A DNA stretch of 62,423 nt from Spirochaetales bacterium. GTDB taxonomy: Bacteria; Spirochaetota; Spirochaetia; SZUA-6; RPPD01. The DNA lies in assembly GCA_016929065.1 (NCBI GenBank), contig JAFGJO010000051.1:1-62423 (forward strand), written 5' to 3'. Below, in pieces: positions 1 through 62,423 of this stretch; positions within the stretch are counted from its first letter, which is position 1, and the number at the start of each line of letters is the position of its first letter. Both the position numbers and the translations under genes were made by a program. The notes beneath the pieces are model-generated. The model was not told the origin of the DNA, did no database searches, and was given only the letters and a program-made list of their open reading frames with translations.

Positions 1-148
1 CTTCCTGCCTTCATGCTTTCCTTATAGAATTTATAAGGAAGCCATGAAACCAGGTAAGGGAGGGTGTACTTCTTTAAAACTTTACCGCAACGGTGGAGCC
101 TCTCTTTTCCTGGACTCCTGGTTTCCTTATAATTTCTTCTTCCCGTTT

Positions 149-1228
149 TCATTCCTGATGATTCGTAATAATTTTCTTCAGTTCAGCCAGGGGATGTTCT
201 GCATCATCAGGGAGCTGTTTAAAAAAACCGATAAATTCCGTCAGATTATTGTTTCCCAGAGCATATACAGCAGCAATTTCGTCCAGGTTTCCTGTATAAT
301 TTCGAAAGGTCATTAAAAACGCATTGTTTATAGGTATTTCAGGCACTTTCCGGTATAAGTCTGATTGGAAATTCCTGTTATATTCCGCATTGAATTTTAT
401 CTTCCAGGTTTCAATAATTACCTGCTTTTTCTCTATAATTACCGTGGAATCCAATTCATGCTCATACAACTCCTGAAGCTGAAAAAACAACTCCTGAAGC
501 TGGCGTACAAATGCTTCTCTGTCTGCCAGCCGGGACAGGGAACTCTCATATTCCTTGCTTTCGCTTCCGAATTCCTTCTTTATGTAGTCAATGGCTCCCT
601 TGTCAGCGATAAAAGATGCTATGTTCTCGCTGAAATCAACATCTTTTGTAAAATACTTTGTCGCATGAGTCTGTTCATGAATAATAAGGTTGGAGAGTGC
701 ATAGGAAGAATAATCCTTCATGTAGGAAAAAATCGGGTCAGACAACATGCCCAGGGTGCTGAAGGCATCAACCGGCCGTACATACACATCAAAACCCTGG
801 TTTTTCAGTCGCTCTGCTTCGGCCAGTGCATCTTCCCGTTTAAAAAAGCCCTTATAGGGCAGTTTACCCATACATAGATAATCCCATTTATACTGATTAA
901 ACGAATCCGGCGTACATGCCGAGACGATAGTGGCTAGATAATCACGGTCCAGTTGAACATAGGTGGTGTAATTTTCATTGGTTAAAAGGCCGAGGTCCTG
1001 AATCGCAAAGGTGCGTATTTTCTTTACACTCAGAAGAAGTTCCCGCTCGTCTGCAGGTATTTCGTTTTTTTCCAGGACAAGGTCAATTCTCTCTGCAGTG
1101 CCGTAAACCGAGAGCAGGGCTGAACCTTCGGTAACATAATAGCATCCATTCAAAGCCAGAAAAAAGTAAAGCAGAAAAAAAATAACGGGAAGAAGAATAC
1201 TCACAGCAATTGCCGATTTTTTTTTCAC
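149..1228 (-). CDS. Predicted membrane-anchored zinc aminopeptidase (COG4324-like)
   Basis: A 359-residue protein with an N-terminal hydrophobic segment (about residues 5-28) ending LALNGC, so it is either a signal anchor or a lipoprotein with a relaxed lipobox. The zinc-binding motif HEQTH lies at 184-188, and a downstream ENIASFIADKG stretch (from about residue 201) supplies the likely third ligand Glu. This spacing fits the COG4324 predicted aminopeptidase family, which is expected to act in the periplasm. Residues around 235-250 contain a tandem QLQEL repeat encoded by a 21-bp duplication. It is transcribed alone, 63 bp downstream of thyX on the same strand, and could be co-transcribed with it. 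The aminopeptidase activity is a family prediction only. Confidence 0.75.
   Translation of the reverse strand: MKKKSAIAVSILLPVIFFLLYFFLALNGCYYVTEGSALLSVYGTAERIDLVLEKNEIPADERELLLSVKKIRTFAIQDLGLLTNENYTTYVQLDRDYLATIVSACTPDSFNQYKWDYLCMGKLPYKGFFKREDALAEAERLKNQGFDVYVRPVDAFSTLGMLSDPIFSYMKDYSSYALSNLIIHEQTHATKYFTKDVDFSENIASFIADKGAIDYIKKEFGSESKEYESSLSRLADREAFVRQLQELFFQLQELYEHELDSTVIIEKKQVIIETWKIKFNAEYNRNFQSDLYRKVPEIPINNAFLMTFRNYTGNLDEIAAVYALGNNNLTEFIGFFKQLPDDAEHPLAELKKIITNHQE
466..502. repeat. 21-bp tandem duplication inside the aminopeptidase gene
   Basis: The 16-base unit beginning ACAACTCCTG occurs at 466-481 and again at 487-502, a period of 21 bp. It is in frame and makes a repeated Gln-Leu-Gln-Glu-Leu pentapeptide in a probable helix of the protein. 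Confidence 0.85.
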
Positions 1229-1291
1229 AGGGACAGCCTTCTCCTTAACCGGTTTTTATGCCGGCGAACATGTATTGCGATGAAACCTGCC

Positions 1292-2095
1292 CTATACCTT
1301 TTTATGGGTAAAAACCCATTCACCGGTATCTTCATTCTTTGACATATCCTGAAATACAGCCGGATATTCTTTTTTCAGAATCACTGCGATTTTCCCGGTT
1401 AAAAGCCGAATCTCTTCTTCTGCTCCGCCGGAAGTACGCATCGCAATAACATGCCGCCACGCACGCAGATTGCCGGTCACCATGATTGAAGTGCCGAGCC
1501 CGATTGGCGCAAGCCTCCGGAACATGCTGGTAAGTTTCTTTTTTGATGCAAAATCCTTCAGATTGTCAATATCAAATATTTTTGCCAGATCCTTCTGGAC
1601 ATTTTCAAGAAAATCCACGACATCCTGAAACTTCTTTTTTGCTACATTGTTTCCCTGAACCGCTTCCGGCAGCCAGAAATCAAGATTATCCAGCCGTACA
1701 TACCGAAGGCTCTCCTGGCTGTATGCCATGCCCGCCCGGTGCCGCACAAGTTCATGAGTCACGACCCGTGATACATTCCGGCAGATAAATGTAACCGATG
1801 TGTGTTCGAGGACAGAACCGTGTTCATGAGCCAAAATATTGCCGATATATTCTTTAGAACTGGACCGAACCCGCTCAACATTCGGATTTGTGCCCTGAGG
1901 TTTATCAGGATCATACCCCTGCCAGCTTCGATAACAGATCCTTCCTGCTGCCTCAATAAGTTTTTCGCCGTCAGAAAGATCTTTGTCCGGTGTCCACTCG
2001 GGACTGCCGATATCCTTTAAAAAGGCTTTTATATTTTCATCAACAAGTGATGTTTTTGCTATCAAATATACGTCCGGAGCGGATATTTCACGCAT
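1292..2095 (-). CDS. thyX: FAD-dependent thymidylate synthase ThyX
   Basis: ThyX makes dTMP from dUMP using methylenetetrahydrofolate and reduced FAD in the cytoplasm. The 267-residue protein carries the ThyX signature region: RHR at 118-120 followed by SQESLRY at 126-132, the variant form of the RHRxxSxNExSxR motif. Further dUMP/FAD-contact residues are likely in HEHGSVLEH (90-98) and MRTSGG near the C terminus. I place the start at the ATG at 2095, because AAGGAG lies six bases upstream; an in-frame ATG at 2131 would add 12 residues but has no visible ribosome-binding site. The family identity is secure. Confidence 0.95.
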   Translation of the reverse strand: MREISAPDVYLIAKTSLVDENIKAFLKDIGSPEWTPDKDLSDGEKLIEAAGRICYRSWQGYDPDKPQGTNPNVERVRSSSKEYIGNILAHEHGSVLEHTSVTFICRNVSRVVTHELVRHRAGMAYSQESLRYVRLDNLDFWLPEAVQGNNVAKKKFQDVVDFLENVQKDLAKIFDIDNLKDFASKKKLTSMFRRLAPIGLGTSIMVTGNLRAWRHVIAMRTSGGAEEEIRLLTGKIAVILKKEYPAVFQDMSKNEDTGEWVFTHKKV

Positions 2096-2187
2096 CGAGA
2101 ACTCCTTGCATTGATGTGTTTTTCTTATCATTCGATAAATGTTCTATCCTGTCAACTGCCAAATTTGTGAGAATTTAGCTGAAAACC

Positions 2188-2215
2188 TTGTTTTTTCCGG
2201 GAAAAATTATATACT
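2188..2215 (+). promoter_or_regulatory. Possible sigma-70 promoter for the lipoprotein trio
   Basis: TTGTTT at 2188-2193 and TATACT at 2210-2215 are separated by 16 bp and point toward the LpoB-like gene. The -10 is good, the -35 only moderate. A second TATACT closer to the gene has no partner -35. Confidence 0.35.
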
Positions 2216-2289
2216 TATTTAATAACATATACTTCTCAACATAAAGGGAGAGGTTAATAAAATATACTATATCAAAAGGAGCACTTCTA

Positions 2290-2892
2290 ATGAAAATTAT
2301 CAAAATACTGTTATTGGGAATTGTTGCAGCAGCCTTGTTATCCTGCTCATCAACACCCAAAGTTACCAGAGTTGAGGTGGACAGCACAACAGACTTGAGC
2401 GGGTACTGGAACGATACGGATTCACGGCTTGTTGCCGAGCAAATGGTGCGGGATTCTCTCGCACGGCCATGGCTGATGGATCATAACCGGACTGCCGGGC
2501 AAAAACCTGTTGTCATTGTCGGCACTGTTCAAAATAAAAGTTCCGAGCATATTGAAACAGCCGGTTTCATTCATGATATTGAACGTGAACTCATCAACTC
2601 CGGACAGGTACGCTTTGTCCAGAGCCCGCAAAAACGTGAAGAAATCCGCCGGGAAATCGAAGCACAGGGATCTTGGGCTTCTGCAGATTCAGCAAAACGG
2701 ATTGCCCAGGAACTCGGCGCTGATTTCATGATGCAGGGAACCATTACCTCTACCGAAGACCGGATTTCCGGGAAACGTGCGGTACTGTACCAGGTTGATT
2801 TGCAGATGGTCAACATTGAAACAACAGAAATCGTCTGGATAGGAAACAAAAAAATCAAAAAACTGGTTGAACAATCTCGTGTGGGATGGTAA
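2290..2892 (+). CDS. LpoB-like penicillin-binding-protein activator lipoprotein
   Basis: A 200-residue lipoprotein with signal peptide and lipobox LLSC (Cys19). The body matches the COG3417/LpoB family by eye: a YWNDTDSRLVAEQM opening, then a central alternating strand/helix fold that includes a GADFMMQGTITS strand and a final conserved IVWIGNKKIKK segment. In Enterobacteria LpoB activates the peptidoglycan synthase PBP1b from the outer membrane. Here its target is not in the window. AAAAGGAG stands upstream of the ATG. It heads a three-gene plus-strand run of lipoproteins, with the next gene only a few bases away, so co-transcription is very likely. Confidence 0.85.
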   Translation: MKIIKILLLGIVAAALLSCSSTPKVTRVEVDSTTDLSGYWNDTDSRLVAEQMVRDSLARPWLMDHNRTAGQKPVVIVGTVQNKSSEHIETAGFIHDIERELINSGQVRFVQSPQKREEIRREIEAQGSWASADSAKRIAQELGADFMMQGTITSTEDRISGKRAVLYQVDLQMVNIETTEIVWIGNKKIKKLVEQSRVGW

Positions 2893-2896
2893 GACC

Positions 2897-4327
2897 ATGA
2901 AAAGAAACACCATTAATTATTTCACGCCACTCCTTATTACAGGAGTGGCATTTTTATTGATTACCTGTTCAAGTTTCATGACCATTAAGGGACAATTCAA
3001 GGGCGTTAATGAGAAACTTGCACAGCGCGACTTTGAGGGGGCAGCCGCCCAGATTGAGAAAACTAAGAAAAACCTGTACCAGGAAAAAGACCAGGTCATG
3101 TATTATCTTGATGTGGGCATGCTCTACCATTACATGGGCAATTATGAACAGAGTAATGAATTCCTGACAAAAGCAGAGCAGGCGATAGAACAGTATTATA
3201 CCATCAGCATATCCAAGGCCGGGTTGTCATTACTGCTGAATGACAATGCCACCGACTACGCCGGAGAAGACTACGAAGACATCTATATCAATGTTTTCAA
3301 AGCGCTGAATTATATCGGCCTTGGGAAAAAAGAATCGGCTTTCGTGGAAATACGAAGAATCGACAACAAACTGAAGCTTCTTGAACTGAAATACAAAAAT
3401 TTGGCAAAAGAATACAACAAGTCGGAAGACGCTCAGCTCGAAATAAAAACCGGCACGAACAATTTCTACAATTCTGCCCTGGCCCGGTATCTGAGCATGC
3501 TTTTATACCGGTCGGAAAATTCCTGGAGTGATGCCCGTATCGACCGCGACAAGGTGTATGAGGCGTTCAACCGCGAGGCGAATATCTATCCGTTTGAAAA
3601 ACCGAATCTTGATACTGCAGCAAGCCCGTCCAAAAAAGCCAGGGTTAACATACTTGGCTTTGCAGGCCGTAATCCTGATAAAATCGGCCTTACCCTGCGC
3701 TTTAAATCCGACAGAGACCGCCTGGTTCTTATTGAAACAAAGGAAACCCAACAGAACAGGGAACGGCTCCAGGGATATGCCTCTCTCTACTGGAAAAATA
3801 TTTCACCGGATATGTATATAAAGATGGAATTCCCCCTGATGGAAAACACAAAATCAAATATCAGCGGGATTCGGGTGATATTGACCGGAAAAGAAACAAA
3901 GCAGCTTGATATGGCCATGATTGAAAGTATGGAAGAAGTTGCAAAAGCAACCTTTGAAGTGAAAGCTCCGATGATTTACATGAAAACAATCATCCGTTCC
4001 ATAGTAAAAGGGGTTGCCGCAGCCGCAGCCAAAAAAAAGATACGGGAAGACAATGCAAAAAAAAGCACAAACGACAAATTGCTCGGCGGGTTATTATCTT
4101 TGGCCACAGATCTTGCAGTTGAAATTTCAGAAAATGCGGATTTACGAATCGCCCATTTTTTCCCCGGAAGGGCATATATCGGTGAATTTGAAGTAGACCC
4201 CGGCACCTATTCAGTTGCTGTTGAATACCTTTCAAAAAGCGGCGGAGTGATTTTTCGGGATGACCGTGGTGAAGTGGAAGTGACAAATTCCGGACTCAAT
4301 CTCATTGAATCATTTTGTCTGGAATAA
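2897..4327 (+). CDS. COG3014-like TPR-type lipoprotein
   Basis: A 476-residue lipoprotein with a lipobox-like LITC ending at Cys24, a relaxed lipobox with Thr before Cys. The N-terminal half is helical with TPR-like repeats (for example the DVGMLYHYMGNYEQSNEFL region near residues 72-90), and the C-terminal part ends in a beta-rich segment after an alanine/lysine-rich helix. This architecture and the position after an LpoB-like gene fit the uncharacterised COG3014 family. The start at 2897 is chosen because it gives a proper signal peptide; an in-frame ATG at 2867 would overlap the previous gene and spoil it. Its role is unknown; a cell-envelope assembly role is inferred from the neighbours. 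Confidence 0.75.
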   Translation: MKRNTINYFTPLLITGVAFLLITCSSFMTIKGQFKGVNEKLAQRDFEGAAAQIEKTKKNLYQEKDQVMYYLDVGMLYHYMGNYEQSNEFLTKAEQAIEQYYTISISKAGLSLLLNDNATDYAGEDYEDIYINVFKALNYIGLGKKESAFVEIRRIDNKLKLLELKYKNLAKEYNKSEDAQLEIKTGTNNFYNSALARYLSMLLYRSENSWSDARIDRDKVYEAFNREANIYPFEKPNLDTAASPSKKARVNILGFAGRNPDKIGLTLRFKSDRDRLVLIETKETQQNRERLQGYASLYWKNISPDMYIKMEFPLMENTKSNISGIRVILTGKETKQLDMAMIESMEEVAKATFEVKAPMIYMKTIIRSIVKGVAAAAAKKKIREDNAKKSTNDKLLGGLLSLATDLAVEISENADLRIAHFFPGRAYIGEFEVDPGTYSVAVEYLSKSGGVIFRDDRGEVEVTNSGLNLIESFCLE

Positions 4328-4370
4328 TACAGAAATTGTGCTATATTTCACCATTAAGGAGTGAAAAAAC

Positions 4371-5444
4371 ATGAAAAAATATTCAAATATATTGCGAGCC
4401 GTGCTGACAGGAATTCTAATTCTTTTTTTCAGCTTCTGCGTCTCCTCTCCGAATGCCGGCACGGAGCCGAAGACATCAGTAAAAACGGACAGCAAGGGGA
4501 CCCCGAACTGGTTTCTGGACCTGAACAGCGGTTTCCCTGAAAAAGATTTCCTGGCTGTTATCGGCGAAGGCGATACCCGCAGGGATGCTGAATCTGACGC
4601 TGCAGGGGCATTGTCGCGCATATTCATGTCGGACATATCGGTCGAAAGCACCGCAATGATGCGTTATGCGGAACTCTCAAGTCCGACAAAAGCAGAAAGT
4701 TCAACCGAAACAAGTGTGGAGAAAACAGTCAACATCGGTTCCAACCAGTCTTTGTTCAATATCCAATACAGCGATCCTTATACAGATAATGTCGGCCGCC
4801 TGCATATTGTCGGGTATCTGGACAGAAAAGCGACTGCAAGAATATATCGCGAAAAAATAGACGCGAATTCAGAGCGTGTTTCATCATTTCTTGAAAATAT
4901 GAAAAAAAGTGACAGTATTATCAACAAATATGCATTTATTGATGCCGCAGTACTGTTTGCAAAAAACAATGATGTTTTGATGAGCCAGCTCGTTATTGTC
5001 TATGAGCCAATGACGAAGATGCTCGACCTCCCCTACCGAACCCAGGATTTGATCAAATTGTATACCGAAATAGCCGCTCAAATGCGATTTGAAATAAAAA
5101 TCGAAAATGATTTTGACGGGAAAATCACGAAAATGGTTTCCTTTATTTTGAATGAACGCGGATTTTCAGTGGCCCAGGGAAAAGGGAATCTGACCATCAG
5201 CGGTGATGTTGAACTGCAAGATGCACAATTGAACAACAAATTCGAGAATATTCGCTGGTATCTCGCACTTCAGATGAAAGATGAAAAAGGAAGTATTCTG
5301 GTTTCCTTTAATAAAAATCAGCGGGAATCCGCAGTGAGCAGACCCGAAGCCATCGCAGGTTCCTATCGTCAGATGGAAAAAATGGTAAAAGCAGAGTTTA
5401 TCGGGCAGTTTATCAAATATCTGGATGGCATTATTTTAAAATAG
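4371..5444 (+). CDS. LPP20-family lipoprotein
   Basis: A 357-residue lipoprotein with a signal peptide whose candidate acylated Cys is Cys23 (context FFSFC, relaxed). The stretch from about residue 42, PNWFLDLNSG followed by an EGDTRRDAESDAAGALSRI helix, is the LPP20 domain: a PxW start, then helix-rich repeats with conserved Ala and Arg. LPP20 was named from a Helicobacter lipoprotein; its biochemical role is unknown. It follows the COG3014-like gene after 43 bp and an AAGGAG ribosome-binding site, and a strong terminator closes the unit. The LpoB/COG3014/LPP20 combination is a recurrent one, to my knowledge. Confidence 0.8.
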   Translation: MKKYSNILRAVLTGILILFFSFCVSSPNAGTEPKTSVKTDSKGTPNWFLDLNSGFPEKDFLAVIGEGDTRRDAESDAAGALSRIFMSDISVESTAMMRYAELSSPTKAESSTETSVEKTVNIGSNQSLFNIQYSDPYTDNVGRLHIVGYLDRKATARIYREKIDANSERVSSFLENMKKSDSIINKYAFIDAAVLFAKNNDVLMSQLVIVYEPMTKMLDLPYRTQDLIKLYTEIAAQMRFEIKIENDFDGKITKMVSFILNERGFSVAQGKGNLTISGDVELQDAQLNNKFENIRWYLALQMKDEKGSILVSFNKNQRESAVSRPEAIAGSYRQMEKMVKAEFIGQFIKYLDGIILK

Positions 5445-5468
5445 CTGAGCACACACCGCAACTTGATG

Positions 5469-5499
5469 CCTGCAGCCGAAATGGCTGCAGGTTTTTTTT
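5469..5499 (+). terminator. Rho-independent terminator after the lipoprotein trio
   Basis: A perfect 9-bp stem (CCTGCAGCC / GGCTGCAGG) with a five-base loop is followed directly by eight T residues. It lies 24 bp after the stop of the LPP20-like gene. Confidence 0.95.
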
Positions 5500-5572
5500 G
5501 GCATTGCATTCAAGAATATTAACTTTCTTTTATATTGCTTTATCTATATATTTAACACAGCAGGTATTTATT

Positions 5573-6232
5573 ATGAAAAAACGGGTGATGTGCCTGGGAA
5601 TTTTTTTTCTATTTTTTCTTCTCATTTCCAGCTTATTTTTTTATTTTGCGATCAGAAATAATGAAAATCAGGTCAAAACTACCGGTGTTTATACCCCGAC
5701 AAAGGAGTATATCATGAAAAACAATGCAGGAGACTCAATTGTTATCGGCGGCGGCTGTTTCTGGTGTATTGAAGCAGTATTTTCACGCATAGAAGGCGTC
5801 ACGAATGCCGTTTCCGGTTATGCCGGCGGAACAATAGCAAATCCATCATATCAGGAGGTCTCATCGGGCTTGAGCGGCCATGCAGAAGTGGTGATCGTTG
5901 AATTTGAGCCGGCCGCAATCACCCTTGCAGAAATACTTGATATTTTTTTTCAGGCCCATGATCCTACGACAATAAACCGCCAGGGAGCTGATGTCGGACC
6001 ACAATACCGGTCGATCATTTTTTATAAGAATGAAGAACAAAAAAATGAAATCCAGAAGGCAATAGAACGCGCTCAAAATGATTACAAAAATAAAATTGTA
6101 ACGGAATTGCAGCCGCTGGGTATGATCTACCGCGCTGAAGAATATCACCAGGATTATTATGAAATCAATAAAAATGCATCATATTGCAGGTTGGTCATTT
6201 TACCAAAACTCCAAAAACTGAAACTGAAGTAA
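5573..6232 (+). CDS. msrA: Peptide methionine sulfoxide reductase MsrA, membrane-anchored
   Basis: MsrA reduces methionine-S-sulfoxide in proteins. The catalytic motif GCFWC is at residues 61-65 (Cys62). The GPQYRSIIFY-like segment, the EEYHQDYY motif and the CRLVILPKL end are all present, so the catalytic domain is full length. There is no MsrB fusion. The first 27 residues form a hydrophobic helix, which places the enzyme outside the cytoplasmic membrane. I chose the ATG at 5573 because it begins a normal signal anchor (MKKRVM); an in-frame start at 5498 would lie inside the upstream terminator. It is probably a single-gene unit guarding envelope proteins against oxidation. Confidence 0.93.
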   Translation: MKKRVMCLGIFFLFFLLISSLFFYFAIRNNENQVKTTGVYTPTKEYIMKNNAGDSIVIGGGCFWCIEAVFSRIEGVTNAVSGYAGGTIANPSYQEVSSGLSGHAEVVIVEFEPAAITLAEILDIFFQAHDPTTINRQGADVGPQYRSIIFYKNEEQKNEIQKAIERAQNDYKNKIVTELQPLGMIYRAEEYHQDYYEINKNASYCRLVILPKLQKLKLK

Positions 6233-6268
6233 AAAAAGGACAGAAAACGGCGTTGTCGATTTCTGTCC
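6231..6268 (-). terminator. Terminator of the small lipoprotein gene, next to msrA
   Basis: GGACAGAAA at 6238-6246 pairs with TTTCTGTCC at 6260-6268. On the minus strand the stem is followed by seven T residues (6237-6231). It serves the minus-strand gene ending at 6295 and sits right at the msrA stop codon. Confidence 0.8.
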
Positions 6269-6294
6269 CGATGTCAGATGTTTGCAGTTATATT

Positions 6295-6675
6295 TTACGG
6301 CTGCGTCATTATTTCAGCCATTGATTTGTTGAATTCCTCAAGTTTCTGTGCATAGGGTTCTGCATATTTAATAAACTCCAACGGATTTTTTTCAATTTCA
6401 ATAGTCAGCTGTTCAATCTCATCCGCGTATTTGTCAGTATATGCGCTGGTTTCCTTCAGGGCCTTTTCCCTGTTGCCTTTATTATCCTTGAGTATTTTTA
6501 TCATATTGTCATAGTGCGACAACAGTTTCTCGTATTTCTCGTTTCCCTGAATTGCATCGCCGCCCTTCATATCGCCGAGGTTCCCGCCCGAACCGCTTGA
6601 GGATTCCCCGCATGATGAAAGCACCAGTGTGAGAGATACAAAAACAAACAGAAAAAACAGGATTCTTTTTTTCAT
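6295..6675 (-). CDS. Small helical lipoprotein of unknown function
   Basis: A 126-residue lipoprotein. The signal peptide ends in LSSC (Cys22), followed by a Gly/Ser-rich linker and then two long amphipathic helices (about 45-80 and 85-122) with heptad-like spacing that could form a coiled coil. AAGGAG is placed correctly upstream. I do not recognise a family. It has its own terminator and is probably monocistronic. Confidence 0.7.
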   Translation of the reverse strand: MKKRILFFLFVFVSLTLVLSSCGESSSGSGGNLGDMKGGDAIQGNEKYEKLLSHYDNMIKILKDNKGNREKALKETSAYTDKYADEIEQLTIEIEKNPLEFIKYAEPYAQKLEEFNKSMAEIMTQP

Positions 6676-6782
6676 GGCCTTCTCCTTTCATGAATAGCTT
6701 TTCAATATATGAATACAACGTTGTTGCATCACTCTTGACAGATCAAGAATAGAGGAAAATAATCAGGATGACAAGAGTGATT

Positions 6783-7322
6783 CTAAAATAATCCGATTCG
6801 GACACCCAATCCAGCGTGAAGATAGCTTTCTTCGGCCAAAACATATCCGACATCAAGAAAAAAGAAGGTTAGTTCGCCAAGTCCGATTCTGGCGCCAATT
6901 TCATAATTCAGGTGGAAATCCAGATCTTCAGCATAGAGCGTACCATTTACCAATAATGCATTCCCCTGATAATTGGCTCCGGTATACGCTTCGAGGACTA
7001 TGACAGGGAGTTTCCACAATATAACTGCCCGAAGGGGAAAATCAATGAAAAATTCCTGAAAATTCTGGTCAAAAAAATCATTTTTCCGGAAACCGAATGC
7101 AGATCCGATTTCCACACCCAAATATATTGATGGCATTATTTTAAAATAAAAATCGATGCCCAACCCGTATCGGAAATTCCAGATGGTCAGGTCACTTGTC
7201 TGGTTATTGTACTGAACAATAAACGGCATTCCGAAACTGAATGGAGCCTCGTTCTCTTCGGCATGGGAATAAACGGTTGCGATCAGACAAAATACAACTA
7301 GCACAAGAAGACGTTTCATCAC
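6783..7322 (-). CDS. Small outer-membrane beta-barrel protein
   Basis: A 179-residue protein with a cleavable signal peptide (about residues 1-21, ending HAEE). The rest is made of short alternating hydrophobic strands rich in Tyr, Phe and Gly (for example IWNFRYGLGIDFYFKIMP, then YLGVEIGSAFGFR) and ends GVRIGLF, with the terminal Phe typical of outer-membrane barrels. An eight-stranded barrel is plausible from the length. No specific family is recognised. It is separated by more than 100 bp from both neighbours. Confidence 0.7.
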   Translation of the reverse strand: MMKRLLVLVVFCLIATVYSHAEENEAPFSFGMPFIVQYNNQTSDLTIWNFRYGLGIDFYFKIMPSIYLGVEIGSAFGFRKNDFFDQNFQEFFIDFPLRAVILWKLPVIVLEAYTGANYQGNALLVNGTLYAEDLDFHLNYEIGARIGLGELTFFFLDVGYVLAEESYLHAGLGVRIGLF

Positions 7323-7455
7323 CGTTCCTTATTAATGAATATAGCACATTTTTCAGATTTTTCTTTTCGAATAACTAAAGTATATCACATAGACGTCCAT
7401 TCGTCAAACTTTACTGGATGAATCCATTCAGAACAGGGAAAAACGGAAAAAACCG

Positions 7456-8643
7456 TCAGTCATTTTCCACGGCATCTTTTCGTTTCAACGGCATGGCTTC
7501 GTTTAATATGGATATATCATCCCTGATATACATGTTTATCTGACGTATATTTTCATCAAATACACTGCGGATACGATCATCCAGAAAAAAGTGGTAACTG
7601 TGAGATGCGGAAGAAACGAAGCCTCTTCTTGATTTATGGATTGCCCCCACTCCTGGATCGAATGAGTCGATGTTGTTGTCAATTGCCCATTTTACAGGAA
7701 GATAATAACACAATGTAAAATGAAGATGAGGGATAAATGTGCTGCTCCCCCAGTAACGCCCATACAACTTTCTGTTGTGAAGAATGAAAAAAGACATTGC
7801 GTCAGGCAGAATATTGTTCCTGCTGAATGCACCAATGAGCAGAATGTTCTTTTTGAATTCCTGAAACATTTTCTTGAAAAAATCCCTGTTTAAAAACAAA
7901 CACGACCACGTACCGTATTTTTGATTGGTTTGTTCATAAAAATCATACATACTGTCAGCATAGTCTGCTGTGATATCATTTCCGGAAATAAACCGTACAG
8001 TCAAATTATTTTTTTCAAGACATTGCATTTCTTTCCTGATGTTTTTCCGCTGGTTTTTATTGAATGTATCAAGAAATGCATTAAAATCCGGATAGTTGCT
8101 GTTTTGCCAAAGATACCGGTGATGCAGCATCATTGCATATCCAGACTCCCTGCACACAGTTCCCCAGCCAGGATCGGTAAAATAATAATGAATGCCGGAT
8201 ATATTGTGTGTACTGCAAAACAGTTTGATTTGTTCCAGACAATACCGGCTATACATGGCTTCATTTTCACCCTGTTTTACCAGAAAATGGTAAACGGGTA
8301 CAGGGGAAAAAGGGCTCATGCCGACGATTTTTGGATAATAATGAAGTCCAAGCATCTGATAAAATTCCTGCCATGCGAAGTCATAGCTGAATTCACCGTC
8401 ACTGTGTGATTTTAAAAACAAGGGACACGCAGCAACCATTGATCCGTCACGACATACAGTCAGAATTCGTATACCCCACCCTGTATGGTCACCGATTGTG
8501 TTTGTATCTTCCAGAAGAGCGAACCATTTGTAAGACATAAATGGATGGCATTTATGTCTACACAATTCATTCCATGAGGATTCCTTTATTTGCGTAAAGG
8601 AATTCAGCCATTGAAACACAAGTTCTTTTTCTTTTTTGCTCAT
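7456..8643 (-). CDS. FemAB/GNAT-like N-acyltransferase (COG3146 type)
   Basis: A 395-residue cytoplasmic protein. The segments WNELCRHKCHPFMSYKWFALLEDT near the N terminus, KNQRKNIRKEMQCLEKN in the middle (about 195-211) and FDPGVGAIHKSRRGF near the end follow the pattern of COG3146, a family of putative peptidoglycan or amino-acyl N-acyltransferases with two GNAT-like domains. The acyl donor and acceptor are unknown. It lies downstream of the ABC importer on the same strand but after that operon's terminator, so it is probably independent. Confidence 0.75.
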   Translation of the reverse strand: MSKKEKELVFQWLNSFTQIKESSWNELCRHKCHPFMSYKWFALLEDTNTIGDHTGWGIRILTVCRDGSMVAACPLFLKSHSDGEFSYDFAWQEFYQMLGLHYYPKIVGMSPFSPVPVYHFLVKQGENEAMYSRYCLEQIKLFCSTHNISGIHYYFTDPGWGTVCRESGYAMMLHHRYLWQNSNYPDFNAFLDTFNKNQRKNIRKEMQCLEKNNLTVRFISGNDITADYADSMYDFYEQTNQKYGTWSCLFLNRDFFKKMFQEFKKNILLIGAFSRNNILPDAMSFFILHNRKLYGRYWGSSTFIPHLHFTLCYYLPVKWAIDNNIDSFDPGVGAIHKSRRGFVSSASHSYHFFLDDRIRSVFDENIRQINMYIRDDISILNEAMPLKRKDAVEND

Positions 8644-8702
8644 AATTATTTTTAATATAATGAATATTCACATTTGAGTGTAGAGTTTGATAATTCTGAA
8701 TG

Positions 8703-8730
8703 AAAAAAAAGCCCTGCATTTCTGCAGGGC
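8703..8730 (-). terminator. Terminator of the ABC importer operon
   Basis: An 8-bp GC-rich stem (GCCCTGCA / TGCAGGGC, loop four bases) is followed on the minus strand by eight T residues. It lies 24 bp after the binding-protein stop codon. Confidence 0.93.
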
Positions 8731-8753
8731 TCCTATAAACCTGATAATTCAGA

Positions 8754-10214
8754 TTAATTTTTGTAACTGTTACACTGCTCGAGAATTGCAGGGCCTTCAA
8801 TACTGTTCCAGTATTCTTCGTATTCTTTCATACCTGCTTCAAGTGAAGTTGTTCCAAGAACGATCTTGGATGCAATTTCTTCTCTTTTCTTTTTCACAGA
8901 AAGATTCACTTCAGCAAGTTTGTCTGATTTCCAGACAGGAATTGCGTAAGCAGGGCCTTTGAAAGCTTCTACTTCTTTTGCAACTGCAAGCTGTTTTGCA
9001 AAAGATTTTTCTGTTGCATCATCCCATTTGAAAGGAACCTTTACATCAACATTTGCTGCAAAGAGGTATCCAGGGTTAAAACTGGCGCCAGTTGCTTTTG
9101 CTTTTTCAGTTGAACCTGCAACACCATTCTCAATTGTGTAATGTAAATCCTTTACGCCAATCTGTGAAATAGTGAGAACTTCCGGATCAAAAGCAAGAGC
9201 CTGTACGAGATCAAATGCGCGGTCAGGATTCTTGCATGAAGCAGAAATCACCCATGCATCCTGAATGGCTTCATTCAATGTTCCCTTTGTGCCCTTCGGG
9301 CCGACAAGAGTGTACATCGGAATAAATTCAGATGCGTTTCCTGAACTTTCGGCATTCGACATGTAGTAGCTGTATCTGTTGTAATAATCAATCGCTGCTG
9401 CTGTTTTGCCGGTGAAAAGGTTTTCACGCATTTTGTTGTTTTCGTTGGTAACGAATTCCTGATCAAGAATCTTTGCATCATACAATTTTTTGATGTACAC
9501 AAGAGCTTCTTTTACTTCAGGAGTGTTGAAACCATCGATGTGCTTTCCGTCTTTTTCGTAGATATTCGCATATCCGCCGAAAGCATTGTAGAAATACTGC
9601 AGGTTGTCAATGAATTTCGGGAATGTTAACGGCACAACTTCTGCTGCGTTTATTTTCTTCATTTCATTGAAAAATTCTTCTGTTCCCATTTCCTTTTTAA
9701 TGCTGACTTTGTATTTGTCAGCCATGTCCTGGCGGACCCACAGGAATTTCTGCGCAGGTTTCTGATACGGAACGTAATGAACTTTTCCGTTGATCCGCAA
9801 GAAGTCATAATATGCAGGATCAACTGCAGATGCTGCTTTTGATTTTGCGATGTAATCATCAAGGGCGATGATTTCACCGTTTACAACAAAACCTGGAAGA
9901 TAATTCATCGCCTGCATAACACGGACAACATCCGGGTTATCGCCTGATGAAAACAGAAGACCAAGTTTCTGTTTGTACTGTGAATTCGGGATAACCATTT
10001 CTTTGATTGTAAGATTGGTTTTTTCACCGATGGCTTTTGCAACTGCTTTCTGCAGTTCAGGGTCTTTGGCAGTCCCCCACCATGAATCTGTCTGCGCAAG
10101 TGTAAGTTCCACATTAGCGCCTGATGCAATAGCTGATGTTTCATCGCCACAATTGAACAGTGAAGCGACCAAAACAACGCTGAGAACTACGAGAAATAAT
10201 TTTCTCAATTTCAT
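8754..10214 (-). CDS. ABC transporter solute-binding lipoprotein (oligosaccharide type)
   Basis: A 486-residue family-1 extracellular binding protein. The signal peptide ends LFNC (Cys22), a relaxed lipobox. The body has the two-lobe binding-protein layout: EKTNLTIKEMVIPNSQYKQKLGLLFSSGDNPDV near the N terminus and GFNTPEVKEALVYIKKLYDAK in the second lobe, closest to LplA/AlgQ-like proteins that import oligosaccharides in Gram-positives and spirochaetes. It is the last gene after the two permeases, 83 bp downstream of the second. The ligand cannot be read from sequence. Confidence 0.9.
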   Translation of the reverse strand: MKLRKLFLVVLSVVLVASLFNCGDETSAIASGANVELTLAQTDSWWGTAKDPELQKAVAKAIGEKTNLTIKEMVIPNSQYKQKLGLLFSSGDNPDVVRVMQAMNYLPGFVVNGEIIALDDYIAKSKAASAVDPAYYDFLRINGKVHYVPYQKPAQKFLWVRQDMADKYKVSIKKEMGTEEFFNEMKKINAAEVVPLTFPKFIDNLQYFYNAFGGYANIYEKDGKHIDGFNTPEVKEALVYIKKLYDAKILDQEFVTNENNKMRENLFTGKTAAAIDYYNRYSYYMSNAESSGNASEFIPMYTLVGPKGTKGTLNEAIQDAWVISASCKNPDRAFDLVQALAFDPEVLTISQIGVKDLHYTIENGVAGSTEKAKATGASFNPGYLFAANVDVKVPFKWDDATEKSFAKQLAVAKEVEAFKGPAYAIPVWKSDKLAEVNLSVKKKREEIASKIVLGTTSLEAGMKEYEEYWNSIEGPAILEQCNSYKN

Positions 10215-10297
10215 CCTCTTTCCCTCCTTATAAAGTAGAAAATTATATATAATTACATTTTATAATGCAAAAAAATACAAAAAAATGCAATAGCCCG

Positions 10298-11170
10298 TTA
10301 TCCTTTAATTGAACCGAGCATAAGGCCCGAAATAAAATACCGCTGAATGAACGGATACAGGACAAGGACCGGCAGCATCCCCATGACCATAACCGCCATC
10401 TTGAAATTGTCGAAAATCTGGACGCGGGAGTCTGCTGAATCGCCCTCAAACATGAGCGTTCTGAGCAGGACCTGCAAGGTGGACTTTGTCTGGTCATTAA
10501 TAAACATGACAATTTCCGTATACCTGTTCCAGTACAAGACAAAATAGAATAATGTCACCGCGGCAATAATGGGAATTGCAACAGGAATGATAATTCGTAA
10601 AAGGATTCCAAATTCCGAACATCCGTCTATTCTTGCTGATTCCATAAGGCTTTCCGGGACCGTGCTCAAATAGTTTCTTACAATAATCAAATTAAAGGTA
10701 GACATGAGCATTGGAATAAAAATCGCCCAGTATGTGTTGGTCATTTTATACATGCTCACCACAATGTATCGAGGTATGATTCCGACATCGAATATGAGCG
10801 TTATCGTGATGAGAAGCATAAAAACCCTTCGCCCGATCAGATTTTTCTGTGACAGGGAATACCCCGCAGCAACAGTAAAAACAATCGATAAAACCGTCCC
10901 GATTACCGACGTGACCAGGGTCAGCATGAATGCCTTAAAATACCCTCCGTCAAGGATTCTCAAGTACGCTTTCAGGGTGAATGACTTTGGATACAAAAGA
11001 TACACATTCCCCTGGACATCAGTATCATCGGCAACCGATGTAATGACAACATTCCAGATTGGAACGATATAGACGATGCACAATACAATAAGAAAAACAA
11101 TATTTAAAATGACAAAAACACGCCTGCTTAATGTCTCGCGCATCTTCGTCGATCTTGGTAATAGCGGCAT
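10298..11170 (-). CDS. ABC sugar transporter permease, LplC/CUT1 second subunit
   Basis: A 290-residue inner-membrane permease with six predicted transmembrane helices. The EAA loop is clear at about 177-196 (ESARIDGCSEFGILLRIIIP), the site that docks with the ATPase. The C-terminal FISGLMLGSIKG is typical of LplC/UgpE-type permeases. AGGAGGAATAA precedes the ATG at 11170. It is second in a three-gene operon, 46 bp after the first permease. Confidence 0.92.
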   Translation of the reverse strand: MPLLPRSTKMRETLSRRVFVILNIVFLIVLCIVYIVPIWNVVITSVADDTDVQGNVYLLYPKSFTLKAYLRILDGGYFKAFMLTLVTSVIGTVLSIVFTVAAGYSLSQKNLIGRRVFMLLITITLIFDVGIIPRYIVVSMYKMTNTYWAIFIPMLMSTFNLIIVRNYLSTVPESLMESARIDGCSEFGILLRIIIPVAIPIIAAVTLFYFVLYWNRYTEIVMFINDQTKSTLQVLLRTLMFEGDSADSRVQIFDNFKMAVMVMGMLPVLVLYPFIQRYFISGLMLGSIKG

Positions 11171-11216
11171 TTATTCCTCCTCAGCCTTTGATTCTGATAA
11201 TGATATTTTATTCCAG

Positions 11217-12131
11217 CTACAGTACAGATTCGTCAAAAATCGCTTTACTGATTTTATTCATTGACAGAACCAGCAGACAGCTCAACAGGGAAGTCAACAG
11301 ACTTACCGCAGTTGCGTAGCCGATCGCCCTGTTGTCCAGTCCCTCGCGGAATGCATAGGTCCGCAGCACGTCACTGACTGAATACACCGCGGGTATCTGC
11401 ATGACCAGAATCTGGTCGAAAATCCGCATGACCGCAGACAAATTGAGCAGCAGCATCGTTACGATGGTATTTCGTATGCTCGGCAGCGTAATATGTATCA
11501 GTTGGAGCCAGTATCCCGCACCATCGACCTTTGCTGCGTCATAGAGTTCCAGATCCACAGTGGATAGTGCTGCAAGATAAATTACCGTTCCATATCCGAC
11601 CTGGCGCCAGATATAGGACATAACCAGAACAGGCCGGAACCATTGCGTCGACGCCATGAAGTAGGTATCAGACGGCCCGCCGAAGAAACCAATAATGATA
11701 TTGACGATACCGCGGTTCGGCGCAAGCAAGGTGATAAAGATACTTCCCACCACAACCCAGGAAAAAAAATAGGGGATGTACACAATAGTCTGCACTGCCC
11801 TTTTAAATGATCTGTTTTTCAACTCATTCATCAAAAGTGCCAGAATAATCGGCATTGGAAAATAGAAAACGATGTAGAAAAAACTGATAATAAGTGTATT
11901 CCAGAAAGCCGTCCAGAAGTCGGGTGATTTGTACATTCTGATAAAATTGTCAAAGCCGACAATTTTCCAGGGGAGCACGACCGATTTCAGATTTGTAAAC
12001 GAGGCGAGGTTTCCTATCAGCGGGATAAAATTGAATGCGATGTACCAGATCATCGCAGGGGCAAGAAGAATCAGCAGGGATGCCTGATGTTTCATTTTCA
12101 GCCCGAATGCGGTAGTTCGTTTTGCAATCAT
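11217..12131 (-). CDS. ABC sugar transporter permease, LplB/CUT1 first subunit
   Basis: A 304-residue inner-membrane permease with six predicted helices and an EAA loop at about 199-218 (AAKVDGAGYWLQLIHITLP). The start at 12131 is preferred because GGAAGAG lies at a good distance; an in-frame ATG at 12152 would add seven residues without a ribosome-binding site. It heads the operon with a second permease and the binding lipoprotein. No ATPase gene is present in the window, so a shared MsmK-like ATPase from elsewhere must energise the importer. Confidence 0.92.
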   Translation of the reverse strand: MIAKRTTAFGLKMKHQASLLILLAPAMIWYIAFNFIPLIGNLASFTNLKSVVLPWKIVGFDNFIRMYKSPDFWTAFWNTLIISFFYIVFYFPMPIILALLMNELKNRSFKRAVQTIVYIPYFFSWVVVGSIFITLLAPNRGIVNIIIGFFGGPSDTYFMASTQWFRPVLVMSYIWRQVGYGTVIYLAALSTVDLELYDAAKVDGAGYWLQLIHITLPSIRNTIVTMLLLNLSAVMRIFDQILVMQIPAVYSVSDVLRTYAFREGLDNRAIGYATAVSLLTSLLSCLLVLSMNKISKAIFDESVL

Positions 12132-12153
12132 GTGTTCTCTTCCTGTCTTCATG

Positions 12154-12169
12154 AAAATAGTACTATTTT
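12154..12169. promoter_or_regulatory. 16-bp perfect palindrome before the ABC importer
   Basis: AAAATAGTACTATTTT is an exact palindrome centred 30 bp upstream of the lplB-like start codon, inside the predicted 5' untranslated region. It is a good candidate operator. No regulator gene is adjacent. Confidence 0.5.
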
Positions 12170-12191
12170 GTTATTTTAATCAGATTTTAAT

Positions 12192-12222
12192 AATTGTTAA
12201 CGCAATTCCAAAACAGTGTCAA
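12192..12222 (-). promoter_or_regulatory. Promoter of the ABC importer with overlapping inverted repeat
   Basis: On the minus strand TTGACA (12222-12217) and TAACAA (12199-12194) are separated by 17 bp. The -10 lies inside an inverted repeat, AATTG-N6-CAATT (12192-12207), with a CG-containing centre as seen in many LacI-family operators. A repressor bound there would block RNA polymerase. Confidence 0.55.
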
Positions 12223-12274
12223 GTGATTTTCCCGGATAGCCCTGTTTCACATGCAAAAACATAAAGAAAGGCCC

Positions 12275-12301
12275 TTGTTTTTGTTATTTATCTCTTATAC
12301 T
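12275..12301 (+). promoter_or_regulatory. Possible promoter for lnt giving a near-leaderless mRNA
   Basis: TTGTTT (12275-12280) and TATACT (12296-12301) are 15 bp apart. The start codon of lnt is at 12310, only eight bases after the -10, and there is no Shine-Dalgarno sequence. The -35 spacing is short, so this is tentative. Confidence 0.3.
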
Positions 12302-12309
12302 ATTCCTGA

Positions 12310-13971
12310 ATGAAAATCAAGCATATAGGTATGGTTATCGTTTCCGCGATCCTGTTTCCGCTCGCCCTGCAAAATGAACTTTTTCTGTACGGCAACCCCA
12401 TTATCGGACTCTTGTGTCTCTCCCTGTTTTTTTGGGCGCTCTATGAAACACCCTCGTACAAAATTGCCGCATTTTACGGGGCCATATTCGGCGGAATCTC
12501 CTCGGTGATTGCCAATTTCTGGCTTATTAATTTTAATGCGTTTGCAGTATTCACACTCGGCGGTACTGCTCTCGGGTATATTGGATTCAACATGCTTCTT
12601 TCTGTCATCCTTCGCTATTTCTCCCGCATCACCATTACCTGGCGGCCGTTCCTCGTGGCTGCTGTTTTTTGTGTCTATGAATACCTGAAATCAATTGGAT
12701 TCCTTGGATATCCCTGGGGACTCATCGCCTATTCAGTTCACTCTGTTCTTCCGTTTCTGCAAATCGCCGAGATCACCGGGCTGTGGGGAATTTCATTCAT
12801 ACTGCTGCTTTCCAACACCGTCATTGCTGAATATCTGTATTTTTTATTTTCCCCAAGGCAAAATTCACCGACGCTTCAGTCTGTTTCGTATTTTTCTCCA
12901 GCGACCAGAACACGAATATTTTTTCACGCTCTGTATTGCGGCAGCATGATTTTCCTGCTCTGTGCGTATGGCGTTATCCGGCTTTCATTGGGATTTGCAG
13001 AAAAGGATTCACTCTCCACCCTTCTTGTTCAACAGAACGCCTACCCCTGGGGTTCCTCCCGGGCAATTGAAAGCCTTCGCACCGCAGAGGACCTCACAAA
13101 ACAAGGCCTTGCCCAGTTAAAAAATAATGGGAAACCTTTGCCGGACATTGTTGTCTGGAATGAAACAGCGCTTAAATATCCGGTACCGGTGTTTACAGAA
13201 TTCCCTTTCACCCAGAATGAAATTTATAAACGGTATTTTCCGGGTATTTTTACCGAGTTTGATGTACCCTCTCTTACCGGCGCACCAGCTGTTGACATTG
13301 AAGGAAAATACTACAATGCAGCACTGCTGATCATGGGGGATGGTTCTTTCGTTGATTTCTATGCAAAACAGCATCCGGTCCCCTTTGTTGAAAATATCCC
13401 ATTTTATGAGTTTCCCATCGTCCGGGACTTCTTCCATAATGTCATCGGAATCAGGCAGTACTGGACAATGGGATCGCAGACCAAACTGTTCCATTTGGAC
13501 CGCCGGAACAAACCGTCCGTCGCGTTTGGAACCCCCATCTGTTTTGAAGACGTATTCGCCGATTTGTGCCGAAAATTCGTGGTTAACGGCGCTGATCTTC
13601 TTGTCAATCTTACCAATGATTCATGGTCACAGACCAATTCCGCCCTTACCCAGCACATTGCTGCAGCGCGTTTCCGCTCAATCGAAAACCGCATTACAAT
13701 GATACGGGGCACGAATGCCGGAATCACCTGCATCATCGACGCATCCGGGGCAATCACCCATGACATCCCGATGTTCACAAAATCATTTCTTTCAGCTGAT
13801 GCCCCTGTCTATTATCGAAGCATTCCCACGATCTACACAATGCTGGGTGATTACTTCCCCAACCTTCTTTTATTGTTATTAATTCTTGCACTTTTTTCTG
13901 ACCGGTTTAAACTGTTTACAGAGAGACTCACATTGTTTATAAAAAGGATATTCAACCAGAAAACTGCATAA
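12310..13971 (+). CDS. lnt: Apolipoprotein N-acyltransferase Lnt
   Basis: Lnt adds the third acyl chain to lipoproteins in the inner membrane. The 553-residue protein has an N-terminal block of about six transmembrane helices (roughly 5-225) and a periplasmic nitrilase-type domain. The catalytic triad is visible: Glu285 in WNETALK, Lys353 in YAKQHPVPF and Cys411 in GTPICFEDVF. A last helix is near 520-540. No clear ribosome-binding site is seen. Its presence fits an organism with many lipoproteins and an outer membrane. Confidence 0.95.
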   Translation: MKIKHIGMVIVSAILFPLALQNELFLYGNPIIGLLCLSLFFWALYETPSYKIAAFYGAIFGGISSVIANFWLINFNAFAVFTLGGTALGYIGFNMLLSVILRYFSRITITWRPFLVAAVFCVYEYLKSIGFLGYPWGLIAYSVHSVLPFLQIAEITGLWGISFILLLSNTVIAEYLYFLFSPRQNSPTLQSVSYFSPATRTRIFFHALYCGSMIFLLCAYGVIRLSLGFAEKDSLSTLLVQQNAYPWGSSRAIESLRTAEDLTKQGLAQLKNNGKPLPDIVVWNETALKYPVPVFTEFPFTQNEIYKRYFPGIFTEFDVPSLTGAPAVDIEGKYYNAALLIMGDGSFVDFYAKQHPVPFVENIPFYEFPIVRDFFHNVIGIRQYWTMGSQTKLFHLDRRNKPSVAFGTPICFEDVFADLCRKFVVNGADLLVNLTNDSWSQTNSALTQHIAAARFRSIENRITMIRGTNAGITCIIDASGAITHDIPMFTKSFLSADAPVYYRSIPTIYTMLGDYFPNLLLLLLILALFSDRFKLFTERLTLFIKRIFNQKTA

Positions 13972-14003
13972 GATTTTTACGGAAGGTGTGAACGGAACGG
14001 CAA

Positions 14004-14645
14004 ATGTTTTTGTGGAAAAAAGAACGTCAAATTATCGATAAAATTGAATCCTACCGTCACCATATTCATGAATGCCGAAACTATTTTCTGCAGGCGATAC
14101 AAAAATTCATCAGCCAGGAAACATTCGATCCGCTGGAAGAACTCATACAAAATGTCCATGTTCATGAATCAAAGGCTGATGATATCCGCCGTGACATCGA
14201 ACAAATGCTGTACAACAAGGCACTGGTGCCGGAATCACGGGAAGACATTCTGTATATCCTTGAGTCAATGGATGCATTGCCGAATTCATTCGAGGACTTG
14301 TGTTTTCAGATTAGTCTGCAGCGGATTGAATTCCCGAAACAACTCAAATCAGAATTGCTTTTACTTGTCGATAAAAACATCATCACCGCAGAGAAAATCA
14401 CCGCTACATTTATTGATTTTTTTTACCGGAAAAACATTCTCCCCGTTGTCACCGAGATCGACAATTCGGAGAGTGAGATCGATAAAATCGAGCGGACCCT
14501 CATCAGAAAAATATTCATGATGGACATTGAAAAAACCGAGAAACTGATATTATCCGGTATTGTCGGGAAAATTTCTTCAATATCCGATATTGCGCAAACC
14601 ATCGGCGACCGCCTCGTGATCGCTGTTACCAAAAGAAGGTTCTGA
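14004..14645 (+). CDS. DUF47/PhoU-like phosphate transport accessory protein
   Basis: A 213-residue, all-helical cytoplasmic protein of the DUF47/TIGR00153 type, related to PhoU. The HESKADDIRRDIEQMLY stretch (about 53-69) and the EIDNSESEIDKIERTLIRKIF region (about 152-172) carry the conserved acidic ExxxD/D metal-binding pattern of the family. It overlaps functionally with the Pit transporter that starts two bases after its stop; such pairs are standard and the protein likely tunes Pit activity. Confidence 0.9.
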   Translation: MFLWKKERQIIDKIESYRHHIHECRNYFLQAIQKFISQETFDPLEELIQNVHVHESKADDIRRDIEQMLYNKALVPESREDILYILESMDALPNSFEDLCFQISLQRIEFPKQLKSELLLLVDKNIITAEKITATFIDFFYRKNILPVVTEIDNSESEIDKIERTLIRKIFMMDIEKTEKLILSGIVGKISSISDIAQTIGDRLVIAVTKRRF

Positions 14646-14647
14646 AC

Positions 14648-15586
14648 ATGTTCCCTGTTGAAACAGCCGGCAGCGTATTGCTGGGATGGGCGGTCGGCCG
14701 CAACGACACGGCACATATTTTCGGGCCTGCGGTGGCATCACAGTCTTTGCGATATTTTCATGCGCTTCTTTTATGTGCTTTGTTTGTTATTGCCGGGAGT
14801 TTTCTGGGCAGCCAGGCAGCGTTCCATACACTTGCCTCTCTTTCCTCGCAGTCTGTCACCACAGCATTTGCCGCAAGCATCGCATCAGCAGTCACCATAT
14901 TTGTCATGACGATGCTCCGGCTGCCCGCGTCACTTTCACAGATTGCCATCGGCTCAATTATTGGAATCAGTATCGCGCAGGGGCAGGTGAACGCAACCGG
15001 TCTTGAAACAGTTTTTGCATGCTGGGGCTTTACTCCCATTATGGCGGCCTGTATCAGCCTCCTGATTTATAAACCTGTTGCTCATCTTTTCAACAAATTG
15101 CCGGTCACCATTTTTGGCCAGGACAAGATAATCCAGATATGCCTTGTCGGGACCTGCTGTTACGCTGCGTATGCGCTCGGGGCGAACAACGTAGCCGGCG
15201 TCATGAGCGTGTTTGTCACGAGCAAGGTTCTTCCGGTCCTGGCGGCTGTATTTATCGGGAGTATGGCAATTGCTGCAGGTGCGCTGATGTGCCCAAAGCA
15301 ATCAATGTTTACGGTCGGCAGCAAGCTTATCCGTCTTGATCCGTTCAGCGCCATGATTGTGGTATTTTCAGCCGCTTTGACAGTGCATTTTTTTGCGTTT
15401 GTCGGCGTACCGGTGTCAACATCCCAGGCAGTGACCGGTGCGATTCTCGGGATTGGAATCATGAAAGGAATGCAGACCATTCGCCTGAAAACGCTCCTGA
15501 TGATGTTTGTCGGATGGTTATGCACCCCTGCTGTCGCCGGAGTTCTGTCATTTTTATTGATTACACTTTTTCTGCAGTATACCTGA
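14648..15586 (+). CDS. pit: Low-affinity inorganic phosphate transporter (Pit/PHO4 family)
   Basis: A 312-residue inner-membrane transporter that moves phosphate, usually as a metal-phosphate complex with protons or sodium. The duplicated PHO4 signature is visible: GWAVGRNDTAHIFGPAV near residues 14-30 and ALGANNVAGVMSVFV near 177-191. GVPVSTSQAVTGAILGIG near 257-274 is the second conserved core repeat. The protein is at the short end for the family. It forms a tight operon with the PhoU-like gene. It converges with the next gene with only ten bases between stops and no visible terminator. Confidence 0.93.
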   Translation: MFPVETAGSVLLGWAVGRNDTAHIFGPAVASQSLRYFHALLLCALFVIAGSFLGSQAAFHTLASLSSQSVTTAFAASIASAVTIFVMTMLRLPASLSQIAIGSIIGISIAQGQVNATGLETVFACWGFTPIMAACISLLIYKPVAHLFNKLPVTIFGQDKIIQICLVGTCCYAAYALGANNVAGVMSVFVTSKVLPVLAAVFIGSMAIAAGALMCPKQSMFTVGSKLIRLDPFSAMIVVFSAALTVHFFAFVGVPVSTSQAVTGAILGIGIMKGMQTIRLKTLLMMFVGWLCTPAVAGVLSFLLITLFLQYT

Positions 15587-15596
15587 ACAGGAACTC

Positions 15597-16859
15597 TTAC
15601 ATCACCTCTTCAAGCACATAAAACAAATGCTTGTCAGTTCCAAAGACAATCCATTTTCCCGCGATGACCGGTGCACTAAGCAGTTTTCCTTCAATATCAA
15701 TTTCCCATAAAAGATTCCCGTCCGCAGCATTCAGGCACACAAGCCGTGGAGAAACATCCCCCAGGCCCCCGTAATATGTTCCGTCATTTCCGTCAACCCC
15801 AAAATAGATTCGGTTGCCGGCAATAGTCGGCGAACTGCTGGTATGATAATCAAAGGTCTTTTCCCACACAGAAATCCCGGTGTATTTATTGAATGCCCGG
15901 ACAGTTCTATCACCGGATGTATAGACAACCATATCCCGCCATATACATGGTGCCATGTAGTCAAGCAGTTCGCTGTAGTCCCCGATCATGTCATACACCC
16001 ACTGATCTGTCCCTGATGTCAGGTTCCCCTCGACCTCGGCCTGCCACTGAATTTCCCCGGTATTCCTGTCCATACAATAATAGTAAAAGAGGAAATTCTC
16101 ATAATACGGAACACAGGTCGCCATGAAGAGCCGGTTATCTTCTATTGCCGGGACAGAATACCAGAACGCAGGTTCGACAACAAGTCCGAGTGTCCACAGA
16201 TACTCCCTGTTTTTTATATTGTAGGCGGTCAGGCTTGTGGAAGAGCCGGGACTGCCGGGCGCAAAATAGAGCGTATCCTCGTAAATCTGGAAGGTATACT
16301 TTTGCCATGACCGGTTAGGGATTGAATGCACCAGTTCACCGTTTGTATTGATAAAATATCCCTTGCCGTCTGAATTCGTCACAAATACTATTTGATCATC
16401 ATATTTCGTGACAAGAGACTGCACCTGTTCACCGGTGTCATACGACCAGACTTCCTTTCCCTTGTCTTTTGACACTGCATAGAGCACTCCGTCATCAGAG
16501 CCGAAATAAACATTATGCGTATCGCCGAATGGAATCGAATTGATGTGATCCCCTGTTTTAAAAACCCAGCGCATGAATCCTGTTTCAATATCGAGCGCGT
16601 AAAAATTCCCGTCGTAGGAACCGAAATAAATCACTCCGTCCATAATGATGGGCGGATTGAAGAATTTTGCCTCATCAGTTTCCTGCTGGAGTTCCAGCTT
16701 CCATTTCAGGGCTATCGGCGGCGAGACTGTACTTGTTGTCGTTCCTTTTCCGTTTTCTCCGCGGAACATAACCCATTCATTACTTTCAGTGCATGAATTA
16801 AAGAAAAGCAGGGAAGCTGATAAAATAACAATCACTGCAATACACGTTATTTGTTTCAA
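15597..16859 (-). CDS. PQQ-type beta-propeller lipoprotein
   Basis: A 420-residue lipoprotein with lipobox FNSC (Cys23). The mature part is a run of PQQ-like propeller blades, each with a GxxxALDxxTGxxxW core (YALDIETGFMRWVFKTG, YAVSKDKGKEVWSYDTG, RAFNKYTGISVWEKTF, VCLNAADGNLLWEIDI). Such propellers include BamB and redox-enzyme relatives; no catalytic residues are apparent, so a scaffold or ligand-binding role is more likely than PQQ chemistry. Its ATG overlaps the stop of the transglutaminase gene by four bases, which makes it the fourth member of the MoxR-DUF58-transglutaminase operon. Confidence 0.85.
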   Translation of the reverse strand: MKQITCIAVIVILSASLLFFNSCTESNEWVMFRGENGKGTTTSTVSPPIALKWKLELQQETDEAKFFNPPIIMDGVIYFGSYDGNFYALDIETGFMRWVFKTGDHINSIPFGDTHNVYFGSDDGVLYAVSKDKGKEVWSYDTGEQVQSLVTKYDDQIVFVTNSDGKGYFINTNGELVHSIPNRSWQKYTFQIYEDTLYFAPGSPGSSTSLTAYNIKNREYLWTLGLVVEPAFWYSVPAIEDNRLFMATCVPYYENFLFYYYCMDRNTGEIQWQAEVEGNLTSGTDQWVYDMIGDYSELLDYMAPCIWRDMVVYTSGDRTVRAFNKYTGISVWEKTFDYHTSSSPTIAGNRIYFGVDGNDGTYYGGLGDVSPRLVCLNAADGNLLWEIDIEGKLLSAPVIAGKWIVFGTDKHLFYVLEEVM

Positions 16860-19069
16860 TATCGTATTCCTCTCAAAGAAAAAACACAGGCAATCCGTTT
16901 TGCCGCTCCGAGCTTTCGGTGTTCATAAAAAATTCTCCTGTACTGTTCACGAAGCTGCCGGAAAAGATTCTTGAATTCATTCTCTGCAAAAGATGTCCGG
17001 TAACACATCTCGTCATAGATGTGTGCAAAACCGTTCAGGGACGGGTACTGCTCTGCATATTCAGCAAAGGTCATGGATCCCGGTTTGTGTGCAAACCCCC
17101 GGTTGACCAGACGCATAATCAACAGCCTGCCGAGCGCTTTTGCCCCGAGTACTGTTCCGGTCGATGCGGCAAATACATAAACGAGTTCCTTGATGAATTT
17201 GAATGCATATAACGCGATGGCCCCTCCGGCGACGCATCCAAGGAAAACAAGCCCGACAATATGCCAGGGAAACGGATCAGGAATATTTTTCGGTTTTTCT
17301 TTTTCAACAAGCGGAATCACCAGATTCCAGTCGTTGGGATTGCCGCCCAGCTGGGGAGGAATGGCATAAGAAGTCGCCTCGATATCTATCCATCCGTATG
17401 GCGGAATATAGGCCTGAAACCATGCGTGGCGGTGCGCAGTGGTCACCATCATCAATTCCCTGAGGCTGTAATTTTTCAGCAGATCAATTTTATTCTGCAG
17501 ATACTGCAGCCCCCTTTTATGTTTCGGCAGCTGAAGGCTCTGGTCAGAGAGAAAACCGGTGACAACCCGGGTGGGAATGCCGTAAAACCGGGCAATAATT
17601 GCCGATGCGTTCGCAAATTCGGTGCAATCCCCTGATTTGACCTTTGTCAGGAAGTTATACATTTTCTTTACATCCACCCGTTCATCAAATCCCAGCTCAT
17701 ATTGAAACACGCTGTAATGATCCAGAATTGCATATAAATTTCCAAAATAACTGTCCTGGGGCGGAATGGCCTGTAAAAGATATTTTTTAAAGGCATCCCT
17801 TGTTTCCTGATCAAACGGAATAGTCAGATATTGGGCCAGATCCTGTTTTTCTGTTTCCGTGAGTCCGGGTGAATCAAAAAATTGCTCAAATCCTGCCTTG
17901 CTGACATCAGATACTGATTCGTATGAATAGGTAAACGGACGCCATTCTTCATTGAAGATCGTCGGAGAGAGAGAGATCGGCTGGAAGACCGACAGTTTTT
18001 GCGGCAGCGTTGAAAGAAAAAAGATTTCCTCGGGAGAGCGGTCAATGCTCAGCTCACGGTCGGGATTTTTCCACGTTTCAATCAACCGCATATTCGGCAG
18101 CTTGTTCAGCGGGTTGTCTTTCGATTCAACAAAACCCTTGACGGGCTGGAGATCTCCCCAGTATTTGTATGCGACATAGAGGGGACTGTGACGGGTTGCA
18201 ACAACCATTACGGCGTACTGTTTTGTACTCATCCCCCCTTCACTGCCCATATTGTCAAGGTCCATGCTCTGCCACTCATCAGGGCTCATCCCCTCCAGAC
18301 TGCCTTCACGGTCTCTTCCCGAACCCTCCCGCATCCTGCGTTCCCACTCCTCCATCCATTCCGGTTGAAGATTGCCGCCGGGCAGGCCTTTGGTGATTTC
18401 ATCAAGCGGAGTCATTTTTCGTTCCAGTTCGCTTGTCCGGGGGTTTACTTCTATATCGTTTGTAATAAAACTTGCCGGGAGCAATATTGCCAAAGAAACG
18501 ATTACCGGCAAGGCAATAAAAGACAGAATAATGATTTCGCGTTTTCTCTTCCGGAATGCATTGGGAAATGACATCAGAAAGAGGGTGACTGCATGAATAA
18601 AAAAAACTGTCAGCGAGACGATAAGGATCAGTTTTGCCACACCTGCACTGGCAGCCGCAATATCGGCATAGGCACGGGAAAAACTGATATAGGCAAAATA
18701 AAGAGAGGCCGCGAACAGTATTTCAAGAAAAGCAATAAACCTGCCCCTTCCCTGAAGCTGGAATATGATCGTGGTGACAATGAATGCGGCAGTGCTGATT
18801 CCGGCTATGCGGAGTGCATCAAGCGACAATCCGGCAAACAGAAAACTGCCGGCAATGATAATCCCGCCGGAAATGATTCCCCAGAGTGAAAATGAAAGTT
18901 TTGGAGGATAGAAATAAAAACTCATGAGAAACAGTGCAGGAATCATCGCGAACCAGAGCCCGATTCCCTGCAGATCATAGGTGACCACAATAGACGGATG
19001 AATAAAAGGAATGCATAGTAAAACAAGATATAAAAGAAATCGTGTGTAAAACAAAATATGTCTGAGCAA
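16856..19069 (-). CDS. Membrane transglutaminase-like protein (cassette 1)
   Basis: A 737-residue protein with five or six N-terminal helices (about 1-200), a large external region, a transglutaminase-like core and a further membrane helix near 600-625. The papain-like triad is complete: Cys482 in SGDCTEFAN, His548 in HRHAWFQAY and Asp562 in GWIDIEAT. Start is TTG at 19069, with GGAG at correct distance. It follows DUF58 and MoxR genes on the same strand, the arrangement of TgpA-type cassettes. The substrate is unknown; cleavage or crosslinking of envelope peptides is possible. Confidence 0.88.
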   Translation of the reverse strand: MLRHILFYTRFLLYLVLLCIPFIHPSIVVTYDLQGIGLWFAMIPALFLMSFYFYPPKLSFSLWGIISGGIIIAGSFLFAGLSLDALRIAGISTAAFIVTTIIFQLQGRGRFIAFLEILFAASLYFAYISFSRAYADIAAASAGVAKLILIVSLTVFFIHAVTLFLMSFPNAFRKRKREIIILSFIALPVIVSLAILLPASFITNDIEVNPRTSELERKMTPLDEITKGLPGGNLQPEWMEEWERRMREGSGRDREGSLEGMSPDEWQSMDLDNMGSEGGMSTKQYAVMVVATRHSPLYVAYKYWGDLQPVKGFVESKDNPLNKLPNMRLIETWKNPDRELSIDRSPEEIFFLSTLPQKLSVFQPISLSPTIFNEEWRPFTYSYESVSDVSKAGFEQFFDSPGLTETEKQDLAQYLTIPFDQETRDAFKKYLLQAIPPQDSYFGNLYAILDHYSVFQYELGFDERVDVKKMYNFLTKVKSGDCTEFANASAIIARFYGIPTRVVTGFLSDQSLQLPKHKRGLQYLQNKIDLLKNYSLRELMMVTTAHRHAWFQAYIPPYGWIDIEATSYAIPPQLGGNPNDWNLVIPLVEKEKPKNIPDPFPWHIVGLVFLGCVAGGAIALYAFKFIKELVYVFAASTGTVLGAKALGRLLIMRLVNRGFAHKPGSMTFAEYAEQYPSLNGFAHIYDEMCYRTSFAENEFKNLFRQLREQYRRIFYEHRKLGAAKRIACVFSLRGIRY

Positions 19070-19160
19070 AGCACGCTCCTGTCAGGCAGGCTTTGGGCAT
19101 GTCATGAAAAAACACACCGCACAAAGTTCAGCCGGTAATTGGTTCTCTTTAAAAATACAT

Positions 19161-20477
19161 TCATGAAAGCCGAATATCAAGATATTCCCTTTGCACATCG
19201 ATATCCTCTGACGGCTGGATCATACGCGGCCGCATACCGGGTTCTTTCCGAAAAACAAACCCGCCTGGAATCAGTGATGCCCGAAATGGAGTAAACAGGG
19301 TAAATTTAGCGGGATTTACGGTGCCGGGAGCTGCCTTCCATGTCTGAATAATGGTTTTTTTTGATTTCGGGAAAATGCTTAAAAAATAATCCAGCTGAGT
19401 ATCAAAATACGTGGTGAATACAAAAAAATCACCAATATTCGGATTGAAAAAAGACTGATCATGTGAGTTTACGAACCACATCGAGGAGACATCACGGGAA
19501 AAGCGTTCAATATCATCGTCTCCCTCAAGAATAAACTTGTCCATCGCGGTATACACATGAAACACATATTCGGGATATGCTTCTTTTGTCAGCCGCAGAA
19601 ATGTCACCAGGTTGCTTTTTATCCGGTCAAGATGGACAACCGATTCAAGTGATTCTTCCGGATGGTCCTTGATATTGCGGAAAAAAATAACAAGTGATTT
19701 TGCCTGCTCCTGGGTCACCGGCGATATTTTTGTAATCAGCTTCTGAAGCCGCTGCGACGCCTGCCAGTTTATATCCCGCATCCGGTCACCGGGAATGTAC
19801 TCCCGCATAAAATACCGTTCAAGATCCTGGGATCGGCGTTTTACCGAGTCCTCATACCCCTGGGAGGTGATGATGTCCCGCAATTCCTTCGTCGCTGCGC
19901 CAGCAGGCAGGACGGGAATGATCCTGTTCTCCAGTTTGCCAAAAACATTGTTTGTCAGCCCGAAAATATCCCGAACAGAATAAATTCCGTTTACATTCAT
20001 CATGCCCGCCAGGGGCATGTACACCGTAAAGACTGCTTTTCCTGAAGAATCAAATTCCAGAACCTGTTCTTCACGTACAAGGAAAACCGATTTTCTTCCG
20101 ACTATCCCCCGTCCGGTCAACATGAATGAGAGCCTGAAAAACGGAATCGTATGAAAATCATGTGAATAGATAAATTGAGGGATGTTCCAGACTCGCGCGA
20201 TCATTGGTGTTTTGGAATCCCATTCATATATTTTTTTATTGTGATATGCAGCCGCTATCTTTCCTGTGATGCCCATAACCGCCATCATCACAATTGCGGC
20301 AATTGAAAAAATAAAACCTGCCGGATTGAGTGAGTAAAACGAAAGAACAAGAAGAACAATTCCCGCAGCAAAAAGTACTGTTCCAAAAAGAGTGAAGGGG
20401 TATAATTTAGAAAATCTGAAAAGAACAGGCCGCAGGAATGTTTTTGCCGGAGCCATGAACTCAGAATGTGTATTCAT
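19161..20477 (-). CDS. DUF58 domain protein (cassette 1)
   Basis: A 438-residue protein with two N-terminal transmembrane helices (about 28-70) and a DUF58 domain. The conserved DUF58 signature is YIPGDRMRDINWQASQRLQKL (about 223-243, Gly-Asp-x-x-x-x-Ile-Asn-Trp). The following region has a VWA-like fold by family knowledge; the cytoplasmic domain is thought to be acted on by the partner MoxR ATPase. It starts five bases after the moxR stop codon, so the two are translationally linked. Confidence 0.88.
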   Translation of the reverse strand: MNTHSEFMAPAKTFLRPVLFRFSKLYPFTLFGTVLFAAGIVLLVLSFYSLNPAGFIFSIAAIVMMAVMGITGKIAAAYHNKKIYEWDSKTPMIARVWNIPQFIYSHDFHTIPFFRLSFMLTGRGIVGRKSVFLVREEQVLEFDSSGKAVFTVYMPLAGMMNVNGIYSVRDIFGLTNNVFGKLENRIIPVLPAGAATKELRDIITSQGYEDSVKRRSQDLERYFMREYIPGDRMRDINWQASQRLQKLITKISPVTQEQAKSLVIFFRNIKDHPEESLESVVHLDRIKSNLVTFLRLTKEAYPEYVFHVYTAMDKFILEGDDDIERFSRDVSSMWFVNSHDQSFFNPNIGDFFVFTTYFDTQLDYFLSIFPKSKKTIIQTWKAAPGTVNPAKFTLFTPFRASLIPGGFVFRKEPGMRPRMIQPSEDIDVQREYLDIRLS

Positions 20478-20482
20478 GGCAG

Positions 20483-21481
20483 CTATCGTCTTTCGACCGG
20501 TATATTTTTCAAAATATCTTCCAGCACTTTTTCCCTGGACTGCACCGGATCATTCATGATCAAACGGTGCGCGCACGCAGGAATAAAAATCTCTTTTACC
20601 GTGTCCGCAGTGATATATCGCTGCCCCCGCACAAAAGCAAGCGCGCGGGCCATCCGGGATATCTTGACGCCCGCGCGGGGGCTCGCACCGGTCTGCACTT
20701 CCGGATTTGTTCGGGTTTCACGGACAAGCCGGGCTATATAATCAATAACATCGGGATGAATTTCAATGGAATCAACAAGCAGTTTCCATTCGTTCAAGGT
20801 TTTTTCATTCGTTACCGGCTTGAAGTTTTTCCATCCGTCCGTACGGCCATGCTGTGCAATGATGTTCACCTCATCCTCAAAACGCGGAAATCCCAGTGAA
20901 ATCTGCAGCATAAACCGGTCAAGCTGCGGTGCAGGGAGCGGAAAAAGATGTGCACCCCGAAGATTCATGGTGGAAATAATAAAAAAAGGATCCGGGAGAT
21001 TGTATGTTGTCCCTTCGACCGTAACACTCTGTTCTTCCATCGCCTGAAAAAAACTGCCCTGAGTTTTCGGCGTCAACAGATTTATTTCATCACAAAGTAC
21101 AAAATGGGCAAAAATGGGCCCCTTATGAAAACTGATTGCGTTTTTGGACCCGTCAATTTTATTGTACCCCAGGATATCCTGCGGCAGAAGATCAACCGTA
21201 CATTGAATTCTGCTGAATGAAATATCTTTTCCTGAATTGTTCCCCCATTGGATGGAACCGGCCAAAGCACGTGCCAAAGATGTTTTCCCCACACCATGAG
21301 AATCTGCAAGCATGACATGCCCGCCGGCAATATGTGCTGCAATAACATATTCCAGTTTCTTCTCATCGATATAAATAACAGAACGGATATTGTCCATTAA
21401 TTTTTGGATCATCGGCCGGATAGCGGGTCCCGGCTGCAGAAGTGTTTTTTTTCCTGTGTGCTCTTTTTTCGTTGCTTCCAT
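20483..21481 (-). CDS. MoxR-family AAA+ ATPase (cassette 1)
   Basis: A 332-residue cytoplasmic AAA+ ATPase. Walker A is DSHGVGKTS (about 60-68), Walker B is LCDEINLLTPKTQ (about 135-147), and sensor/arginine-finger residues lie in the RPFEDEVN-type and lid regions (ARLVRETRTNPEVQTGASPRAGVKI). The usual MoxR P-loop is GVPGVGKT; here the Pro is replaced by His. The start at 21481 is chosen because a GGCAG Shine-Dalgarno-like site precedes MEATKK; in-frame starts at 21589 or 21517 are not supported. MoxR proteins remodel VWA partners; the partner is the adjacent DUF58 protein. Confidence 0.9.
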   Translation of the reverse strand: MEATKKEHTGKKTLLQPGPAIRPMIQKLMDNIRSVIYIDEKKLEYVIAAHIAGGHVMLADSHGVGKTSLARALAGSIQWGNNSGKDISFSRIQCTVDLLPQDILGYNKIDGSKNAISFHKGPIFAHFVLCDEINLLTPKTQGSFFQAMEEQSVTVEGTTYNLPDPFFIISTMNLRGAHLFPLPAPQLDRFMLQISLGFPRFEDEVNIIAQHGRTDGWKNFKPVTNEKTLNEWKLLVDSIEIHPDVIDYIARLVRETRTNPEVQTGASPRAGVKISRMARALAFVRGQRYITADTVKEIFIPACAHRLIMNDPVQSREKVLEDILKNIPVERR

Positions 21482-21540
21482 GAATTTTCTGCCTTTTTTT
21501 GTTGGATGATATACCATATGATAAAAATGATATAAACACA

Positions 21541-21568
21541 ATGTATATATTTCGTATTTAATATACAT
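21541..21568. promoter_or_regulatory. Inverted repeat in the divergent MoxR control region
   Basis: ATGTATAT (21541-21548) and ATATACAT (21561-21568) form perfect 8-bp arms 12 bp apart. It lies between the two divergent cassettes on the side of cassette 1 and overlaps a weak minus-strand promoter (TTGGAA 21589-21584, TATATT 21565-21560, spacer 18). Confidence 0.35.
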
Positions 21569-21684
21569 CCATGAAATCACTCTTTCCAATAAAAGTTTTG
21601 TTTAAAATACGACAAATATTGCAAAATAGCCGGGTATTTATGTTTTTTAAACAAATAAATAGAGTAAAAATGAGCGATGATATT

Positions 21685-21713
21685 TTGTAAAACAACAAGA
21701 TTCATTGTATTAT
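21685..21713 (+). promoter_or_regulatory. Promoter of MoxR cassette 2
   Basis: TTGTAA (21685-21690) and TATTAT (21708-21713) are separated by 17 bp and lie 47 bp upstream of the start codon. This is a good sigma-70 match. Confidence 0.6.
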
Positions 21714-21759
21714 ATAAAATAGACTATGAATCTTTTTTTGGCCTGTGCATGGAGGCATC

Positions 21760-22716
21760 ATGAAAGAAAAGGCAATTCGACAAGTCCGGCTTATTGTTGA
21801 TACGGTTCGTGAAAACATATGCAAAGTATTTGTGGGAAAGCCGGAGAAGGTTGAACTTCTTCTAAACGGTTTCATCTCCGGACTGCATGTATTAATCGAG
21901 GATGTTCCCGGTGTGGGAAAAACCACCCTTGCGAAGAGTCTTGCCGCGAGCGTCAATCTTGATTTTTCCCGAATTCAGTTTACGCCGGACCTTCTTCCCG
22001 GGGATATCATCGGGATGAATATCTGGAACCGTGAAAAACAGGAAATGACGTTTAAAGCAGGAAGCATCATGCATCAGTTCATCCTTGCAGATGAAATCAA
22101 CCGGGCAACGCCGCGGACACAGTCTGCCCTCCTGGAAGCGATGCAGGAAGAATCGGTGAGTGTAGACGGGCAAACCTACAAACTCCCAAAACCTTTTTTT
22201 GTCATCGCCACGCAGAACCCCTCACATTTTCTTGGTGCATATATGCTGCCCGAAGCAGAACTGGATCGTTTCGGATTGTCGTTTTCCCTGGGATATCCAA
22301 ATCTTGCCGAAGGCATTGATATCCTTGACCGTTTCCGCATCGAGGATCCCATTCACTCACTGAGCTCTGTCGCAGAACCTGAGGCAATTATCGAACTCCG
22401 CAGCACGGTCCGAAGCGTCGACATCGCTCCTGAATTAAAGAAATTTATTCTTGATATTGCCGCAGCATCGCGGTCGTCCCGTCTGCTCCGTCTGGGGCTC
22501 AGCACCAGGGCAACCCAGCAGTATATGCTTGCTGCACAGGCGCGTGCCGCGATCCGCGGAAGAAATTTCATCGTTCCGGAGGATTTACTTGAACTGGCAG
22601 TGCCTTCCCTTGCACATCGGATAGTTCTTTCCGCGGAAGCTCAAATGAACAATATTTCTGCAGCCGGCGTGATAGAAGATATTTTGTCAAAAAAGAAAAT
22701 CCCTGTTGGAGTATGA
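21760..22716 (+). CDS. MoxR-family AAA+ ATPase (cassette 2)
   Basis: A 318-residue MoxR ATPase with canonical Walker A VPGVGKTT (49-56) and Walker B LADEINRATPRTQ (about 108-120). The start at 21760 has GGAGG four bases upstream. This paralogue keeps the consensus P-loop, unlike the cassette 1 copy, and is clearly the more typical family member. It begins a tightly coupled plus-strand operon: its stop overlaps the next start as ATGA. Confidence 0.95.
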   Translation: MKEKAIRQVRLIVDTVRENICKVFVGKPEKVELLLNGFISGLHVLIEDVPGVGKTTLAKSLAASVNLDFSRIQFTPDLLPGDIIGMNIWNREKQEMTFKAGSIMHQFILADEINRATPRTQSALLEAMQEESVSVDGQTYKLPKPFFVIATQNPSHFLGAYMLPEAELDRFGLSFSLGYPNLAEGIDILDRFRIEDPIHSLSSVAEPEAIIELRSTVRSVDIAPELKKFILDIAAASRSSRLLRLGLSTRATQQYMLAAQARAAIRGRNFIVPEDLLELAVPSLAHRIVLSAEAQMNNISAAGVIEDILSKKKIPVGV

Positions 22717-23957
22717 AAAATAAACTTCCGTTTCGGATAAATATCAATGCCATTGCCATTTACCTCTTCTGTACATTTCTTGTTTTTCTTGCTGGAAGCT
22801 ATATAACAGGAATAATGATTTTTTTTCTGTATGTCATGTTCATTTTTCCCCTGGTTTCCTTTGTTTTGGCAATTTTCCACTATCGGTCGGTCACTTTTTA
22901 CCAGAAATTCAGCACAGAACACCCGGTGAAAGGTGATTCAGTGGAATATTCGCTTATCCTGTATAATGAGTCAGTCATTCCGGTTCCGGAAGTACAGGTG
23001 GATTTCAAATCAATTAATCCCCTTATGCAACAGGTGCTTCAGAATTTCGCCATTTCCCTGAAAAAAAAAGACAAAGTCCAGAAAAGCTGCACATTGACCT
23101 GTACCTACCGGGGGATATACCAGGTTGGCCTGGAATATATCGGCATCACGGATGCCTCCAAATTTCTTACCCTGAGTATCGCCGTGTGGCATCAGACTTT
23201 TTATGTGTATCCGAGAATCCTTTCGCTTGTATCGTTCAGAGCGCCGCTTATCCGGCAGGATGCAAAAGGCGAAACATCCCTTCAAAGCGGCCTCCCGGAT
23301 TACACATTATACAAACAGCTGAGAACCTACCAGGAAGGTGACTCTCTCCAGCACATGTACTGGAAAAAATTTGCCGCGACCGGAATCCCCTTCATCAAGC
23401 AGTATGATTCTCCCGGCGATGTGGGAGTAACACTGTATTTTGATATCCGCAGGGCTGAAAATCCCACACCAACGGTTTTGGAGCGTGAAGATGTCACTGT
23501 AGAGATAGTCACGGCCCTGGTAAAATATTTCCTTGATATGAACATTTGTATTTCGGTTTTCTCACAAGGATCACCTCCCTTTGAGTTTTACGGAAATATA
23601 CGAAAAGATTTTCATTCTTATTATGAAGCCACGATCAACCTGAAATTTGAAAACACCTGCAGTCCGGCCCAGCTGTATTACCTCCACGACCGTGACGACA
23701 AATACCGATTCACCACCGTGATATTCATTACGCATATAATAGATCCGGAACTGTTGAATATAATAGAAGATTCACTTGCCACGCATAAAAATTACACACT
23801 TATTTTCAATCATCAGGGGAACCCGGAAGAAAAACGAAAAGAGACCACCGAACATCTGAATACACTGCGAGACCGGGGCTTGTCGATTATCGAGGTATTT
23901 TCAGCTGAGACGATTGTCGTTGACATGGAGAAGACATCCAATGAATTCTTTGTATAA
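22713..23957 (+). CDS. DUF58 domain protein (cassette 2)
   Basis: A 414-residue protein with two adjacent N-terminal transmembrane helices (about 10-55) and a DUF58 domain. The DUF58 signature TYQEGDSLQHMYWKKFAATG is near residues 206-225. A VWA-like region with YFDIRRAEN follows; the classic MIDAS Asp-x-Ser-x-Ser is not intact, as is common in DUF58 proteins. Start overlaps the moxR stop by four bases. The 3' end overlaps the transglutaminase gene start, so all three genes are translationally coupled. Confidence 0.9.
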   Translation: MKNKLPFRININAIAIYLFCTFLVFLAGSYITGIMIFFLYVMFIFPLVSFVLAIFHYRSVTFYQKFSTEHPVKGDSVEYSLILYNESVIPVPEVQVDFKSINPLMQQVLQNFAISLKKKDKVQKSCTLTCTYRGIYQVGLEYIGITDASKFLTLSIAVWHQTFYVYPRILSLVSFRAPLIRQDAKGETSLQSGLPDYTLYKQLRTYQEGDSLQHMYWKKFAATGIPFIKQYDSPGDVGVTLYFDIRRAENPTPTVLEREDVTVEIVTALVKYFLDMNICISVFSQGSPPFEFYGNIRKDFHSYYEATINLKFENTCSPAQLYYLHDRDDKYRFTTVIFITHIIDPELLNIIEDSLATHKNYTLIFNHQGNPEEKRKETTEHLNTLRDRGLSIIEVFSAETIVVDMEKTSNEFFV

Positions 23958-25986
23958 ACGAAAACTTTTTCCACTCATCGTTTCCGGAACGACTGCGATT
24001 CTGGTTCCATTTTTGTCTTTTTTTATACTTGGCGTTTCACCCGTCATGCTTTTTGTCTATGCAGTAATTTTCCTCAAGCTTGCACTCCTGATTGTCTCGA
24101 TCTCCCTGGACAATCCGTTCTGGAAAGCCGTCACCTCCGGCGCCTCATCAATGATTCTTTTTGTCTTCGGGATTTTTATTCTTGCCGGCATTGTCATCAC
24201 GCCCCTGTCGCATTTCCAAATCTGGTTCACCCTTTTTATGGAGGGCGAAAACGGCGGGATTATTTCGAACCATCTTTTCCTGATCATCTCTTTTTTTACC
24301 TGCTTTTTTTCTTCGCTGCTGATAAAGAAGAATACAATATCCCCCATCACCGGACTTATCGCCGTACTGTGGGGGTTGTCCACCCTGATTACGAGGGATG
24401 TGTATGTGGGCATAGGATTTGGAATATCCCTGATGGTCTTTATCGTGACATATATCAGAAGCGGAATTGCTTTTTCCATGATCATTATTATTGTCTGCAC
24501 CTTCTTTGCCGGTTTATTATGGATGTCATCCCCTGAACCCGCAGGGAGTGAATTTGTCTCGAAAGTCCTGCATACCGGTCTCCGCAATACAATTCATACG
24601 ACATTTCCTTCCTATCCCCTTTTAATCGGAATTCCCGAGTACGGGTATACATTAAACGACAATTCGATCGGACAGGAACCCATGCTTTCTCCCATCCCCC
24701 TTTATGCAATTGAAGGAACGGTTGATGATTTTTATTACATCAGGACAGAAACGTTTGACTATTTTACCGGGACGCGCTGGGGTGTCCTGGATGAAACACC
24801 GCAGTTTTACTACAAAAAAAACTCTCAACAAATTGACATACCCGGTGACACAAAAGAGTTGTTTACCATTCGCCTCCTTTTGGACTCGTATCTGTTTATT
24901 CCTCATACTGCATCGACACGTTATGTTCTTCTGGATGGCAAACCCGTGCTGATGCCCCGTGAACCGGGTGTGCGGGGTATCCGCTCATCTCCTCCGTTGA
25001 TGTCGGGAAACACCATCACCCTGTTTGTCGACCAGAAGCCTGACCTCACCCCGCTGGAGGACCGCAGCCGATATCTGCAGCTTCCTGCAAACCTTTCCGA
25101 TGATGTCAGGGCACTTGCACAAGAGTTAAAACAAAACGAAACAAATCCGCAGGTAATTCTGTCAAGAATCCGTGGATTTTTGGCAACAGGATATACCTAC
25201 ACACTCGAGACCAATGCACCACCTGCCGGCAGTTTTGTCATTAATGATTTTCTCTTTGAATCGAAAGAAGGATTTTGTGAGCATTTTGCGACCGCGTTTA
25301 TTCTGCTCGCTCGCCTTTGTGATATCCCCGCTCGTTATTCCCGCGGGAATCTGGTGGTTCCGCCCGAGGAAGGCCAGGCTGTTGAAGAGTATACCATCAT
25401 TACCGGTTTGACGGCACATGCATGGGCAGAGGTATGGCTTGAGGGATTTGGATGGACAACGTGGGAGTCAACTCCTCCCTTTGCCGCAGATTTGGCCGGA
25501 TTCACCCCAATGATAGGGGAAGATTCCTACACAGAATCACAGCTCGAAGCACTCAAACGACTCACCCGGAAACAGCAGGGATGGCCATTTGTTCCCTTCG
25601 ACTTCACCGGGGTGACACAGCTTGCTCAGTCCAGCCTGTTCCATATTTTTTTCATTGTTTTTATCGGAGGCATCCTCTGTGCTCTGTTGTTGCGATGGAT
25701 TTTTTCCGTTTTATGCGTCCGTAAATGCGTTGTCCGGACGCTGAAAAAGTATATTGCAGCCAGTCCACTTCCCTGCAATCCAGAAACAATTGGATGGGGA
25801 AAGTGGGGAAAAATCCTTGTTCTTCATCAGCCTGATATGGTGTGGAAGATTCTTGTCCTTGTCAGAAAAATTCAGGTGTTTGCGTACTCCGGTACGATTT
25901 TAAAAAAGAGCGATATACACTTTATGCGCAGAATGCTTCCACGAATTAGAAAAATACTTCGAAAGGCAACTGTACAGGACTCATAA
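23941..25986 (+). CDS. Membrane transglutaminase-like protein (cassette 2)
   Basis: A 681-residue TgpA-like protein: about six N-terminal transmembrane helices (residues 5-200), a transglutaminase core and a C-terminal helix near 560-585. Cys446 (EGFCEHFAT), His493 (TAHAWAEVW) and an acidic third residue, Glu509 in TWESTPP, form the likely triad. Most relatives have Asp at the last position; Glu also occurs in TgpA-like proteins. GGAG is ten bases before the ATG at 23941, which overlaps the end of the DUF58 gene. It converges with fabV with only 18 bp between. Confidence 0.9.
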   Translation: MNSLYKRKLFPLIVSGTTAILVPFLSFFILGVSPVMLFVYAVIFLKLALLIVSISLDNPFWKAVTSGASSMILFVFGIFILAGIVITPLSHFQIWFTLFMEGENGGIISNHLFLIISFFTCFFSSLLIKKNTISPITGLIAVLWGLSTLITRDVYVGIGFGISLMVFIVTYIRSGIAFSMIIIIVCTFFAGLLWMSSPEPAGSEFVSKVLHTGLRNTIHTTFPSYPLLIGIPEYGYTLNDNSIGQEPMLSPIPLYAIEGTVDDFYYIRTETFDYFTGTRWGVLDETPQFYYKKNSQQIDIPGDTKELFTIRLLLDSYLFIPHTASTRYVLLDGKPVLMPREPGVRGIRSSPPLMSGNTITLFVDQKPDLTPLEDRSRYLQLPANLSDDVRALAQELKQNETNPQVILSRIRGFLATGYTYTLETNAPPAGSFVINDFLFESKEGFCEHFATAFILLARLCDIPARYSRGNLVVPPEEGQAVEEYTIITGLTAHAWAEVWLEGFGWTTWESTPPFAADLAGFTPMIGEDSYTESQLEALKRLTRKQQGWPFVPFDFTGVTQLAQSSLFHIFFIVFIGGILCALLLRWIFSVLCVRKCVVRTLKKYIAASPLPCNPETIGWGKWGKILVLHQPDMVWKILVLVRKIQVFAYSGTILKKSDIHFMRRMLPRIRKILRKATVQDS

Positions 25987-26004
25987 AACAGACTTCCGGC
26001 ACTA

Positions 26005-27174
26005 TCAAGTAATATCAACGTCTTCTGAATAGTCAATCCCGGAAAAACCAAATCCATGAAACTGCAGAAAATCATCCTCGTATCCGCGGAAATCCGCAAT
26101 GGTCCGGTAATTTGTTTCGTCAATAATATTCCAGATTTTATCAATCTCTTTCTGCACATCCTCCCGCAGTTCCCAGTCATCCATCCGTATCCTGCGCAGC
26201 TCATCAACCGGGACCGCTTCTCCTTTGTACAGTTTTTCATGAAACAGTCTGAACATCTGTTCGATGCATCCTTCATGGATATTTTTTTCTTTCATGACTT
26301 TAAACAGAGCTGATATATACAGCGGAACCACCGGGATCACCGCGCTTGAACGGGTGACCAGGGCTTTATTGACCGCCACAAATGCCCTGCCCCCTTTTGC
26401 GGAAAGTTTTTCATGCAGTTTGTCTCCGGTTGCCTCAAGGTGCTTCTTCGCCATTCCCAATGTTCCCTCGCGGTATACCGCAGCCGTAACCGGCGGGCCG
26501 ATATAAGAATAGGCAACAGTGAGAACATTCGGCGTGAGCAGTTTTTCATCCGAGAGCCTGTTCATCCACAGCTCCCAGTCTTCACCGCCCATCACCTTCA
26601 CCGCCCCGGCAATATCCTCTTTGGTGGCTGGTTCAAAATGCACTTCCTTTATTACTTCCTTGCCGGCATCAAGGGATTTTGAGGTAAATGAACGGCCGAT
26701 CGGCTTGATTGAACCCCGGAACAATTCGCCGGTATCAGGATCGCGCCGCGAACTTGCGGCGAGGCTGTAGACAACACAATCGAGTACCATATTGTTTTTT
26801 TTCAATATACTGACAACACGGTCTTTTATCTCATGTGAAAACGCATCACCGGTAAGGCTTTCTGCAATCAGCCCTTTTTCCCGGGCGGCATTGTCAAAGG
26901 CACGCATGGTGTAATAGCCGACATTTCCGGTTCGAACAGCCGTCGGAGGCCTCCCCGACGCCACACCAATGGTATTGGCATCAGAACCAAATGCGGCCAC
27001 AATTCGTGAAGCAAGTCCATATCCTGTACTTGCGCCGATTACCAGTACATTCTTGGGACCGGCAATCTTCCCCTGCTTCTGGACATATTCAATTTCTTTT
27101 TTCACCAAAAGCTCAAGCCCTTTTGGATGGGCGTTTAAACAGATATTATTTTTTATTTTTGGATGTACTATCAT
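26005..27174 (-). CDS. fabV: NADH-dependent trans-2-enoyl-ACP reductase FabV
   Basis: FabV catalyses the last reduction of fatty acid elongation and is naturally insensitive to triclosan. The 389-residue protein carries the cofactor-binding GASTGYGLASRIVAAFG (about 46-62) and the catalytic Tyr-x8-Lys (YREGTLGMAK, about 233-242). The sequence IVHPKIKNNICLNAHPKG at the N terminus is typical of FabV. No strong Shine-Dalgarno is seen before the start. It lies 89 bp after the anti-sigma gene on the same strand and could be read through from the ECF operon. Confidence 0.95.
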   Translation of the reverse strand: MIVHPKIKNNICLNAHPKGLELLVKKEIEYVQKQGKIAGPKNVLVIGASTGYGLASRIVAAFGSDANTIGVASGRPPTAVRTGNVGYYTMRAFDNAAREKGLIAESLTGDAFSHEIKDRVVSILKKNNMVLDCVVYSLAASSRRDPDTGELFRGSIKPIGRSFTSKSLDAGKEVIKEVHFEPATKEDIAGAVKVMGGEDWELWMNRLSDEKLLTPNVLTVAYSYIGPPVTAAVYREGTLGMAKKHLEATGDKLHEKLSAKGGRAFVAVNKALVTRSSAVIPVVPLYISALFKVMKEKNIHEGCIEQMFRLFHEKLYKGEAVPVDELRRIRMDDWELREDVQKEIDKIWNIIDETNYRTIADFRGYEDDFLQFHGFGFSGIDYSEDVDIT

Positions 27175-27263
27175 GAAAGGAATATAATAATCGGAGTTCT
27201 GACCGTCAAATTTATTAAACGTGTTATTCCCGCTGCCATGGAGGCAGTCCGAAAACAGGAATA

Positions 27264-27695
27264 CTACTCTTTTGCCAGTGTATATTCAACACCATCAAGA
27301 AAGGGTTCCTCAAAAAGCGCATCAACAAATGAATTTGTCTCATTTTGTATCAACTCTTCCTGAAGAACCTTCTCCCGAAAAAAGTATCCTGCGCCAGAGC
27401 CTGCACAGATAATGACGGCTGCTGCAATTCCGGCTACTGCAAACATGATTCTGTTCTTTTTTCTTTTTTGGATATATTTTCTGTTAATTGTGTTGAAATC
27501 AACCGGTTTCATTGCAGCTGCCTGCTTCTCAAGAATTCCGGACAGTTCCTCACCAATAACGGAAACTGCGGCATAATACCCGGAACAATCGCTGCATGAT
27601 GTAATATGCTCGATAAAATCCTTTGGTATCGGCTGATGAGTATCCATCAACTCCTGAATCCGTTGCTGATAAAATAAACAACTGGTTTTGTTCAA
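27264..27695 (-). CDS. Anti-sigma factor with zinc-finger-like N terminus
   Basis: A 143-residue single-pass membrane protein. The cytoplasmic part has the His-x3-Cys-x2-Cys motif HITSCSDC (about 29-36) of ZAS/zf-HC2 anti-sigma factors, followed by a transmembrane helix (about 78-98) and a short periplasmic tail. The gene starts four bases inside the sigma gene (ATGA overlap), so it is the cognate anti-sigma factor. The periplasmic tail is only about 45 residues and ends FLDGVEYTLAKE. Release is probably by proteolysis or by a partner protein. Confidence 0.88.
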   Translation of the reverse strand: MNKTSCLFYQQRIQELMDTHQPIPKDFIEHITSCSDCSGYYAAVSVIGEELSGILEKQAAAMKPVDFNTINRKYIQKRKKNRIMFAVAGIAAAVIICAGSGAGYFFREKVLQEELIQNETNSFVDALFEEPFLDGVEYTLAKE

Positions 27696-28291
27696 ATGAT
27701 CCTCCTCTTGAGGTATTCCGCTATTTTATTGCGCGAACGATGCAGCCTTGATTTTATGGTTCCGGGTTTTTTCCCCGTTATCGCAGCGATCTCCCCGATT
27801 GAAAACCCCTCACATTCTTTCATTGTTAACAGCAAACGGTTATCCGGCTCCAAAGCATCAAGTGCAGAACGCACCTCCTGACGAATTTCTTCCCCCATAA
27901 AAACTTCCTCAGGATTATGCTTTTGCCCGTCATCGATTTCAGTATGAATTTTTTCCAGGCGTTTTAAATCACGCCGTATTTTCCGGAGGTGATCAATTGC
28001 CTTGAACCGGGCGAATGAATAAAAAAAGGTCTTTAATGTTGAATGATCATTGAACCGGCCACATTCACTGATAAAAGCAGCAAGGATTTCCTGAAGCGCA
28101 TCTTCCATGTCTGAAACATTCCCGTTGAATATCGAAGCGACAAGTCGTTTCAGCCATGAAAGATGTGGCTGTACAATTTCAACAAACAATTGATCATTTT
28201 TTGTAAGAACAAATTGTTCGATCAGCTTTTTTTCCCGGCTTTTTTCTTTTGACAACATGATTCCTGTATTTTCTATAATAATATGTTCCAT
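27692..28291 (-). CDS. ECF-type RNA polymerase sigma factor
   Basis: A 199-residue ECF sigma factor. Sigma-2 is at about 58-104 (DMEDALQEILAAFISECGRF, then RFKAIDHLRK), and sigma-4 is at about 150-192 with the helix-turn-helix GFSIGEIAAITGKKPGTIKSR. An alternative in-frame ATG at 28258 gives a more usual N terminus; both lack a strong Shine-Dalgarno. The gene lies between a Spy-like gene and its anti-sigma gene. A GGAAC-type promoter at 28860-28885 suggests that it controls its own operon. Confidence 0.92.
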   Translation of the reverse strand: MEHIIIENTGIMLSKEKSREKKLIEQFVLTKNDQLFVEIVQPHLSWLKRLVASIFNGNVSDMEDALQEILAAFISECGRFNDHSTLKTFFYSFARFKAIDHLRKIRRDLKRLEKIHTEIDDGQKHNPEEVFMGEEIRQEVRSALDALEPDNRLLLTMKECEGFSIGEIAAITGKKPGTIKSRLHRSRNKIAEYLKRRII

Positions 28292-28308
28292 AATCTTTTA
28301 CTATAACA

Positions 28309-28341
28309 GGTTTCCCCTCGAAAAGATTCCGAAGGGAAACC
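28309..28341 (-). other. Strong intra-operon hairpin between the Spy-like and sigma genes
   Basis: GGTTTCCCCTCG and CGAAGGGAAACC form a 12-bp stem (one GT pair) with a nine-base loop. On the minus strand there is no T tract, so it is not a simple terminator. It stands 18 bases before the sigma start and could be an RNA processing or attenuation site that keeps sigma low relative to the Spy-like protein. Confidence 0.7.
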
Positions 28342-28358
28342 GATTTATATCCATTTTA

Positions 28359-28811
28359 TTATTTGTTTTCACGGTCTTTTTTATGCTTTGGAGGGGGGAT
28401 ATCCCTGTCTTCTTTTTTTTCATCCAGCACCCTTAAAAGATGCTGTAATTTGGCCCATTTTTCCTTACTGATCGTCTGTTTCAATTGAACCATCTGTTGA
28501 ATGTGCGTAAGCCGAATTGTATACTCCGCTTCCAGTGCTGCACGCAGCACTTTTTCGATTTCGTTCATTTTTACCGGTTCATCCAGCAGCAGTTTTTTCA
28601 ATTCAGCAGCCTTGATGTTTTTTTCTGCTTCGGCAAGCTGTATTTTTTTTAATGACGTATTCCAGATCGTCTCCAGCTGGGTAACTTCCGCATCTGTTAA
28701 TTCCAACTCTTTTGCGACTTTTTCATTTTTCAAAATACGCGTGATATCCTGCGCCCCTGCCAGTGTCAACGCGGTAATCGCAAGACACACAATAAAAAAT
28801 ATCTTTTTCAT
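28359..28811 (-). CDS. Spy/CpxP-like periplasmic envelope-stress protein
   Basis: A 150-residue secreted protein with a signal peptide (about 1-20, ALTLAGAQD) and an all-alpha mature part. LELTDAEVTQLETIW (about 36-50), a RLTHIQQMVQLKQTISKEKWAKLQ stretch (about 99-122) and a lysine-rich tail match the Spy/CpxP/heavy-metal-sensor fold. GGAGG precedes the ATG. Such proteins act as periplasmic chaperones or as stress sensors. Its position as the first gene, immediately before an ECF sigma and anti-sigma pair, suggests it is the regulated output or the sensor of that system. Confidence 0.78.
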   Translation of the reverse strand: MKKIFFIVCLAITALTLAGAQDITRILKNEKVAKELELTDAEVTQLETIWNTSLKKIQLAEAEKNIKAAELKKLLLDEPVKMNEIEKVLRAALEAEYTIRLTHIQQMVQLKQTISKEKWAKLQHLLRVLDEKKEDRDIPPPKHKKDRENK

Positions 28812-28859
28812 ACAACCTCCATAACAGGAAAATCATCCTGATTGATTATTTTATTATTT

Positions 28860-28885
28860 GTCGTGGAAAGAGAAGATCTGGTTCC
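28860..28885 (-). promoter_or_regulatory. Candidate ECF-sigma promoter
   Basis: On the minus strand GGAACC (28885-28880) and CGAC (28863-28860) are separated by 16 bp, the classic GGAAC...CGTC-like layout of ECF promoters. The predicted start site is about 40 bp upstream of the Spy-like start codon. Confidence 0.55.
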
Positions 28886-28907
28886 AATTATTTGTAAAAA
28901 AAAATCG

Positions 28908-30848
28908 TTATTGCCGGTTGAATTCATCTGCCCCGATGTCCGGCAGTTCGTCACTGATAATAAGTGAGTCGGGAAGAATATGCTGGAAGTTTTCTGCCTT
29001 GTTGCGTGCTATGCTCTCTGCATTAATCTGGAATCGGCTCGCCAATGCATCCCAATATTTTGTAAAAAAATTTTCCCATCCGTTTTCTTTCATGCTCTTC
29101 GTTGTGACAGAGCGAAAAGTATCAAATTCGGAATTATAAAATGATTCTTCCTCCAGGGGGAAATAGTGCTCGAATACCCCGCTGGTATTCTCCTTGATTT
29201 CCTTGACTTTGGGCTGCTGTTTTTTTAGATCGGTTTTTATATAGAGATAATGATCATCACGATACTGAAACTCCGAAAACGTATTATTGAATTCGAGCGG
29301 GCCGCAATAAATATTTTTCCCCAGCTGCGGCGTCAAAGCGAGCGGATACTGCCCCTGCTGGGCACCGACAAAGTATCTGTACAGTATATTTTTGGCATAG
29401 AAAAGATTGTTTTGATAAAAAACATCTGCAGCGATGGGTGTCGGGACAATTTCCTGGAATTCGTCACCTGCAACAACAACTGTATTGTTGTAAAAATAAA
29501 AATTCTCAAGCAATACAGGCCGGGCATGAGTTTCCGTTTCCCACTTCTTTTGTGTTGAAAAATAAAAATAATTCCGGTACATATACAGTTTGCCTCTGTA
29601 GCTGAAAAACGGAGGGATCTGTATACCCATACCGAAATGATGAAAAATGTTGTTATATACACTAATTGTTGTGTTCAATGTCGATGCCGAATTCGCCAAA
29701 CGGGCAGTACCCCATACTCCCAAAGGGGAGTATGCTGCAATATTGTCATGAACAGAGTACTTTGAACGCGCAGGAGTAATAAAAAATGGCGCCCCGTTTA
29801 TGATATTCCTGCTGATTTCCGTTCCATCCGATGCAGATGAGCTGTCAATACTGATTGTGGAAGCCTCAAAACGGGTACCAATAATATCCTGCGAAGTGTA
29901 TTGCTCCCAGAATCCCTTTTGCCCGATAAAATTATTCGTTATTCTGCTGTTTGGTGAATTCCTTACCGCGACAGCAAGATGTGTGGGATTGAAAATACAT
30001 TGGTCGATATTGGTCTGCGAGCAGTTTTCAATCAGGATTGCATAACTCGCAGCATACCGGAATACAATATTTTTTATTTTTACATTGTCCGCAGTAATGT
30101 ACACAAGATGCTTTTTTACCGGAATATGATATTCATGGCCTGACGGCGGCTTGTTGTCTGCTGTGTGGATAAAAATAATTTTTTTATCTGCATCATAGGC
30201 GAATCTGCCCTGCAGAAAATCATTTTTTCCTGTTTCGCTGACCGCAACGAAACTGTCTGAAGCAGAGAAATCCGCAGGCGAGGTATACAATCCTCCCAGT
30301 CCGTATTCATCACCGTAGAGCTGTTTTTTGTATTTTTTTGGCGGCAGCGGAGCATAGGGGCTGCGATAGCCGCGCAGAAGGATGTCGTCTTCATACACAA
30401 AGAATAATCCCGGTTTTTCAGCCTGGTCTTCCCCTGCCTTTGTATATTCTTCATCCTCCAGGAGCGGCAGCGGCCAGTCATACGAGGCAGTATAAATTCC
30501 TGTTTCAAGAAGACTCCATAAAGGTGGTACCTCATAAAAATAATCATCAGATCCATCGATAATGACCGTCTCCGCAATCGGATCAAATGCTTCCAGGGTA
30601 ATGCCGGGAGTTGAAATGTTTATTGTTTCGTAGTAAATCCCCTCTTTGATTCTGATGATGAATCCTGGAGCAGCGGCATTGATTGCGTCCTGAATGCGGG
30701 AATAGTCACCTCCCTTTTTTGCAACAATGAGCAGGTTGGCCGGCTTCTCGGAAACAACAGGGGCCTCCTGAACAGTTGTGCATGTACTCACGTTTAGAAT
30801 CGTAATGAAAATCAGGGTGATAAATCGCAACGAATTTCTTTGTTTCAT
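28908..30848 (-). CDS. Right-handed parallel beta-helix lipoprotein
   Basis: A 646-residue lipoprotein with signal peptide and candidate Cys23 (context VSTC). GDYSRIQDAINAAAPGFIIRIKEGIYYETINI (about 46-77) is the opening of a pectate-lyase-like/DUF1565 beta-helix. Later coils contain repeated NxI and short beta steps (NVKIKNIVFRYAASYAILIEN, then SPNSRITNNFIG). The C-terminal part ends PDIGADEFNRQ, the signature end of many DUF1565-type proteins. It may bind or cleave polysaccharides at the cell surface; catalytic residues are not obvious. Confidence 0.85.
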   Translation of the reverse strand: MKQRNSLRFITLIFITILNVSTCTTVQEAPVVSEKPANLLIVAKKGGDYSRIQDAINAAAPGFIIRIKEGIYYETINISTPGITLEAFDPIAETVIIDGSDDYFYEVPPLWSLLETGIYTASYDWPLPLLEDEEYTKAGEDQAEKPGLFFVYEDDILLRGYRSPYAPLPPKKYKKQLYGDEYGLGGLYTSPADFSASDSFVAVSETGKNDFLQGRFAYDADKKIIFIHTADNKPPSGHEYHIPVKKHLVYITADNVKIKNIVFRYAASYAILIENCSQTNIDQCIFNPTHLAVAVRNSPNSRITNNFIGQKGFWEQYTSQDIIGTRFEASTISIDSSSASDGTEISRNIINGAPFFITPARSKYSVHDNIAAYSPLGVWGTARLANSASTLNTTISVYNNIFHHFGMGIQIPPFFSYRGKLYMYRNYFYFSTQKKWETETHARPVLLENFYFYNNTVVVAGDEFQEIVPTPIAADVFYQNNLFYAKNILYRYFVGAQQGQYPLALTPQLGKNIYCGPLEFNNTFSEFQYRDDHYLYIKTDLKKQQPKVKEIKENTSGVFEHYFPLEEESFYNSEFDTFRSVTTKSMKENGWENFFTKYWDALASRFQINAESIARNKAENFQHILPDSLIISDELPDIGADEFNRQ

Positions 30849-30973
30849 ATCAATTAATACTATACCCCCAATATAATCTCAATCACAAGTGACTTTTAAA
30901 AAAAATGAAATTTCCATTATACAGAAAATGGAACTTTCCGATAACTACTATATGGCTTCACAGGGAGGGGCAT

Positions 30974-31057
30974 ATGAAAAAAAGATTACGCAGCTTTATC
31001 ATCATCATGGCAACACTTTTTTATTGCCTTCTTTTTCTTTCAAAATATTTTCTGTAA
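30974..31057 (+). CDS. 27-residue hydrophobic peptide, possibly a small membrane protein
   Basis: A short reading frame starts with MKKRLRSF and continues as one hydrophobic stretch (IIIMATLFYCLLFLSK) to YFL. AGGGAGGGG is four bases upstream, the strongest Shine-Dalgarno nearby. The basic N terminus and single membrane helix are typical of small membrane proteins. It is isolated, between two minus-strand genes. There is no conservation evidence. Confidence 0.45.
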   Translation: MKKRLRSFIIIMATLFYCLLFLSKYFL

Positions 31058-31116
31058 TATAGTAAATAATACCCGATTTGCGGAACAGAATAACCGGCCC
31101 CAAATCATGTACGGTG

Positions 31117-31515
31117 TTATTTTGGATCGTTTCCGGTCTTAAGAGGCCCTTTCCAGTTGGGAATCCCGCCGAAATCAGTTACATTGACATACCCTTTTTC
31201 CCTGAGAGCCTGCTGTGCCTGGCCGGAACGGTTTCCGCTTTTGCAATACACAACCACCCGGGCATTTTTATCCTGAGTGGGAAATGCATCAACAATATTG
31301 GAAAGCGGTATATTAATCGCACCGGGAATATGCCCGGAACTGTATTCTTCCGGAGTTCTGACATCCACAAGCAGAAAATCCTCGCCCTTATCCAGCTTTT
31401 TCGACAGTTTTTCATACGTCAGTTTTTCCTCTGTCGGAGTCATTGATTGGCCCGTACAATAAGCCAAAACACCAATTAAAAGAATAAGGGTAAAAATCAC
31501 CCTGAACATTTTCAT
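31117..31515 (-). CDS. Rhodanese-domain lipoprotein
   Basis: A 132-residue single-domain rhodanese with a signal peptide ending LAYC (Cys20), a relaxed lipobox. The domain is complete: DFLLVDVRTPEEYSSGHIPGAINIP (47-70) and active-site loop YCKSGNRSG (90-98) with catalytic Cys91. The start at 31515 has AGGAGG seven bases upstream; an in-frame ATG at 31554 would lack a site and break the signal peptide. Sulfurtransferase activity in the periplasm is possible; the sulfur donor is unknown. Confidence 0.88.
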   Translation of the reverse strand: MKMFRVIFTLILLIGVLAYCTGQSMTPTEEKLTYEKLSKKLDKGEDFLLVDVRTPEEYSSGHIPGAINIPLSNIVDAFPTQDKNARVVVYCKSGNRSGQAQQALREKGYVNVTDFGGIPNWKGPLKTGNDPK

Positions 31516-31641
31516 TTCAACCTCCTGATATGAAAAAATATACTCTATTTGCATTAAAATGCAAAATGGAAAGAAAATATTTCCAGTCTAAAAGTTTGAA
31601 ATATAATCTGTGATATTTTATCCTTGAAACAGGAGGACTGT

Positions 31642-33024
31642 ATGCACAGATTATTCAGTACCGTTATATTTTTTCTTGTTCTTCTGACCTTCCTTCATGC
31701 ACAACAGGAAGTATACAAACCCCACATCGCGGTGATCCCCATGAAAAATACAAGTAACGATACACAGTATGACAGTATCTGCGAACGGGTCACCGAAACA
31801 ATTGAGCTCACCCTTTCGCTGCTTGACAAATACTGGATTGAGCGGGTCACCACGATCGATCCGGCTGCTGATCTGGAGAAAGCAAAAGAGTTCCTTCGTC
31901 TGAACAATTATGATAATGCAATATTCGGACAGGCAATCGCGAATCCTGCAGACGGCAGTATTATCCTGCAATGTTCAATTTATGACCGCAGAAAAGATGC
32001 GATCACCATTAAAAAAGAAGTAACTGTTGCCAATATATTCAGTATTTTCAACTCCACTGAGGAACTGATTACCTCTGTCATCGAAAATTTTGCAGGGGTT
32101 CGTATTGGTTTCGGCAGCATACAAATCAGCAATACAGGGGAAAAAGGCCTGTACGAAGTTTATGTTGATGATGCCATTGCCGCGGTTCAGGACGGGACGA
32201 TTGAAAGGGTCCTGATCGGTACATACAAGGTAAAAGTGCTCCAGATGCGCATGAAAGGTGAATACATCCTGTATGAAAAAACAATCAAAGTGAACAGAAA
32301 TGCCGAGACGGTGATCCCCATTGAAATTCCCTATCTCCTCCCGGCTGAAGAGGCCGAGCTGAAAATGCTTGAAGAAACAATCAGTACAGGATGGGCAGAT
32401 CCGCTCAAGAGGGGTGCTGTTGAAGGCGCCTTCGCCAAAATTGCCGCATACCTTGCCGATATATCTTTTGCAGAACGGCTTGAGCAGAAAAAAACCGAAT
32501 ACCTTCGGCTCCATGATGAATACAAAAAACAGTTCGGCGACATTGCGTCGGAAATGTTCAGGGTATATATATCCGTCGAAGCAGGTATTCCCATAAGTAT
32601 TGATGATTCTTCTTTTATTCCGGTGTCCTATTTTGATTTTGGTCATTTTTATGGAATTGAGCTTATTACCGAATGGGGCATTTTTGGAATAGGATTTGGA
32701 TTTGTTAATCTGGATTATTCATTTTATGACAATATGATGCTTATGCATTATAATGAATTCACAATGAATACACCAAGTGCTGAACTTCGATATACAACAA
32801 ATTTCAATTTTTTTGCCCAGTTATTTTTTTCGCTTCGATCCGGTGTCTCGTCAGTACCAAAGAAAAGTCTTTATGTAACGGCTTCTATCGGCGGGATGCT
32901 TCAATTTTTCAAAGTCTTTGCTCTTGAATTAGGGACTGGAGTTGAGTATTTCTTTTTTGCAAATACGGATTTTCAGTCGTACACTTACATTAAAACATAT
33001 ATTGGAGTTGTTTTCTATATGTAA
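31642..33024 (+). CDS. Envelope protein with FlgO/TolB-like N terminus and barrel-like C terminus
   Basis: A 460-residue secreted protein. After a signal peptide (about 1-21, FLHAQQE), residues 25-140 resemble a TolB-N/FlgO-like domain (HIAVIPMKNTSNDTQY). Residues 160-235 look like a PEGA-type beta domain (VYVDDAIAAVQDGTIERVLIGTYKVKV). The last part (from about 305) is aromatic and alternating, ending YIGVVFYM, consistent with membrane strands. AGGAGG lies before the ATG at 31642. The family is common in spirochaetes to my knowledge; its role is unknown. Confidence 0.7.
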   Translation: MHRLFSTVIFFLVLLTFLHAQQEVYKPHIAVIPMKNTSNDTQYDSICERVTETIELTLSLLDKYWIERVTTIDPAADLEKAKEFLRLNNYDNAIFGQAIANPADGSIILQCSIYDRRKDAITIKKEVTVANIFSIFNSTEELITSVIENFAGVRIGFGSIQISNTGEKGLYEVYVDDAIAAVQDGTIERVLIGTYKVKVLQMRMKGEYILYEKTIKVNRNAETVIPIEIPYLLPAEEAELKMLEETISTGWADPLKRGAVEGAFAKIAAYLADISFAERLEQKKTEYLRLHDEYKKQFGDIASEMFRVYISVEAGIPISIDDSSFIPVSYFDFGHFYGIELITEWGIFGIGFGFVNLDYSFYDNMMLMHYNEFTMNTPSAELRYTTNFNFFAQLFFSLRSGVSSVPKKSLYVTASIGGMLQFFKVFALELGTGVEYFFFANTDFQSYTYIKTYIGVVFYM

Positions 33025-33035
33025 TGCCAAAATGA

Positions 33036-33077
33036 AAACAGCTGTTTGAGTTGTTCGGACAGCTGTTTATTATTTTT
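33036..33077. terminator. Bidirectional terminator
   Basis: AAACAGCTGT (33036-33045) and ACAGCTGTTT (33059-33068) form a 10-bp stem, followed on the plus strand by ATTATTTTT. It separates converging genes. Confidence 0.75.
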
Positions 33078-33099
33078 CATTCATACTAATTTTTGTTGG

Positions 33100-33918
33100 C
33101 TAATCTTTCCAGGGAAAAATCATTCCCTTGAATGTTCTTTTTCCAACCTTGTCTTTTTCTTCCAGAAGAAGCGTTTCCCATGGTATTTTCTTCCGGTTCG
33201 CTTCCGGATTTGCCTCGAGATATTCGTACTTGTACATCCGCAATTTCAGGGCGACAGACTGCAAAAGCAGGATTGTCACAAATCCGGGAACAAGAAAAAA
33301 GGTAAAAACAGATATGGTGAAAAAAAGTATGCTGATCAGTGTCAATCCGAAAATAGTGAAGGCCGTATTGTCCAGAAGCAGAAGAAACATCTTTTTTAGG
33401 TTCTTCGGTACCTTCTTGTCAAAATTGGATTGAATGGTCAGAAAATACTGGCTTGCGATCAGCCAGATGACATAAACTTCCACAATAATAAAGAATATTA
33501 TTGCATTCAGCTGATCATTCATGTTGTTCAGATAAAACAGGGCTGCATTGACAAATATGCCGCTGATCACTCCCTGGAGCAGCCCGTATCCAAGACTTGT
33601 TTTCCAGGTTTCTTTAAGATATTGAAAAAACGCGGCAAATGTCGGAGGCTGATAATATGCAATATCCTTGGTGACTCCGCTCACAGCCCCGGCGTATACA
33701 TTATAAAAACAATGTACAAAAATCATGATGATCATCATGGCGGAAAACCCGCCGAAAATATTATCCTGCGGGATAAAAACCGATAATCCAATGATTGTAA
33801 GATAACTCATTCCAAAAGTGGCAGCAAATACAATATAGAAACCAAGGTTCAGAATAATGATCCCATACAGATTATCCCACATGTCAAAAAATGTTTTTTT
33901 AAGTAAAAATCCTGTCAT
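33100..33918 (-). CDS. Six-helix membrane protein of unknown function
   Basis: A 272-residue polytopic inner-membrane protein with about six hydrophobic helices (near 15-50, 57-80, 105-130, 140-165, 175-225). The layout and the FFDMWDNLYGIIILNLGFY start recall DUF624/YesL-like proteins, but I cannot confirm it. The charged C-terminal tail is cytoplasmic. It starts nine bases downstream of the Gfo/Idh oxidoreductase stop, so the two are likely co-transcribed. YesL-like genes often sit with sugar-metabolism genes, which would fit. Confidence 0.65.
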   Translation of the reverse strand: MTGFLLKKTFFDMWDNLYGIIILNLGFYIVFAATFGMSYLTIIGLSVFIPQDNIFGGFSAMMIIMIFVHCFYNVYAGAVSGVTKDIAYYQPPTFAAFFQYLKETWKTSLGYGLLQGVISGIFVNAALFYLNNMNDQLNAIIFFIIVEVYVIWLIASQYFLTIQSNFDKKVPKNLKKMFLLLLDNTAFTIFGLTLISILFFTISVFTFFLVPGFVTILLLQSVALKLRMYKYEYLEANPEANRKKIPWETLLLEEKDKVGKRTFKGMIFPWKD

Positions 33919-33927
33919 CCAAAGACT

Positions 33928-34914
33928 CTACACTATTTCTGCATTATTTGACAACCCGTATGCCTGCTCGATAATTGAATCAACAGCAACACCGGTTTCA
34001 CCGTCAATCTCAAATTCCCTGGTAGTGTTGAGAGCGGCAATATATTTCTCCACAAGCGGAAAATGCAGATTATTGTGCGGCGGATGATTTTCTGTGACGA
34101 TACCTTTGCTTGTTTCAATTTCAAGAACACCGGCATTCAGTGACGGGACATGAACTCTTCCCTGCGAAAAATAAATGGTCAATGTATCCCGGGAAATTCC
34201 GGACGCGTGGCTGACCGTGACGGTTCCAATCACTTTCGAATCAAATTGGATGCTGACAACTGCGGTATCTTCGACTTCGCGTGAAAATACAATCGGTGCA
34301 TGGAGTGCTTTTACCTGTGAATATTTTCCGAACAAATTCAGCAATACCTCGATCCGGTGACAGCCAAAATCCTTCAGGGGCCCGCCGCCGGAGACGGCCC
34401 GGTGCAACAGCCACGACCGAGGATGATTCGAATCAGGATTGAACATTTCAAGTGCGTCGATCTGGGCAAAAACAGGCTTTCCAAGTGCATGTGAGGCAAT
34501 AATCTCCTTTATCCTCTCAATCACCGGATAAAAATGACGGTAATAGGCAACTCCAAGCAGTACATCATGTTGTTTGCATGAGTGAATCATTGATCTGCCT
34601 TCAAGTACGGTTAATGCCAAAGGTTTTTCGCACAACACGTGCTTTCCGGCTTCTGCCGCGGCGATGGTCTGTGATGCATGCAAAGCAACAGGGCTTGCAA
34701 TATATACCGCGTTTATTTCAGGATCCCGCAGCAATTCTTCCCAGGTGTCATATGCACGGGGAATGGAAAATTCTTTTGTAAACTCTTTTATTTTGTTTTT
34801 ATTTCCCCGTGCCGCGGCAACAAGCTGGGAGTTTTCCGCATTCTGAAGTGCATGGACCACCCGTTTTCTGGCAATATCACCGCATCCAATTAATCCCCAT
34901 TTTATAATACCCAT
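33928..34914 (-). CDS. Gfo/Idh/MocA-family NAD(P)-dependent oxidoreductase
   Basis: A 328-residue oxidoreductase. The Rossmann motif GLIGCGDIARKRV (7-19) and the CEKPLAL segment (about 94-100) with catalytic Lys are present, as is the conserved GGPLKDFGCHRIEVLL in the C-terminal domain, which carries the substrate-binding Asp and His. GGAG lies six bases before the ATG. Such enzymes reduce or oxidise sugars and their derivatives; the substrate is unknown. Confidence 0.92.
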   Translation of the reverse strand: MGIIKWGLIGCGDIARKRVVHALQNAENSQLVAAARGNKNKIKEFTKEFSIPRAYDTWEELLRDPEINAVYIASPVALHASQTIAAAEAGKHVLCEKPLALTVLEGRSMIHSCKQHDVLLGVAYYRHFYPVIERIKEIIASHALGKPVFAQIDALEMFNPDSNHPRSWLLHRAVSGGGPLKDFGCHRIEVLLNLFGKYSQVKALHAPIVFSREVEDTAVVSIQFDSKVIGTVTVSHASGISRDTLTIYFSQGRVHVPSLNAGVLEIETSKGIVTENHPPHNNLHFPLVEKYIAALNTTREFEIDGETGVAVDSIIEQAYGLSNNAEIV

Positions 34915-35154
34915 CTCATACTCCTGTCATCATTATACGCGAACATTTTTCTAAACTTCAATTTTAATATAATAATCCAGTAAACACAATCTTGCAGTAT
35001 TCTTTCAATACATGCCAGGATATCTGTTTTCACCATTTTTTTTTCCTGAATTCCGGTTTTCCTTATTTTCTGTAAATAGAAAACTTAAAAAGAGAAAATC
35101 CATACATAATGCAAATGCGTTGTAAAAAGGCAGGTTTTTTCTGTTTTCCTGAAT

Positions 35155-35191
35155 AAAAATGGGGGGACTGCTCCAACGAAGCGGTCCCCCC
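35155..35191 (-). terminator. Terminator of the RpoS-like sigma gene
   Basis: A 12-bp stem (GGGGGGACTGCT / AGCGGTCCCCCC, one GT pair, loop seven bases) is followed on the minus strand by ATTTTTATTC. Very stable, 15 bp after the sigma stop codon. Confidence 0.88.
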
Positions 35192-35205
35192 AAGGAGGCC
35201 AATAG

Positions 35206-36063
35206 TTAATTGCAGCTGTATTCTTTCAATACTCCCGCATATTTCTTTAATTTTCGGAGTGCTTTCAGTTCGATCTGGCGCACTGTTTCGGGCGACATGC
35301 CAAGGCGTTCCCCGATGTTTTTAAGGGTGTACCGTTTGCCGCTTAAAAAAGCAAAACGAAACATCAGTATTTTTCTTTCCTTGTCGAGCAATTTTTCCAG
35401 AAACCGCATTGTTTCTTCCCGAAGGCTTTTCTTCATGAATTCTCTGTCCGGATCAAAAGAATAGTCCTCATAGATTTCATGAAGGGACATGGAATCATCG
35501 TTCACTTCCTTGTCAAAAGAAACAGTTGGATTCATTGCATTGAGCAGAACATCAACTTCCTCGACAGTCATGTTTGCTTCATCGGCAATTTCTTCAAGAG
35601 ACGGCCTGCGCATAAGATTCTGGTTCAGCTGGTTGTATACTCTGTTGATTTTTCTGAGGCGTTCCTCTTTTCGGTGCGGGAGTCGGATGGTTCTGCGTTT
35701 ATTTGACAGTGCGCGCATAATTGCCTGTTTGATCCACCATGAGGCATATGTACTGAACCGGACATTCTTTCTGAAGTCGTATTTGGTTGCAGCACGGATC
35801 AATCCCATATTACCTTCCTGGATCAGGTCAAGGAGTGAAATCTCCGGGATTTTGTATTCCATTGCAATTTTTACAACCAATCGAAGATTTGCTTCAACCA
35901 GATGATTGATTGCTTCCTTGTCTCCATCCTGGATTTTCCTTGATAAATCCAACTCCTGTTCGAAGGTGAGCAAGGGATTTTTTTTGATTTGTTCAAAATA
36001 TGCCCTTAAACAATCTTCTCCCGAAGTTGTAATATTTGTTTCTTTTTTCTTGTTTACTGCCAT
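35206..36063 (-). CDS. RpoS/RpoD-like sigma-70 factor
   Basis: A 285-residue group 2/3 sigma-70 factor with regions 1.2 to 4.2 but no region 1.1. Region 2 is about 63-127 (SLLDLIQEGNMGLIRA, then FSTYASWWIKQAIMRALS), region 3 about 150-175, and region 4 carries the helix-turn-helix ENIGERLGMSPETVRQIEL-type segment (about 248-270) that binds the -35. It is RpoS-like in size and could control general stress or growth-phase genes. The start at 36063 follows AAGGAG, which is partly covered by a hairpin (36073-36092), so translation may be conditional. It is a single-gene unit. Confidence 0.92.
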   Translation of the reverse strand: MAVNKKKETNITTSGEDCLRAYFEQIKKNPLLTFEQELDLSRKIQDGDKEAINHLVEANLRLVVKIAMEYKIPEISLLDLIQEGNMGLIRAATKYDFRKNVRFSTYASWWIKQAIMRALSNKRRTIRLPHRKEERLRKINRVYNQLNQNLMRRPSLEEIADEANMTVEEVDVLLNAMNPTVSFDKEVNDDSMSLHEIYEDYSFDPDREFMKKSLREETMRFLEKLLDKERKILMFRFAFLSGKRYTLKNIGERLGMSPETVRQIELKALRKLKKYAGVLKEYSCN

Positions 36064-36069
36064 CGTGTA

Positions 36070-36094
36070 CTCCTTGCATATTATTATGCAAGAG
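36070..36094 (-). promoter_or_regulatory. Hairpin covering the Shine-Dalgarno of the sigma gene
   Basis: On the minus strand CTTGCATA pairs perfectly with TATGCAAG (36092-36073) around a four-base loop. The last three bases of the 3' arm are the first three bases of the AAGGAG ribosome-binding site (36075-36070), and a GT pair can extend the stem. The AU-rich stem would melt easily, so it could act as an RNA thermometer or translational switch. Confidence 0.5.
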
Positions 36095-36342
36095 TTATGC
36101 CAACTTTAATTTATGCCAATTATTATTTTAATTTATTATACAGTATGTAATTATATAATGCCTGGTATTACCGCATTCGAATCGTAGAACATATGGTCTA
36201 CTTTTTTATACGAATATTTTTTTTTAAGTGAGATCATTATGGAGATATTGGATGTATTTTGATTATAATGACTCAATGCACTTAATAAATTCAATATTTT
36301 CCGTAGTGAACATTCAGATGTTTGATACACAACAACGCAGGA

Positions 36343-36705
36343 TTATATAGATTCCGGTGTTTTCCTGGTGATAAGATCTCTGTAAACCATATCAGCAAGC
36401 CCAAAATTGGCATTTTTCGCCATGGATTTTGAATATTCATCATACAGCATGTCTTCAAATATTTCCTCTGCCTGACCGCCATGAAGCATTTCATTCTTGT
36501 GAACTGTTTTTTTCATCGTAGAGAGCATCTGTTTAATAAAGATTGATTCAAACTCAACACACACTTCATACAGTTTCGGGTCCTGTTTCCTGTCTACTTT
36601 TGCCTGTATTTTTGCATACGTGTTGCTGCCCTGCATTTTTGTAAGTCTTTTTTCGACTGATGACGCCTGATATTTATAGGAATCCTGAATCATTATATCC
36701 GCCAT
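36343..36705 (-). CDS. flgJ: FlgJ-type rod-binding protein
   Basis: A 120-residue protein with the Rod-binding domain only (EFESIFIKQMLSTMKKTVHKNEMLHGGQAEEIFEDMLYDEYSKSMAK, about 52-98, described here by its ends and centre). No muramidase domain is present, as in spirochaetes and many other groups, so it is a rod scaffold/cap rather than a peptidoglycan hydrolase. GAGG is present upstream. It is the last gene of the flgF-flgG-flgA-flgI operon, seven bases after flgI. Confidence 0.9.
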   Translation of the reverse strand: MADIMIQDSYKYQASSVEKRLTKMQGSNTYAKIQAKVDRKQDPKLYEVCVEFESIFIKQMLSTMKKTVHKNEMLHGGQAEEIFEDMLYDEYSKSMAKNANFGLADMVYRDLITRKTPESI

Positions 36706-36712
36706 AATATCC

Positions 36713-37729
36713 TCACTTGATAATTAATGTGCCGTACAATGCCCCGGCCTTTTCAATGGATTCAAGCATGGTGATAACCGTATCAGTAGAGATTCCGATT
36801 TCTTTCATTGTTTTGACGAAATCTTCAACTGAAATGGTCTCATTAATGACAAAATGCTCTTTTGATGAATCTGATGGCGAATAATAGCTCTGCACCTGAA
36901 CGGTCGCTGTTTTATAGGAAACAGCAACCTTTCCTATTTTGACATTTTCTCCCATCACAATCATTCCTGTTCTTGAATCGATAACAACTTTTGTTGATGC
37001 ATCCGGGGTCACTTTTATTGACTGTATATCTGCGATCAAGCCGATAATATTGTTCAACTGATTTTCCGGAACGGTAATTTCTATAAGCGCAGGAGTTCGT
37101 ACCGTTACTGCAAGTCCGGCCATATTTGCGGCAATTGCTTCTTCAACAGCTTTTGCAGTCACGAAATCAGGCTGTTTGAGCTGTAACGAAATAATATTTC
37201 CCACAACAAGGGTTGAAGATACCTGACGCTCGGCGATCCCGCCGCTTCGCACTCTTCCCACGGTTTTCACTGCGCTGCGCTCTGATGAAACAATCACCAA
37301 TCCCTGCGCAATCGCATATATCTGCCCGTTTGCGGCGCGAAGCGGTGTTTGAAGAAGGATCCCCGATTCAAGACTTCGTGCATCTCCAAGACTTGCGACA
37401 TCAACGTCAATTCTGTCTCCGGTACGCATAAAAGACGGTATATCAGCACTGACAATCACCACCGCACAATTTCTGCTCCTGATGTCCTGTGCTGATATAC
37501 TGAAGCCAAAATGTGAAACAAGATTTGAAATAGCATCTTTCAGCATGGCGGTATTCGGTGAATCGCCGCGGCCGCCCAGGCCGGTTACAAGCCCGACACC
37601 CAAAAGCTGGTTTTCACGCATGCCGCCGATTGTGGCGATCTCTTTTATTCGCACCTCCGGCACTGCCGTCAGGAATGACAGGATAATGATAAAAAAAAGC
37701 AAAAAGCATATGGATTTAGCGAAATTCAA
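36713..37729 (-). CDS. flgI: Flagellar P-ring protein FlgI
   Basis: FlgI forms the ring around the rod in the periplasm. The 338-residue protein has a signal peptide (about 1-23) and the conserved segments RENQLLGVGLVTGLGGRGDSPNT (about 42-64), RSRNCAVVIVSADIPSF and MIVMGENVKIGKVAVSY. I place the start at TTG 37729, because AAAGGAGG lies six bases upstream; in-frame ATG codons further up lie inside flgA and have no site. The TTG start overlaps the flgA stop by 14 bases. Confidence 0.93.
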   Translation of the reverse strand: MNFAKSICFLLFFIIILSFLTAVPEVRIKEIATIGGMRENQLLGVGLVTGLGGRGDSPNTAMLKDAISNLVSHFGFSISAQDIRSRNCAVVIVSADIPSFMRTGDRIDVDVASLGDARSLESGILLQTPLRAANGQIYAIAQGLVIVSSERSAVKTVGRVRSGGIAERQVSSTLVVGNIISLQLKQPDFVTAKAVEEAIAANMAGLAVTVRTPALIEITVPENQLNNIIGLIADIQSIKVTPDASTKVVIDSRTGMIVMGENVKIGKVAVSYKTATVQVQSYYSPSDSSKEHFVINETISVEDFVKTMKEIGISTDTVITMLESIEKAGALYGTLIIK

Positions 37730-38687
37730 TGCGGACCTCCTTTTTTCCGGAAACACTCCCGGTAAAACTTTTCCCTGTTCCGTCCGGACGCACCTGGATG
37801 ACCTCATCAAATGATCCGCTTGACAACGCCCTTCCGGTCATGGAAACAACCAGATTTTTTCTTTGGAAAGTAATAGTAACTCTCTCCCCGGCACGTACAA
37901 TAATATTTTTTGTTACCTGTTTCTGCAAAATCGGTTCGCCGGGCACAAGATCAATAACAGCCTTTACCGGAACAAAATTGGCAGGAAAGAGAAGTTCGTA
38001 TGGATACTCTCCAAGGTCAACCTCTTTTTGCGTAGTATTTTCCAGGGAAACAATTTCTCCCGCCCGAAGCGGATATTTCGGTACCAGTACCTGGGCATAT
38101 GCATGAATAATCACATCGAACACACCTTTTTGGCGTTGGGATGAATTTGTATCTTCCCAATTCACTGTACATAAACCGCCTGGAAGGCCGTACCGCGAAG
38201 TCTGCTTGTTAATCGTCAGATTAATTGAATCTGTTTCTTTCACAGAGATATCCGGATATGACAGAAATTCCACACTAACACACATATTCTCATCAGGAAA
38301 TTGTTTTTCCAGATGTTCTGACAACAAGGAATAAAACCATCCGCTTTTGCCATTTCCAATTTTTTCCGGAATAACCTGCAGCCGTTTCCCAACCAGAATG
38401 ATTGTCCCTGAATAATCTTTTTTAATTTCGGTTCGAATAAGCCGAAGGGGTATGAGCATCAAGCGGTCTTTTTCGATTGATAAAAAACCGGAAGAAAGTG
38501 TTGCCAGTCCACTCCGTGTTTTTTCAGCATCGATGATATCATGCATTGATACTCTGTCCATATCTGAAAAAATCCTGTTTTTCAAATACAGTTCAGTCAC
38601 TGCGGGTTCATTCTCTGCATGGATACCGGAAATCACGACAAGAGAAAATAAAAGAAATAATATACAGCCGACCGGCCTCATTCCCAT
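37716..38687 (-). CDS. flgA: Flagellar P-ring assembly chaperone FlgA
   Basis: FlgA helps FlgI fold into the P ring. The 323-residue protein has a signal peptide (about 1-24) and a C-terminal SAF domain (YPLRAGEIVSLENTTQKEVDL, about 208-228; VPGEPILQKQVTKNIIVRAGERVTI, about 249-273). The N-terminal 190 residues are an extra domain that Enterobacterial FlgA lacks or has shorter. It is preceded by flgG after 16 bp and followed by flgI with overlap. Confidence 0.88.
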   Translation of the reverse strand: MGMRPVGCILFLLFSLVVISGIHAENEPAVTELYLKNRIFSDMDRVSMHDIIDAEKTRSGLATLSSGFLSIEKDRLMLIPLRLIRTEIKKDYSGTIILVGKRLQVIPEKIGNGKSGWFYSLLSEHLEKQFPDENMCVSVEFLSYPDISVKETDSINLTINKQTSRYGLPGGLCTVNWEDTNSSQRQKGVFDVIIHAYAQVLVPKYPLRAGEIVSLENTTQKEVDLGEYPYELLFPANFVPVKAVIDLVPGEPILQKQVTKNIIVRAGERVTITFQRKNLVVSMTGRALSSGSFDEVIQVRPDGTGKSFTGSVSGKKEVRIEFR

Positions 38688-38703
38688 ATTCGTTCAGCCC
38701 TTA

Positions 38704-39498
38704 CTATCGTTTCAAATTTGTCGCTGTTGCAAGCATGCTGTCGGAAGTCTGGATCGATTTTGAGTTAAACTCATATGCGCGTTGTGCGACAATCATATTT
38801 ACCATTTCCTGGACAACATTTACATTCGACATTTCAAGCATACCCTGCCGGATCTTTCCCATGCCGTCAAAACCAGGCCGGCCCCCGATTGCCTCTCCGG
38901 AAGCATTGGTGGTGATAAACAAATTCTCACCGATTGCATTTAATCCGGCCGGATTGACAAAACGGTACAGTTCAACCTGTCCGATTTCCACGGGGTCATC
39001 ATTGCCGATGAACTGTATGGTGACCCGTCCATCCGGAGAAACAGCGAGTGTTTCCGGCTTTGTATCTTCCGGTATAATGAGTTCAGGCATCAGCCGGTAT
39101 CCATTTGAGGTGACTACCTGGCCGTTCGAATCAACTTTAAACGAACCGTCACGGGTGTAACCATAGGTACCGTCATACTGAAGAATTCTGAAAAATCCAG
39201 GGCCTTCGATTGCAAGGTCCGTTTTGTTGCTCGTCACCTGCAGACTGCCCTGTTCAAAGAGTTTCTGGCTTGCTGCGGCCCTTACACCGTGCCCTACCTG
39301 CGTATTTGTCGGCACAACGGTGAGCTCGGTTGCAGGGGTTCCCGCCAGACGGGTTGTCTGGTATAACAAATCCTCAAAATCTGCCCTGTTTTTCTTGAAC
39401 CCGGTTGTATTGACGTTCGCCAGGTTATTGGTAATTGTATCAATATTAAACTGCTGTCCAATCATTCCGGAAGCGCCGGTCCACAAGGATCTCATCAT
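38704..39498 (-). CDS. flgG: Flagellar distal rod protein FlgG
   Basis: FlgG forms the distal rod. The 264-residue protein opens with MMRSLWTGASGMIGQQFNID, the rod/hook signature, followed by NNLANVNTTGFKKNRADF (about 28-45), and ends with the conserved VEMSNVNVVQEMVNMIVAQRAYEFNSK-type helix (about 225-250). Length and N terminus match FlgG. GAGG is upstream. It follows flgF by 14 bp. Confidence 0.94.
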   Translation of the reverse strand: MMRSLWTGASGMIGQQFNIDTITNNLANVNTTGFKKNRADFEDLLYQTTRLAGTPATELTVVPTNTQVGHGVRAAASQKLFEQGSLQVTSNKTDLAIEGPGFFRILQYDGTYGYTRDGSFKVDSNGQVVTSNGYRLMPELIIPEDTKPETLAVSPDGRVTIQFIGNDDPVEIGQVELYRFVNPAGLNAIGENLFITTNASGEAIGGRPGFDGMGKIRQGMLEMSNVNVVQEMVNMIVAQRAYEFNSKSIQTSDSMLATATNLKR

Positions 39499-39512
39499 AA
39501 TCTATTTACCTC

Positions 39513-40361
39513 CTACACTCGTAATACTTCATTAACAAGTTTTCCGGCCAATGCATCATGTGTCTGCATGGTTTTCGAATTCGCCTCATACGCACGGTTC
39601 AGTTGTATCATCTGTACCATTTCTGTTACGGGATTCACGTTCGAAGCTTCCAGAAAAGCCTGGATGACCTTCGGCCGGTCATCTTCCGGCACGATTTCGG
39701 CCGGTCCGGAATCCCTTGTGGTATTCCAGTAGCTGTTTCCCTGTTTTTGCAAATATCTTGTTTCTTCCACATTAACTATTTTTAAACGGTCAATCCGCTC
39801 AATATTTTCCCATTTCACTTCATTCATGGAGACCAACCGCGCTGCATCACCTGCATAGGTGGGGTCGCGGTACAGCACTCCGTCCTGGTCTATAACAAAA
39901 TTGTATTTCTGCAGCTGAATCGGCCCCTGTTCGCCGAGCACAAAATCACCGCTTTTGGTCACCAGATACCCTTCAGGATTCAGCAGGAATGAGCCGTTCC
40001 TCGTATACCGTTCCCCATCAGTTGTTTCCACGCTGAAAAAGCCTTTCCCGTCCAGCGCGAAATCAAATACGTTCTCTGTCGGTTTCATGGCGCCCTGCTC
40101 AAATACGGTAAACACTTCGTTGATCTCGGTTCCGGTTCCCAGTTTTCCGACAATCGGCATGGTATCGACAGAGCCGAATGGAAAGTTGTACATGCCGTCA
40201 TCATTTGACCTTCGAATCAGCATTTCCGGAAATGCCTTTGAAACTGCTGTATCCCGCTGATACCCAATCAGGTCGACATTCGCCAGGTTATTGGAGACCG
40301 CATCCATTCTGTGCATTTGGGCAATCATGCCGCTTGCACCGGTATATAGTCCACGAAGCAT
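39513..40361 (-). CDS. flgF: Flagellar proximal rod protein FlgF (FlgG paralogue)
   Basis: A 282-residue rod protein. It opens MLRGLYTGASGMIAQMHRMD with NNLANVDLIGYQRD (about 26-39) and ends SNVNPVTEMVQMIQLNRAYEANSKTMQT. In Treponema both rod genes are annotated as flgG paralogues; gene order and the missing FlgG-type details make flgF the better name here. It is the first gene of the operon, 38 bp downstream of a sigma-28-like promoter. Confidence 0.88.
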   Translation of the reverse strand: MLRGLYTGASGMIAQMHRMDAVSNNLANVDLIGYQRDTAVSKAFPEMLIRRSNDDGMYNFPFGSVDTMPIVGKLGTGTEINEVFTVFEQGAMKPTENVFDFALDGKGFFSVETTDGERYTRNGSFLLNPEGYLVTKSGDFVLGEQGPIQLQKYNFVIDQDGVLYRDPTYAGDAARLVSMNEVKWENIERIDRLKIVNVEETRYLQKQGNSYWNTTRDSGPAEIVPEDDRPKVIQAFLEASNVNPVTEMVQMIQLNRAYEANSKTMQTHDALAGKLVNEVLRV

Positions 40362-40398
40362 CGTGTTCCTCCATTTGGAAAAATGTGTGTCTTTTCAA

Positions 40399-40425
40399 TT
40401 ATCGGAGGATTTTCCGGATGTTTGA
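40399..40425 (-). promoter_or_regulatory. Sigma-28 (FliA)-like promoter of the flagellar operon
   Basis: On the minus strand TCAA (40425-40422), 15 bp, TCCGATAA (40406-40399). The sigma-28 consensus is TAAA-N15-GCCGATAA, so 3 of 4 and 7 of 8 bases match at exactly the right spacing. The predicted start is about 30 bp before flgF. Confidence 0.6.
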
Positions 40426-40579
40426 CAGAAATAAATGGAAAAACTGAGAGAATATACTGCAGGTTTACCATGCCAGAAAAACAAGGAAGAAACGAACGGT
40501 CCGATTTATATAATTTGAGATTCGGAAGTTTCACCAGGATTGGATTGTATAGTGAACTTGTTAAAATGCGAAAAAAGCA

Positions 40580-40607
40580 TTGAATTCATATAAAAAGACG
40601 CTATAAT
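40580..40607 (+). promoter_or_regulatory. Sigma-70 promoter of the small lipoprotein gene
   Basis: TTGAAT (40580-40585), 16 bp, TATAAT (40602-40607), 36 bp before the start codon. The -10 is a perfect consensus. Confidence 0.65.
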
Positions 40608-40643
40608 AACAAATATTATTAATTTTTCGTTAGAGGAGTAATC

Positions 40644-41138
40644 ATGAAAAAATTTTTAGTCGTTCTCTTTGTTTTGGTCGTATTGAGCATCGTTGTCTCC
40701 TGTGAACCTCCGGTCACCAACGCGGCAAAAGACACAATTACCTTCAAATTAAATGGAGCAACAGTAACATTAACGAAGGGGTTTATCGCAAATGGAGGGG
40801 TTCCCTCCTTCTGTGAAGTTGCCGACGGCGGGCCCCTGCTTGTTTACCTTGGAAGTGATGTGGAAATTGACGCCAGTGAACCAAACGCGTACATGGTTAT
40901 TTATTACCCCGGTGACGCGGCAGGCGACTTCACGGACGTGTATTTCGAGTATAATAACAATTCTGCCGGACTTCACGTTTTAGGAAACGTGAGCGGGACA
41001 CTGGATAGTCAGGGCGATGTTGGAACATATTCGACAGGCACTTTTTCCGGAGCAGGTTTTGACGGTCTGAATACATACACAATTACGGGCGGCAAATTCA
41101 ACATTGTAAGAAGCCCAGACAATTCAATCGATTTATAA
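40644..41138 (+). CDS. Small beta-rich lipoprotein of unknown function
   Basis: A 164-residue lipoprotein with signal peptide and lipobox VVSC (Cys20). The mature part is Gly/Thr/Asn-rich and predicted beta, with a repeated TxxFxLNGATVTLTKG opening (about 30-46) and a GTYSTGTFSGAGFDGLNTYTITGG segment near the end. No family is recognised. AGAGGAG precedes the ATG; a consensus promoter and a strong terminator flank it, so it is a single gene, probably well expressed. Confidence 0.7.
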   Translation: MKKFLVVLFVLVVLSIVVSCEPPVTNAAKDTITFKLNGATVTLTKGFIANGGVPSFCEVADGGPLLVYLGSDVEIDASEPNAYMVIYYPGDAAGDFTDVYFEYNNNSAGLHVLGNVSGTLDSQGDVGTYSTGTFSGAGFDGLNTYTITGGKFNIVRSPDNSIDL

Positions 41139-41161
41139 CATATTAAACAAGTTTTTTTGTT

Positions 41162-41201
41162 CGTGAAACAGGAGAAAAAAGCTTCTGTTTCACGTTTTTT
41201 T
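41162..41201 (+). terminator. Terminator of the small lipoprotein gene
   Basis: CGTGAAACAG (41162-41171) and CTGTTTCACG (41185-41194) form a perfect 10-bp stem, followed by seven T residues. Confidence 0.92.
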
Positions 41202-41250
41202 GTTGGGCATTCGTTTATCAGCTTATAAAAAATGAAAACAAGAGGAGAGT

Positions 41251-41304
41251 ATGAAAACAATCAAAAAAAATACAGCGCTGCCCTTTGTAATTTGTGTCTC
41301 TTGA
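41251..41304 (+). CDS. 17-codon frame resembling a truncated signal peptide
   Basis: AGAGGAG is four bases before an ATG that encodes MKTIKKNTALPFVICVS and stops at TGA. The basic start and hydrophobic run look like the beginning of a lipoprotein signal, but the frame ends at once. It may be a remnant of an envelope gene, or simply not translated. Confidence 0.25.
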   Translation: MKTIKKNTALPFVICVS

Positions 41305-41317
41305 CGAAATACTTCTT

Positions 41318-41839
41318 TTACTCGATTTTATCAAGAACCAGTGAAAAATCATTGTCTACACCAATCATATCAAACTGAACTGATATCTGGCCCCTGTGAT
41401 GTGTATGGTGATTGAACCACTGCAGGAGAAGTTTCCAGAGGGTTCTGGTTATCGGTTTCGATCCGAACTGCATGGAAAAATCAGTAGTGAATGTTTTTTC
41501 AGGAATAGCCATAATAAGCTTCTTTATTTCACCATCAATCTGTATCCGCAGTTTTGTGAAACTGTCAATTTTATCAAATATTAAACGGTCATCCGGACCG
41601 GAATCAATCATAAACGGCTGAAGAGTGTCAACGGAGAGTTGTGTGGCATAAAACGGGGTCATCCGCGACAGCCACCGCAGATCAGAATGCATGACATGAA
41701 ACACCGTGTCGCAAATTGTTCTGTAATATGAGCTGCAATCTCTACTGAATTGGTCGAAAGTCATGTTTCTTATACTGTCAAAAATAATACCGTTCGTCTT
41801 TTCATTATAACGGCTGAAGCCTATAAAAAGTTTTTTCAT
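41318..41839 (-). CDS. DinB-family protein
   Basis: A 173-residue DinB/YfiT-like four-helix protein. Three likely metal ligands are seen: His in CDTVFHVMHSDLRWL (about 40-53) and a pair in NHHTHHRGQISVQFD (about 147-161). Family members include thiol-transferases and metal-dependent enzymes; no substrate is known here. AAGAGG precedes the ATG at 41839; an in-frame ATG at 41857 is upstream of that site. It is a lone gene. Confidence 0.85.
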   Translation of the reverse strand: MKKLFIGFSRYNEKTNGIIFDSIRNMTFDQFSRDCSSYYRTICDTVFHVMHSDLRWLSRMTPFYATQLSVDTLQPFMIDSGPDDRLIFDKIDSFTKLRIQIDGEIKKLIMAIPEKTFTTDFSMQFGSKPITRTLWKLLLQWFNHHTHHRGQISVQFDMIGVDNDFSLVLDKIE

Positions 41840-42025
41840 GAAAGACCTCTTGTTCAAGGATATTTTATATTATTTCACAAAAAGAGAGGGGAGATCAATT
41901 GAAAGTAATGGAGCTGGTAAAATATTAAATTCAAAAACATATCTTGCAATCAGGTCCCAAAACGGCATGGTACAGCTCATTTAGCTGTATATTTTATTGT
42001 CGCGTTCTTCGCCCAAGTTTTTTTT

Positions 42026-44791
42026 CTACGCTCCGCAGCATTTCTTGAACTTTTTCCCGCTGCCGCAAGGACACGGATCATTTCTGCCGACCTTCGGCTG
42101 CGACCGCACCATCTGCACCTGTTCCTGCGGTACGGGACGACGTCTGGCCGTCTGCGGGAGCTGGCTTCGCAATTCCTGTGACTGCTGCTGGCTCCCCCCC
42201 ATTGCAGAAAACGGGTCAAGCCGGGTATGCGTTGCAGTAATATTTGTCTTTGAACCTGATGTTTTTGTTTCCGGCTCTGAAAGTTTAATTTTTACTTTCA
42301 ATGCTTTTTTTGCAATTTCAGTTCTTATATTCATGAGCATTTCATCAAAAATCTGGAACCCTTCCAGCTTGTACTCAAGCAGGGGATTCTTTTGGCTGAA
42401 TTGCCTCAGGTAAACTGCTTCTTTAAGCGCATCTAATGAAGAAAGATGATCCTGCCATTTTGAATCAATAAAATTAATATAATCCTGACGGAGGAAACCG
42501 TTTAAATATTCTTTCCCGATCAGCTCTTCCTTGTTTTTTAAATCAGTCTCAAACAATCCTGTAAAATATTCCTTTAAATGCTCCGGAGACAGCTTCATCA
42601 AATCATCAACGGATTCTTCAGGCGCGATGAAAAAATCGTCAAACAGGTTGTCCAGCAATGTTCTCATGGCGATGGCCCTGTTTTCCCGGCTTTCGGAGTA
42701 TTCATCAACCATGATTTCCATGATTTCATTGGCAGTTTCAAGAACCCGTTCTACAAGATTACTGTCTGCAAGAATCTCGTTTCTTTTTGAATAAATATAG
42801 TTACGCTGTTCATTCAATACATCATCATATTCCAGCAGGTGCTTCCGCATCTCAAAGTTACGGTCTTCAACCTTCTTTTGTGCCCGTTCAATGGTTTTAT
42901 TGATCCACGGATGATAAATAACCTCCCCTGGTTTGAACCCGAACCGCTGCATCATGTTTTTCATATTGTCACCGCCGAACAGCCGCATTAATTCATCATC
43001 CATGGAGATGAAAAACCGTGATGTACCGGGATCACCCTGACGGCCTGACCGGCCGCGGAGCTGATTGTCGATACGCCGTGATTCATGACGTTCTGTTCCA
43101 AGAACATATAAACCGCCGAGCTGTTTTACTTCCTCATAATCCGCACGCCAGGCTTCGAGTTCTTTTTCATAGAATTCTCTGTAGCGTTCCTGTGAAGCAT
43201 CGGCCCCCGCTTTTTTTCGTGCACGGAACTCGGGATTCCCGCCAAGCTTGATATCGGTTCCGCGGCCGGCCATATTCGTCGCAATCGTCACCGATCCTTT
43301 TGCGCCTGCCTCGGAGATGATCAGTGCTTCGCGGGCATGATTTTTCGCATTCAGTATTTCATGCCGGACACCCCTGCCGGCGAGCAGGCGTGAAATGATC
43401 TCGGATTTTTCAATCGATACTGTACCGACAAGTACCGGCTGACCTTTTTGGTGGAGCTCTGCAATCTCATCACAGATCGCCTCATACTTGTCCTCACCAT
43501 TCAAAAAGACCAGGTCATCATGGTCTTCACGCCGCACAGGCCTGTTTGTCGGCACAACCACAACATCAAGGTTATAGATCTTTGCAAACTCTTTTGCTTC
43601 TGTATCTGCAGTCCCGGTCATTCCGCCAAACTTTTTATAAAGCTTGAAGTAGTTTTGAAACGTGATATTGGCAAGAGTAACATTCCGCTGCGCGATTTTT
43701 ATTCTTTCTTTTGCTTCAATTGCCTGATGCAGTCCGTCAGAATACCGACGGCCATGAAGGATACGGCCGGTGAACTCGTCGACAATATCAACTTTGCCTT
43801 CTTTAACCACATAATCAACATCAATATGAAACAGTTTATGCGCACGCAAAAGCTGGGTAAAATAATGAATATATTCAAAGTTCTCCTCGGCAAACACGGA
43901 ATCGGTAATCAATCCCCGCCGTTTGAGAATAGTTTCAATCGAATTCATCCCCTGATCGGTAAAACTGATCCGTTTGTTTTTTTCCTCAATTTTGTAATCA
44001 CCAACCGGTTCTTCGGGATAATCACCTGTCTGGGGATCTTTGGCACATTCGACAAGTTCGCCAACAAGGCGGTTTACTTCATAATATTTGTTTGTATCAT
44101 CCTCCGCTGGGCCCGAAATGATAAGAGGTGTTCTTGCTTCATCAATCAGAATTGAATCGATTTCGTCAATTATACAGAAATTATGCGGGCGCTGTACCTT
44201 CATTTCAAGACTTGGATACATATTGTCACGCAGGTAGTCAAATCCAAACTCGTTATTTGTCCCGTAGGTAATATCTTTTTTATACGCTTCTTTTTTGGCT
44301 TTGATATCCATATTCGGCTGAATAACACCGACAGAAACGCCCAGAAACTCAAAAACCGGTCCCATCCAATGGGCATCACGTTCCGCAAGATAATCATTGA
44401 CTGTCGCGACATGGATGCCGTTTCCCGGCAGGGCATTGAGGTATGCCGCAGGCACACAGGAAAGGGTTTTCCCTTCACCTGTTTTCATTTCCATGATTTT
44501 GCCCTGATGCAGGACAATCCCGCCCATAAGCTGTACATCGAACGCACGTTCCCCAAGTACCCGCCGTGCAGCCTCCCGCGCCAGGGCAAATGCCTCCGGC
44601 AGCAGGCTGTCAAGGCTTTCCCCTTTCGCGATCCGGGAGCGGTATTCATCAGTCTTCACCGGGAAATCCGAATCCTGGAGAATGCGCATGTCATTTTCAT
44701 GTGTATTGATCTGCTCCACTAATGGAAGCAGGATTTTCAAATCGCGTTCATACTTTGAACCGAAGAGCACGTTTAAAACCTTTTCAAGCAT
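42026..44791 (-). CDS. secA: Protein translocase ATPase SecA
   Basis: SecA drives Sec-dependent secretion at the inner membrane. The 921-residue protein has the Walker A-like MKTGEGKTL (about 100-108), the DEID/DEARTPLIISG region, the conserved TNMAGRGTDIKLGG motif VI region, and a full C-terminal zinc-binding SEC-C motif, NDPCPCGSGKKFKKCC. I prefer the ATG at 44791 because SecA proteins normally begin with a short helix before FGSKYERDL; in-frame starts at 44821 and 44827 add residues. None has a strong Shine-Dalgarno, so the start is uncertain. Essential and well conserved. Confidence 0.96.
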   Translation of the reverse strand: MLEKVLNVLFGSKYERDLKILLPLVEQINTHENDMRILQDSDFPVKTDEYRSRIAKGESLDSLLPEAFALAREAARRVLGERAFDVQLMGGIVLHQGKIMEMKTGEGKTLSCVPAAYLNALPGNGIHVATVNDYLAERDAHWMGPVFEFLGVSVGVIQPNMDIKAKKEAYKKDITYGTNNEFGFDYLRDNMYPSLEMKVQRPHNFCIIDEIDSILIDEARTPLIISGPAEDDTNKYYEVNRLVGELVECAKDPQTGDYPEEPVGDYKIEEKNKRISFTDQGMNSIETILKRRGLITDSVFAEENFEYIHYFTQLLRAHKLFHIDVDYVVKEGKVDIVDEFTGRILHGRRYSDGLHQAIEAKERIKIAQRNVTLANITFQNYFKLYKKFGGMTGTADTEAKEFAKIYNLDVVVVPTNRPVRREDHDDLVFLNGEDKYEAICDEIAELHQKGQPVLVGTVSIEKSEIISRLLAGRGVRHEILNAKNHAREALIISEAGAKGSVTIATNMAGRGTDIKLGGNPEFRARKKAGADASQERYREFYEKELEAWRADYEEVKQLGGLYVLGTERHESRRIDNQLRGRSGRQGDPGTSRFFISMDDELMRLFGGDNMKNMMQRFGFKPGEVIYHPWINKTIERAQKKVEDRNFEMRKHLLEYDDVLNEQRNYIYSKRNEILADSNLVERVLETANEIMEIMVDEYSESRENRAIAMRTLLDNLFDDFFIAPEESVDDLMKLSPEHLKEYFTGLFETDLKNKEELIGKEYLNGFLRQDYINFIDSKWQDHLSSLDALKEAVYLRQFSQKNPLLEYKLEGFQIFDEMLMNIRTEIAKKALKVKIKLSEPETKTSGSKTNITATHTRLDPFSAMGGSQQQSQELRSQLPQTARRRPVPQEQVQMVRSQPKVGRNDPCPCGSGKKFKKCCGA

Positions 44792-44892
44792 AGTTGGTAA
44801 TGTATCCCTTTTTATTTTCATGGTCAAGGTTTCCGCACGGAAACCCGTTCCCGTAAAAACCCGCTCCTTTGTTTGAAAAGCGGGATTATTAT

Positions 44893-46164
44893 TTACAGGA
44901 GTCTCACAACAGCTTTTTTGCGGACAGCGACAGGGAAAATGCTTCCAGTGCCGAATACCGGTTCCAGCAGCCTGCAGTACCCGGAAAAACGATCATTCCG
45001 GATATAGCACTGGATTGTTCCGCCGAATCCTCCCCCATGAACACGGCATGCGCCATCATTTTTGATAAATTGTTCAGTCATCGCAAGGGCAAGAGCCGTG
45101 TTCTGTTTCTCAATGTGCCCTGCAACATGACAATTCTGGAGAAGTCTCCACGAAGACAATCCTGATTTTTTAACTTCTTCGAGAAATTCTTGAAAATTGC
45201 CCCGGGAAAGATATTCTGCCATTTTTTTGACTCTTTCATTTTCCTGGAAAAAATGCATCGCACGGAGCAAGGCCCTGTCCGAAACATGTTTTCTCATTAC
45301 AGGCAAAGCAGTACAAAAATCCTGATACAGCACATCCCGAAGGACCGGTTTCCCCAAAAATCGTGCACAGGCTTTCATTTCATCCTGAATTGCCTTGTAA
45401 TCGGCAGTCAGGCCGACATGATCCCCGCCGGTATTCACCACACAAAGCGTAAAACCGTTTTCAGCTGCAGGAAACGGAATACTCTCAACCACCGGGACTG
45501 CCGGATCATTAAAATCGATGACCGATACACCATCGAATGCACAGGCAATTTGATCCATTAATCCGCACGGTTTACCGTAAAAAAGATTTTCTGCCTGCTG
45601 GCCGCATCGGGCGATTTCAATGGCTGATATTGTTCCATCATGGAACAGATGATTGATGATTTCTCCTACAAGTACTTCGAATGCTGCAGAGGAGCTCAGT
45701 CCCGAGCCATTTGGAATTGTGCTGTCCAAAAAAAGGCAAAACCCTCCAGCGGGATATCCTTTTTCTCCGAGCAGCGCTGCCATCCCCCGGATCAGGGCTT
45801 CTGTTCGGCCCCTTTCCGATTTATTTGGTTTCAGCTGCGCTAATGATATGGAAAACGGTTTGGGAAACCCCTCACTGTACACGGTGATGGTATGTTCAGG
45901 TACCGGGAAGGCCATGGCGAGCATGTCACAATCAACTGATGCAGCGCAGACAATCCCATGATTATGGTCTGTATGGTTTCCGCCCAGTTCAGTCCTTCCC
46001 GGAACAGACAGAACAATGGGTGTTTGATTTGGAAACAGGGTTCGCGCACGGACATCCAGCCGTTCCAGACGCGGAAGAACTGCATCTCCCGTATGTCCTG
46101 AATACATTGCAGTTAAAATATTTTCTAATTCGCCTTTTTTTATTTTTTGCAGAAAATGGTTCAT
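44893..46164 (-). CDS. galK: Galactokinase (GHMP family)
   Basis: GalK phosphorylates galactose to galactose-1-phosphate. The substrate signature PGRTELGGNHTDHNHG is present (near 40-55), as is the GHMP ATP loop PNGSGLSSSAAFE (about 130-142) and the C-terminal RVHGGGFGGTIQC (about 383-395). The 423-residue length is typical. I use the ATG at 46164; a GTG at 46179 is also in frame. No other Leloir gene is nearby. No promoter is obvious. Confidence 0.93.
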   Translation of the reverse strand: MNHFLQKIKKGELENILTAMYSGHTGDAVLPRLERLDVRARTLFPNQTPIVLSVPGRTELGGNHTDHNHGIVCAASVDCDMLAMAFPVPEHTITVYSEGFPKPFSISLAQLKPNKSERGRTEALIRGMAALLGEKGYPAGGFCLFLDSTIPNGSGLSSSAAFEVLVGEIINHLFHDGTISAIEIARCGQQAENLFYGKPCGLMDQIACAFDGVSVIDFNDPAVPVVESIPFPAAENGFTLCVVNTGGDHVGLTADYKAIQDEMKACARFLGKPVLRDVLYQDFCTALPVMRKHVSDRALLRAMHFFQENERVKKMAEYLSRGNFQEFLEEVKKSGLSSWRLLQNCHVAGHIEKQNTALALAMTEQFIKNDGACRVHGGGFGGTIQCYIRNDRFSGYCRLLEPVFGTGSIFPVAVRKKAVVRLL

Positions 46165-46222
46165 TTTTTTAGCTGTCACCTGCAGCCATGATATCCGAAT
46201 CCTTCATGTGAGTGAATACCAT

Positions 46223-46624
46223 TCAGGATCTTTTTGCCGTGATGCTTTTTTTAAAAAGCAGTTTCCAGCAGAAAAAACCTGCGAGCACTGCGAAGAGAGA
46301 GAAAAAATTATTGATGAAAATATTAACCATGCCTGCTGTAATATTGCTCTCCTGCAACAGTTTGAGAGTCTCCAGTGTGAATGAGGAAAAGGTGGTAAAT
46401 GCTCCCAAAAAACCGATGGTCACAAAGCTGCGGATTGTTTCTGGAATAACGCGGTCCTCAAACCATTGAAAAAAGAACCCGATCAGGAATGCTCCGAGAA
46501 TATTGACAATTATTGTAGCAACCGGAAATGAGGAACCGAATAGTACATCGACGAGCTGGGAAACGGAATACCTGGCCACCGCGCCGATGCCTCCGCCGAG
46601 TGTAATACTGATTATCACGGGCAT
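46223..46624 (-). CDS. crcB: Fluoride channel FluC/CrcB
   Basis: FluC exports fluoride as a dual-topology homodimer. The 133-residue protein has four transmembrane helices and the signatures GGGIGAVARYSVS (9-21), NILGAFLIGFFF (40-51) with the conserved Asn, and TIGFLGAFTTFSSFTLE (about 71-87), which carries the central-sodium site and the Phe box. AAGGAG precedes the ATG. No fluoride riboswitch was recognised upstream. Confidence 0.95.
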   Translation of the reverse strand: MPVIISITLGGGIGAVARYSVSQLVDVLFGSSFPVATIIVNILGAFLIGFFFQWFEDRVIPETIRSFVTIGFLGAFTTFSSFTLETLKLLQESNITAGMVNIFINNFFSLFAVLAGFFCWKLLFKKSITAKRS

Positions 46625-46726
46625 GACGTCTCCTTTAGAATTGAATCCCCCTGTTTTCCCTGATTGTGATTACTATAGAGAAAGTTCGAGACGATGGCAA
46701 TGGGAAAAAACCGATTCCTGCCATGA

Positions 46727-47224
46727 TCAATTTATATTTTCGCTGAATTCCATGACTTCAAGGTCTCCTGTATAACAGTCAAATGTCACTTTCCTGCCTG
46801 TTGTTCCTCCGACCTTTACTTCGACTGTTCTGATCATTTCCTGTTTCAGGAGAAGACGAGCCTGATCAAGATTTTTTTTCCCGACATTCAGCGACGGGTT
46901 TTTATGGAAACTGAAAATTGAAGCGCCCCCGACCAGATAGGCGGTAAAATACTGTTTGTCTGCTCCCTGCCGGACAAGACTATTTATCATCATCGGGATT
47001 AAAAGATCGGCATATTTTGGGACCGAGGCAAGCATACTGCTGTTGCTGTTGATTCGTGTCTGTTTTTCAACACTTGAATGAGGCAGGTAAATATGCGCCA
47101 GCCCGCCAATCCGGTGAAATTTATCAAAAATGACCACACCCACACACGATCCGAGTATTGTCTGCAGAACTGACTGCCCGTGTGCGACAGCATATTCTCC
47201 AATTCCGACATACACTTTTTTCAT
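46727..47224 (-). CDS. cheD: Chemoreceptor glutamine deamidase CheD
   Basis: CheD deamidates Gln residues on chemoreceptors and interacts with CheC/CheX-type phosphatases. The 165-residue protein has the catalytic TILGSCVGV (Cys27) and His44 in GLAHIYLPHS, with Thr22 before them; this Cys-His-Thr set is the CheD active site. Its ATG overlaps the cheY stop by four bases. It is the last gene of the cheX-cheY-cheD operon. Confidence 0.95.
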   Translation of the reverse strand: MKKVYVGIGEYAVAHGQSVLQTILGSCVGVVIFDKFHRIGGLAHIYLPHSSVEKQTRINSNSSMLASVPKYADLLIPMMINSLVRQGADKQYFTAYLVGGASIFSFHKNPSLNVGKKNLDQARLLLKQEMIRTVEVKVGGTTGRKVTFDCYTGDLEVMEFSENIN

Positions 47225-47577
47225 ATAACCTTTCGCAGCAGTTCAGCAAGACTTCCCGGCTCAAACGGTTTGACAATATACTGTTCAACTCCAAGCTGCT
47301 CTGCTGTTTTCATCGCCATATTGTCTGAGAGTGCTGAAACAACAATAATACGGGCATTTTCATCATATTCCAGAATAGCCCTAATCGCATCAAAACCGTC
47401 GCATCCGTCCATGGAAATATCGATCGTCGTCAGGTCGGGATTGATCTGTTTATATTTCAGAACAAGATCATCTCCATTCTCTGCTTGTCCGACAACCACA
47501 TGTCCTGCCGCAAGAACTTCATCCATGATTATTCTGCGTATTGTTTTTGAATCATCTGCTATTAAAATATTTGCCAA
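47221..47577 (-). CDS. cheY: Chemotaxis response regulator CheY
   Basis: A 118-residue single-domain receiver. Acidic residues Asp8 and Asp9, phosphorylation site Asp53 (TTIDISMDG), Ser81 and Lys103 (IVKPF) are all in place. The residue after the Asp53 loop Met is Asp where most CheY proteins have Pro (MPG). It starts at TTG 47577, with GGGGGGAAC upstream. It lies between cheX and cheD and is the probable motor-binding regulator. Confidence 0.93.
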   Translation of the reverse strand: MANILIADDSKTIRRIIMDEVLAAGHVVVGQAENGDDLVLKYKQINPDLTTIDISMDGCDGFDAIRAILEYDENARIIVVSALSDNMAMKTAEQLGVEQYIVKPFEPGSLAELLRKVI

Positions 47578-47601
47578 TGCTGTTCCCCCCGTTTCTATTT
47601 C

Positions 47602-48096
47602 TTAGTTATGAGCTGAATATTCTGTAACAACAATCTCAACTATTCCAGCTGATGTCATAAGACAGATATCCCTGGCTGAACTTGTTTCAGGATTGATATT
47701 GAGCTTATTCCCGAAGATGATGCTGGGTGTGGATACTTTCAGCCCTTTTGTTTCATTCCATGCAGGTGCAATGTGGGAGGTCAGGAGATTCACACATTCG
47801 CCAAGACAGTCTTTCATCAATAATTTCATTTCTCTTTCAGGGTAGTCCGCCGGAATATCCCCCTGAATCATTGCAGCAAGGTTTACTGCAGTCGCATAAC
47901 TTGTCGCCAACAGAACACTGCGCTCAATCGTCCCAAGACAGAAAACGATCACTGCAATTTCTCGTTTGATCAGGCAGTCCCCCCCCCTGACTACGGAAAC
48001 ACTGTCTGCCTGACTTTTATCACCCGTAAGAAATACAAGTGCATGCTTCATTGCCGATTCAGCTGCTTTTTCAAGTTCATTTTTCTTTTCTTTCAT
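47602..48096 (-). CDS. cheX: CheY-P phosphatase CheX
   Basis: CheX removes phosphate from CheY; it is used by Borrelia and Thermotoga. The 164-residue protein has a single phosphatase motif, DCLGECVNLLTS with Glu100 and Asn103 (E-x2-N), which is how CheX differs from CheC with two motifs. It is first in the operon with cheY and cheD. The start at 48096 has only a weak Shine-Dalgarno; several upstream A/T-rich bases give no clear promoter. Confidence 0.92.
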   Translation of the reverse strand: MKEKKNELEKAAESAMKHALVFLTGDKSQADSVSVVRGGDCLIKREIAVIVFCLGTIERSVLLATSYATAVNLAAMIQGDIPADYPEREMKLLMKDCLGECVNLLTSHIAPAWNETKGLKVSTPSIIFGNKLNINPETSSARDICLMTSAGIVEIVVTEYSAHN

Positions 48097-48241
48097 AGTT
48101 TAACTTTACGTTAGAATACTCCTGAATTTCAAATTTATTGATTCCGGAAAGCCGTATCCATAAGCCGGGATTGAATGAAATGGGAATCAAGGTTATCCTG
48201 AATTGTATCGATATTATAATGAGCTCATACAAGGCGGTTTT

Positions 48242-48784
48242 ATGAAACAAAATCACGTATTCTTTTTTTTCGCTTTGGTACTACTAACAGGTTTTTTCGC
48301 CGCCTGTGCGACCTCGCAAACACAATATAATACTGCCTATGCACAGTATATACGGCATGATAATGACGCTGCACTGGAAATACTTGCAAAGATTACCAAG
48401 AAAGATCCTTCGTTTCTTCCTTCTCATTTATTACAGGCTGAAATATTTCTTGGCCGTGGAGAAACAGACAGGGCGGAAAAAGCGCTTCTTGCAGCAGAAG
48501 AGATACTTCCCGGGGATCATATGATTCCTTTCAATCTTGGCAATCTGTATTATCAAAAAAATGAATACCAGAAAGCCATTGAATTTTACAGCAAATCCAT
48601 TACTCTCAACCCCAATTTCAACAAAGCCTATCTAAACCGGGCCAATTTGTATCTGACAATAAAATCCTATAAAAACGCACTCGCCGATTATGATTCTTTT
48701 CTCTCGCTCACTCCTGAAGGATATGAAAACGTGAAAAGACTTGCCGCTCTCCTCCGTCATGATCTTGAAGCCATTTCCCGATAA
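48242..48784 (+). CDS. TPR-repeat lipoprotein
   Basis: A 180-residue lipoprotein with signal peptide and lipobox FAAC (Cys22), followed by three to four tetratricopeptide repeats (for example PFNLGNLYYQKNEYQKAIEFY, about 97-117, and KAYLNRANLYLTIKSYKNAL, about 126-145). AAGGCGG precedes the ATG at 48242. TPRs bind partner proteins, so it is an adaptor in the envelope; partner unknown. Confidence 0.85.
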   Translation: MKQNHVFFFFALVLLTGFFAACATSQTQYNTAYAQYIRHDNDAALEILAKITKKDPSFLPSHLLQAEIFLGRGETDRAEKALLAAEEILPGDHMIPFNLGNLYYQKNEYQKAIEFYSKSITLNPNFNKAYLNRANLYLTIKSYKNALADYDSFLSLTPEGYENVKRLAALLRHDLEAISR

Positions 48785-48915
48785 ACTGGTGCAGAATAAA
48801 AGATAATTTTTTCAGCATTTTTATATTGAATAAATTGATAATTCCCCTAAAATATTTAAAGAGGGCTGCAAAATAACCATTTTTTGGTATTCTTTATTTT
48901 TCAAGGAGGTGCATC

Positions 48916-49821
48916 ATTAAAACTGCATTGTTATTCCTGATTCTTTTTGGGTTTTTTTCCCCCATTGCCGTGACCGCTCAGGATCTTCGCGCTGAATTAC
49001 AACAATCCGATGAGCTTGACCGACAGGGAGAATATATCAAAGAAAAAGCACTGCTCCTCGCTGCCGAAAAAAAAGAGGCGAGCGGAATCCAAAAAGCTGA
49101 AATTTACTGGCGGCTTGCCCGTGTTGTCATGAACATCACCGAAGAGAATTTCAACGCAAAACGGCTTTCTGTCGAGCAGGCATTAAAACAGTATGAAGCG
49201 GGTGAGTCGTATGCAAACGTTGCGATTCAGAACAACCCAAAAAGTGCTCCATCATATTTCTGGAAATCTGCGAATATGGGAATGTGGGGCCAGACAAAGG
49301 GTATTCTTGATTCCCTGTTCAAGGCCGGCCCGATGAACGATAATCTCCGTCTCGCATTAACCTATGACCCGCTGTATGCAGATGCCTATTATGTTCTTGG
49401 TGAATTATATGAAAAACTGCCCGGCTGGCCGATCTCATTCGGGAATGTTGAGTATTCCGTATCGCTTGGGAGACGAGCAATCGATATCATGGAAAAAGAC
49501 CTGAAAACCGGTGTCCTTCAATCCCGGTCATATTCACAATATATTTCACTTGCCTCGCATTTATGGAACCGTAACTGGGATGCGGTCAAACGCCAGAGCA
49601 TGAAACCTGAATTGCAAAAACAGTTTCATGCAACGAGTAATGCAATTGATAAATATTTTTTCTATGAAGGGACTGTAACAATAAAAAATATTTCGGATCG
49701 GACAGAGGCAAAAGAAATTCTTCAAATGATTATCAAGGAACTTGAAAGCCTTTCTTCGAGGACAATCGGCCAGAACAGCGATTTGAAGGAAGCAAAAGAA
49801 AAACTCGCTGAATTCAAATAA
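48916..49821 (+). CDS. TPR-like secreted protein starting at an ATT codon
   Basis: A 301-residue protein with helical repeats (about 30-240) in which conserved W and Y occur in SAPSYFWKSANMGMWGQTKG and YADAYYVLGELYEKLPGWP. Starting at ATT 48916 the protein begins KTALLFLILFGFFSPIAVTAQD after the initiator, a proper signal peptide, and AAGGAGG lies six bases upstream (48903-48909). A TTG at 48928 is also possible but is 18 bases from that site and loses the basic residue. No ATG is available. ATT initiation is rare in bacteria, known mainly for infC. The family resembles TPR-like envelope proteins of treponemes. Confidence 0.7.
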   Translation: MKTALLFLILFGFFSPIAVTAQDLRAELQQSDELDRQGEYIKEKALLLAAEKKEASGIQKAEIYWRLARVVMNITEENFNAKRLSVEQALKQYEAGESYANVAIQNNPKSAPSYFWKSANMGMWGQTKGILDSLFKAGPMNDNLRLALTYDPLYADAYYVLGELYEKLPGWPISFGNVEYSVSLGRRAIDIMEKDLKTGVLQSRSYSQYISLASHLWNRNWDAVKRQSMKPELQKQFHATSNAIDKYFFYEGTVTIKNISDRTEAKEILQMIIKELESLSSRTIGQNSDLKEAKEKLAEFK

Positions 49822-49843
49822 CAATTTCATCTTCAATCAACAA

Positions 49844-49868
49844 AGGATTGGATACTGCATCCAATCCT
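49844..49868. terminator. Hairpin between converging genes
   Basis: AGGATTGGAT (49844-49853) and ATCCAATCCT (49859-49868) form a perfect 10-bp stem with five-base loop. Only a short T tract follows on each side, so termination may be partial. Confidence 0.6.
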
Positions 49869-49900
49869 CTGTTTGATTAATCAGCAACAGCAGCAAATTC

Positions 49901-50077
49901 TCAAGGAGTTTCGTCTCCACCACCAGACTCCGGTAAATGATCAAGCAGCTGTCGGTAAAAATAAACTGACCCGGCAGGGATCCCCTCGAGATGCAGATCT
50001 TTCAGTTGTCTCCCGAACTCTTCTGTATCCTTGATTACTGCTTCCAGTGCACCTGCTATCATCAGAATAGTATCCAT
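49901..50077 (-). CDS. 58-residue protein of unknown function
   Basis: A short protein starting MDTILMIAGALEAVIKD, with AAAGG seven bases before the ATG at 50077. It has an N-terminal hydrophobic/amphipathic helix and ends PESGGGDETP. Acidic overall. No family is recognised. It lies downstream of a tRNA gene and its terminator, so it may have its own promoter. Confidence 0.45.
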   Translation of the reverse strand: MDTILMIAGALEAVIKDTEEFGRQLKDLHLEGIPAGSVYFYRQLLDHLPESGGGDETP

Positions 50078-50168
50078 ACACACCTTTCAAAAATATTAAT
50101 ATCAATGATATATACACCCTGAAATGACGTGCTGCTTTCATACGATGCGAAGTTTTTCTGTTTCATGT

Positions 50169-50199
50169 AAAAAAAAGACTGCCTAAAAGACAGCCTTTT
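50169..50199 (-). terminator. Terminator of the tRNA-Gly gene
   Basis: On the minus strand AAGGCTGTC and GGCAGTCTT form a nine-pair stem (two GT pairs) with five-base loop, followed by eight T residues (50176-50169). It starts 13 bases after the tRNA 3' end. Confidence 0.88.
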
Positions 50200-50209
50200 C
50201 ATTCAAAGA

Positions 50210-50280
50210 AGCGAGCGAAGGGAATCGGACCCTCGTCACGAGCTTGGGAAGCTCGGGTAATGCCATTATACGACGCTCGC
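50210..50280 (-). tRNA. tRNA-Gly (anticodon CCC)
   Basis: The acceptor stem is GCGAGCG / CGCTCGC, followed by discriminator U. The anticodon arm is CGAGC, loop TTCCCAA, GCTCG, giving anticodon CCC. The T arm has GAGGG, loop TCCGATT, CCCTT (one GU pair). Total length 71 bases. The 3' CCA is not encoded. It has its own promoter and terminator. Confidence 0.93.
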
Positions 50281-50290
50281 AACCGGGTAT

Positions 50291-50319
50291 ACTGTACCCA
50301 AATATTTTTTGTTTGTAAA
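50291..50319 (-). promoter_or_regulatory. Promoter of the tRNA-Gly gene
   Basis: On the minus strand TTTACA (50319-50314) and TACAGT (50296-50291) are 17 bp apart, with the expected start about ten bases before the tRNA 5' end. Confidence 0.6.
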
Positions 50320-50327
50320 GTTGTAAA

Positions 50328-51383
50328 CTATTGAAATTTTTTCACCCGGATCGGCTGTTTTTCCTCATCCCCGATTGTTACAATAATGTAGGCATTTTCA
50401 TCGGCGATATATGGAACAGAATATTTGCCTCCCATCCGTTCCTGATCTGAAAGCACAATCTTTTTTCCGGCAGTCTCCAATTCTACTTTAAACGGCGTTG
50501 GTGTACCGTAATCGGGAATTGTCGCAGCAAAAACACCGAACACCATCCCGGCAGGGACCGGGTTCGGCGGGACCATTTCCAGTACCAGTAATTTTCCAGG
50601 CTGGACTTTCGTCCCTGACGAGATATTCTGGGCAACAATCGTTCCAGGTTCTCCCTTTGCGTCAGCTCTCACGGTAAATACAAAGCTCATCGAGGATGAG
50701 CTGATTTCGTTTAAAACGACATCATAACTTTTTCCCGCATAATCACCCACTGTAAAGCTTCGGCCGGTCAATCCCTTGCTGACTGTAAACTCCAGCGACA
50801 CCGTTCTGTTCCCGATTTCAGTACCCGCAGGCGGGTACTGTGCCACGATAGTGCCAATAGGTGCGGAATGCGTCACAAAATTGACCGGATTTGATATTTC
50901 CAGAAGATTCGACAGCCCGGATCTCACCGAGATGAGTTCCTTGACATCGTCAAGTTTTCTTCCGATATAATTATCGATTTTATCCGGCCTGGCGCCGAGA
51001 CTCACCCACAGCTTGACAACACGTCCAATCCGGACCTTCTCCTGTTTTTCAGGGTCCTGTTTGAATACGATATCCTTGTTCTCCGTAATCCCCGTATATT
51101 CAAAATTAATGTACGGATTGAGTTTTTTTGTCTGTAAAATCACAATCGAATCCTGGAAGTTCTGTCCGACAAAATCGGGAACAACGGTTTCATCGAGAGT
51201 CTGAACGAAGGCAAGAAATACCACAATTGCAAGAAAACCGGTAAAAATAATAAATCCGATAAAAATGTAGACAAAATTCTTGAAATTTCTCAGGGATGAA
51301 TTGTCATCGGGATTAGGAAGGATTTTACGGAAAAATTCCCCGACCTTCTCAAAAATATTTCTCAATACTTCCAGGATCTGCAT
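50328..51383 (-). CDS. Membrane-anchored PASTA-domain protein without kinase
   Basis: A 351-residue protein with a short cytoplasmic N terminus, one transmembrane helix (about 38-60) and three PASTA domains: about 70-135 (VVPDFVGQNFQDSIVILQ opening), 136-206 and 207-275. PASTA domains bind peptidoglycan fragments. It follows fmt with a one-base overlap (TAATG) and AGGAGG, so it is the third gene of a def-fmt-PASTA operon. There is no kinase domain; a separate Ser/Thr kinase lies 4.5 kb away. Confidence 0.92.
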   Translation of the reverse strand: MQILEVLRNIFEKVGEFFRKILPNPDDNSSLRNFKNFVYIFIGFIIFTGFLAIVVFLAFVQTLDETVVPDFVGQNFQDSIVILQTKKLNPYINFEYTGITENKDIVFKQDPEKQEKVRIGRVVKLWVSLGARPDKIDNYIGRKLDDVKELISVRSGLSNLLEISNPVNFVTHSAPIGTIVAQYPPAGTEIGNRTVSLEFTVSKGLTGRSFTVGDYAGKSYDVVLNEISSSSMSFVFTVRADAKGEPGTIVAQNISSGTKVQPGKLLVLEMVPPNPVPAGMVFGVFAATIPDYGTPTPFKVELETAGKKIVLSDQERMGGKYSVPYIADENAYIIVTIGDEEKQPIRVKKFQ

Positions 51384-52324
51384 TAATATCCTCCTAATAG
51401 ATATCCCAGTATTTCTTTATTGCCGTTCACAAATTCTTTAAAGCCCAACGCCTTTTTAAATTCCAGCTGGAGTTCCTGTACAGCAAGAATACCATTTATA
51501 GTGTGTATCAGAATTCCGTAGTCTTTGTCTACACCTTCTACTGTTCCCGCAGGCAACCTGTTCTTCGCGTTCCCGGACGGATAGACCACTGACTTTCTGA
51601 AAAACAGCCTTTTTCCCATAAATCGGGCAGATACTCCCGGCCAGGGTGTATAAGCGCGAATCATCCGTTCAATCAAGGCTGCGTCTTCATTCCAGGAAAT
51701 GTCCCCGTCGTTTTTTTGAATCAGGCTGCAGAAAGAAGCCTCTGAATCATTTTGCGGTATTTCCTTGAGCGTATGTTTATCAATCGCCCCGATCACCTCT
51801 GGGAGCATTTTCCCGCCAATTTCGGCAAGGAGTAAAGAAAGGCTTGCAGCAGTCTCGTCACCCTGTAACAGATATTCGCTTTGAGCCAGAATTGAACCTG
51901 AATCCATTTTCAAAGCAAGCCGCTGAACAGTCACTCCGGTACGGCTGTCTCCGGCCAGAATGGCTGCATTTACAGGAGAAGGCCCTCTGTATTTTGGAAG
52001 CAGTGAGGGATGCACATTTATCCCGCCAAGGGGAAACAGATCAAGAAAATTCTGCCTGAATATTTTGCCGTAGGCCGTGCACACCAGCAGTTCAGGTTGA
52101 AGGCTCCCTATATGTTCCCGTACTTTTTCGGTAAGTTTTTCCGGCTGAATAATATGCAGATTATGATCTATCGCCGCCTGTTTGACAGCAGAAAAACCGG
52201 TGTGCCTGCCCCGTCCCATTTGTCTGTCAGGAGCAGTGAGGACTCCTGCTACGGGATATTTGTCAGCAATATGAAGCAAAGAGGGGACGGCAAATTCCGG
52301 AGTTCCGGCAAACAGTATTCTCAT
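51383..52324 (-). CDS. fmt: Methionyl-tRNA formyltransferase
   Basis: Fmt formylates initiator Met-tRNA. The 313-residue protein has FAGTPEFAVPSL at the N terminus and the catalytic segment NVHPSLLPKYRG (Asn103, His105) followed by AGDSRTGVTV with the catalytic Asp nearby. Length and domains are normal. It starts 22 bp after def. Confidence 0.96.
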   Translation of the reverse strand: MRILFAGTPEFAVPSLLHIADKYPVAGVLTAPDRQMGRGRHTGFSAVKQAAIDHNLHIIQPEKLTEKVREHIGSLQPELLVCTAYGKIFRQNFLDLFPLGGINVHPSLLPKYRGPSPVNAAILAGDSRTGVTVQRLALKMDSGSILAQSEYLLQGDETAASLSLLLAEIGGKMLPEVIGAIDKHTLKEIPQNDSEASFCSLIQKNDGDISWNEDAALIERMIRAYTPWPGVSARFMGKRLFFRKSVVYPSGNAKNRLPAGTVEGVDKDYGILIHTINGILAVQELQLEFKKALGFKEFVNGNKEILGYLLGGY

Positions 52325-52346
52325 GTGATAGTGTATTGCACCTTAT

Positions 52347-52829
52347 TTATAAAAACGATTTCAATATCTGGTTTTTCCTGCGTTCACTGATATGATCAAT
52401 AAAAAGGACTCCGTTTAAATGGTCCAGTTCATGCAGAATCACTCTGGCGAGCATATCCTCTGCCGAACAGGTAAACGGCCTCCCCTTTTCATTAAACGCC
52501 TGAATGGTAACCGCTTCCGGACGAATCACCTCTGCATATTTTTGCGGGATCGACAAACACCCCTCTTCAAGGGTGACCTCTTCAACAGAGGTGTATACAA
52601 GTTCCGGATTGATAAAAACACGCCGGGTATCCTGCGGAACATCTGTAATAAACACCCGTATCAGCTGGCCAACCTGGACTCCGGCAAGGCCGATTCCATT
52701 TCCCCTGTGCATGGTCTCAAACATATTTTCAACCAGGTCATGCAGATATCCGTTAAATTCAGCTATCTCGGCAGAGCAATCCCTGAGTCTTTCATCTCCG
52801 ACCGTTATTATCTTTAATGCATCAACCAT
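52347..52829 (-). CDS. def: Peptide deformylase
   Basis: Def removes the formyl group from new proteins. All three motifs are present: GIGLAGVQVG (45-54), EGCLS (89-93, metal Cys91) and HELDH (133-137). The 160-residue length is normal for a bacterial deformylase. First gene of the def-fmt-PASTA operon. Confidence 0.96.
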   Translation of the reverse strand: MVDALKIITVGDERLRDCSAEIAEFNGYLHDLVENMFETMHRGNGIGLAGVQVGQLIRVFITDVPQDTRRVFINPELVYTSVEEVTLEEGCLSIPQKYAEVIRPEAVTIQAFNEKGRPFTCSAEDMLARVILHELDHLNGVLFIDHISERRKNQILKSFL

Positions 52830-53071
52830 ACTCTTTTATCCTGTTATATACTCGTTCGATGACACGAAAACGCATCGTCTCAATACATTCCCATTACATA
52901 GATATTAATAAAACTATCTCTCCCTGTCAAACAAATGGTGTGCTTTATTGTGAATCTTTCTTGTAATACTTACGTTCATATACGATACTGTTATTGAGAA
53001 ATAAAAATTAAAAATGTGCTTTCCATAGAAAACAGGATGAATTGAATAGTTTATTTATAAAAGGAGGTTTT

Positions 53072-53464
53072 ATGAGCGATAATATTCAGATTCCGCCGAA
53101 TGTCTCGCTGGAGGTCATTAAAGGCGATGATATGGGAAAAAGCTTCACGATTAATGAAAAGACGATGACTATCGGGCGTTCAAATATCTGCGATATCCAG
53201 CTGCATGACGGGTATATATCCAACAAACATTGCCAGATTGTTTTCAGGGGCGGGCATTTTACCATTATTGATCTGGGCAGCCTCAATAAAACAAAAGTGA
53301 ACGGGTCCAAATATGTGCAGAAAAACCTCCTGAACGAGGACATTATCCGGATCGGAAAAACAGAACTTCAGTTTTTATGGTCCGAGATTGATGAATCGAC
53401 AATCAATCAGGATGAAGATATTCTGGTTCCAGAAACAGATTCAGCCATGGAATCAGACGAATAA
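53072..53464 (+). CDS. Stand-alone FHA-domain protein
   Basis: A 130-residue cytoplasmic protein with one FHA domain, about 13-105. Phosphothreonine-binding residues are conserved: GRS (35-37), SxxH (Ser50, His53) and the Asn/Gly pair near 78-79. AAAAGGAGG precedes the ATG at 53072. The acidic tail is short. It lies beside a kinase/VWA/FHA cluster on the opposite strand and is a likely reader of its phosphorylation. Confidence 0.9.
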   Translation: MSDNIQIPPNVSLEVIKGDDMGKSFTINEKTMTIGRSNICDIQLHDGYISNKHCQIVFRGGHFTIIDLGSLNKTKVNGSKYVQKNLLNEDIIRIGKTELQFLWSEIDESTINQDEDILVPETDSAMESDE

Positions 53465-53505
53465 AAAAAAGGATGCCTGGGAAAATTCCGGGCATCCTGT
53501 TATTT
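53463..53505. terminator. Bidirectional terminator
   Basis: GGATGCCTGG and CCGGGCATCC form a ten-pair stem (one GT) at 53471-53497, with A8 on the left and a T-rich run on the right. It serves both the FHA gene and the converging VWA-FHA gene. Confidence 0.88.
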
Positions 53506-53530
53506 TTCAATTACTGACCAGTTTGAACAG

Positions 53531-54973
53531 CTAACTCTTTCGCTTTCTGCCCCGAGATTTGACTTTACGGGTAAGGGTAACACCGATTCCCCCGTCAAAC
53601 ACGATGGTCGATTCACCTACTGTGATGACATCTCCGGAACGCAGTTTTTTCGAGGTCACCTTCTGGTTATTCACCGTGATTGGACTGCCTGAACTCATGA
53701 CGGTGTATTCATTTCCCGTTCTGACAACCTTTACTTCTTTTTTCCCGATCGTCGGATCATCCGCAATGGTCACATCTGCTGCAGCTGATGCACTGATGGT
53801 GACCTCATGCTTGTTCTCCAGAATGGTGACCGGACTCATCCGCTTTGTTTTACCCGCAACGGTCAATACATCGAGGGAAGCTCCTTCCTGTCTGCTGTCA
53901 AATCTCAGACGCGCGAGTAATAACAACAACAGGAGTGCCAGCGGAATCATCAGAAAAATCCAGAACGCAAAATCCTTCTGGGGCAGCCCGAACAGTGTTG
54001 CAGAAAAATAATTTCTGTCTGCTTCATAATTTTTATTGCTGCTGTTGACCACAACTTTGAGATTTTTGACATTCGCCGGGATCATCGTTGCCTGATAGGT
54101 CAGCAGATATTCTGCCAGAACTCGGTCGCGTATTTCAGAATACAGATCTGCCAGCTGGTTCAGATTCTGCACCTCGTAGGCAACTCCTCCTGTTTCTCCG
54201 GAAATCCGCCTCAGATCCGGATTATTCCGCCCTTCAACGATGCCGATTGAAAATACAGATATTCCCTCGCTTGCCGCATACTGCAATGCTTTGTCAAGCC
54301 CCTGCCGGGTTTTAAACTGGGGATGTTCTGCGCCGGAAAACGCTTCGTTCCTGCCGTCGGTAAGAAGAATAATAACCTTGCGTCCTTTTGCTTCCTTGAA
54401 CCGGTCACAGGAATAGTACAGTGATTCATACAGTTCGGTATATCCCTGTCCTTTTCCCGGTTTTTCAATGTTCTCCAGGGCTTTGACAATTTGTGCTTTG
54501 TCGTTTGTTGAGGCAACTTCTTCCCCAATTTTGATATTGAAGGAAATAAGTGAAAGCCGGTCAGCCGGATTTTTTATCTTTCGAAGCAGATCCTTGATTG
54601 CCTCTTTGGCAAAATAAATCCGCTGCTGGCGTTCGACATCAGTTTCACGGCCGCCGATATCCTCATACATGCTTCCGGAATTATCCAGAAGAAAAAGAAT
54701 GCTGATCCCTTCATTGATGTTCGCACCCTGCCGGAATGACAGAATTTCCCGCTCAACAAGTTCTGTTCCCGGAATCCCTTCATAGACAGAAACCTGTTCC
54801 TGTTTTATTGTCGTAACAGGATTATTATAGCTGTCTGTCACACTCACCCACACCTTGATTGTCTGGTCAGCCAGAACTGTCGTATTATTAATCTGCGATA
54901 TAATGACATTCTCGGAAAATCCGTTCAGAACGGCAATGACGCAGAACAATGCTGTAAACAATATTTTTTTCAT
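53531..54973 (-). CDS. Secreted VWA protein with cytoplasmic FHA domain
   Basis: A 480-residue protein with a signal peptide (about 1-20), a VWA domain (about 90-275) with intact MIDAS DNSGS (97-101), one transmembrane helix (about 333-352) and a C-terminal FHA-like domain (about 385-465, with SITVNNQKVTSKKLRSGDVITVG as its second half). The extracellular VWA and intracellular FHA on either side of one helix suggest a transmembrane signal or scaffold. AGGGAGGGG precedes the ATG. It is the last gene of the kinase operon. Confidence 0.88.
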   Translation of the reverse strand: MKKILFTALFCVIAVLNGFSENVIISQINNTTVLADQTIKVWVSVTDSYNNPVTTIKQEQVSVYEGIPGTELVEREILSFRQGANINEGISILFLLDNSGSMYEDIGGRETDVERQQRIYFAKEAIKDLLRKIKNPADRLSLISFNIKIGEEVASTNDKAQIVKALENIEKPGKGQGYTELYESLYYSCDRFKEAKGRKVIILLTDGRNEAFSGAEHPQFKTRQGLDKALQYAASEGISVFSIGIVEGRNNPDLRRISGETGGVAYEVQNLNQLADLYSEIRDRVLAEYLLTYQATMIPANVKNLKVVVNSSNKNYEADRNYFSATLFGLPQKDFAFWIFLMIPLALLLLLLLARLRFDSRQEGASLDVLTVAGKTKRMSPVTILENKHEVTISASAAADVTIADDPTIGKKEVKVVRTGNEYTVMSSGSPITVNNQKVTSKKLRSGDVITVGESTIVFDGGIGVTLTRKVKSRGRKRKS

Positions 54974-54983
54974 GTTCCCCTCC

Positions 54984-55877
54984 CTACTTTACCTTGAACA
55001 GACATTGTGCATCGCCAAGACGCACGACGTCGCCATCCTGCAGGGCTGCTTCATTAATCCGCTTGTCATTGACAAATGTGCCCGCAACAGATTTCTGGTC
55101 GATCAGCAGGATATTTTTCTTCTTTCGCTTGATGACTGCGTGATCATTTGCCACACCCCGGTACCCGGAGAGATCCAGATCTGCATCATCTTTGCCCCCC
55201 AGCGTCACCGTACTTTGTGTCAGGAGTATTTCCTTTCCTTTTTGTATGCCGTTCAGCACATACAGGGAAGCACGTGCCAGTCTGTTTTCGATAATCCCGT
55301 AAAACAATCCGATAAAAAGCCCCAAAATAACCAGGCCGATTAACCGGGCAAACATGACATTTTCGGCAAAAAAGAGAAGACTGTATTCAAACAGCAATCC
55401 ACCGAGAAACCCTCCAATGAGCCCGCCGAAAATACCCGACCGCATTTTTGTAAAAGACCGTGAACGCACTCCTTCGACGATGCCGAGGAATATACCAAGA
55501 GCAGCCCACCCGATTGCTTTTGCAAGGGGATAGCCAATACTTTTCATGCTGGCATTTGAATAAAATACCGCATTGCCAATCAGCAATCCTGCCGCCTGGC
55601 CCGCGATAAATCCAAGCACTCCGCCGATTGCTCCAATGATCAGGCCTGTTATGGCTCCGGAGATTATTTTTCTTGTATTGTGGCTGGTAAGCCCTTCGTG
55701 ACACCCGATGATTAATCCAAGACATACCCCGACCGAGCCGCCAAGCATGATACTGTATAAAAAGAGTGTGAACATGTTTTCCTGAAAATATACTATGAGT
55801 TCTGCAACCGGCCAGACAAACAGGCCTGCAATGATCCCGATAGCACAAAAAAACAACAGCCGTACTGTTAATGACAT
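54984..55877 (-). CDS. Multi-pass membrane protein with C-terminal FHA domain
   Basis: A 297-residue protein. Residues 1-210 are Gly-rich transmembrane helices (about six), with repeated GxxxG-like motifs such as GGSVGVCLGLIIGCHEG and GIFGGLIGGFLGGLL. The last 80 residues are an FHA domain (VTLGGKDDADLDLSG near 222-236, then HAVIKRKKKN and SVAGTFVNDKRI). Located between the kinase gene and the VWA-FHA gene in one operon. AAGGAGG precedes the ATG. Function unknown. Confidence 0.85.
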   Translation of the reverse strand: MSLTVRLLFFCAIGIIAGLFVWPVAELIVYFQENMFTLFLYSIMLGGSVGVCLGLIIGCHEGLTSHNTRKIISGAITGLIIGAIGGVLGFIAGQAAGLLIGNAVFYSNASMKSIGYPLAKAIGWAALGIFLGIVEGVRSRSFTKMRSGIFGGLIGGFLGGLLFEYSLLFFAENVMFARLIGLVILGLFIGLFYGIIENRLARASLYVLNGIQKGKEILLTQSTVTLGGKDDADLDLSGYRGVANDHAVIKRKKKNILLIDQKSVAGTFVNDKRINEAALQDGDVVRLGDAQCLFKVK

Positions 55878-55887
55878 TTTGTCCTCC

Positions 55888-57834
55888 TTATTGAACTATT
55901 CTAATTTGTTTTTTTCCTTCGTCATATTCGACGCTTATTCTGGTATCCTTCTCTGCCTGAATCCAGAACGTTTTGTTTGATGTTGTTTCATCATCCCTTT
56001 TGATCGTCAGGATATATTCGCCCGACTCAAGTGTGAAAGTTTTTCCCTTTTTCTCTGTGTTCCCGAATACGACAAATGCCTTGTCTTCCGGGCCGATAAA
56101 ATCACTGGCTTTATTGTCAATGAATATCTGCAGCCCGTCATGAGAACTGTTAAGAATCAGCTTTCCCGGCTTCCGCATGAGTTCTGCATATGCAGTCAAT
56201 GATTCCAATTCACGATTGATATATACCGAAATTTCACGAGTGAAATATCCATCAACAACATACCGGAACTGACAGTCGAGATTCACCGGGAGCTGCCCTT
56301 CAGCGTATTTCCAGTCAACCCATGAACCGTATGGTTTGTAAAATATTTTGACATCCGCGTTCAAAGACCGTTTTGTCGTACGGTCAACAACCCGATGCGT
56401 CACTGGTATTTTCCGGTATGGATCAACAGGATATTTAATTTCGATAACCTTGCGTTTATCCGGGTAGTCAGGATTCTGTTTTTGAATCACGATTGGAGCC
56501 AGTGTAAACGCATTCAGATATTTTTTATCCTCAACAGTCAATGAGAGATCATATTTCCCTTCCGGAAGAAACAGAACGCCGGATGACAATGCACTTTGTT
56601 CTTCTGCGTCTGCTCCGCTTCCATTCATAAAAGGAATTCTGACAACCCGATGAGACAGATTATATGATTGTGTTTTTTGTCTGTCTTCTTTTTTTTCCGC
56701 TTTTGGATTGTTATAGGTGAGTTTCATTTCGGTAAACACTATCAACGGATTTTTATAGTAATCTTTGGGAATAATCACCCGCACTTCAAGTGCGCCGACG
56801 GATCTCCCGAAGATAAAACTGTAAAATATCTCTGTCAGCTGGTCACCTAAAAAAACCACGCCAGTAAATACGATAACGAATACAGCCGCAGCAATGGCCA
56901 ATTTTACAATCGGGCGTTTCTTTTTTCTCGGGACCTTTTCGAACTGTCCGGGCTTCAAGGGGTCTTCACGAAGATATTTTTTCAGCCCTGCATGTACCTG
57001 ATCCTGATTTTTAAATTTGAAGAGATAATTATCAAGTTTATGGGTAAGCGTTTCCAGATCCTTGTAGCGCCGTCCGATTTTATGGTTCATTGTCTTTTTT
57101 ATGATTGTTTTGAAGAACCCCGGTATTTTCCCGGTATATTTCTGCGGCCGGGGATAAATGCCCCTGGTAATCCGGTGAATGGTATCTGCAGAAAAACCTC
57201 CTGGAAATGCTTTTTTTCCGGTAATCATCTGGTAAAAAAGCGCTCCAAGCGAATAGATATCAGACCGCTTGTCGACATGTTTCGCATCCTTGATTTGTTC
57301 AGGCGACATGTATGAAGGTGTTCCCATGACAATACCCGTTTTGGTGAGTTCTTCCTCTTCTTCGGTTTCTACCATGGCAATGCCAAAATCAAACAGCTTC
57401 ACTTCACCCGCATTTGATAGGAGCACATTATCGGGTTTTATATCACGATGAATGACACCCTTTGAATGTGCGTACTGTAATCCGCGGCATATTTCCCTAA
57501 GAATCAGGATTGCTGCGAGTGGGCTTATCTTTTTCTTTTTCTCGATCAAATCTTCAAGCGAAATACCGTCAATAAATTCCATCGCGATATAATATGACTG
57601 TCCATGCTTAAAGTGGTCATACACTGACACAATATTTTCATGCCGGAATCCCATCATCACCCTTGCTTCTCTTCTGAAACGGTCCGAGAGGCTTTTTTTT
57701 GACGAGATGCTCAGCCGCTTGATGATGATATCTTTCTTCAACGTCGGGTGAACCGCAAGATACACCTTGCCCATCCCCCCTTCGCCGATTACTTTTTTTA
57801 TTCTGTATTTGTCAATCATTTTATCTTTCGCCAT
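55888..57834 (-). CDS. Transmembrane Ser/Thr protein kinase (no PASTA domain)
   Basis: A 648-residue Hanks-type kinase. Catalytic core: glycine loop GEGGMGKV (17-24), Lys39, Glu56, HRDIKPDN (129-136, Asp131), DFG (149-151), activation segment GTPSYMSPEQ (171-180). A transmembrane helix is near 312-332, followed by a 310-residue external beta-rich domain of unknown fold. It lacks PASTA domains. Activation-loop Thr residues (TKTG) are candidate autophosphorylation sites. It starts 42 bp after the phosphatase gene and leads an FHA and VWA-FHA gene. Confidence 0.94.
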   Translation of the reverse strand: MAKDKMIDKYRIKKVIGEGGMGKVYLAVHPTLKKDIIIKRLSISSKKSLSDRFRREARVMMGFRHENIVSVYDHFKHGQSYYIAMEFIDGISLEDLIEKKKKISPLAAILILREICRGLQYAHSKGVIHRDIKPDNVLLSNAGEVKLFDFGIAMVETEEEEELTKTGIVMGTPSYMSPEQIKDAKHVDKRSDIYSLGALFYQMITGKKAFPGGFSADTIHRITRGIYPRPQKYTGKIPGFFKTIIKKTMNHKIGRRYKDLETLTHKLDNYLFKFKNQDQVHAGLKKYLREDPLKPGQFEKVPRKKKRPIVKLAIAAAVFVIVFTGVVFLGDQLTEIFYSFIFGRSVGALEVRVIIPKDYYKNPLIVFTEMKLTYNNPKAEKKEDRQKTQSYNLSHRVVRIPFMNGSGADAEEQSALSSGVLFLPEGKYDLSLTVEDKKYLNAFTLAPIVIQKQNPDYPDKRKVIEIKYPVDPYRKIPVTHRVVDRTTKRSLNADVKIFYKPYGSWVDWKYAEGQLPVNLDCQFRYVVDGYFTREISVYINRELESLTAYAELMRKPGKLILNSSHDGLQIFIDNKASDFIGPEDKAFVVFGNTEKKGKTFTLESGEYILTIKRDDETTSNKTFWIQAEKDTRISVEYDEGKKQIRIVQ

Positions 57835-57875
57835 GATTCATTCCTCATTATAATTTCCCGGTTTTTCAATGGATT

Positions 57876-58931
57876 TTATGTCAAATCCTCAAGTACAATG
57901 ACATTATTTTTAATATCCACAGGCTGATCAGGACTCAAATAGGCAACCTGAAACCGGCCCGGGTTGTGTATCTGCAGATATTTCCCTTCTGCACGCTCTT
58001 TGAATGCACCGGTGACAGGACGGTGTCCGCCAAAATATCTGGCATGATCCCATACCGTGTAGGGAAGATAGTGTTGGATCATTTCCAAGACACTCCCTTC
58101 GTCTGCAGCATCATTATCTGTCCATGTAAGCCCGTACACCACGTCTGCATTGGTGCGGTAGTTAATCACTTTTTCGCTCGGGAAAAACTTTTGGGGCTCT
58201 GAATGGGAAATAATAAAATTATTCCCGATTGCAAGCAGCGGCAGGTTTTTTTCCATAATTGCATACTTCTTTAAAAGTTTCGCACTATAAAACTTTTTCA
58301 TATAGTCAGCAACCATGGCACCTTCATATGCATATTTTCTGAACGGATAATTTCCGCTGCCATTTTCGTTTAAAATGTTTTCGTGATTTCCTTTCAGAAA
58401 ATGAAAATGATAGGGAAATGCCGCTTTTACTTCCCATACCATTTCCATGAGTCCCATGCTTTCACGCATCTCCTGGTCCATATGTGCATGTTTCCGGTAT
58501 TGATCCTGAAATTCCCCAAACGCAAGTTTCCAGCGTTTTGCCTGATGTCCTTCTGAATGAAATGCATCTCCGACACAGACGATCTGAATTTTCCCCGCAG
58601 CAAGCAATTCGAGTGTCGTGCCGTAACCGAATTTCGTTGAGAGCATTATACTCAAAAAGAAATCCATCCGCGCATGCAGGTCGGGAACAACAATTGTCGG
58701 AATATTTTTAATCAAAAAAATTATTCCGCCGGTATTGTCGTTTTTATCCCTGGGCCGCACACGGGGATCTTCGGTCTCAAATACCCTGTTGATTTCTTCA
58801 CAAATCATCAGATATGGATCATTTTTCGGAGGAAAAGGGCGCGAGAAAATCTCCTCCAGGCGCCCTTGTAATCCATCCGTATTTTTTCCATATAATGGTG
58901 TCAGTTTATTTCGTTGTGCATTGTCATCCAT
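57876..58931 (-). CDS. PPP-like metallophosphoesterase
   Basis: A 351-residue cytoplasmic calcineurin-like phosphoesterase. Metal motifs: DLHAR (Asp-x-His, about 78-82), GDAFHSEG (about 115-122), GNHEN (about 178-182), SHSEP (about 242-246) and GGHRPVTG near residue 315. The GDxxDR motif of eukaryotic PPPs is altered to GDAFHSE. It lies just upstream of the Ser/Thr kinase on the same strand, so it may be the matching phosphatase, by inference. Confidence 0.85.
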   Translation of the reverse strand: MDDNAQRNKLTPLYGKNTDGLQGRLEEIFSRPFPPKNDPYLMICEEINRVFETEDPRVRPRDKNDNTGGIIFLIKNIPTIVVPDLHARMDFFLSIMLSTKFGYGTTLELLAAGKIQIVCVGDAFHSEGHQAKRWKLAFGEFQDQYRKHAHMDQEMRESMGLMEMVWEVKAAFPYHFHFLKGNHENILNENGSGNYPFRKYAYEGAMVADYMKKFYSAKLLKKYAIMEKNLPLLAIGNNFIISHSEPQKFFPSEKVINYRTNADVVYGLTWTDNDAADEGSVLEMIQHYLPYTVWDHARYFGGHRPVTGAFKERAEGKYLQIHNPGRFQVAYLSPDQPVDIKNNVIVLEDLT

Positions 58932-58980
58932 TATGGTTTTTGTAAACAGTTAAAGGAAATAATGTATTTCCCCCGGTCGT

Positions 58981-59517
58981 TTATTCATCCTCCAGAACAG
59001 TTTTGTTTACCTCTATAAATTCCTCTTCAATCATCGTCGCGGCATCATAGATGGTCTGTTGCTGTTCCTCAGGAGACATATTGTCATCCTCGACAACTGC
59101 AATTTTATAGATCGGAGAAGTGCTTTTTACCGGCCCGCCGGAAAATGAAATAATATTGCCGACAGAAACATTACTTTGCAGTGTTGAACTTTCGCTCTCG
59201 GCACTGTCAGGAGCATTTGTCCGGTACCCGATGCTTGTGTACTTGACCGATCGTACCCCGTCGATTTTTGGCCCGATATTCACCAATGAGCCCGAATACG
59301 TAAGCGCCAGAGCGCCTTTTTCATCATCCTTCAAGAGTTCATCAACTTCTGTCATAGACATTTCACCGAGTTTTTCGGCAAAGACATCATTTTTTTCGAG
59401 CCATGCCTGTGCCACTTTCTCCAGTGCATCGACGTCGCTGTCCAGTTTCACTGACTGTGCAATACCTTTTACGTGATCCTGTAGATCCGCAGGAATTTTA
59501 TTAAAAAATTCACCCAT
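58981..59517 (-). CDS. Acidic hypothetical protein
   Basis: A 178-residue soluble, acidic protein. The N-terminal 60 residues are helical (FNKIPADLQDHVKGIAQSV), the middle is a beta region (YSGSLVNIGPKIDGVRSVKYTSIGYR, about 75-100), and the C terminus is a strongly acidic helix. AAGGAGG precedes the ATG. I do not recognise a family. It is 50 bp upstream of the phosphatase and could belong to the same transcript. Confidence 0.72.
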   Translation of the reverse strand: MGEFFNKIPADLQDHVKGIAQSVKLDSDVDALEKVAQAWLEKNDVFAEKLGEMSMTEVDELLKDDEKGALALTYSGSLVNIGPKIDGVRSVKYTSIGYRTNAPDSAESESSTLQSNVSVGNIISFSGGPVKSTSPIYKIAVVEDDNMSPEEQQQTIYDAATMIEEEFIEVNKTVLEDE

Positions 59518-59547
59518 GGTATTCCTCCTTACTTTTTTTTACATGGC

Positions 59548-59645
59548 CACAGGCAGCAAAGCCTGTGTTCCACGGTTATATTTGAGCATGGAATTCCATG
59601 CTCATGATTCCATCGGTTATCCGGAAAATCATCCGGGAACCGATG
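59548..59645. repeat. Three adjacent palindromes, possible repetitive intergenic element
   Basis: Within 98 bp lie CACAGGC/GCCTGTG (59548-59567), a perfect 22-bp palindrome with half site TGAGCATGGA (59583-59604), and CATCGGTT/AACCGATG with an inner CCGG pair (59611-59645). The region is the 3' flank of the barrel gene. The three hairpins in a row resemble REP/BIME-type or transcript-end elements. No copy was found elsewhere in this window by eye. Confidence 0.6.
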
Positions 59646-59673
59646 AATAATCACCATGATACATTCTACTTTT

Positions 59674-60225
59674 TTATTTGATATAAATAACCACACCAAA
59701 AGTCGGCAAATGGTTATATCCCAAATCCACTTCAAATCCCTGTTCATTGAGTGTCAGCGTCAGGGTATATTCGATATAGAATGAAAGGTACTCCAGTGCA
59801 TTAATTTCAACACCGAACATTCCACCCCCGTGATAATCTGCTGCCGGCCCGGCATTGTCATTCAAAAACTCTATGCCAAGAAATAGGCCGGCATAGGGAG
59901 ATACCACTGCATCGATAAAATGATATTCAGCACCTGCTGAAACTCCAAACCGTGTGGTCAGTTCATCAGTTGCCGAGAGATTCACAATATTGACAAACAC
60001 CAGACCCCGAATGACAAATTCTTTGGAAAACCAGTATTTTCCTCCGATACCGGAGATGACACTGTCGGTAGAATTGTCAACCGGATTGTCCAGGCTTTGT
60101 ATCCCGAACAGTATCCCAAAGCTCTCTGTATGATTTCCGGTTTCACCCGGTTTTGGTTTCGCCTGGGCAAAAATAATACCTGCGCAAAGAAAAACAAGTA
60201 CACCAATAATGATCATTCTTTTCAT
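59674..60225 (-). CDS. Outer-membrane beta-barrel-like protein
   Basis: A 183-residue secreted protein with signal peptide (about 1-21, ending FAQAK). The mature part is alternating hydrophobic and aromatic strands (VISGIGGKYWFSKEFVIRGLVFVNI, about 57-81), ending FGVVIYIK. Size fits an eight-stranded barrel. No specific family. The start has only a weak AAGGG site. Confidence 0.7.
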   Translation of the reverse strand: MKRMIIIGVLVFLCAGIIFAQAKPKPGETGNHTESFGILFGIQSLDNPVDNSTDSVISGIGGKYWFSKEFVIRGLVFVNIVNLSATDELTTRFGVSAGAEYHFIDAVVSPYAGLFLGIEFLNDNAGPAADYHGGGMFGVEINALEYLSFYIEYTLTLTLNEQGFEVDLGYNHLPTFGVVIYIK

Positions 60226-60309
60226 TTTCTTTATTAACCCTTTCTTTCGTCTTTTATATGCTGAATCAGTTCCGTTTCATTGCAACAGAAATCTGATGCA
60301 TTTCCTGTT

Positions 60310-61254
60310 TCATTCACCCCAGCCCGCCAGCCGTGCCCACAGCCACCAGGAGGCGTATGCTTTCCTGTTTGCATTCAGCGGCCAGGTGTGCGAGGGCGCA
60401 CAATCATACCAATCCACATTTTCTACATGCAACTCCTGCCAGTCTATCGCCCAATTTCGGTCTCCGCTGCCCTCAATGGGAACTGCCGGATCACCTTCCT
60501 GTTCTGTCACTCCGTTTCCATCTGCATCGTAATTACAGCCGTCTGTTGCGTACCGGTCACCGTAATACACACCGTCCGGATCATAGGTCTCGATATCGGC
60601 AAAATCATACAGCCACTTTCTGTTTACCCGGCAATATTCCCGAATTGCCTCGTTATTCTGATGAAGCTGGCCGGTAAGTCCGGAACCGTCCAGATGCCCT
60701 GTCATATAAATAAAAGTAATTCCCGGATAATCATTCTCAAGGGCTTCCATTGGATCAAGATACCTGTCATTTACGTTCAGGTTGGTATACCCGCTTAACT
60801 GGCCGCACCATGCCCACATGATCACATTGTATTCGGGCTGTGCTTCTCCTCTGCCGGTAGCAGTATCCGGATTACCCAGAAAATCGCGGGTGATATTCAC
60901 CCAGTCAGGGTAATACCCTGCATCACCTGATAATCCGCTTTCCGAAAGATGGAGCGCCCCGCCTGATCCGTTTTCATTATAGGTAAATGTTCCGGCGTCA
61001 TATCCCTGAAGAGCCATGAAAGCATCAAGACCGCTCATTCCGGTTGTCAGCTGGCTTCCATGGGATGTATGTCCATAGGATATATGCAGACTGTTTTTCG
61101 CATCGGTGAAAAACTGCACCGGAATAATTGAAATATCCGTGCACGTATGATCGATTATGCGGGTCATATTTATTCGCGGGATAAAGCGACAGCCGAAAAG
61201 CATCAGACAGAAAAAAAAGAAGAAAATAATTGCTGTTTTCTTGACATACTTCAT
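60310..61254 (-). CDS. Lipoprotein of unknown family with SGNH-like features
   Basis: A 314-residue lipoprotein with lipobox LFGC (Cys22). Conserved-looking motifs are HISYGHTSHGSQL (about 58-70), VIMWAWCGQLSGY (about 142-154) and FIYMTGHLDGSG (about 179-190), the kind of Gly-x-Ser / Trp-Cys-Gly / Gly-His pattern seen in SGNH-type hydrolases, and NYDADGNGVTEQEGD (about 239-253), a possible calcium-binding loop. It ends with WWLWARLAGW. I do not recognise the family; hydrolase function is a guess. Confidence 0.6.
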   Translation of the reverse strand: MKYVKKTAIIFFFFFCLMLFGCRFIPRINMTRIIDHTCTDISIIPVQFFTDAKNSLHISYGHTSHGSQLTTGMSGLDAFMALQGYDAGTFTYNENGSGGALHLSESGLSGDAGYYPDWVNITRDFLGNPDTATGRGEAQPEYNVIMWAWCGQLSGYTNLNVNDRYLDPMEALENDYPGITFIYMTGHLDGSGLTGQLHQNNEAIREYCRVNRKWLYDFADIETYDPDGVYYGDRYATDGCNYDADGNGVTEQEGDPAVPIEGSGDRNWAIDWQELHVENVDWYDCAPSHTWPLNANRKAYASWWLWARLAGWGE

Positions 61255-61532
61255 TTAAAACTTCTTTCTTTTTGTTTTTTCATACAGAAAATGAACATGA
61301 AAATGATCTGTCTGACATAAAACTCTACCATATATCCATTTCCAGTTCCAATACTTTTTTGCGAAAATCAACTAAAATTAACATGAATTTGACAATAGCT
61401 CTATCCTCTTTGAATATCATATCATGAAATATATACGCATCAACATGGCAAAAACATATACCTTTTGGCATGTTTCCAGGACTATTCTGCTGTAATTAAG
61501 CTGAAATGAGCTATTTTTGGATGATTTCTTGA
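61255..61532. other. A/T-rich intergenic region
   Basis: About 280 bp without a supported gene. A TTGACA at 61388 is followed by a weak ATATCAT, 19 bp away, so a promoter cannot be confirmed. No strong hairpin is seen. Confidence 0.5.
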
Positions 61533-61619
61533 TTAATATGAATGTTTTGGCTTTACCGAAGCATCGATGACAAAGTCGGCGCCCTGGACATGAGCGAATA
61601 TCCTGTTCTCTAATACCAT
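61533..61619 (-). pseudogene. 28-residue fragment resembling the end of a protein
   Basis: The frame reads MVLENRIFAHVQGADF, then VIDASVKPKHSY and stops at TAA. The GADFVIDASV piece looks like the end of an alpha/beta protein (patatin-like or similar). Open reading continues a few codons upstream. It is not a complete domain and has no ribosome-binding site, so it is probably a remnant. Confidence 0.25.
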
Positions 61620-61638
61620 TGCAACTACTATCGGGATT

Positions 61639-62294
61639 CTAAAACCGCCAGCCGAGACAGAATTGGGCGTTCAGCATTGGCATAATAAAGCTTTCGTTAT
61701 CATTTGGCTCATAATCTTTCTGCTGTACTGCGGTGAGATCCCAGTAAAACAAGGGGACAATACTGATAAAAAAGTTGCTGCCGATGAAAATATCAAAACC
61801 GCAGCCGAGAATCAGAAAATAATCATTGAGTTCTGTTCCGGAAAGGTTTTCTTCAATGCCGTCACCGTTAATATCAGCTGCAAGAAACCAGTTGTACATA
61901 TATCCAAGAGTCGGCCATATCTCCAGAAATCCCGCCTTAAAGGAATACTTCAAAAGTATCGCCATATTGAAATTGTTCTTGTAATACCCGTCAGGGCTGT
62001 TTGAGGTAACGGTTGGCATTACGACACCGCCAAATGCCCCTATCGTTTCACTGCTTCCGGCAACAGCCTTTGTAAAATCCAGCATAATCCGCGCATACGT
62101 GAGGTCAAAGAAAATGCCGCCCCGATATTATGGTCATTATTTGATATGGACATGTAATTGTCTGCATCGACATATGCCGCCTGGTTATACATGCTCAAAG
62201 AGTACACACCATAGATTCCCATGGCAAACTTGAATTCACAAAAACCTGCAATGGCAGCCAGGAAAAATAATCCTGTCATGAACAGTCTTTTCAT
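61639..62294 (-). pseudogene. Frameshifted outer-membrane beta-barrel gene
   Basis: Two overlapping frames together make one protein. The first (from 62294, AAGGAG upstream) has a signal peptide (ending AGFCEF) and reads into NNDHNIGAAF; the second continues FFDLTYARIMLDFTKAVAG and ends QFCLGWRF. A one-base loss in the T/A-rich run at about 62107-62115 accounts for the shift. Joined, it would be about 218 residues with barrel strands and a final Phe. Either a recent pseudogene or a sequencing error in a homopolymer-like stretch. Confidence 0.75.
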
Positions 62295-62423
62295 AATTAC
62301 TCCTTAAAGCCTGCGAATTCGTCCAGTGTTATTTCTATTCACTGCTGTCCGGTTTAATCATAAAACACCCTCGAACAGATACGGTTGGGGAACAAGTTTT
62401 TGAAATAACGGAGGTGGTTTGAA

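Follow-up and report, generated by a model that had tools for sequence, protein, structure and literature searches.

A five-gene operon encoding a transmembrane Hanks-type Ser/Thr kinase, a PPP-like phosphatase, two membrane proteins with FHA domains, and a small soluble protein, D178, is conserved in much of the phylum Spirochaetota. In the window, which is the whole 62,423-nucleotide stretch of Spirochaetales DNA analysed here, the operon occupies positions 59517 to 53531 of the minus strand in the order D178–PPP–kinase–TM-FHA–VWA-FHA, with gaps of about 50, 40, 10, and 10 bases between successive genes (Table 1). From its sequence, we propose, with what we judge to be an even chance of being right, that the operon encodes a spirochaete switch that senses the envelope and works by Ser/Thr phosphorylation; it would be reset by the PPP enzyme and would probably act through D178 and D178-HU, a D178 paralogue carrying a DNA-binding domain. 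No paper on this operon was found in the literature searched.

Boundaries and conservation of the operon

The preliminary description of this DNA outlined a cluster consisting of a kinase without PASTA domains, a PPP-like phosphatase, a multi-pass FHA protein, a VWA–TM–FHA protein, a stand-alone FHA protein on the opposite strand, and a membrane PASTA protein nearby. All of these genes are present, but the minus-strand unit was misdrawn: the PASTA gene was wrongly included and D178 was overlooked, so that the unit was taken to begin at the phosphatase, whereas the conserved unit starts one gene earlier. The VWA-FHA and stand-alone FHA genes converge on a terminator-like hairpin, which probably marks the operon end. 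Elsewhere in the window (46727-48096), three short open reading frames resemble CheD, CheY, and CheX, as judged by eye from their translations.

Table 1. Features of the operon and its surroundings in the window
Feature	Position	Strand	Evidence and remarks
D178	58981..59517	-	178 aa, soluble; operon gene 1; neighbour of the phosphatase in 45/48 adequate loci
PPP/calcineurin-like phosphatase, diverged	57876..58931	-	Invariant metal ligands; Metallophos in 21/33 family members; PP1 profile match
Transmembrane Hanks-type Ser/Thr kinase	55888..57834	-	Pkinase E 4.9e-56; without PASTA
Kinase extracytoplasmic region, predicted beta-sandwich (Ig/pilin/adhesin-like) domains	55891..56829	-	AlphaFold, Foldseek, VIA
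TM-FHA, Gly-rich multi-pass membrane protein with C-terminal FHA	54984..55877	-	FHA E 3e-13 (Pfam)
VWA-FHA	53531..54973	-	VWA E 8e-20; FHA E 9.5e-4 (Pfam), the latter slightly short of the Pfam cut-off
Terminator-like hairpin, 13 bp, between convergent VWA-FHA and FHA genes	53470..53498	.	Probable operon end
Stand-alone canonical FHA protein, 130 aa	53072..53464	+	FHA E 5e-18 (Pfam); separately transcribed
Membrane PASTA protein	50328..51383	-	PASTA E 2e-22 (Pfam); outside the operon

Searches of 247 Spirochaetota genomes gave phosphatase matches in 49 genomes, strong VWA-FHA matches (E<1e-38) in 26, and strong TM-FHA matches (E<1e-20) also in 26, with the strong VWA-FHA and TM-FHA matches sharing genomes, contig, and order in nearly all cases. 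Together with 79 named loci, these yielded 101 distinct phosphatase loci, of which 48 had adequate flanks (at least 1.5 kb upstream and at least 6.5 kb downstream of the phosphatase). The search for the same gene order in other spirochaetes, suggested in the preliminary description, confirms the grouping of the kinase, phosphatase, TM-FHA, and VWA-FHA genes as one unit: the complete five-gene set is found in order in 44 of the 48 adequate distinct loci, spread over at least 15 family-level groups, and this order is far beyond chance. The TM-FHA and VWA-FHA genes are fused in five loci; in the four of these that are among the 44 complete ones, they form a single protein of about 760 aa. Pfam confirms the FHA and VWA domains in two fusions. 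Treponema-like relatives carry a reduced set of FHA, phosphatase, and kinase genes only, and the model pathogens T. pallidum and B. burgdorferi have been reported to lack such kinases (PMC1262709).

Since the operon resides on a single chromosome-sized contig in four genomes, an assembly artefact is ruled out, and the named loci carry spirochaete labels, taken as given, except for two MAGs labelled otherwise. Alkalispirochaeta alkalica (locus L243) is one of the free-living spirochaetes in which the operon occurs. No further recurrent neighbour was found beside the operon, and a wider conserved neighbourhood was rejected because the commonest flanking gene occurs in only 7 loci. Two individual loci carry additional kinase genes: a small kinase–FHA fusion protein (Ser/Thr kinase and FHA by Pfam) directly follows the operon at L119:8814-10031, and at L207:7133-10014 a complete operon is closely followed by a second kinase–phosphatase pair that points the other way.

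Kinase, phosphatase, and FHA proteins

The kinase consists of a kinase domain (residues 10–255), a transmembrane helix (about 306–337), and an outer region (336–648), and the Hanks-type residues K39, H129-R130-D131, and D149-F150-G151 are invariant in 20 members. The kinase-domain match to the PASTA kinase model NF033483 is limited to this domain and reaches 273 bits, below the cut-off of 450. One transmembrane helix and an outer region of 293–357 aa are kept in all 40 kinase relatives tested. For the window protein, the outer region is modelled as beta-sandwich domains (AlphaFold pLDDT 92.3), with a Foldseek match to 6fwv (E 5.5e-10) and two VIA matches, one at Z 10.3 (rmsd 9.8 over 233) and one to a transthyretin-like domain at Z 8.7 (rmsd 1.9 over 72). 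The likeness of this predicted structure to bacterial pilins and adhesins is one of shared fold type and does not indicate a ligand. A PEGA domain in the outer region was dropped as a candidate, as it was matched in only 2 of 20 members (E 0.027), and a defence-system reading was rejected because PADLOC matched the generic kinase domain only (PD-T4-6, mad6) and no other operon gene. The genome contains five kinase matches; one further kinase gene (L248:2427-5135) is convergent to the gene for a protein that has both an FHA domain and a putative nucleotide-cyclase domain.

The phosphatase directly adjoins the kinase in 45 of the 48 adequate loci. The window protein itself gave no Pfam or NCBIfam match, but Pfam Metallophos matches 21 of 33 family members (best E 3.3e-7), and a PDB search with the family profile retrieves PP1 (E 7e-4), which upholds the earlier label of a PPP-like enzyme. 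D84, H86, D122, N182, H183, H243, and H303 are invariant over the 33 members, and the PPP metal-ligand motifs DxH, GD, GNH, H, and H are all present. The second motif reads GDxxHxE in all members and departs from the complete GDxxDRG; with its Asp-Arg missing, the substrate may be something other than a phosphoprotein. The genome gave no match to PP2C_2 (PF13672), the single PP2C model searched, and the PPP enzyme is thus a reasonable partner for the kinase.

Almost all FHA domains of the two membrane proteins have lost the phosphothreonine pocket. TM-FHA, which has several hydrophobic stretches in its first 200 residues, carries Gly/Ala in place of the pocket Arg/Ser in the window protein; both Arg and Ser are present in 2 of 63 TM-FHA domains and lost in the other 61. 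VWA-FHA is predicted from hydropathy to comprise a signal-peptide-like start, the VWA domain, one transmembrane helix, and a cytoplasmic FHA domain, and none of its 69 FHA domains, that of the window included, retains both pocket residues, which does not support the earlier view of this protein as a phosphothreonine reader. Nor is the VWA–TM–FHA layout unusual, as had been supposed, since it is common in the phylum outside the operon. A second widespread VWA–TM–FHA family of about 490 aa (L250-L261) has no kinase neighbours, and some of its members have an intact phosphothreonine pocket. The signal-peptide-like start preceding the VWA domain places this domain, by prediction, in the periplasm, and its MIDAS (DxSxS...T...D) is intact, with D97, S99, S101, and D206 at 100% and T179 at 96%; a role as an extra periplasmic module is plausible.

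The stand-alone FHA protein of the window, starting at the ATG at 53072, has an intact Arg/Ser/His/Asn pocket. All 27 stand-alone FHA proteins found beside the operon have the canonical pocket, a proportion that may be inflated because they were collected with a model seeded on a canonical FHA domain, while the losses in the membrane FHA domains are unaffected by this. A stand-alone FHA gene lies within 8 kb of the operon in only 13 of the 48 adequate loci, and in locus L112 a 60%-identical relative of the window protein is encoded directly upstream of D178. Judged by its residues, the stand-alone FHA protein is the probable phosphothreonine reader of the system. Treponema-type stand-alone FHA proteins have an N-terminal [DE]xTI threonine, which is reminiscent of the phosphosite of GarA/OdhI; it is absent from the window protein and is hence only a lead.

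D178 and the PASTA protein

D178 is encoded immediately upstream of the phosphatase. Every one of the 26 sampled genomes that carry a VWA-FHA gene also has D178, as against 5 of the 221 genomes lacking that gene (Fisher p 1.7e-30, a value that ignores shared ancestry). Its AlphaFold model has a pLDDT of 89; against solved structures it gave no Foldseek match at E<=1e-3 and a best VIA Z of 4.0. Searches of Pfam and NCBIfam yielded no convincing family, and the best match among PDB sequences (E 0.066) is taken as chance. In the lack of a fold or family match, the role of D178 is read from gene order and from a paralogue of about 300 aa, D178-HU, in which D178 is joined to an HU/IHF-type DNA-binding domain. 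The HU domain is matched by PF00216 with E 4.6e-13 in this genome (49.7 bits against a curated cut-off of 22.4) and with E 1.8e-15 (57.3 bits) in locus L110. The D178-HU gene lies upstream of the operon and divergent from it in 25 of the 48 adequate loci, while in this genome it is on a different contig, and only some of the genomes with the operon yielded it. The fusion suggests where the signal may go.

The PASTA gene of the window lies about 2 kb from the operon end and 4.5 kb from the kinase gene, as part of a def-fmt-PASTA cluster (50328-52829). In most of the loci examined its place is after def-fmt, which also holds for loci from genomes of about 1 Mb that lack a kinase match, and priA is upstream of def-fmt-PASTA in two loci (L152, L153). 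The protein, which occurs almost phylum-wide, matches only the transmembrane and PASTA part of the PknB_PASTA_kin model (positions 332–559), and none of the 247 Spirochaetota genomes reaches the cut-off for a PASTA kinase (NF033483, 450 bits); the PASTA protein that the phylum encodes at the def-fmt locus is thus one without a kinase. In B. subtilis, prkC is downstream of def-fmt, further along than the spirochaete PASTA gene (PMC8359813). The spirochaete gene may plausibly be what is left of prkC, minus the kinase part, at its former locus, but this history is unproven. Gene order and genome distribution led to its rejection as an operon part, and it is an unrelated neighbour of the operon.

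Signalling model and comparison with known systems

In the proposed switch, the outer region of the kinase and the periplasmic VWA domain would sense the envelope, while the two pocket-less FHA domains would surround the kinase as a scaffold that works independently of phosphorylation. Possible substrates of the kinase are D178, D178-HU, or both, or else a stand-alone FHA protein; the phosphorylated product would be bound by the canonical stand-alone FHA protein and reset by the PPP phosphatase, and the output would reach the DNA via D178-HU. A more specific form of this model, a spirochaete membrane-to-nucleoid pathway in which the envelope state tunes an HU-type protein through kinase-modified D178 on the pocket-less FHA scaffold, is tentative and seems somewhat unlikely.

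The preliminary description suggested that the sensing parts, PASTA and VWA, had been moved to separate proteins and that the kinase itself does not sense. The proximity of the PASTA gene in the window and the match of its product to just the non-kinase part of PknB_PASTA_kin agree with such a split, but in four closed genomes 0.68 Mb or more separates the gene from the operon, the gene also occurs in genomes that give no kinase match, and the kinase has a conserved outer region of its own; the split is largely refuted for PASTA, and we regard it as highly improbable. It is also quite unlikely that the PPP-like enzyme, rather than being a protein phosphatase, acts on nucleotides as an ApaH-like hydrolase or is some other phosphoesterase, by which the operon would tie the kinase to nucleotide signalling. 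The altered second motif would fit such an enzyme, as would the 12 of 33 family members without a Metallophos match, whereas its best PDB matches are the protein phosphatases PP1 and PP5, and its gene adjoins that of the kinase almost throughout.

Another arrangement would resemble the archaeal Arn network: the kinase would phosphorylate the cytoplasmic side of VWA-FHA or TM-FHA, the stand-alone FHA protein would bind the phosphothreonine, and the PPP enzyme would release it, with a transcriptional output. We consider this unlikely, although the same four types of part occur in both systems (PMC12852372, PMC10470591), canonical stand-alone FHA proteins are found near the operon, and D178-HU offers a possible link to DNA, since the spirochaete VWA domain is predicted to lie outside the membrane and only 13 of the 48 adequate loci have a stand-alone FHA gene nearby.

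As an envelope-sensing switch or otherwise, the operon is a sharply bounded unit shared by much of the phylum, and it offers a defined substrate set for testing. It provides an example of membrane FHA domains without a ligand pocket and a case of a PPP-type enzyme in the usual place of PP2C, and it has led to a corrected reading of the spirochaete PASTA protein, which follows def-fmt and has no kinase domain. If the membrane-to-nucleoid pathway is true, the envelope state would directly tune an HU-type DNA-binding protein, in a manner peculiar to spirochaetes.

Several known systems share parts with the operon. The TerY-P triad consists of a VWA protein, a PP2C phosphatase, and a kinase; the operon likewise combines VWA, phosphatase, and kinase, but its phosphatase is of another family, its VWA domain has a different topology, and its FHA content differs. 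The PASTA kinases PknB, PrkC, and Stk1 of Firmicutes and Actinobacteria, which work with PP2C, are membrane kinases with outer modules, as is the operon kinase, whose kinase domain is most like their NCBIfam model; the actinobacterial enzymes also have FHA partners. In contrast, the operon kinase has no PASTA domains, and a PPP enzyme replaces PP2C.

The T6SS threonine phosphorylation pathway of PpkA, PppA, Fha1, and TagR resembles the operon in having a membrane kinase, an extracytoplasmic VWA domain, a cognate phosphatase, and an FHA partner encoded by neighbouring genes (PMC3224232). The VWA domain resides on PpkA itself in that pathway, whereas it is on a separate protein in the operon. 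PppA is a PP2C-type phosphatase. A link to T6SS was rejected, as no match to VipB/TssC (PF05943) was found in this genome, which is about 96% complete.

The archaellum regulatory network of Sulfolobales comprises the FHA protein ArnA, the VWA protein ArnB, the kinases ArnC and ArnD, and the phosphatase PP2A, and thus shares with the operon a Hanks kinase, a PPP-family phosphatase, and FHA and VWA proteins; its transcription-level output is likened to the output proposed for the operon (PMC12852372, PMC10470591). The operon differs in placing VWA and FHA on one membrane protein, in its pocket-less membrane FHA domains, in its transmembrane kinase with an outer region, and in the additional D178 and D178-HU. 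Because of its topology, its pocket-less FHA domains, D178, and D178-HU, and with no T6SS match, the operon is a member of neither the Arn nor the T6SS class, and yet, by composition, these are the two systems that it would most resemble in its working.
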